Origin: a virus
Length of the DNA: 25,416 nucleotides
Strand: one strand, 5' to 3'
IMG/VR virus record: IMGVR_UViG_3300021961_005331
Location: 1-25,416 of that record
Notes under the pieces: model-generated
Database searches by the model: none
The model's input: only the letters and a program-made list of their open reading frames with translations
What the model was told of the DNA's origin: nothing
Translations under genes and position numbers: made by a program
Shown: positions 1-25,416 of the stretch, piece by piece
Numbering within the stretch: the stretch's first letter is position 1
How the letters are laid out: every line of letters starts with the position of its first letter

Positions 1-104
1 TTTCTTCCATCCAAAGCTAATGCTGCAAGCTGTGTTGGCTGGGTTTTATTTGGGTTACGAGATCCAGTTTCAAAGTCAAATACAATATAGTCTCTATTCG
101 CCAT
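1..104 (-). CDS. DnaQ-like 3'-5' exonuclease, N-terminal fragment (runs off the window)
   Basis: Only the first 34 or so codons are inside the window. The ATG at 104 has an AAAGGAA ribosome binding site 7 bases upstream and overlaps the end of the polymerase gene by 11 bases. The peptide starts MANRDYIVFDFETG. Asp10 and Glu12 in DFET match the Exo I motif of DEDD-type proofreading exonucleases (DnaQ/epsilon and the PolC exonuclease insert). The position directly after a polymerase III alpha fragment supports a proofreading role in the phage replisome. The fold and the other Exo motifs cannot be checked because the gene continues beyond base 1. It may also carry the missing polymerase fingers domain downstream, but that is inference. 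Confidence 0.7.
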   Translation of the reverse strand, partial: MANRDYIVFDFETGSRNPNKTQPTQLAALALDGR

Positions 105-1656
105 TTTTAAATTCCTTTATTTTCATGAGTTTGTCTAGGAGATTAATTCCTAAGACATCAAACTTGACATGACCAAGAGCTTCAAGGTCGGTCATTTCTA
201 ATCCTGCAATCTTTTCTGTTGATCCTCGCTGTTTTACCATTGGACATACTTTGTGTAATGGCTCCTTAGAAATCACTACACCAGCAGCATGTTTACCTTG
301 GGTTTTAAAAGTACCCTCAATATCAATAGCTTGCTGGAAATACTCAGCGTAGTCTCCATCCAATTTTCCATTTTCTAGAATCTGGCAAAAGTCACGCAGT
401 TCATCTGGACGATTGATTAATGCCCAGCGAATAATTGAACGATCCTCTTCATCCATTTCTGCCAACTGGTCAGAGATTTCTGCTTCATTTGGTACGCTCT
501 TTGTTATAGCGTTCATCTCGCTAAAAGAACAAGCTTCATTAACACGCAATACTTCTTTAATTGCACTACGACCCTGAAGTCTACCGAATGTAATCATTTG
601 GCTAACATGTTCATGTCCATACTTATTCTTTAGATATGTAATAACATCGTCACGCTTTTTGCCTGGAACGTCCATGTCAATATCTGGAAGTGATATATGA
701 TCAGCAGAGTTTCGTCCAGCGTTATAGAATCTCTCAAAAAGTAGATCGTATTCTACTGGATCAATTTGCGTTACGCCGATAAGATATGAAATCAAGCATC
801 CTGCCGCAGAACCTCTACCTGGACCGCTCATCCATCCAGAGTCATTGACATAACGAATAATGTCTTGTACAATTAGGAAGTAACCGAATAGATTTGCATC
901 CTTGATAACCTGTAGCTCAGTGTTAAATCTATCAAGATACTTTTGCTTATCCTCTGGCTTCTTAACTTTGCCAGTCTGCACCAAATGTTTTTTCCACCCT
1001 TCTCTAGCCAAGACCTTGAGATATTCTTCTTCAGATAGATTATTTGGGCACTCAAACTTTGGAAGCATTGGCTTGTTGAGGATATCATACTCTTCGCACT
1101 GTTCATAGATTTCTTGCAATGTTTTTGAGTCTTTGCCCTTAATAATGTATTTATTATCATTGACAAAGTAATCTAGAAGCTTGCTATCTAGTTCATTCTT
1201 TCTAATACTTTTTTGTATCTTGGGAAGCGTAGTCTTTGCTTCTGAACACAAAAGAATCCTGTGAAGATTTGCATGTTCTTGCTTCGTGTAATACGATGGC
1301 TTAATGTCAGTATTTTTAAGATATATTAGGTTGTTTTTCTTAATTACACTCATGGCAAAATCACGATCAATGTTTCCATCTTCGTCTAGAGATGAAACCA
1401 TTTCAATCAAATCGTACCAACCGCCTTTGTTCTTTGCGAATATAATACCACTATCAAAGGAGCAACCAATTATTGGCTTGACTCCAACTTTTTTGCAAGC
1501 TTGAAAGAAAGATACTGATCCAGAAATAGTTTTATAATCAGCAATACCGCAAGCAGGATAGCCATTTTCTGAACAAATTTTCGCAAGTTCTGACGGTTTT
1601 GAGAAACCTTTTAGTAGACTGTAATGTGTAAAATTAATCAACGGATACCAAGACAT
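94..1656 (-). CDS. DNA polymerase III alpha subunit, N-terminal half (PHP + palm), C-family
   Basis: This 520-residue protein matches the first half of bacterial DnaE. Residues about 4-75 are a PHP domain whose metal site is degenerate: the HxH positions read Ile/Phe and the DHG motif reads DYK. The palm starts near GPGRGSAAG (278-286). Catalytic Asp325 and Asp327 lie in PDIDMD, ITFGRLQGRSAIKEVLR follows, and the third catalytic Asp is D500 in HVKFDVLG. The protein stops 20 residues later, so the fingers, beta-binding and OB regions of full DnaE (about 1,100 residues) are absent. The start has GGAG 5 bases upstream. The reading frame is clean and ends with TAG in front of an overlapping exonuclease start. 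This looks like a designed split and not decay. The missing half probably lies to the left of the window. Confidence 0.9.
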   Translation of the reverse strand: MSWYPLINFTHYSLLKGFSKPSELAKICSENGYPACGIADYKTISGSVSFFQACKKVGVKPIIGCSFDSGIIFAKNKGGWYDLIEMVSSLDEDGNIDRDFAMSVIKKNNLIYLKNTDIKPSYYTKQEHANLHRILLCSEAKTTLPKIQKSIRKNELDSKLLDYFVNDNKYIIKGKDSKTLQEIYEQCEEYDILNKPMLPKFECPNNLSEEEYLKVLAREGWKKHLVQTGKVKKPEDKQKYLDRFNTELQVIKDANLFGYFLIVQDIIRYVNDSGWMSGPGRGSAAGCLISYLIGVTQIDPVEYDLLFERFYNAGRNSADHISLPDIDMDVPGKKRDDVITYLKNKYGHEHVSQMITFGRLQGRSAIKEVLRVNEACSFSEMNAITKSVPNEAEISDQLAEMDEEDRSIIRWALINRPDELRDFCQILENGKLDGDYAEYFQQAIDIEGTFKTQGKHAAGVVISKEPLHKVCPMVKQRGSTEKIAGLEMTDLEALGHVKFDVLGINLLDKLMKIKEFKNGE

Positions 1657-1690
1657 ATTTTCTCCGATAAAAGTTCAATGCGTATGTACT

Positions 1691-1719
1691 ATTGTACTCA
1701 AATGGTCCAAGTTTTGCAA
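1691..1719 (-). promoter_or_regulatory. Candidate sigma-70-type promoter for the polymerase gene
   Basis: On the minus strand, TTGCAA (1719-1714) is separated by exactly 17 bases from TACAAT (1696-1691). These match the -35 and -10 consensus at 4/6 and 5/6 positions. The element lies in a 66-base gap, one of the longest in the window, and is followed by GGAGAAAAT and the polymerase ATG at 1656. In such a compact genome the gap itself suggests regulation. No transcript evidence is available. Confidence 0.4.
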
Positions 1720-1722
1720 TGG

Positions 1723-3063
1723 CTATGGGTTGAGTTCTTCAACCTTATGACCAGTTCTAGCCAGTAACTCATCAACGATATCACGAAGGCTAGCAATGAA
1801 GATACCAGTTCCACCACTACTAGCTAATGAAAAAGCAGCAACTAGCCTATTGCCATAAACGAAACATGCGGCACTTCCACTATCACCCATTTTAATATCT
1901 GCCCACCAAGCGTCCCTACGTGGGTCAATTGGAACCATCATACCGCCTCTACACGCATCAACACGAGATGAAGCCCAAGAGGTGTCACAAAGACTTGTAA
2001 ACTTCTTCTTAAACTTAATCATTGGTGGCTCAGTACCTCTAGGATAATGCAATGGTGGTCCTGGTAAATTAGGAAGTAATTCTGGCCAATTCTTTGGCAG
2101 TACTAGTGCTGGTCTTGTTTTAGCATCTTCTTTCAATGTTGCAATGCCAACATCTAACCCATACCATCCAGCTTCAACGCTAGCAACTTCTACAATTTCA
2201 CCACTAGCAAGTTCCATCTTTTGTCCTACAGATGGCATGTAATGTCTTACATGAAGTGTGTGCCTTGGCGAAATCAAAAGACCATTTCGTGACCCAATAC
2301 AAACGGGTCCAATATCTATATCGCCAGGAAATGTATCATTTGCTAGACGAGAATCAATACTGCGAGTAAATTCAAGTTCAAGAAGTGATAGTTCATATGG
2401 TACTTCACCGCCATCTCTTAAATCCCAGCCATACTCTACCAGTTCTTTATGTCTTTCTGCAACATATGGAGAGTACTGAGAATCTGCTAAGTCTACTTGA
2501 ACCATTGGAGTTGGTAGTGTTCCAGCCTTCATTTGATCATAAAGGTTAAGAATAAGTTCATCATAGAACTTTACTTGCATATTACTTCCACCACCGAAAA
2601 AATTATTAAAAGCATCTGGACTTCTAGCAGAACTAAAATCCCACTCACTAAGACCAATACCGCTATAGTTTTTAGCACCCCAAAAACACTGTCTAAAGTC
2701 ACGAACCTTAGATGTGTTAATTTTTGCCACATTAAATCTCATGCTTTCACATGATTTATAGAATGCAGCCATGCTAATATTTTTACTGCCATCAAATTCT
2801 GGTTCAGCGTTTAGATTCCTGCAACCAGAAAACATACCAGCATAATTCACAGATTCTACTTTCTCGTCTGGAGGATTAATAACCACCCTCAAGTTAATAT
2901 TACTGTTAAGAAAACAGTTTACAAACTTTTGATTCATTGGGGCATCTATAATTAGTTTCACACAATCTGGAGAAAGTGTGCCCTGATCAAAATTCTCAAA
3001 AGCCTTGTTTAAAGGTTCTTCTTTTTTAACAAACGAGAAAGTAGTCTCTGATGATCTATACAT
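1723..3063 (-). CDS. BspA-like repeat protein fused to a trypsin-like serine protease
   Basis: The 446-residue protein starts at ATG 3063, which has GAGGAG 7 bases upstream. A TTG 15 bases earlier lacks a site and would overlap the previous gene. Residues about 70-150 carry BspA/DUF285-type surface repeats (MFSGCRNLN; NTSKV with a following WDFSSA). After a linker, the C-terminal half has a chymotrypsin-fold protease signature: His274 in ISPRHTLHVRHY, Asp304 in GLDVGIATL and Ser395 in MGDSGSAACF, with correct order and spacing for a catalytic triad. No signal peptide is visible. It follows two Ig/Fn3-like genes, so a virion-surface or host-surface role is plausible. The substrate is unknown: it could be self-processing, cleavage of a receptor, or virion maturation. 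Confidence 0.75.
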   Translation of the reverse strand: MYRSSETTFSFVKKEEPLNKAFENFDQGTLSPDCVKLIIDAPMNQKFVNCFLNSNINLRVVINPPDEKVESVNYAGMFSGCRNLNAEPEFDGSKNISMAAFYKSCESMRFNVAKINTSKVRDFRQCFWGAKNYSGIGLSEWDFSSARSPDAFNNFFGGGSNMQVKFYDELILNLYDQMKAGTLPTPMVQVDLADSQYSPYVAERHKELVEYGWDLRDGGEVPYELSLLELEFTRSIDSRLANDTFPGDIDIGPVCIGSRNGLLISPRHTLHVRHYMPSVGQKMELASGEIVEVASVEAGWYGLDVGIATLKEDAKTRPALVLPKNWPELLPNLPGPPLHYPRGTEPPMIKFKKKFTSLCDTSWASSRVDACRGGMMVPIDPRRDAWWADIKMGDSGSAACFVYGNRLVAAFSLASSGGTGIFIASLRDIVDELLARTGHKVEELNP

Positions 3064-3064
3064 T

Positions 3065-3415
3065 TTAAAGCTCCTCAATCCCTGATGGGTCTGGAATGGT
3101 TTCTTCTGGTTTAACTGGATCTGAAAGTTCCCTGATTAATGAAACAGCAAACCCAACAGGTACTCTAGGTGGAATTGTATCAGACGTTGTAAATGAAGCA
3201 ACGGCTGGATCGCTAACATTACCAGCATCATCTACGTCTACAAGAGTAATTACAACGTGAACATTCTCTTCAAAAGAAAATTCACCAAAGTTAGAAGTAT
3301 TTGCTGGATAGGATTTTACAGTTGGCTCACCATCACCAGCAACTACTGATAGTCTTCTTTCTACCACATCTGAGTCTAGTGGTAATCCACATTGGAATTC
3401 ATAAACTAGTGACAT
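3065..3415 (-). CDS. Ig/Fn3-like small protein, tandem paralog 2
   Basis: This 116-residue protein has an AAGGAG site 8 bases before its ATG. It is roughly 55-60% identical by eye to the core of the preceding gene product. Shared blocks include DSDVVERRL, NTSNFGE, VDVDDAGN and DTIPPR. Alternating hydrophobic strands and the DTIPPRVPVGF block, which resembles Fn3 linkers, suggest a beta-sandwich domain. The tail is short and acidic/proline-rich and ends PSGIEEL. There is no signal peptide or membrane segment. It is probably a virion decoration or adhesion module, judged only from its fold and its position before the BspA/protease gene. No specific family is recognised. Confidence 0.75.
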   Translation of the reverse strand: MSLVYEFQCGLPLDSDVVERRLSVVAGDGEPTVKSYPANTSNFGEFSFEENVHVVITLVDVDDAGNVSDPAVASFTTSDTIPPRVPVGFAVSLIRELSDPVKPEETIPDPSGIEEL

Positions 3416-3426
3416 ATTTATACTCC

Positions 3427-4014
3427 TTATATTCCAGATGGGCCTGGAGTTGGTGGTGCAGATGTTGTTGTATTAGGAGCAGACGTTGTAGTTACTACAA
3501 CTGGAGATTCTGTCGTCGTTTCTAATGCTGGTGGAGGGGGTGGTGCAGGTGTTGGTTTTACATCATCCACTTCTCTCAACAGCGAAACCTTAAACCCACC
3601 TGGAATTCTTGGTGGTATTGTATCTACAGCTTGAAACTGTATTGTAGCTGGTTCACTTTCATTGCCAGCGTCATCTACATCTACAAGAATAAGCACAACG
3701 TCGTCACCCTGCTTAAAAAACAGTTCACCAAAATTGCTTGTATTTGACGGATATGATTTAATTGAAACATCATTACCGTTAACATTAACACGTAGGCGTC
3801 GTTCTACTACGTCTGAATCAACAGGAGTTTTGCACAGCAGTTCATATACTAATGCCATTTTATCGTCCTTTCGTAAAAATTTTTCTTTGAAAAAAGATGG
3901 TTGTTGAATTCTTTGTCGTTTGCGAATATTTGATAGTAGCATGTATGATCCAACGAGGATCAATGCTAGAAAAAAAACAAATGATACATTATCTATAGTT
4001 ACCAAGCTTTGCAT
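3427..4014 (-). CDS. Ig/Fn3-like protein with Pro/Thr-rich tail and possible N-terminal membrane anchor, paralog 1
   Basis: The long form is 195 residues from ATG 4014, overlapping the previous gene by 16 bases. Its first 52 residues contain a strongly hydrophobic segment (about 11-27) followed by a basic stretch (RKRQR), like a signal anchor. At Met53 (base 3858) an internal start with AAAGGA 7 bases upstream begins the part homologous to the next gene (MALVYELL versus MSLVYEF). A 143-residue soluble form is therefore also likely. If only the short form were made, 140 bases would be non-coding, which is unusual here. The beta-sandwich core is followed by a Pro run and mucin-like TTTESP/TTTSAP repeats. 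Function is unknown; virion surface or envelope display is plausible. Confidence 0.75.
   Translation of the reverse strand: MQSLVTIDNVSFVFFLALILVGSYMLLSNIRKRQRIQQPSFFKEKFLRKDDKMALVYELLCKTPVDSDVVERRLRVNVNGNDVSIKSYPSNTSNFGELFFKQGDDVVLILVDVDDAGNESEPATIQFQAVDTIPPRIPGGFKVSLLREVDDVKPTPAPPPPPALETTTESPVVVTTTSAPNTTTSAPPTPGPSGI
3856..3872 (-). promoter_or_regulatory. Internal ribosome binding site and ATG (deciding start of the short form)
   Basis: On the minus strand AAAGGACGATAAA immediately precedes ATG at 3858, inside the longer reading frame from 4014. The AGGA is 7 bases from the ATG, as good as at neighbouring genes. The start used by the downstream paralog corresponds exactly to this codon. 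The upstream ATG at 4014 has no comparable site. Confidence 0.6.
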
Positions 4015-4979
4015 GACCAGTATCTAGCCTTCCACTTTGGCCCAGGATTGTCGCAGTTATGTCTAGCACGAAAACTCTTACGACGCTCTGGAATATTCTT
4101 CTTAATCTTCATGTTTGGATCGCCAAAGTTTACCTTAACGACATTACCCTTTTCATTCTTAACATATACGCTAAACTTCTTTGGGCCTTTTGGAGTTCTA
4201 AAAGGTTTGTTTAGTGTTACTTTTTTACCTTGGTATTCCGAAGCTTTACCAACGTATCTTAGAATCCTACCGTTTTTACGATATACACCCTTTCTATTAT
4301 AGGTATACACTTCCCCACTCATGGGGTCTTCATATTCGAATTCTGCGTAACTTTCTCCTTCGTCGCCCTCTTCTTTTGGCTTGTTGGCTTCTACGAAATC
4401 ATAAATGTTTTGAATGTAAACTTCTGACTTTGAGATCATATCTTTAGTCCAGTCTTCAAACTTTACACCTTCAAGATATTCCTCAATTTCCATAAGCTGG
4501 TGATGCATCTTCATAAGTTGCTCACGCTGCATCTGACCTTCTTCGTATTCTGCCATAGTCTGCTTCCATAAGGACTGAGCCTTTTTCCACGCTTCTGGAT
4601 CTGGACGATCTGGATCGCCTTTCTTAGCTGGTTTATAATTCTTGCCTTCACGCTCTTTCTTCTTGCGAATATTTTCCCATAATCCAGGCTTTGCTACTGA
4701 CACATCCCACTCTTCTGTTTCTTCGCCAAAATCCACGTATTCAGCATTAGATGGAACATAAAAATTCTCTTCGTCAATCTCTTCTTCATATCCATAAACT
4801 TCCATCTGAATTTGGAAATCTGCTGCTTCTATACATCCACAATCCTCAGTTGCCCGAGAAATACATACGGCAACCCTCTGCTTAGAATCTGGATATTCTG
4901 TTTTCATTTTTTCATCACCCATACAACGAGCAACGAAGGCGTCTTTCTGTTCATTTCTATCTTTTTTTGGAATTGGCAT
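3999..4979 (-). CDS. Conserved phage protein with two Cys-containing end domains, function unknown
   Basis: This 326-residue hydrophilic protein starts at an ATG with AGGAG 7 bases upstream. Residues 1-43 (MPIPKKDRNEQKDAFVARCM, then a segment with KQRVAVC) resemble a short domain I associate with tailed-phage structural and prohead-protease regions. The middle is charged and helical (about 140-200) with acidic stretches. Residues about 253-326 form a second block ending SFRARHNCD, then KARYWSCKAW. It is rich in Lys, Arg and aromatics and recalls a C-terminal domain seen in phage and environmental proteins. Both family memories are from pattern recognition and not verified. Cys pairs at both ends could bind metal. 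It is likely virion-associated or nucleic-acid-binding; no enzymatic motif is seen. Confidence 0.7.
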   Translation of the reverse strand: MPIPKKDRNEQKDAFVARCMGDEKMKTEYPDSKQRVAVCISRATEDCGCIEAADFQIQMEVYGYEEEIDEENFYVPSNAEYVDFGEETEEWDVSVAKPGLWENIRKKKEREGKNYKPAKKGDPDRPDPEAWKKAQSLWKQTMAEYEEGQMQREQLMKMHHQLMEIEEYLEGVKFEDWTKDMISKSEVYIQNIYDFVEANKPKEEGDEGESYAEFEYEDPMSGEVYTYNRKGVYRKNGRILRYVGKASEYQGKKVTLNKPFRTPKGPKKFSVYVKNEKGNVVKVNFGDPNMKIKKNIPERRKSFRARHNCDNPGPKWKARYWSCKAW

Positions 4980-4988
4980 AGTTTTCTC

Positions 4989-5960
4989 CTAATTAAAAAT
5001 GGCTGATGCACAGCTAGTGCATATTGTGTCATAGGATTTTTGGATTTGTTTTATATGCTCCTCTTTGCCCCAAAAATCTCTTAATTTTTGTGTTTTGAAA
5101 TCACCAAATTTTATCTCCATCTTGTAATCATTACAACACAAGAAACATTCGCCGTTTGCATTAACATGAATCCATCCAAACGGTCTTCCCCCATTTGCTC
5201 CATTCATGCATCCAACAACCTTCTTATTTTTATAATGTCTCTCTATTGCGTATTTATTGGTAATTACATGGTCTATATTTCCAGCACGATCTACTAGATG
5301 CGGCATTTTAAATACATTAGCTTCTGGAAACATTTGTTTAGCCAGATTGAATTGTTTTTCATTTTCATCATCTTGTAAATCTGATGGAAAATTTTCTCCT
5401 TTTTCTGTCCAGTCATTCTCAGGATCATATCCGTTGACTTGAATTGACAGTTCCATTGTAGAGTTATCTAGAAAATACCTGATATTTTCAATTAACCTAT
5501 TAAACATCTTTGCTGGTAGATTGACTCTTTTGGACCATATCTCTGGCTCAAATGCTGGAACATTTAGGCATATACCAGATAATGTTCCTTGATACTTGTT
5601 TATTAGATCTGTTTTAACGGGGGTTAGAGTTGTTCCATTGGATAGAACCATAAAAATGAAATTATACTTCTTAGATAGCTGTAATAGTTCTTCAAAATGT
5701 TTGTATAAAAGAACTTCATTGTAGTGAGAAGTATAGAATCCGTTGAATTCTGGGTGAACTAATCCATTTTCTTTTTCTTGTATTATATCTGCAAATATTT
5801 TTTCTATCAAGTCTGGAGACATTTGGTTTTTTGTCTCTTCTGGATTGCCAACATATCTAACCGGACAGAACCAGCATCCAGCATTACAAGACCCGTTTGG
5901 GTCAAGTTGCATATCCCTTATTTTATACTTTTGAATGTCTTGCTTTATTAGGTCTATCAT
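4989..5960 (-). CDS. Radical SAM enzyme with SPASM-like C-terminal cysteines
   Basis: This is a 323-residue protein. Cys25, Cys29 and Cys32 (CNAGCWFC) form the CX3CX2C motif that binds the 4Fe-4S cluster and S-adenosylmethionine. A TIM-barrel-like alternation follows. Cys251, Cys272, Cys275/276, Cys314 and Cys317 at the C terminus look like a SPASM/twitch auxiliary cluster region, as in enzymes that modify peptides or small metabolites. The start overlaps the stop of the glycosyltransferase as ATGA, so the two are translationally coupled and probably share a pathway. No small precursor-peptide gene is obvious next to it. The substrate is unknown; sugar or surface-structure modification, or a ribosomal peptide modification, are the main options. 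Confidence 0.88.
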   Translation of the reverse strand: MIDLIKQDIQKYKIRDMQLDPNGSCNAGCWFCPVRYVGNPEETKNQMSPDLIEKIFADIIQEKENGLVHPEFNGFYTSHYNEVLLYKHFEELLQLSKKYNFIFMVLSNGTTLTPVKTDLINKYQGTLSGICLNVPAFEPEIWSKRVNLPAKMFNRLIENIRYFLDNSTMELSIQVNGYDPENDWTEKGENFPSDLQDDENEKQFNLAKQMFPEANVFKMPHLVDRAGNIDHVITNKYAIERHYKNKKVVGCMNGANGGRPFGWIHVNANGECFLCCNDYKMEIKFGDFKTQKLRDFWGKEEHIKQIQKSYDTICTSCASAIFN

Positions 5961-6814
5961 TTAATTCCGACTTTCTCTTTTGCAAGTTGCAATATGTTAT
6001 CAATGCTTCCGCTTGGAATCTTGTCTTTGAAGTGTTCATACGTACCTTTGATCATTTCGTGTTCTGGGTCTTGTGTTAATTCAAGCCATCCAATAAAATA
6101 GTTCCATATTCTATCTTCTAGAATTAGTGGATATTTTACACCGTTTGGTCTTCCAAATCTATGTAGCCATCCAAGTTGTGGTATACATATGTTTCTGCCT
6201 CCATTTTGTCTAAATTTTTCTGCCATATAACCTTCTTCTGCACCAAATCCTTTAAATTCTTGGTTTATCCCAGGCCAGTTTTTTTTCTCAAAAGAGCATA
6301 AACCCATTCCTTGTAATCCAATTTCAAAAGGTTCTCCTGTTTTGTATCTTTCATCCGTTCCCCAAACCCCAAACATATGACCGCTCCATTTTGGATCAAA
6401 ATGAGTGGCTACATTAATTTGATTATCATAGACTAGTGGTCCTTGTAGTAAGTCTTTGCAGTCTGGATTTTTCAAGTAGTACAATAGCAGTGCATCAATC
6501 GCTCCAGGTACTAGTAGTACGTGACAGTCTAGTATTAGAATGTATTCACCAGAAGCATAATCTACAATTTTATACTTGTTGAAAGAGCTTAATTGACCAG
6601 TGTTTTCTATATATTTCTTGTCTTGTTCGTGGATTGATTCTACAAATTTCTTTGTTGCCTTCCCACTTGCGCTCTCTGGGTTTCCATCAATTACGATAAA
6701 TTCTACATTATTAGATTTGCATATGTTGTGATACATCCTAAGAGCTTGTATGGTGAAAAATACACCATCAAAATCATCGTAAGTTGCCATTCCAACGGTT
6801 AATAGTTTTTTCAT
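5957..6814 (-). CDS. Family 2-like (GT-A) glycosyltransferase
   Basis: The 285-residue protein begins with the GT-A nucleotide-sugar-binding pattern (VGMATYDDFDGVFFTIQAL, then EFIVIDGN). A DxH/DxD-like metal site lies at Asp96-Cys-His98 in YILILDCHVLL. The later block (GMGLCSF, then GFGAEEGYMAEKF) resembles the acceptor/catalytic region of GT2 and polypeptide GalNAc-transferase-like enzymes. There is no membrane segment, so it should act in the cytoplasm. It is coupled to the radical SAM gene by an ATGA overlap. Phage glycosyltransferases can modify DNA, virion proteins or host surface glycans, and which applies here cannot be told. AAGGAA sits directly before the ATG and AGGA about 9 bases upstream. 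Confidence 0.85.
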   Translation of the reverse strand: MKKLLTVGMATYDDFDGVFFTIQALRMYHNICKSNNVEFIVIDGNPESASGKATKKFVESIHEQDKKYIENTGQLSSFNKYKIVDYASGEYILILDCHVLLVPGAIDALLLYYLKNPDCKDLLQGPLVYDNQINVATHFDPKWSGHMFGVWGTDERYKTGEPFEIGLQGMGLCSFEKKNWPGINQEFKGFGAEEGYMAEKFRQNGGRNICIPQLGWLHRFGRPNGVKYPLILEDRIWNYFIGWLELTQDPEHEMIKGTYEHFKDKIPSGSIDNILQLAKEKVGIK

Positions 6815-6819
6815 TTCCT

Positions 6820-7857
6820 TTATCCTGGTGCTGAATAATATCCTATGTCAAAACCTTCCCTCGTACAACTTTTGAGGGTGTTTTCCATACCGTGTTCTTT
6901 TAAATGCTTCTCTATATGTATACACATACTGTCTTCTGTTCCTGGCCAATTGTTCTTATGATAGTGGCAAAGATACTTGCACTTGAAATTTGTCCTACTT
7001 GGATCAACTGGCTTTGGGTTAATATTGTCTCTAATTTCTTGAACACGTTCCTTTAACATGTCAAGGAATCTACGTTCGTCCTCTGGACCAAAACATAGAC
7101 TGAATGGTGCAGGATCTACATCGCCATCTTTATTCTTGTAGAAGAAAATGCTCATAATACGATTTGGGAATTCTGGATATAGTTTGGATATAGCATAGAA
7201 GTATAATAGCAACTGTGCGTCATTTTCAAGCTTCTTATAATCCTTAACTTCTCCAGTGGCCCAGTCCATGCGGCGACCTGTTTTCCAGTCGATCACCTCT
7301 ATTGTATCATCATTTATCAAGGTTACAAGGTCAATTGTACCCTTAATTGCGAGTTGTCCTTGAACTTTTTTACCATTGATTTCGTACTCAAACTTTGCCC
7401 AATCTTCTTCAATTGGAATATCGAAGTGTGGTTCTGGATGGTGTATATTTCTATTTCTAGGATCAAACAATCCATCAGCATGTTTTAAAAATGTCCAAAC
7501 AGTATTCGATACATCTGCCTTGTCACCTTTGTAAAATTTGTGATGAGACTTTGAACCGTATGCTTCAATACTCATCTCGACCAACTTGTCAACAGTTTCA
7601 TCGTTAAATAGTTCTTTCTTTGGAAACCTTACTTCGCCAAGAGCATCGTCATTAACTTTTAGTATCTTTGCTCTTGGGTTATCTTGCATGTGCTTTTTTA
7701 GTCCAGCTAGAACTTCCATGACTTTGTGAGCCATAGTTCCAAGCTCTGCTTTCTTGCCACTTTTTTGATAATGACCAAGCACGTATGTAATAAAATACTG
7801 CATTTCACAGTAAGCGTAATTATTGTAAGATGAACTTCTAACGTATGTAACTATCAT
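6820..7857 (-). CDS. PD-(D/E)XK nuclease, RecB/Cas4-like, with probable Fe-S cysteines
   Basis: The 345-residue protein shows the RecB-family nuclease signature: GTMAH (40-44), GTID (Asp176), VIDWKTG (Asp190, Lys192) and QLLLY (215-219). Cys17 near the N terminus and Cys293, Cys297 and Cys312 near the C terminus are placed like the four cluster-binding cysteines of Cas4, AddB and Dna2-type nucleases, so a 4Fe-4S cluster is likely. The start overlaps the dNMP kinase stop as ATGA with AAAGGA 6 bases upstream. In the replication operon it probably acts as an exonuclease in recombination, DNA-end processing or host DNA breakdown. No helicase partner of the RecB type is next to it. Confidence 0.88.
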   Translation of the reverse strand: MIVTYVRSSSYNNYAYCEMQYFITYVLGHYQKSGKKAELGTMAHKVMEVLAGLKKHMQDNPRAKILKVNDDALGEVRFPKKELFNDETVDKLVEMSIEAYGSKSHHKFYKGDKADVSNTVWTFLKHADGLFDPRNRNIHHPEPHFDIPIEEDWAKFEYEINGKKVQGQLAIKGTIDLVTLINDDTIEVIDWKTGRRMDWATGEVKDYKKLENDAQLLLYFYAISKLYPEFPNRIMSIFFYKNKDGDVDPAPFSLCFGPEDERRFLDMLKERVQEIRDNINPKPVDPSRTNFKCKYLCHYHKNNWPGTEDSMCIHIEKHLKEHGMENTLKSCTREGFDIGYYSAPG

Positions 7858-8591
7858 GATTTTTCCTTTAGGTGATTGTAAAGCTCTTTTACCTTCACGA
7901 TAAGTTCATCAATACCTTGTTTATCGTTATCAATTATGTCTGTGAAGGGATAATTGTCTAATGCTATTTCGCTGGAATGATTGTCTTCTGTGATTTTCCT
8001 AGTCAGTCGCAAAACTTTGCCTCCAGCATCTTCAATAGCTTTTGCTTCATTTGGAAAACGAACGTCTGCAATAATTGCAAATTCTGATTGTTCTTTCTTG
8101 ATTTTGTTTATGCAGGCATTTACCCATATGGGCTGATGTATTTTACGCATTATATCAGTACCAAAGAACTGCATAAATTCTCTGGCAGTCATTGCTCCGC
8201 TTTTTTTCTTGCTTCCAGGTATATTTTTCCATAGAAGATGTTCTTGTACTTCATTCTTTTGTTCGTCAGTTCCGTAAAGAGATCTGAACGGAATATCAAA
8301 TAGATTCATGCAGATAGACTTTAAACTATCAGCAAAACTGTAAAGCTTTACGTAAGGCCACATATTATTCTCTGCGTATTCTACAAATTGCTCGTCTTGT
8401 CTATGAACCCAGAAATACCCCCAACCTTGTTCTCCCTTAGAATTACTCGTTGATATTTTTAGCTGCCCCTTGGAATCTATTGACCAATCTTGTATTAGTT
8501 CCTTTTCTTTTAGTATTATGCCATGAATAATATTGGCAACTGTATTTTTACCAGCTTGTTTTCTACCTGAAATTCCAAGAATTTGAGTCAT
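7854..8591 (-). CDS. Deoxynucleoside monophosphate kinase (T4 gp1-like)
   Basis: This 245-residue P-loop kinase has Walker A GISGRKQAGKNT at residues 6-17. The block AREFMQFFGTDIMR, then ADVRFPNEAKAIEDAGG and DNHSSEIAL, is typical of phage dNMP kinases that phosphorylate dNMPs to dNDPs. This would feed the dUTPase and class II reductase pathways encoded upstream. The start shares a base with the primase stop (TAATG) and has AAGGGA 8 bases upstream. The C-terminal half (about 150-235) keeps the conserved DVRF region, so it appears intact. Confidence 0.88.
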   Translation of the reverse strand: MTQILGISGRKQAGKNTVANIIHGIILKEKELIQDWSIDSKGQLKISTSNSKGEQGWGYFWVHRQDEQFVEYAENNMWPYVKLYSFADSLKSICMNLFDIPFRSLYGTDEQKNEVQEHLLWKNIPGSKKKSGAMTAREFMQFFGTDIMRKIHQPIWVNACINKIKKEQSEFAIIADVRFPNEAKAIEDAGGKVLRLTRKITEDNHSSEIALDNYPFTDIIDNDKQGIDELIVKVKELYNHLKEKS

Positions 8592-9610
8592 TAGTATAGT
8601 CCCTTTAGTTGTTCTAGTATAACCTTTATGTCTTTAACTTTCATGTCGCCAATATCTTTTGTAGTCATTTTAGGGAATGTTAGTTTATACATTCTGCTAA
8701 ACTGTCTCTTAATCTGAACTTTGGATTCTCTTCCAGCCTGATCATTATCTGTTAGTATAACCAAGTGCGTTATTGGTAGCTTGTTAATCTTGTCTTCTTG
8801 CTGCTTAGTAATAGTTTTACCAAATATACTAACCGCATTCTTTACTCCTGCTTCGTAAAGCCTCCACACATCGCCCTGCCCTTCTACTATAAACAACGCA
8901 TGTGTTTTATTTACAGTCTCAATTGCTCTATGGTAGTTGTATAGGAAGTATCTCTTGTCAAACCCTTTTGGGTAGAATAGAAACTTTGGACTTTTATATT
9001 CCTTTGTTGCTCTACCTATTGCCGCTACAATATTCTTGCCATCATCGCTATGAATAGGTATAACCGAGCGGTCATACATTATGCCGTTTTCTGAGCAATC
9101 GCCAACATTGAAATGTTTTAGAGTGCTTTTCCTAAAGCCTCTAGAAGCAAAATATTCTGATGGGTATTCACACTTGAATTCAAGGTCAATAAACTTATGC
9201 TCTACTGGTTTCTCTTCTTGTGTCAATACTTTTATTGCGTCAAAGAAATCATCTTCTTCTATATCTTCTTTTACTTCTTTTGGTTCGTATTTGCCACTCT
9301 TTATTTTGAGTAATTTGCATACCCATTTTAGTACATCTGAAAAGGTTTTTTCTGATCCGCTCTGTGTTGATAATGTTCCACCTATTAGCCCAAATAAATC
9401 ATTTTGATAATGTTGCTGACAATCTCTAGTCCAGCACTTCCATATGCCTTTATCAATAGCAAATGACAATCCTTTTGGGTTATCACTTCCTTCATGGATT
9501 GGGCACTTGCAGTAAATATTATCACCTAGCACTTCGTAATCTATATTTAGATTCTTAAATACTAGTTCAGCATTGTCATTCAGTTTCTTCTTGATCTTCT
9601 TCAAGTCCAT
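8591..9610 (-). CDS. dnaG: DNA primase (CHC2-type zinc finger plus TOPRIM)
   Basis: The 339-residue protein has an N-terminal zinc-binding site with Cys36, His39, Cys59 and Cys64 (CPIH, then CWTRDC), as in DnaG/T7 gp4-type primases. A TOPRIM domain follows, with Glu243 and Asp247 in VEGQGD and Asp288/Asp290 in TDNDQAG. It lacks a helicase domain, which is supplied by the neighbouring DnaB. The ATG lies inside the end of the helicase gene (35-base overlap), suggesting coupled synthesis of a primase-helicase pair. It should make RNA primers at the phage fork. It is shorter than bacterial DnaG and lacks an obvious helicase-binding C-terminal domain. Confidence 0.9.
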   Translation of the reverse strand: MDLKKIKKKLNDNAELVFKNLNIDYEVLGDNIYCKCPIHEGSDNPKGLSFAIDKGIWKCWTRDCQQHYQNDLFGLIGGTLSTQSGSEKTFSDVLKWVCKLLKIKSGKYEPKEVKEDIEEDDFFDAIKVLTQEEKPVEHKFIDLEFKCEYPSEYFASRGFRKSTLKHFNVGDCSENGIMYDRSVIPIHSDDGKNIVAAIGRATKEYKSPKFLFYPKGFDKRYFLYNYHRAIETVNKTHALFIVEGQGDVWRLYEAGVKNAVSIFGKTITKQQEDKINKLPITHLVILTDNDQAGRESKVQIKRQFSRMYKLTFPKMTTKDIGDMKVKDIKVILEQLKGLY

Positions 9611-11045
9611 TTTTAATCTTCTTTAATGAGTCTCCATCAACTAATCCCGTATCGCCCACTGGTGCATTCTTTATTTGGTTTCTTGTTCTGAGTTCAATAA
9701 GTTTAGCATGAGAACCTTGCATAACCATATTGATGTAATCACCGTCATCAAGTCCAGCACCGTGCCTAGATACGATTGGTACAAGTTTTCTATTGCCAGC
9801 ATTTGGACCATCCTCCGCTAGTTCTTCTGGAGATTTAATCTTAAAGATGGAGAAGGATGTACATAACCAGATAAGTCTATCTGATCCAGATACGGCATCT
9901 GTGCTTTCCTTGGTTATACCATCTCTATTCAATTGCACAAATGATAGACAAGGAATGTCTAGCTTAACGCATAAATTATGAAGAGAAGTAATCTGGAATC
10001 CCAACGCTTGATACTCTTGGATATTATTCGTTATAGATGTTGATGACATTAGTTTCAAATAATCATAAACAATGAGACAGTCGTTGGTTTTTCCATACTC
10101 ATCGGTCTTGACTTCTTGAACCACCCAGCGTTTAATTAGATTCAGAATCTGATCAAATGGCTTACCAGCAACACTTACATAACTATAAGGTATGGATTCA
10201 ATCTGCTTCATAGCATCAAGAACCTGTTCGTGTTTTTCTGGATCATCTACAAATTGTCCAGTAGCAATCTCATTAATAGGTACACCGCTAAGGTTAGCTA
10301 GCAGTCTATTAAAATGATCTTCCTTCGACATTTCTGTGTCTAGAACTAGAACTGGTGTGAACCTAGAAGATACATTTAGTGCTACGTTGTCAGCGAATAC
10401 AGACTTACCAACCTTTGGTCGTGCTGATACTAGATCGACACATTTCCTGCGTAACCCGCCACCAATAGCTTTGTCATAATTAGTAAAACCCGTTGGTATA
10501 CCAATGATATCGCACTTGTTTTCTGCCAAGAAGTCTACATATTCTTGAATGCCTTCGCCAATCTTCTCTGGTAGATCACCATTATCATCTTCTCTTAGAA
10601 AGTCCGTGACTGGATTCTCTAGGATCTGAATGATATCATTGATTGATTCAGTACCATTAATATCGTCTACATCTTTGCTAATCTTACTGGTTAGCTTTTT
10701 GATCTTCCTAGCAAATTCAAACTTCTTTATCTGAGCAGCGAAGCTTACGACGTTATCTTTATGGATTGGGTAGTTCATCAATGACTTGATGTACTTTAGT
10801 TCCTGAGCCGTATTTATTGACTCAGAAAAGCCCAATTGTGAAGCGGCAGACAGTATTGACGCAACGTCCACAGATTGATCATTCTGGACAATCTTTTCTA
10901 TGCATTTATATAGAATCTGATTGTTTGCATGATCAAACGTTTCGTGACTTATAATGTCAGAAACTAGAACGTATGCATCAATACCATACTGCACAAGAGC
11001 AGCTAGAACTGCTCTCTCTGCTCCAACATCATTTAACTCAGCCAT
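9576..11045 (-). CDS. dnaB: Replicative DNA helicase, DnaB family
   Basis: The 489-residue protein starts at ATG 11045 (AGAGG 6 bases upstream, one base after the previous stop). An in-frame TTG at 11096 has no support. The N-terminal domain (GAERAVLAALVQY onward) resembles the DnaB primase-interacting domain. The RecA-like core has Walker A SARPKVGKS at 207-215. Further on are a Walker B-like LIVYDYLKLM and a conserved QLNRDG block. It should be the hexameric 5'-3' fork helicase, working with the overlapping primase and the polymerase III-type enzyme at the left end. The C terminus is acidic. No intein or truncation is seen. Confidence 0.92.
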   Translation of the reverse strand: MAELNDVGAERAVLAALVQYGIDAYVLVSDIISHETFDHANNQILYKCIEKIVQNDQSVDVASILSAASQLGFSESINTAQELKYIKSLMNYPIHKDNVVSFAAQIKKFEFARKIKKLTSKISKDVDDINGTESINDIIQILENPVTDFLREDDNGDLPEKIGEGIQEYVDFLAENKCDIIGIPTGFTNYDKAIGGGLRRKCVDLVSARPKVGKSVFADNVALNVSSRFTPVLVLDTEMSKEDHFNRLLANLSGVPINEIATGQFVDDPEKHEQVLDAMKQIESIPYSYVSVAGKPFDQILNLIKRWVVQEVKTDEYGKTNDCLIVYDYLKLMSSTSITNNIQEYQALGFQITSLHNLCVKLDIPCLSFVQLNRDGITKESTDAVSGSDRLIWLCTSFSIFKIKSPEELAEDGPNAGNRKLVPIVSRHGAGLDDGDYINMVMQGSHAKLIELRTRNQIKNAPVGDTGLVDGDSLKKIKNGLEEDQEETE

Positions 11046-11046
11046 G

Positions 11047-11451
11047 TTACCTCTTGCTTCCGCATCGGTTGCATCGGTAATATTCGCCGTACACAAAACG
11101 TGAATCTACCTTGAATGACTTACCGCACGAAGCACACTCAACATCCACCTTTCTAGGTGGTGATCGTCGTCGTGGCGTTGGCTCAATGTCTGGAGTGGAA
11201 ATATCACGAAATTCTCCAGTATCTTCCCAACGATTTTCTCTACCTCTCACGGTTTCTCTCCTTTTATTATTTGGAATTGATGTTTCTTTTTTAATGTTAC
11301 TGATACAGTTTTCTGATATATTTTTCTTGACTTGCTTGTTTACTTCTTCTGGTACAAACTGGTTAGCGATACTATTTGTGTCAGACAAAGCGTCTAGTAA
11401 AGCTTTCTTTTGCTCAGTGCTTAATGTCTTTACGAAATCTTCCATACTCAT
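11047..11451 (-). CDS. Small zinc-ribbon protein, function unknown
   Basis: The 134-residue protein begins MSMEDFVKTL and has a helical N-terminal third. A low-complexity, Arg/Pro-rich middle (about residues 65-100) is followed by a C-terminal zinc ribbon with two CxxC pairs (CASC, then CNRC). Its ATG overlaps the preceding stop as ATGA. The position between the coiled-coil protein and DnaB suggests a replication or recombination accessory role, possibly helicase loading or DNA binding, but no family is recognised. The basic middle and ribbon fit nucleic-acid binding. Confidence 0.75.
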   Translation of the reverse strand: MSMEDFVKTLSTEQKKALLDALSDTNSIANQFVPEEVNKQVKKNISENCISNIKKETSIPNNKRRETVRGRENRWEDTGEFRDISTPDIEPTPRRRSPPRKVDVECASCGKSFKVDSRFVYGEYYRCNRCGSKR

Positions 11452-11906
11452 AGTCTTTTACCTTTCTCAAGTAGAATGTCTGCCTTTCGTTTTATTTCAT
11501 AGGTTTTACCATCTAGTGATTGTAGTCTATTTTCAGCAATTAGCCGCATCTGCTCTAGTTTTGCTGCATAACTATTCTCCTTGGATAATATGTGTTTCTT
11601 TGATTCGTGCTTGGTATACTGACCAAACATATCTGAATGCTGTGCTATGAGCCGCTCCATCTGCTCAGTACACCAGTTGAGAGCAATTTTGTTCTTGTTA
11701 ACTTCGTCTTGAATATATGAGGCATAATTGTACAACGTGTAAGCGACATTAAATGTCTCTTCTTGATTTAGTTTGGATAGACTTTCTGTACTCATATCTG
11801 CATACAAAAGGAACTCTTCTTTGAATGATGCAAACTTAGTATTAGTCTCATTGATATAATTATCAATGGACTCAATGTGCTGCTTTAGATCTTCAGTTGC
11901 TGACAA
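11448..11906 (-). CDS. Coiled-coil protein; possible recombination mediator (UvsY-like position)
   Basis: This 152-residue, almost wholly helical protein has long heptad stretches, the clearest being about residues 100-150. The start is TTG with GGAG 8 bases upstream. No internal ATG fits better. The block YTLYNYASYIQDEVNKNK recalls the helical organisation of T4 UvsY, and the gene lies in the RecA/endonuclease VII/DnaB operon where a mediator would be expected. Sequence similarity is too weak to claim homology. It could equally be a scaffold-like or helicase-loader protein. Confidence 0.7.
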   Translation of the reverse strand: MSATEDLKQHIESIDNYINETNTKFASFKEEFLLYADMSTESLSKLNQEETFNVAYTLYNYASYIQDEVNKNKIALNWCTEQMERLIAQHSDMFGQYTKHESKKHILSKENSYAAKLEQMRLIAENRLQSLDGKTYEIKRKADILLEKGKRL

Positions 11907-12315
11907 TTTGCTGTCTCCAAATATCTTTGTTATCGGAATATTTCAATGTGGTAACGTGTATACGGTTCAATCGGCACCACTCTATTTTATCTTCATCTTT
12001 TGCTTTCGCAAGCACAAAGTCTGCCTTGGTCTTGTGAAAAAATGGAGTGTACTCATAGTGCTGTTGACCATGAATCTCAAAAGCTCTAAAGATTTGGGGT
12101 ATGTAAAAATCTAAATACAGCACACCTTTACGATGCGTAGCTGTACTGCCTGGAAGTTTGACTTCCTCTAGGAGATTATAGCTGTGAAAGATTTCACTTA
12201 ACAACTCTCTTGCTCTAAGATGAAATTTTGATCTTGGTCTTACGTTGTCTTTTTTCATGTAGTACGGGTTTAGGTTCCATACGTACTCTCGTCCATTTAT
12301 TCCTAATACCTTCAT
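11893..12315 (-). CDS. Vsr/PD-(D/E)XK-like endonuclease
   Basis: This 140-residue protein begins MKVLGINGREYVWNL. RARELLSEIF, YLDFYIP (Asp69) and FEIHGQQHY (Glu80, His82, Gln84/85, His86) follow. The Asp, then Glu-x-His/Gln arrangement with later KADF and DEDKIEWC blocks is that of very-short-patch-repair-like and related phage or homing endonucleases. Its ATG lies about 100 bases inside the endonuclease VII gene in another frame, with AGGA 7 bases upstream. It is probably a DNA-branch or mismatch nuclease in recombination. A free-standing homing endonuclease is the alternative. Confidence 0.8.
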   Translation of the reverse strand: MKVLGINGREYVWNLNPYYMKKDNVRPRSKFHLRARELLSEIFHSYNLLEEVKLPGSTATHRKGVLYLDFYIPQIFRAFEIHGQQHYEYTPFFHKTKADFVLAKAKDEDKIEWCRLNRIHVTTLKYSDNKDIWRQQIVSN

Positions 12316-12664
12316 ATTTTATCCTGATTTTGTAACGTATTAGGTATACCAATGCAGCTAGTATACCCTTGATATTATCATTTAAGAAACCTATACCTTG
12401 ATTGCAATCAAAACAAATCCACCCCCTAAATACAAGCAGATCGTGATCATGATCGCAGTAAAAACTGCTGTCAGACATGTCTTTTTTACAACATTGACAA
12501 TGGCTTGGTTTTTCTGGGGCGCTCTTTTTGATGCCTCTTAGTGTCTTAGCATCTTTACTACAACACTCTTTACATCTAGAATAAACTGCACCACGATCTT
12601 TTCTATACTCTGTTAACGGCTTGTCAATGTTGCATATTCGACATATTTTTGTTTCTATACTCAC
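12215..12664 (-). CDS. Recombination endonuclease VII (Holliday-junction resolvase, T4 gp49-like)
   Basis: The 149-residue protein carries the His-Me finger core of endonuclease VII: YCDHDHDLLVFRGWICFDCN, with Asp71-His-Asp-His74 and Asn88 followed by GIGFLNDN. Zinc pairs are Cys56/Cys59 and Cys84/Cys87. An extra N-terminal zinc-binding region has Cys8/Cys11 and Cys31/Cys34. The start is GTG, sharing a base with the RecA stop (TAGTG), with AAGGA about 9 bases upstream. It should cut branched DNA before packaging and during recombination. The last 100 bases are also coding for the next nuclease, and the basic C-terminal tail lies in that overlap. Confidence 0.88.
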   Translation of the reverse strand: MSIETKICRICNIDKPLTEYRKDRGAVYSRCKECCSKDAKTLRGIKKSAPEKPSHCQCCKKDMSDSSFYCDHDHDLLVFRGWICFDCNQGIGFLNDNIKGILAALVYLIRYKIRIKYEGIRNKWTRVRMEPKPVLHEKRQRKTKIKISS

Positions 12665-13770
12665 TAGTATAGTTCCTTGATTTTTTCGTAGATAAATTGG
12701 GCAACTTCGTTATTGTTATTCAAGAATTCCAAAACGCTATTTGAACCTTGAAACTTGAAGAACCTTTCGATATCTTCTGGTTTTTCGCCAACACTATTGT
12801 CTGTCAGGATCTTAGCTATAATTGGATGTTGTGGTTCATCAACCGCACACTGGATTGTATACCACGCCCCAGCAGTTTTAATTAGTCGGAATTCACAAGC
12901 AATTTGTACAACCTCTTGCACTTCATCAATACCAGTACCATACCTAATCCAGCTTTCAGCCGTGCTATTAGGTCTGCCGCCAGCACAAGAGGTTTTAATA
13001 TTCCAGTTGGCAATTTGCCCAACATGAGGGCCACTATCCTTGGGTACTTGCCACTTTCCACGATGAGTGATAATCATATTAGTTCCAGCCTGATACTGTA
13101 ACATGTTGCCACAATCTGCCATCTTTGCTGGAGCGTATGGAGATCCACCAGTATTGGCGATATTATGCGTGATACACAGAAGCAGTACTTTATTCTTCAT
13201 AAGTGTGCCACTGATACGTTTGAAGAACATAGATAGAAGTCGAGGCAAAGCGTTTCGCACACCTGTCCTGACTTCACCTTCTAGTTCACACGCTGGAACC
13301 ATATTAGATAATGAGTCCGTGATAATTAAACAGCCTGGATCATTGTTGATATAGTACTCAATGATATTTAGAAAATCTTCTGCTGACAGAACTTTATCAT
13401 CCGTTGACTGGATGACGATGATATTGTCAGGTTCTAGACCTTTAATCCCAACGAAATTCTGCTCAGACATTCGTCCTTCAGTGTCGATATAGATCACACG
13501 CTTACCCTTCGCTTGACACTTGGAAGCAAAGTGTAATGCTGTAGTAGTCTTGCCGCTCTTTGGATCTCCAGTCATAACAACTACAGATCCTTCACGAAGA
13601 CCGCCACCAAGAGCAATATCTAGTGCTGGAGATACACCGATAACTTGTAGGTTATTGATGTTATCTAGAACTTCTTTGCCACTCCTTACGACATCTCCAT
13701 ACTTACTAACAATCGAACTACTAACAACGTCGCTCGCAAATTTTGTAGACGTAACCTTTTTCTTGCTCAT
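12664..13770 (-). CDS. recA: RecA/UvsX-type recombinase
   Basis: This 368-residue RecA-fold protein has Walker A GDPKSGKT at 68-75, YIDTEG after it, and a Walker B-like LIITDSLS. The block with GTNMIITHRGKW and the downstream IKTSCAGGRP match the phage/bacterial RecA core. It should form filaments on single-stranded DNA for strand exchange. The length is near that of RecA and UvsX. The ATG has GAGG about 6 bases upstream and overlaps the end of the previous gene by 4 bases. It opens the recombination part of the operon, with two nucleases directly after it. Confidence 0.92.
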   Translation of the reverse strand: MSKKKVTSTKFASDVVSSSIVSKYGDVVRSGKEVLDNINNLQVIGVSPALDIALGGGLREGSVVVMTGDPKSGKTTTALHFASKCQAKGKRVIYIDTEGRMSEQNFVGIKGLEPDNIIVIQSTDDKVLSAEDFLNIIEYYINNDPGCLIITDSLSNMVPACELEGEVRTGVRNALPRLLSMFFKRISGTLMKNKVLLLCITHNIANTGGSPYAPAKMADCGNMLQYQAGTNMIITHRGKWQVPKDSGPHVGQIANWNIKTSCAGGRPNSTAESWIRYGTGIDEVQEVVQIACEFRLIKTAGAWYTIQCAVDEPQHPIIAKILTDNSVGEKPEDIERFFKFQGSNSVLEFLNNNNEVAQFIYEKIKELY

Positions 13771-14288
13771 AGATTCCTCAATTTATTTAACATAGACTTG
13801 CCTTTGGAGGCAGATTGTGTTTTCCTAGTCTTAACTTCTTGCTTTTCTTCAACAATATCAATATTGACCTCTGGAGGCTTCTGCTTTGCTTCTTCCACCT
13901 TCTTATGATACAACGCAATGACCTTTTCTGCAAGCGGATTTATTTTCCACCCACGACCATTTTGAATTCCTAGAACTAAAAGCTTGTCAAAGTCTTTAGA
14001 ATCAATAGCTTTGAGTATGGCTTCTTCGCTATACTTCTTTTTTAAAGCTCTGGCGGCATTAAACTGTTTCATCCAAATCCAATGGTTTGGATCGCCTTTA
14101 GTCCAGAATTTATATCCTGGTCTTGGTAGCTTCATCCTCTCGGCACGACGCAAGACTAAAAGTTCAGCAACGTATGCCTCAAATGTACAATATTCACCAG
14201 TGTGAATGTGCTTGTACTTATGAGTTTCAGACCACTGCTTTTGATAATCTTGCTTAAATAGAGAGGGTCTGTTCTTTTCTTTTTCCAT
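13767..14288 (-). CDS. Unknown protein upstream of recA
   Basis: From ATG 14288 the product is 173 residues (MEKEKNRPSLF). A TTG 60 bases earlier is in frame but less likely. The central region is aromatic and basic (HTGEYCTFEAYVAELL, then PGYKFWTKGDPNHWIWMK) and ends in GIQNGRG, followed by a Lys/Glu-rich tail. There are no membrane segments or enzymatic motifs. It overlaps the previous gene by about 35 bases and recA by 4, so it is probably cotranslated with recA. A DNA-binding or recombination accessory role is a guess from position. Confidence 0.7.
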   Translation of the reverse strand: MEKEKNRPSLFKQDYQKQWSETHKYKHIHTGEYCTFEAYVAELLVLRRAERMKLPRPGYKFWTKGDPNHWIWMKQFNAARALKKKYSEEAILKAIDSKDFDKLLVLGIQNGRGWKINPLAEKVIALYHKKVEEAKQKPPEVNIDIVEEKQEVKTRKTQSASKGKSMLNKLRNL

Positions 14289-14709
14289 GATATACAATAG
14301 CTTCTTCAAAACAAGTGTCAATTTTATCTTCGTAAGATTGTTCTTCAATTAATTCTGGGGTTAGGATCATCGTCTTTTTTACAGAACAGTCTTTAATTTT
14401 TCCTATCGTAAAACATTGCTTTGTCTTTCCTCCGAATTGACCCTTTACGGATCTGATCAAGTATACCCCATCACACTCAGGTGTGTCAACAGTTATCGAA
14501 TTAGATCTAAATCTCAAGCCTATTTTGTCAATTGTTACGTTGTTTTCATCAACGTATTCTTGAAAATCATACCAATCGTTATAGTCTCTAAGATATATCT
14601 CTTTTTCATCGGATGTGGTAATGACTACCCATATCTTACGTTTTTCATCATGAGATAATGATGAATACCACTTTCTCCAATTTTCATAACCAAATATGTA
14701 CTTACTCAT
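14254..14709 (-). CDS. Unknown soluble protein
   Basis: This 151-residue protein starts MSKYIFGYENWRKWY and is rich in aromatics and acidic residues. No family, membrane segment or metal site is recognised. The ATG overlaps the end of the preceding HTH-like gene by 8 bases, and no strong ribosome site is seen, which suggests translational coupling. The neighbours are small genes leading into recA. Confidence 0.65.
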   Translation of the reverse strand: MSKYIFGYENWRKWYSSLSHDEKRKIWVVITTSDEKEIYLRDYNDWYDFQEYVDENNVTIDKIGLRFRSNSITVDTPECDGVYLIRSVKGQFGGKTKQCFTIGKIKDCSVKKTMILTPELIEEQSYEDKIDTCFEEAIVYHGKRKEQTLSI

Positions 14710-15004
14710 TGTGTTTTATTACCGTTGTGCAATTTCTTGTTTTTGTTGTTGATCTATTTTTTCTAGTAGCATCGCTCATAGTTGATGCATTTTCTGTCAT
14801 TGTAACCACTCCAGGTCTTCTTGCAAATTGTTCCCCAATAGTGTTTGTTTTTGGGTTTGCATTTTTTAAGTTCTTTTTGATATAGTTTTCAACAGAAGAC
14901 TTTGGTCTGTCTAGATCTGTTGCAATTTGAGCAACGTCTAGTGTTGAATAATTGTTTTCAATATAGAAGCCTTCCACTTTTCCGATTGGTCCTTTTTTAG
15001 CCAT
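14702..15004 (-). CDS. Small helix-turn-helix-like DNA-binding protein
   Basis: The 100-residue protein has a likely HTH at about residues 20-45 (STLDVAQIATDLDRPKSS, then VENYIKK), in the style of homeodomain-like or sigma region 4-like helices that choose between initiators. The C-terminal half is Thr/Ser/Lys/Asn-rich and probably disordered. The ATG has AAAGGAG 8 bases upstream. It may be a phage transcription regulator or a small DNA-binding replication factor. Confidence 0.6.
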   Translation of the reverse strand: MAKKGPIGKVEGFYIENNYSTLDVAQIATDLDRPKSSVENYIKKNLKNANPKTNTIGEQFARRPGVVTMTENASTMSDATRKNRSTTKTRNCTTVIKHNE

Positions 15005-15332
15005 TGATAAAACTCCTTTGCGATCTTGTCAAGTAAAGTGAATTTCTTGTTTGTAAATACATTATATAGTAATCAAATGTCTGTTTGGATACTCTTTTTA
15101 GTTTCAATGCCAAAGTATTTTCTCTGTGAGAATCTATTCCATATGGATCATATGGCGAATTGTTCTGAGTAACTATAGAGTATGTTTTTTGGTACTTGTC
15201 TTTTCCAACATTTGCTTCTGTAAAAGTTGCGAAGACTTTTTCCTTTTCTGATTCACAAGTTTTACCAAGCTTGTTGTATAGTTCTTCTATTTTTTCGGTT
15301 TTTTTCTTGTCAACTGTTTCAACGTATTTCAT
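14997..15332 (-). CDS. Unknown small protein
   Basis: This 111-residue protein has a charged helical N terminus (MKYVETVDKKKTEKIEELY), a Tyr-rich middle and a C-terminal helical block (TFDYYIMYLQTR). No family is recognised. The ATG has AAGGG 6 bases upstream, overlaps the FmdB-type gene by 4 bases and is followed by an 8-base overlap with the HTH-like gene. It is real by context and coding character. Confidence 0.65.
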   Translation of the reverse strand: MKYVETVDKKKTEKIEELYNKLGKTCESEKEKVFATFTEANVGKDKYQKTYSIVTQNNSPYDPYGIDSHRENTLALKLKRVSKQTFDYYIMYLQTRNSLYLTRSQRSFING

Positions 15333-15688
15333 TTTTTCCCTTCTATTATATATCTAGTTTTTTGAGCCTCAGTCATATTATTTATTTCTTTTTTTGTGGC
15401 ATTACCAGCAAACGAGAGAGGGGAAGAAACTTCCCGCTCTCTCTTAGCTGCGCTTGACTGGGATTCAATTTCAGATCTCTTGTAACTGCCCAACTTTTTC
15501 CAGTTACTATCTGCTGCTTGTCCAATGGTTTTAACATCTTTCATGAACGATCCAAGACCACCATATATTACTCTCTGTAAAGAATTTTCCCCACACCTTG
15601 GGCATTTTGTTTGTGCTTCAGCATGAATAGATTCTTGTACATCTACCATCATGTAATTGCATGATTCGCATCCGTAGTCATATAACAT
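15329..15688 (-). CDS. FmdB-type zinc-ribbon protein
   Basis: The 119-residue protein starts MLYDYGCESC and has Cys7, Cys10, Cys29 and Cys32, the arrangement of the FmdB regulatory-protein zinc ribbon, followed by LQRVIYGG. The rest is a charged, disordered tail. FmdB-type ribbons are common as small phage proteins of unclear role. AGGA lies 7 bases upstream of the ATG. It may bind nucleic acid or modify transcription, but there is no direct evidence. Confidence 0.8.
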   Translation of the reverse strand: MLYDYGCESCNYMMVDVQESIHAEAQTKCPRCGENSLQRVIYGGLGSFMKDVKTIGQAADSNWKKLGSYKRSEIESQSSAAKREREVSSPLSFAGNATKKEINNMTEAQKTRYIIEGKK

Positions 15689-15709
15689 ATTCGTTCCTAA
15701 CAGACTTGA

Positions 15710-16264
15710 TTAAAATGTAAAAAAGAAATGTTTTTGATTTGTAAATATTACCTTGCATCCAAGTTTGCTCTCTACTTCTTGTTCTGTTTTGTAAACTTGT
15801 AGATGTGCTTTGTATGGTAGCCTGATTGGTACGCTACCAATGATTGTCGTTCCTATTTTTTTTAGCTCATGCAATACTTTATCTGGTTGTTCTAGATGTT
15901 CTAGAGTTTCAAATAAAAATATTACATCAAAAGTTTCCGTGTTATCTTTTAAGAAGTCTTGTATAGTTTTAGTTATGATCTTTTTTGGAATAGATGTCTT
16001 AGTATCTGTAGCAATCTTTGTTCTTACGGGTGAATAGTCTACTCCTGTGTAGCATGAAGCTCCAAGTTTTTCAACAATGGAAGCTAATCTACCATCACCA
16101 CAACCAGGATCTAGAATAGTTTTACCAGTAATAGACTTGATTTCACAGTGTTCTAGACATTTCTCTACAATGTCCACAAAACCTTCTTTAATTGAAGAAT
16201 AGTATCTTGGGTGTGAATTGTAATGAGATAGTAATTCTATTTCTCTTTGGCTATTTTCTAGCAT
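15710..16264 (-). CDS. Class I SAM-dependent methyltransferase
   Basis: The 184-residue protein has motif I LDPGCGDGR (51-59), an acidic residue at Asp76 (TGVDYSP), and the motif IV/post-I block DVIFLFETLEHLEQP, as in UbiE/Methyltransf_11-type enzymes. Sequence specificity domains of DNA methyltransferases (for example DPPY) are absent, so the target is more likely a small molecule, sugar or protein. AAGGAG lies about 9 bases upstream of the ATG. The gene sits between PhoH and FmdB genes. The acceptor cannot be deduced. Confidence 0.85.
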   Translation of the reverse strand: MLENSQREIELLSHYNSHPRYYSSIKEGFVDIVEKCLEHCEIKSITGKTILDPGCGDGRLASIVEKLGASCYTGVDYSPVRTKIATDTKTSIPKKIITKTIQDFLKDNTETFDVIFLFETLEHLEQPDKVLHELKKIGTTIIGSVPIRLPYKAHLQVYKTEQEVESKLGCKVIFTNQKHFFFTF

Positions 16265-16277
16265 AGGTGCTGTCTCC

Positions 16278-16946
16278 TTATGATTCTAGCGCATTAAGCA
16301 CATATCTCAAAATACCATTCCTCTGTATGTCATGATACTCTAATCGACAGATCCCAACACCTTCCATGTTGGAAAGTTTGTCAAGACAGTATGCTAAACC
16401 GCTTCTATCATATAGATCAGTTTGCCTTGTGTCGCCATTAATGATAACCTTAGAATTTTGACCCATTCTAGTTATAAACATCTTGATTTGGTCAAGTGTG
16501 CAGTTTTGAGCCTCATCAAGAATCATATAAGCATTATGAAAAGTAGAACCTCTCATTGTTTCCAATGGTTCAAATCTTATTCTTCTTTGATTAAAAAAGT
16601 GACCGAAGTAGTCTCTGCCTAGAAAGAATCTAAGATTTTCTTCCATTGGTTGTAGATAAGGTTTTATCTTGTCATTAATCTCTCCTGGCAAAGATCCTAG
16701 ATCTTTACCAGTACATACTAGAGGTCTAGTTACTATTATACTATCTATCTTGTCTCTTCTGATGTGATCTGATGCAACACCAGCAGCGATGAAAGATTTA
16801 CCAGTTCCAGAAGGTCCAGTACAAAAGATGATGTCGTCTTCTATAATTGATCTGATGTAATTTTTTTGATTTTCAGTTTTAGCCTCTAGTGCATTGGTTT
16901 GACTAGCGTTGTTCTTCTTGTTTTTTTTATTTACCTGTGCTGCCAA
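16278..16946 (-). CDS. phoH: PhoH-like ATPase
   Basis: The 222-residue protein has Walker A GPSGTGKS (44-51), a Walker B-like MILDEAQN and INGDTRQTD, the hallmarks of the PhoH family of P-loop ATPases common in marine and large phages. The start appears to be TTG at 16946 with AGGAG 9 bases upstream. It overlaps dUTPase by 20 bases and no ATG lies near. The first 25 residues are Lys/Asn-rich. The role of phage PhoH is unsettled; RNA metabolism or phosphate-stress functions have been proposed. Confidence 0.92.
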   Translation of the reverse strand: MAAQVNKKNKKNNASQTNALEAKTENQKNYIRSIIEDDIIFCTGPSGTGKSFIAAGVASDHIRRDKIDSIIVTRPLVCTGKDLGSLPGEINDKIKPYLQPMEENLRFFLGRDYFGHFFNQRRIRFEPLETMRGSTFHNAYMILDEAQNCTLDQIKMFITRMGQNSKVIINGDTRQTDLYDRSGLAYCLDKLSNMEGVGICRLEYHDIQRNGILRYVLNALES

Positions 16947-17385
16947 AGCCGTTGTCTCCTCTTTGTGAGGAACCTAATGTGTCGCTTAACGATAAGGATA
17001 CAAGAGGAACCTCTTGGAATATAATCTGAGCGATTCTATCCCCATGTTTTATTTGTACTACTTCCTTAGAAGTGTTGTACAAACAAACCATTATCTCTCC
17101 TCTATAGCCAGAGTCAATTACTCCCGCTAATACGTCTATCCCACTTTTTACAGACAGGCCAGAGCGTGGCCAAACTAGACCAGCAAAATGGTCTGGCATT
17201 TCAAGTGATATTCCTGTCTTGACAGTTTGTCTTGATTGTGGTGCTATGATCAAATTTTCAACTGAGTATAAATCAAAACCAGCATCATATTCATTTGCTC
17301 TAGTTGGAAGCTTTGCTGATTCATCAATGAGTCGCACTTTCACTTTATTAACACTAGTAATTTTTAGAGGTGAAAATATGTTCAT
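16927..17385 (-). CDS. dut: dUTP diphosphatase (trimeric dUTPase)
   Basis: Starting at ATG 17385 (AAAGGA 6 bases upstream), the product is 152 residues. An earlier ATG lies inside the reductase gene and gives an unrelated N-terminal extension. All five motifs are present: DAGFDLYS (34-41), PRSGLSVKSG (73-82), DVLAGVIDSGYRGEI (84-98), GDRIAQIIF (115-123) and RGDNGFGSTG (142-151). It hydrolyses dUTP to dUMP and diphosphate, keeping uracil out of phage DNA. It follows the ribonucleotide reductase by 11 bases, forming a nucleotide-supply unit. Confidence 0.93.
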   Translation of the reverse strand: MNIFSPLKITSVNKVKVRLIDESAKLPTRANEYDAGFDLYSVENLIIAPQSRQTVKTGISLEMPDHFAGLVWPRSGLSVKSGIDVLAGVIDSGYRGEIMVCLYNTSKEVVQIKHGDRIAQIIFQEVPLVSLSLSDTLGSSQRGDNGFGSTGK

Positions 17386-17396
17386 GTTGTCCTTTC

Positions 17397-19586
17397 TTAG
17401 CGAATTTCGCAAGACCCTCCAGAACAAGCCCATTCTTGTTCTACTTTAACATTATTCTGTTCTTCAATAACGTTTGTGTATTCAACCTCCTTATATTCTC
17501 TATTCATATCTAGCCAATCCTTATAATTATACACATCCTTCATACAGTATGTAAGCTGTTTTAGATCGCCTTCCATATACTTATCGGCAAATTTTTGGCA
17601 TCGCTCCATATAAGCTTTTTTCTCTGTGCCTTTCATCTTTTGACCAAAACCTAAAAGACTGTCACAAGCGGCCCACAGATTATCTTCAAATAACTGTAGA
17701 CCAACTTCAATCAGGCCACTTACAAACATAGCAGCATCACCATATCGTTGAATCTGTTCGCTTGGTAAGTATACAGTTGTAAACGGTGCCTGTGCGTAGT
17801 CTTTATCACCAGCAATAGGAAGTAATGATACACCGCAGAAATACTGGCGATTGTCATAGATAAAATCTGTTACAGCATCCCATTCCTCTGGCTTTACATT
17901 GATAGTATTTGATACGTTATGTACTAGCCAAGGCTGTGTGCATAGTTCTTTGTTAGTTCCGCTCATAACCCAGTTCTGCTGTGTACTCATTACATATTCA
18001 AGTAATTCGGTTGCACATACTTTATTCTTTAGCTTAGATCCATCTGGTACTTCTACGCAAAATGCAACAACATCATCAGTATCATTATTTGACCAAACTG
18101 ATTCGGCACATGCTCTTGGATTGATCTCTCTAAAGTATTGATAGATTGGTTCCATCTTGTTAGCCTGAACACGACGAATATAACGTTTGGCATGATGAGG
18201 GTGAATACCAGAGGATGTTCCAAGAATACAACTTGATGTACCTTCTGGCTTAACACAAGTAGTACGTGCTGCTTGATTGATTCCAATCATCTTTGCTACT
18301 CTAGCGTTAGTTTGCTTAACAATGTCAGCACCAGTTTTCTGTATAATTGGGTCAAGGCAAATATCATGACGTTCCATTATACCAGTCATTGAAACACCAA
18401 GCAATGCTTCACGACTTATGATTCTTTCAGAGGCAGCACCAAGATATGGAAACTTAGAGAATCCAGCCTGTAATGTGCCAATAACGGCAGCGTAACGACA
18501 CGCCTCATAAAAATCTTGTTCAGTCTTTACCTTAGCACAATTAATCGTAGAAAGGTTACATGCTTGCCATCCAGTTTCACCAGTTGTTTCGTCAACAGGC
18601 CACATTCCAATCTCAACGCAAGGATTAACAATTAGTTCTGTTGAATCTGACCATACAAATCCTGGCTCACCAAACTCTTTAACTGAATTCATCAGTTCTG
18701 CAAACTGTTCTTTGGTTGTTTTATCACGAAGAAGCAGTGCTGAATTGTTTGATCGTCCACGCTGTGGGTTATCAATAAACCATGATCCAGTCTTAGCCTT
18801 AGCCATTTCTTCGTCGTCTGGTGAGAATACACAGATAGTTGCACTACGACGAACGCCACCGCTAATAACAGCATCAGCACTATACATAACTATATCATAT
18901 GCTTCAATAGGCGAAAGTTTGCCACGACCAGACTTAATAGCACTATCAAGCACCTTCTTGATGCTTGCTAGGGCTTTCTTTAATGGTTCTGGACCAGGGG
19001 CTTTGCCGCCACTAGACTTTAAATAAGCACCAGCGGGACGGATCTGTGAAAAGTCAAATGTAACAGACTTACCAGTATACTCTGGAAATAGATCACAATC
19101 TTCAAAGTATGATGATACTATTACACCAACTGCATCTGACCATCCTTCAATTGAGTCATCAATTACAAACTTCTTTGAGCCATTCTTGCTCTTAACAAGG
19201 TTTGGTAGTTTGTCTATATGATGTTTTTGCACAGAGAATCCAGTGCCGCAACCACATAGCAATAGATACATGCATTCCTGAAAGAATCTGATACGATCAA
19301 CATACGATGCGATACAATTATAAATTCTAGCATTGTGTTTTATTACGGGAGGACCGCCAAACTGTAAAGCTCTTTGTGAACCAAGAATTCTTTTCTTCTT
19401 CATTCCTTCGTATGCTTCTTCGATGATAGGTTTAATTTCTTCGTCTCCATTAGGAGCATAAACCTCAACCATCATTTGCTTCACTCTATCTACTGCTTCT
19501 TGCCATGTTTCTCGTCTTTTCTTTTCTGGAATCCATCTAGCATACTTAGACACAAATGTATAGTTCATCAAAGATTTTAGTGACAT
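17397..19586 (-). CDS. nrdJ: Adenosylcobalamin-dependent (class II) ribonucleotide reductase
   Basis: The 729-residue single-chain enzyme resembles the Lactobacillus leichmannii type. Active-site elements are Cys91 (NCIASYVD), NPCVEI with Cys323 and Glu325 for the thiyl radical centre, and CNLSTIN with Cys343. The C-terminal redox pair is Cys721-x4-Cys726 (CSGGSC). There is no NrdB partner, as expected for class II, so B12 from the host is required but oxygen is not. It makes dNTPs for phage replication. The length is near the usual 740 residues, so it is intact. The frame ends 11 bases before dUTPase. Confidence 0.93.
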   Translation of the reverse strand: MSLKSLMNYTFVSKYARWIPEKKRRETWQEAVDRVKQMMVEVYAPNGDEEIKPIIEEAYEGMKKKRILGSQRALQFGGPPVIKHNARIYNCIASYVDRIRFFQECMYLLLCGCGTGFSVQKHHIDKLPNLVKSKNGSKKFVIDDSIEGWSDAVGVIVSSYFEDCDLFPEYTGKSVTFDFSQIRPAGAYLKSSGGKAPGPEPLKKALASIKKVLDSAIKSGRGKLSPIEAYDIVMYSADAVISGGVRRSATICVFSPDDEEMAKAKTGSWFIDNPQRGRSNNSALLLRDKTTKEQFAELMNSVKEFGEPGFVWSDSTELIVNPCVEIGMWPVDETTGETGWQACNLSTINCAKVKTEQDFYEACRYAAVIGTLQAGFSKFPYLGAASERIISREALLGVSMTGIMERHDICLDPIIQKTGADIVKQTNARVAKMIGINQAARTTCVKPEGTSSCILGTSSGIHPHHAKRYIRRVQANKMEPIYQYFREINPRACAESVWSNNDTDDVVAFCVEVPDGSKLKNKVCATELLEYVMSTQQNWVMSGTNKELCTQPWLVHNVSNTINVKPEEWDAVTDFIYDNRQYFCGVSLLPIAGDKDYAQAPFTTVYLPSEQIQRYGDAAMFVSGLIEVGLQLFEDNLWAACDSLLGFGQKMKGTEKKAYMERCQKFADKYMEGDLKQLTYCMKDVYNYKDWLDMNREYKEVEYTNVIEEQNNVKVEQEWACSGGSCEIR

Positions 19587-19616
19587 ATCCCACCCGTCTC
19601 CTTCATTATTGTATTG

Positions 19617-20243
19617 TTATGAGTTGAAGAATTTTTCAATTACCCATTTAATAACCATAGGTAACACTACATACATCAAAATAAATGTTAATACTACTGA
19701 CTTAGCTTCTATTTCCTTTGAGTTTCTCATGTTGTCTAACACGAAACTCTCACAATCCTTCTTCAACCGGCCTTTAGTTTTATCGTCACAATGATAAATA
19801 CTAGTACCATTCTGACTGACTATTGTAGCCCATTCATTAGTATATTGCAATGCTAATCTTGCAATTTTCCTACGTTCCTCATCTTTAAATTCTCTGTCTA
19901 TTTGTGATGAAATTAGATCTACATAAGATATAGATTCATGTGTACCAAAGTTAGCAGAATTGTTTTCATCATATGAAAAACTAAAGTCTGGAAAGTGTTT
20001 TAGTTTAATTGATCCACCATCTTCGCCAAGATACACGCCTTGTATTTTAGCTGAGATTGGTATTAGAAATTTTTTCGTTCTAACATATGGCAGATCGCCA
20101 CCAAAAGAGATATCAATACCCTTGTCTTTTTTGCTGATGGACATAGCCATTTCATCAGGGCATGATAATGAGAATCCAGAAAATTCGTAACCGTTTTTTG
20201 AAAAGATTTTTTCTATAGCATTTTTGATATCTGTTAGTTCCAT
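19617..20243 (-). CDS. Tail-anchored protein, function unknown
   Basis: The 208-residue protein has a soluble N-terminal domain and a single hydrophobic C-terminal segment (VVLTFILMYVVLPMVIKWVI, about 183-202) followed by a short tail, so it is a tail-anchored or inner-membrane protein. The body is mixed alpha/beta with acidic and basic stretches and no recognised motif. The ATG is one base after the previous gene's stop. It is the last of a series of small envelope proteins, and a role in membrane remodelling, superinfection exclusion or lysis is possible but unproven. Confidence 0.65.
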   Translation of the reverse strand: MELTDIKNAIEKIFSKNGYEFSGFSLSCPDEMAMSISKKDKGIDISFGGDLPYVRTKKFLIPISAKIQGVYLGEDGGSIKLKHFPDFSFSYDENNSANFGTHESISYVDLISSQIDREFKDEERRKIARLALQYTNEWATIVSQNGTSIYHCDDKTKGRLKKDCESFVLDNMRNSKEIEAKSVVLTFILMYVVLPMVIKWVIEKFFNS

Positions 20244-20244
20244 G

Positions 20245-20703
20245 TTATCTCTCTATTAAGGCCCATGATAAACCACTAAATAAATCCTTTAGACGTTGTT
20301 TTTCATCCGTGTCTAACACATGATTATCGTCTGTTACAACGGATTTTAAGAGGTTTACTAGACCATCTGATAACCCAGGATATTTGCCTTTCATTTCTTC
20401 TTTGAAGAAATTAGCAGCAGCTTTAGTATATACATCATTTAATTGCTGTGCGTCTGTTTCATACTTTGTAATCCTTGAAGAGAACTCATGATTAAATAAT
20501 GCTATCTTTGCTCTATCTTCTACCGATGTAACTAAATCAGCAACTGGTTTAACTTGATTGAGAATAGTGTCAGATGGTTTTTCAATATCAAGTAGAGCTT
20601 GAACTTCGTCAACTTCATTTTTAATAGGATTCAAGTCTATACTTGGTAATGAACCAAAGAATACAAAGTACAGTAGCCCTATTGCCACAAGAATTCTAAG
20701 CAT
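20245..20703 (-). CDS. Signal-anchored membrane protein, unknown
   Basis: From ATG 20703 (GGAGG 8 bases upstream) the product is 152 residues. An ATG 24 bases earlier has no site. Residues about 4-20 (ILVAIGLLYFVFFGS) are a signal anchor with Arg before it, so the body is probably periplasmic or extracytoplasmic and mostly helical (about 30-150). No lipobox or enzymatic motif is seen. The neighbours are also small membrane proteins. No family is recognised. Confidence 0.65.
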   Translation of the reverse strand: MLRILVAIGLLYFVFFGSLPSIDLNPIKNEVDEVQALLDIEKPSDTILNQVKPVADLVTSVEDRAKIALFNHEFSSRITKYETDAQQLNDVYTKAAANFFKEEMKGKYPGLSDGLVNLLKSVVTDDNHVLDTDEKQRLKDLFSGLSWALIER

Positions 20704-20986
20704 CTTTTTCAACCTCCATGTTATCATTTAACAAGGGAAATACTTCGTCCATTTTTTCTGATGCTGCACTTAATCCATTGCTATCACACGCAGTCTTTAA
20801 TGCATACCACAATTCTAGAGTTTTAATAAACTCTGACCCATTTGGTAGTGGTATATTTGGGACATTTACGCTCGGCTTCTTCTTAACTGTTAATTTAGCC
20901 AAGATGTATGAAAAGTCTACGCTTGTTACTAGCAATCCAATTGCTACTACTAGTGCTACTCCTTTTAATATCATTTCTAAGTCCAT
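20696..20986 (-). CDS. Small single-pass membrane protein, unknown
   Basis: The start chosen is ATG 20986, which shares its A with the preceding stop (TAATG) and has GGAG 8 bases upstream, giving 96 residues. The ATG-free longer frame is not supported. A hydrophobic helix (about residues 6-22, ILKGVALVVAIGLLV) precedes a basic KKK stretch and a soluble tail. The end overlaps the next gene's start by 8 bases. Function unknown; it probably acts with its neighbours in the envelope. Confidence 0.65.
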   Translation of the reverse strand: MDLEMILKGVALVVAIGLLVTSVDFSYILAKLTVKKKPSVNVPNIPLPNGSEFIKTLELWYALKTACDSNGLSAASEKMDEVFPLLNDNMEVEKDA

Positions 20987-21429
20987 TATTCTATCTCCGT
21001 TTTTCTTAGTAGGAGTTCTGTCTGTGTTTTCTGACACTGACAATCATCACATGCACATCTTGTTTCACATTGGCATGTTGATTTCTTTATTTTTACAAGA
21101 GGAGGAAATTCTACTTCTTCTGCTGGTTCTTCAACTTCCTCTGGTTCTTGTTTGCTGTGGAATGGACAGGGGCTAACATGCCCATCACCCTGAACAATTT
21201 GACCTGTGCCTTTACAAATACATTTAGCAGGGTCTTCATCTGGGCCGCTTGGAGGTTCTGGTACATCAATATTGTATACTTCCTTCTCTGCTAGATCAAA
21301 GGATGCTGATATCTGAGCCTTCCACTGATCTACCATGCTAGCATATATCTGCACAATATCTTCATCGGAAATTGCATAAGCAAACGTTGAAGATGCAGCG
21401 ATTAGGAATGCAATAACTAAATTTTTCAT
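20986..21429 (-). CDS. Exported cysteine-rich protein with GTG/GDGH metal-binding-like motif
   Basis: The 147-residue protein has a clear signal peptide (MKNLVIAFLIAASSTFAYA, likely cut after Ala19) and no lipobox Cys. Cluster 1 is Cys70-x-Cys72, GTGQIVQGDGH and Cys88-x2-His91, resembling a DnaJ-type C-x-C-x-G-x-G element. Cluster 2 is CQCETRCACDDCQC (six Cys in residues 119-132). An acidic, Pro/Glu-rich linker joins them. Metal binding or disulfide bonding in the periplasm is likely. AGGA lies 7 bases upstream of the ATG. The gene lies between a possible virion protein and membrane proteins. Function unknown. Confidence 0.7.
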   Translation of the reverse strand: MKNLVIAFLIAASSTFAYAISDEDIVQIYASMVDQWKAQISASFDLAEKEVYNIDVPEPPSGPDEDPAKCICKGTGQIVQGDGHVSPCPFHSKQEPEEVEEPAEEVEFPPLVKIKKSTCQCETRCACDDCQCQKTQTELLLRKTEIE

Positions 21430-21437
21430 ATCATTTC

Positions 21438-21644
21438 CTATGGAGTGGTGTAATAATGAACATCGTCAAAACGATCTGTATAAAGAGTTTCTAACGTTTC
21501 ATATGAAGCACTGATATCATAAACACCAGTTGATGAACTATATGCACCAGTATTAAAGCACATTACTACGGTTGTTGCATTTTGTGGAACAGGATAAGTA
21601 CCTACCCCAGAAACTGCGAATGTAACCACATCTGTTGTTGCCAT
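21438..21644 (-). CDS. Short Ser/Thr-rich protein, possible virion component
   Basis: The 68-residue protein (MATTDVVTFAVSGVGTYPVP at the start) is rich in Thr, Val, Ser and Tyr and looks like a beta-structured small virion protein. The ATG has AGGAG 8 bases upstream (AGGAGAATAAATAATG). There is no signal peptide or membrane segment. It lies between the papain-like peptidase and the exported Cys protein. No family is recognised. Confidence 0.6.
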   Translation of the reverse strand: MATTDVVTFAVSGVGTYPVPQNATTVVMCFNTGAYSSSTGVYDISASYETLETLYTDRFDDVHYYTTP

Positions 21645-21655
21645 TATTTATTCTC

Positions 21656-22582
21656 CTAAAAAACTTGATCTAAGGTCCAATCGACCTTACGAGGTGGAAA
21701 ACCATCTACATCACTAAATACCCATGATCCATCTTGTGCTAACATTCCAGCAGCATCGCTTTCACGAATCCAGAATGAGCCATCAGGTTGATCCAAAGCT
21801 TTAGGTCCACCATTCCAAACGCCCCACGAATTTTGAACGCAGAATAGTGTTTCGTTATGTCTTTCTTTAGAATCATCAACAGCTACCCAAGCCATCGCAT
21901 GACTCCATGAACCAGATCTTTTTGCTATGCCCTTTGAGTCACGCTTAGAACTAAATCCATAGCCAGAGCATACACTAATAGCATAACCATTGGCGATAGC
22001 ATCACGGGCTTCTCTTACTGTTTTTACTAGTGATATGGTTTTTACTTGGTGCTTTTTTGCTTGATTAACTAGTTCGCTTGGAACACCTCTTCTGCCCCAT
22101 CCAGCACCTAGCATACCATCGTATTTTGATAAGTCAATACTGCCATATTTTTGACGAAGCAATACGCCGCCATTTTGGTGTACGAATCTAGCGGCACCAG
22201 AACATGACATACCCTGACCACCATGACCTCTTGATCCATATATGCCTTCGGTTGCACCTTTTGCTACCCACTCTTCTCGCTCACCACCTATTATTTCTGT
22301 ACTGCGTGTAACATCCACCGCCGATCTAGTGGAGTGGGAAACACAATCCCCCGTTACCTGTCGTTCAGTATAACCAAACGATGGATCAAACTTTTGTACA
22401 TTCTTATATAGAAGTACTACTTTGCCTTCGCCAGAGCCATATAAAGAATAAGCGGCAGCACCGAACAGAGGATGAGGTAACTCACCAAGGAGTTTATCAA
22501 CATCCTCTGGATCACAGTACGACCCTACAAAACCTTCTTTATATGCATTAAGAAGTTCTCTAGGAGTTTTGAAATCAGGCAT
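21656..22582 (-). CDS. Papain-like (C1) cysteine peptidase
   Basis: The 308-residue protein has the papain-family order of catalytic residues: Gln75 and Cys80 in RQVTGDCVSHS, His228 in SWSHAMAWVAV and Asn251 in VQNSWG. There is no signal peptide or prodomain-like signal, so it is cytoplasmic, virion-borne or exported through a holin. It starts 8 bases inside the holin-like gene. A glycine-rich loop (about 113-128) lies between Cys and His. Possible roles are virion-protein maturation, host-protein cleavage or a lysis-related peptidase. The substrate cannot be deduced. Confidence 0.85.
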   Translation of the reverse strand: MPDFKTPRELLNAYKEGFVGSYCDPEDVDKLLGELPHPLFGAAAYSLYGSGEGKVVLLYKNVQKFDPSFGYTERQVTGDCVSHSTRSAVDVTRSTEIIGGEREEWVAKGATEGIYGSRGHGGQGMSCSGAARFVHQNGGVLLRQKYGSIDLSKYDGMLGAGWGRRGVPSELVNQAKKHQVKTISLVKTVREARDAIANGYAISVCSGYGFSSKRDSKGIAKRSGSWSHAMAWVAVDDSKERHNETLFCVQNSWGVWNGGPKALDQPDGSFWIRESDAAGMLAQDGSWVFSDVDGFPPRKVDWTLDQVF

Positions 22583-22802
22583 CGGTTTCTTTCTTTGTGT
22601 TATTTTTCATCCACTTTACTAAAGTATCAATACCAACTGTTACAACTGGAACAAGCAGGACACCCGTTGTTCCAAGATCTACATTTGATACATTTTCACC
22701 AACATATGTCAACATTGCTGCTAAACCAACAAGCAATGCATTTTTACCAAGATTTACAACATCAGTTGTGTTTAACGAAAATTTCTTTGAGTCACTCATC
22801 AT
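22575..22802 (-). CDS. Holin-like small membrane protein
   Basis: The 75-residue protein has two hydrophobic segments (about 20-36 and 48-66) and a charged C-terminal tail (KWMKNNTKKETDA). Two ATGs are possible, with GAGG 4 or 7 bases upstream of 22802 and 22799. Length, topology and the conserved-looking LTYVGENVSNVDLG turn resemble class II holins. Its position between the PAS protein and the peptidase fits a lysis cassette. No endolysin is recognised here other than, possibly, the peptidase. Confidence 0.6.
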   Translation of the reverse strand: MMSDSKKFSLNTTDVVNLGKNALLVGLAAMLTYVGENVSNVDLGTTGVLLVPVVTVGIDTLVKWMKNNTKKETDA

Positions 22803-22808
22803 TCTACC

Positions 22809-23387
22809 TCATTTTTCTGAAATACTGATTAAAAATCCTCCGTGCTTATCTTCACTAATCCTATATGGATATCCGACTATCCTTATGTCTTGTCCGTCTG
22901 ATGTTTTGGTATTTCTTACAAACTTACGATTCATTTGTAAACATGATCTAAAATCGTCTAGTAGTTCCTCACGATCTTCTTCTTCAATACATGTTAACCA
23001 ATCGTACCCCTCAAGACCTTCTGGAGTTTTTGTCATTTCGCACAGATGTATATTATTCCAGATCAATCTACCTTCTGTATCTGTCTCAAACAAGGCAACG
23101 TTGCTATAGTGCAATGCCGCTTTTGTTCTTTGTTCAATAATTTTTTGTCTATGCTCAATTCTACCACAGGTGCCCCTAAGATCTATTATAGCATCCTTCA
23201 GGCTATTTCCACCATTCGTCATCAACTCTTTTTTGATTTGTTCTACGGATTCCTTGAAATATTCATGATTCTTTAGCATGTCCATTACAGGCTTAATACC
23301 TTTAACCCAAATTACACTAAACAAAGTTCCTAAACCACCTAGAAGACTAAAAATCAATGCTGCCATTTCTGTTTCTAAGTTTATCAC
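22809..23387 (-). CDS. Membrane-anchored PAS-domain protein
   Basis: The 192-residue protein starts at GTG 23387 (AAAGG 7-8 bases upstream). Residues about 9-28 are a membrane helix, then a coiled coil (about 40-90, with TNGGNSLKDAI). A PAS-type fold follows at about 92-190: FETDTEGRLIWNN, then a WLTCIEEEDREELL block and a beta-rich C terminus. No kinase, HAMP or output domain follows. It sits just upstream of the holin-like gene and behind a terminator. PAS domains sense redox, ligands or light; what this one senses is unknown. Confidence 0.75.
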   Translation of the reverse strand: MINLETEMAALIFSLLGGLGTLFSVIWVKGIKPVMDMLKNHEYFKESVEQIKKELMTNGGNSLKDAIIDLRGTCGRIEHRQKIIEQRTKAALHYSNVALFETDTEGRLIWNNIHLCEMTKTPEGLEGYDWLTCIEEEDREELLDDFRSCLQMNRKFVRNTKTSDGQDIRIVGYPYRISEDKHGGFLISISEK

Positions 23388-23408
23388 TATGGTGCCTTTC
23401 TATTTGAT

Positions 23409-23439
23409 AAACAAACCAGTGCCCCTTGCGAGGCACTGG
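23409..23439 (-). terminator. Strong intrinsic terminator with GCAA tetraloop
   Basis: On the minus strand CCAGTGCCTC pairs with GGGGCACTGG (8 Watson-Crick pairs, then a T-G and a C-G) around a GCAA loop, a GNRA tetraloop. It is followed by TTTGTTTATC. It lies 14 bases after the stop of the virion-type gene. On the plus strand no T-run follows, so it ends minus-strand transcripts. Confidence 0.88.
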
Positions 23440-23452
23440 AGTGTAAAAAAAG

Positions 23453-24094
23453 TTAAGCTTCGTAACTATCTTTAGCTTTGTATTCATCAGTAGTAGGTCT
23501 ACCAAGACCACCAAAGTGATAAGTAAGTTCACCAGGAACTGCTCTAGTTGGTGAGGCTGCATCGTCAGAGGCGGCTGTTGAGCCATCATCAGCCTGAACA
23601 AAGTTTGATGCATCTCCAGCATTATTACCCTTTGTGCGACCTGGAACCATAGCTGTTGATGGTTTTGCTAAAACATCAAAAGAAGCAGAAGCATAAGCAC
23701 CAATCCTTCTTGTTGATACAACTTTATGAATAGTATCACGACCAACACCATCGTACTCGGCACCTGGAACAGTGAGTAGAGTTGTTGCATCGTTGTTAAT
23801 CTTTGAAGCACTATCACCAGCAGCTTTGAGGATGAAATTACGTTCACCTTCTTGAGCATTTGGGAAATAGGCCAAGCCACCTGTGCCACCTGAATTAGCT
23901 GTTGTTACTCCAGCATAATCACCAACTGTTCCATCATTAGCAACAATTTTGGAACCGTAATCACTGGAACCTATTGCAAGATTATTAAGGTTAAGAACCT
24001 GTGTCATTGGGCTATCGCCCAATGTTCCAGCCGCTAGAACTGTTCCGCCATTATTAACGGTAGAACCTGAACCCTTTGCTGTTGTTGAAGCCAT
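23453..24094 (-). CDS. Probable virion structural protein (Gly/Ala/Ser/Thr-rich)
   Basis: The 213-residue protein (MASTTAKGSGSTVNNGGTVL at the start) is very rich in Gly, Ala, Ser, Thr and Asp, with no Cys or Trp. It is predicted to be mostly beta and coil with no membrane segment or enzyme motif. GGAG lies 8 bases upstream of the ATG, and the gene has its own promoter-like element and a strong terminator, as expected for an abundant late protein. It is likely a capsid decoration, tail or head-fibre-type protein; the exact role is not recognised. Confidence 0.7.
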   Translation of the reverse strand: MASTTAKGSGSTVNNGGTVLAAGTLGDSPMTQVLNLNNLAIGSSDYGSKIVANDGTVGDYAGVTTANSGGTGGLAYFPNAQEGERNFILKAAGDSASKINNDATTLLTVPGAEYDGVGRDTIHKVVSTRRIGAYASASFDVLAKPSTAMVPGRTKGNNAGDASNFVQADDGSTAASDDAASPTRAVPGELTYHFGGLGRPTTDEYKAKDSYEA

Positions 24095-24140
24095 GTTTAT
24101 ATCTCCAAGTTTCTATCTAAACTAAATCCTATTTTTTCCT

Positions 24141-24170
24141 TTTTATTTATCCAAGTCCTATTTAATTATA
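24141..24170 (-). promoter_or_regulatory. Candidate late promoter before the virion-type gene
   Basis: On the minus strand TATAAT (24170-24165) is followed by TAAATAGG and, 12 bases on, by GATAAATA (about 24151-24144), which resembles the T4-like late -10 motif. No -35 hexamer is seen 17 bases upstream. The TATAAT overlaps the stop codon of the sigma-factor gene. It is the only wide gap before a structural-type gene, so it may be a -10-only promoter used by the sigma factor next to it. Confidence 0.4.
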
Positions 24171-24648
24171 CACATGAACCAAAACTCTTTTTGATTTTTC
24201 CAATAGCTTTATTGAGTTTCTTTCTTGTTGTCTCTCTATTTGAGTTTCTTTTCTTTGCCATTTCTTCGATTGTGAGATTGCTGATCTTGTCAATAATAAG
24301 AGACTTACTTTCTTCATCCTCTAGCTCGTCTAAAAGATCTATAAGCATACTGTCTGCACAATTGTTAGAAATATTATTATGCAGCTTTCTGTTAGACCTG
24401 GACTTGTTGATAAACTTGACTTCTTTAATACACTCAATAAAAACTCCGTTGTACAAATAAGTTGTAAACTTGGTATTCTTTTCTTCTTTAAAGTTGAGAA
24501 ATGCTTTCCACAGTGCATTCATTTGACATGTGTAAATAGAATCTGTGTCAAGCTGTTTTCTGAAGCTATTTGATGCCTTATTCATTATCCTGATTATATT
24601 TTTATCTTTGAGTGCTTGTTCAATTTTTGTGTCTATGCAATTTGTCAT
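24166..24648 (-). CDS. Small sigma-70-family-like factor (late sigma candidate)
   Basis: The 160-residue protein has a sigma region 2-like block (ALWKAFLNFKEEKNTKFTTY, about 45-64, with a following ECIKEVKF). A region 4-like helix-turn-helix follows at about 117-153 (ISNLTIEEMAKKRNSNRETT, then RKKLNKAIGKIKK). A clear region 1.1 or 3 is missing, so it is short, like phage late sigma factors and ECF-type factors. It is followed at once by a promoter-like element and the virion-type gene, fitting a role in late transcription. AAAGGAG lies 11 bases upstream of the ATG. Confidence 0.75.
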   Translation of the reverse strand: MTNCIDTKIEQALKDKNIIRIMNKASNSFRKQLDTDSIYTCQMNALWKAFLNFKEEKNTKFTTYLYNGVFIECIKEVKFINKSRSNRKLHNNISNNCADSMLIDLLDELEDEESKSLIIDKISNLTIEEMAKKRNSNRETTRKKLNKAIGKIKKSFGSCV

Positions 24649-24654
24649 ATTGTA

Positions 24655-25068
24655 TCAATCTCCTTTAGGTAAAATAACATCCTCAATGTTTTTTCTTACA
24701 TCTGTAAAGTTGAACATAGTTCCAACTCCAACAAAAAATCTGTATCTGCTACAAATTTTTAAAACTTCTACGCCCGGTATAGTATTCAGTTTTTCCTTGA
24801 TGATAGGCGTTATATCAAAATTAGTATGCCCCATCCAGCAGTCAAAATTAGATAGTATTGTCATTTCTTTTAGCAATTCCTCTGACATCGGAATTATATT
24901 CGCTGCACTTGGCAAGTCAATGTTTAATTCTGGATCTTCTTCTTCGTAATCCTCTATTTCGATGTTTTGGTTAAATATGTTCTGCATCACCGTCTTTAAC
25001 ATTGGACATGAAAGCTGTTTTTCCATTACATCTTCGTATTTTTGCCAACCAATTTTTGATTTACTCAT
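24655..25068 (-). CDS. Unknown protein
   Basis: The 137-residue protein (MSKSKIGWQKYEDVMEKQL at the start) has an acidic middle (about residues 38-50) and a C-terminal alpha/beta domain (ILSNFDCWMGHTNFDITP, then VGVGTMFNF). The ATG has AAGGAG 7 bases upstream. It lies 6 bases ahead of the sigma-factor gene. No family is recognised and no metal site or membrane segment is seen. Confidence 0.65.
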   Translation of the reverse strand: MSKSKIGWQKYEDVMEKQLSCPMLKTVMQNIFNQNIEIEDYEEEDPELNIDLPSAANIIPMSEELLKEMTILSNFDCWMGHTNFDITPIIKEKLNTIPGVEVLKICSRYRFFVGVGTMFNFTDVRKNIEDVILPKGD

Positions 25069-25079
25069 GTCTTAACTCC

Positions 25080-25416
25080 TTATAGTATGTCAGATGGGCT
25101 TATGCATGGTTTGCTCCTTTTTTGTTCCTTGGCTGTTTTATTTACGTATTTTTTACTTTGATTACCAATCATTATAAGAAACTTTAAAGCTTCTTCTTCA
25201 AGACCTTGTTTCATAAGACTTTTGTGAATAATTTCTACAGTTTCAGTGTAACCAGAGTCTTGCAGAATTACATTTAGGACATCTCCAAGTCTTATTATGT
25301 TTTCATCAGAATAGTCTTGTATGCCGACATCTATCTTTACAGAGTCATCTCCCTCTGCAATGTAGTATGTAATCGCTACATACGTTTGATCTTCGTAGTT
25401 CGACTGAGACTCGTCG
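25080..25416 (-). CDS. Unknown protein, C-terminal 111 residues (start beyond the window)
   Basis: An open frame runs from the window edge to TAA at 25082-25080. The next gene's AAGGAG site begins in this stop region. The product is acidic and helical, with a Tyr-rich first third (TYVAITYYIAEGDDS) and a C-terminal helical block (EIIHKSLMKQGLEEEALKFL) ending in a basic tail. The start lies to the right of base 25416, so domain content and function cannot be judged. Coding character and tight spacing make it real. Confidence 0.7.
   Translation of the reverse strand, partial: DESQSNYEDQTYVAITYYIAEGDDSVKIDVGIQDYSDENIIRLGDVLNVILQDSGYTETVEIIHKSLMKQGLEEEALKFLIMIGNQSKKYVNKTAKEQKRSKPCISPSDIL

What the first reader, a model, noticed from the sequence alone, without database searches (positions are those of the whole stretch)
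1..1656. DNA polymerase III alpha split after the palm domain, with an overlapping exonuclease gene
Seen: the 520-residue gene carries PHP and palm with all three catalytic Asp (325, 327, 500) and then stops 20 residues later, without fingers or beta-binding domains. The next gene overlaps by 11 bases and begins as a DnaQ-type exonuclease. Known: DnaE is normally one chain, and cyanobacterial DnaE is split by an intein at a different place. Inference: a two- or three-part polymerase rebuilt from separate chains.
Basis: partly seen in the sequence, partly recalled or inferred. Interest (0 to 1): 0.7.

Follow-up and report, generated by a model that had tools for sequence, protein, structure and literature searches.

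The report
Phage DNA polymerase made in halves
A large, mostly uncultured group of phages encodes its only recognisable DNA polymerase, a bacterial Pol III type, as two separate proteins with a proofreading-exonuclease gene between them, so the enzyme must assemble from pieces rather than from one chain.

Summary
The window is a fragment of an uncultured phage (a 25.4 kb IMG/VR contig). Its first gene (94-1656, minus strand) is the PHP + palm half of a Pol III alpha (DnaE) and stops 20 residues after the third catalytic Asp. The next gene overlaps it by 11 bases and starts as a DEDDh exonuclease; the contig end cuts it after 34 codons. The missing fingers half was found in relatives. In 308 of 308 viral loci carrying all three parts (243 distinct protein sets), the order is dnaE-N, exonuclease, dnaE-C, on one strand, never fused. 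dnaE-C (about 520 aa) resumes at the palm/fingers linker. Sequencing error, decay, intron splicing and an intein at the break are rejected. Inteins, including naturally split ones, occur elsewhere in this polymerase, not at this break. No family A or B polymerase was found in 22 contigs of 33-238 kb. Best reading: an old gene fission now fixed across a deep phage clade; the halves assemble non-covalently and the exonuclease proofreads. Assembly and activity are inferred. Split phage polymerases are known (T4-like gp43A/43B; a minimal Pol III alpha in jumbo phages), so this is a new variant of a known kind.

The parts
94..1656 (-). dnaE-N: PHP + palm + thumb half of a Pol III alpha subunit, 520 aa
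   Evidence: ORF; Pfam PHP and DNA_pol3_alpha; aligned to E. coli alpha; AlphaFold2 model pLDDT 91 matching Pol III alpha structures
1144..1629 (-). PHP domain (residues 10-171), canonical metal motifs degraded (THYS, ADYK, GCSF)
   Evidence: Pfam; motif comparison with relatives that keep HxH ... TDHG ... GCEF
148..1026 (-). palm domain (residues 211-503) with three catalytic Asp: D325 (682-684), D327 (676-678), D500 (157-159)
   Evidence: Pfam profile 1-260/260; E. coli alignment; residues checked; conserved in 243/243
94..104 (-). 11-base overlap of the dnaE-N stop (TAG, 94-96) with the exonuclease start (ATG, 102-104); the break site
   Evidence: sequence; overlaps of 4, 8 or 11 bases dominate in near relatives
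113..118 (-). Shine-Dalgarno-like AAAGGA before the exonuclease ATG
   Evidence: sequence
3..104 (-). start of the DEDDh (DnaQ-like) exonuclease gene, 34 codons, cut by the contig end; full length 224-229 aa in near relatives
   Evidence: ORF; nearly identical start in L002; relatives hit RNase_T and the PHROG 'DNA polymerase exonuclease subunit'

Best explanation
This is the N half of a constitutively two-chain C-family replicative DNA polymerase of a deep clade of uncultured phages. SHOWN: the polymerase is encoded as dnaE-N (PHP, palm, thumb; three catalytic Asp) and dnaE-C (fingers to OB fold), broken at the palm/fingers linker, with a DEDDh exonuclease gene always between them on the same strand; there is no intein at the break, no recognised intron and no fused copy in the clade; it is the only family A, B or C polymerase found in the contigs tested. 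INFERRED: the three proteins are made from one transcript with translational coupling (overlapping stops and starts); N and C associate non-covalently at the palm/fingers interface to form one active site; the exonuclease is the proofreading subunit, probably docking on the PHP domain as E. coli epsilon does. INFERRED ORIGIN: one fission of a full-length phage DnaE at a tolerant linker, probably through insertion of a gene (the exonuclease itself or a homing endonuclease), then vertical inheritance.
For: Fingers gene in 23/23 related contigs, one each. N > exo > C, same strand, in 308/308 loci with all three parts, 243 distinct triplets; the only fused relative is distant L181, 32% identity. 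N ends near E. coli residue 575 and C starts near 589; divergent lineages carry the linker (such as DINNIPLDC) at the start of C, so nothing essential is lost. Palm Asp triad 243/243 and fingers motifs in nearly all. Both halves are predicted as complete folds, pLDDT 91, matching Pol III alpha. N, exo and C distances correlate (Mantel 0.88-0.93, best permutation 0.17). Split and unsplit phage DnaEs separate with SH-aLRT 100. No PolA or PolB in 22 contigs. Precedent: split 43A/43B of a T4-like phage co-purify and are active (PMC2988022).
Against: No biochemical evidence and no complex model: only single chains could be predicted. Most contigs are fragments, so another polymerase could be missed. 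L221 and L270 have more than 2 kb of flank after the exonuclease without a detected C half. No cultured member exists in the phage collection searched (best identity about 33%).
Confidence: 0.86

Rival explanations
1. The halves are exons: an unrecognised self-splicing intron, or ribosomal bypassing, removes the exonuclease (and other genes) and yields one DnaE chain.
For: Phage genes are often interrupted by introns with nuclease genes, and split essential genes can be spliced at the RNA level (ICP1, PMC10448857).
Against: Rfam finds no intron in 137 kb from 8 loci that span the lineages. N ends in its own stop inside the exonuclease start. The interval ranges from about 0.65 kb to 6.8 kb with different genes, including multi-gene stretches. 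The C ORF has its own start codon and a lineage-specific N-terminal extension.
Confidence: 0.05
2. Decay: the polymerase is a broken remnant, the phage uses the host replicase, and the exonuclease is unrelated.
For: Split genes can be degenerate; no clamp or loader was found in the contigs.
Against: Both halves, and every catalytic Asp, are kept over up to about 60% amino-acid divergence. The halves are co-inherited with the exonuclease, and no other polymerase is present.
Confidence: 0.03
3. N and C are joined by protein trans-splicing through a cryptic split intein at the break, as in cyanobacterial DnaE.
For: Real split inteins occur elsewhere in this polymerase (L060 palm GPGRG/SAAG; L199 fingers FNK/SHS), so the clade hosts them.
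Against: N ends 15-43 residues after D500 without any Hint sequence, and C starts at most 76 residues before FQLES; there is no room for IntN and no Hint match at the break.
Confidence: 0.02
4. Sequencing or assembly error in a continuous gene.
For: The window ends inside the region, as a contig end might in a misassembly.
Against: The same arrangement occurs in 308 loci from many metagenomes, among them one contig binned in a SAR202 MAG.
Confidence: 0.005

Closest known systems
Split minimal Pol III alpha of group 2.2 jumbo phages (Iyer et al. 2021, PMC7824862)
   Same: A phage C-family polymerase encoded as separate N and C proteins, proposed to reconstitute an enzyme.
   Different: That version is minimal, lacks the other Pol III domains, has distantly located genes and accompanies a family B polymerase. 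Here the domain set is full (PHP to OB fold), the genes are neighbours around an exonuclease, and no PolB or PolA was found.
Split gene 43 (43A/43B) of T4-like Aeromonas phages 25 and 44RR; split nrdA of Aeh1 (review PMC2988022)
   Same: Intein-free fission of a phage DNA-synthesis gene, with nuclease genes around; the products assemble and are active.
   Different: Family B polymerase or reductase, in single phages or small groups; here a family C polymerase, clade-wide, with a proofreading exonuclease as the invariant intervening gene.
Cyanobacterial DnaE with split intein (Ssp/Npu type)
   Same: DnaE encoded in two genes.
   Different: There the halves carry IntN/IntC and are spliced into one chain; the break is elsewhere and the genes are far apart (background knowledge; the intein split is cited in PMC3919608). 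Here there is no intein at the break.
'Fractured genes' with split inteins and free-standing endonucleases (Dassa et al. 2009, recalled; cited in PMC10448857)
   Same: Phage replication gene broken in two with endonuclease genes in the gap; true cases exist inside this very polymerase (L199, L060).
   Different: The main N/C break has no intein, and the constant gene in the gap is an exonuclease, not an endonuclease.
PolC / DnaE + DnaQ (epsilon) proofreading units
   Same: C-family polymerase paired with a DEDDh exonuclease.
   Different: In PolC the exonuclease is inserted within the same chain; in E. coli epsilon is encoded elsewhere (background knowledge). Here it is a separate gene sitting between two polymerase halves.

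Membership tests
C-family DNA polymerase (DnaE type) | palm with catalytic D-x-D plus a third D | tested here: met
   D325, D327, D500; Pfam E 1.2e-69; 243/243 relatives
C-family DNA polymerase (DnaE type) | N-terminal PHP domain | tested here: met
   Pfam PHP 3.8e-15; metal motifs degraded in the window's sub-clade
C-family DNA polymerase (DnaE type) | fingers domain | tested here: met
   on a separate gene in relatives, PF17657 in 23/23 contigs; not inside the window
C-family DNA polymerase (DnaE type) | single continuous chain | tested here: not met
   0 fused among 308 complete loci of the clade; ten phage DnaEs outside it were checked and none breaks at this junction
C-family DNA polymerase (DnaE type) | beta-clamp-binding motif | tested here: inconclusive
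   no obvious QxxLF motif seen in the C alignment; no systematic test; no beta clamp in 22 contigs
split-intein DnaE (cyanobacterial type) | IntN at the end of N and IntC at the start of C | tested here: not met
   no Hint at the break and no room for one
fractured gene made by homing endonuclease insertion | free-standing endonuclease between the halves | tested here: inconclusive
   25 loci have an Endonuclease VII-type gene between exo and C, others HTH-HNH genes between N and exo, but 50 of 155 loci have no extra gene
DnaQ-type (DEDDh) proofreading exonuclease | D-x-E, D, H, D active-site residues | tested here: met
   invariant D10, E12, D119, H185, D190 in alignment A3; RNase_T 3.4e-13
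split minimal Pol III alpha of jumbo phages | minimal domain set, distant genes, accompanying PolB | tested here: not met
   full domain set, neighbouring genes, no PolB
two-chain polymerase that assembles and is active | N and C bind and polymerise | not testable with these tools
   needs biochemistry or a complex structure

The most novel reading that the evidence does not exclude
The exonuclease is not a passenger: the three products form an obligate heterotrimeric Pol III core in which the exonuclease bridges or gates the N and C halves, a layout not described, to my knowledge, for any replicative polymerase and fixed across a whole phage clade.
Probability: 0.2. Interest if true: 0.8.

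Novelty: new variant of a known kind. Interest (0 to 1): 0.6.

Why it matters
Replicative polymerases are usually thought of as single-chain catalytic subunits. A large phage clade that keeps its only recognised polymerase in two chains over great divergence shows that the palm/fingers junction tolerates a permanent break, gives natural halves for split-polymerase work, and offers a test of how gene fission becomes fixed. The intein-free break and the split-intein breaks in the same polymerase (L060, L199) would allow the routes to gene breakage to be compared in one enzyme.

Tried and rejected
Sequencing error (independent loci). Intron: Rfam nothing. Intein at the break: none. Second intact polymerase: no PolA or PolB; the T4-capsid probe PF07068 rang nowhere, controls included, so it says nothing. 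Beta clamp and clamp-loader delta-prime families: none found, so clamp use is unknown. Cultured relatives: best identity about 33% over most of the query in 50,697 phage records. Papers: no description of this arrangement in the open library; Dassa 2009 is not held.

Full report
WHAT WAS CHECKED. The window is a 25,416-base virus record. Genes on the minus strand include a Toprim primase, DnaB-type helicase, RecA, PD-(D/E)XK nuclease, dNMP kinase, PhoH, dUTPase and class II ribonucleotide reductase, so dnaE-N sits in a phage replication module. The 520-aa ORF 94-1656 (-) has PHP and the complete palm profile and no fingers domain. D325, D327 and D500 match E. coli D401, D403 and D555. Its TAG overlaps the ATG of the next gene by 11 bases, and a Shine-Dalgarno-like AAAGGA stands before that ATG. 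Only 34 codons of the next gene are in the window.

WHERE THE OTHER HALF IS. A scan of viral contigs returned 65 relatives. In those long enough, the order is dnaE-N, optional cassette, a 224-229 aa exonuclease, optional cassette, dnaE-C of about 520 aa. The fingers family PF17657 was found once in each of 23 contigs. N stops near E. coli residue 575 and C begins near 589, so the break is the palm/fingers linker. In divergent lineages the linker is at the start of C (for example L171...FDINNIPLDCDKTWNLI).

HOW GENERAL IT IS. Further scans with profiles and divergent queries gave 336 loci after clean-up. Of these, 308 carry all three parts, representing 243 distinct protein triplets; all 308 are N > exo > C on one strand and none is fused. 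The single fused relative, L181, is only 32% identical. Eleven loci have N and exo only; most end there, but L221 and L270 have more than 2 kb of flank without a detected C and are unresolved. The three catalytic Asp positions were found in 243/243 triplets; the tail after the third Asp is 20 residues at the median (15-43). Ten phage DnaEs outside the clade were fetched; none breaks at this junction, although L184 and Dulem virus 36 (L189) have breaks within the fingers.

HISTORY. N, exo and C distances correlate (Mantel r 0.895, 0.932, 0.881; best permutation 0.171), which fits inheritance as a unit. In a maximum-likelihood tree of N+C, the 30 split representatives separate from nine unsplit ones with SH-aLRT 100 and a long branch. 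FastTree on N and C separately also found the split group monophyletic (0.987, 0.831); on the concatenation its printed support was low after re-rooting, and I rely on the aLRT value. Fission of a full-length DnaE is the simplest reading, but the root is not fixed.

WHAT LIES IN THE GAP. The exonuclease is the one constant gene; its DEDDh residues are invariant in 15 aligned members. Of 155 loci examined at that stage, 50 had no other gene, 80 had a gene between N and exo and 48 between exo and C. The added genes include Endonuclease VII-type HNH genes (25 loci), HTH-HNH endonucleases (7), a 163-aa unknown (11), FkbM-like methyltransferases and others. Insertion at this place is therefore frequent, but whether a mobile endonuclease made the original break is not shown.

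INTEINS ELSEWHERE, NOT AT THE BREAK. L060 has a naturally split intein in the palm (GPGRG | IntN ... IntC | SAAG), with about 50 bases between the two ORFs. L199/L200 have a split intein in the fingers (FNK | SHS) with a separate 314-codon open frame between the parts, the arrangement recalled as 'fractured genes'. L120 and L178 have continuous inteins in C. These show what an intein looks like here; the N/C break has none and no room for one.

MECHANISM. Single-chain models of the window's N half (pLDDT 91.2, pTM 0.87) and of the L020 C half (pLDDT 91.1, pTM 0.80) both match Pol III alpha structures best. I infer that N and C associate at the palm/fingers interface and that the exonuclease proofreads. 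In the window's sub-clade the PHP metal motifs are degraded (THYS, ADYK), while other lineages keep HxH ... TDHG; the exonuclease is present in both, so it is not simply a replacement for PHP activity. No PolA, PolB, beta clamp or delta-prime family was found in 22 contigs; the control genomes rang for each of these.

KNOWN OR NEW. Jumbo phages of group 2.2 have a minimal Pol III alpha split into two distant genes next to a PolB (PMC7824862). T4-like Aeromonas phages split gene 43 and the parts work together (PMC2988022). Neither is this arrangement, and my searches of the open literature found no description of it. I therefore call it a new variant of a known kind. Subscription papers were not searchable.

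Noticed in passing
L060:8001-9966: Naturally split intein in the palm of dnaE-N (GPGRG | C...DILEV // MKLTKKK...VHN | SAAG), with about 50 bases between the two ORFs; this polymerase is then in three genes, two of them probably trans-spliced.
   Followed up: partly
L199:9792-12787 (also L200): dnaE-C itself is fractured at FNK | SHS by a split intein, with a separate 314-codon open frame (10752-11696) between the parts.
   Followed up: partly
L120:10331-12679; L178:7965-9950: Continuous inteins inside dnaE-C; the one in L120 carries an HNH-like stretch.
   Followed up: no
starts of dnaE-C in L154, L158, L163, L166, L168, L171, L174 and others (61 of 243 triplets): A conserved N-terminal extension with a CGC motif (such as FDCGCKFPV) before the linker, possibly metal-binding; a candidate for holding the halves together.
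   Followed up: no
L106:5075-6709: An in-frame stop at a conserved cysteine codon in the palm motif (SAAG*LISY, otherwise SAAGCLISY); probably a base error.
   Followed up: no
L182 (VFHP01000007.1): A full version of the split-polymerase locus lies in a contig binned into a SAR202 MAG; a weak host hint only.
   Followed up: no
window 11893-12664, minus strand: An Endonuclease VII-type gene (12215-12664) and a 140-aa gene of unknown family (11893-12315, resembling Vsr-like endonucleases by eye) lie together downstream of the recA-like gene; possible homing endonuclease cassette.
   Followed up: partly
L147, L154-L158, L167, L177 between dnaE-N and exo: A gene resembling uracil-DNA glycosylase by eye (CKRCPLHK ... 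GEALGENE) lies in the interval in eight loci.
   Followed up: no
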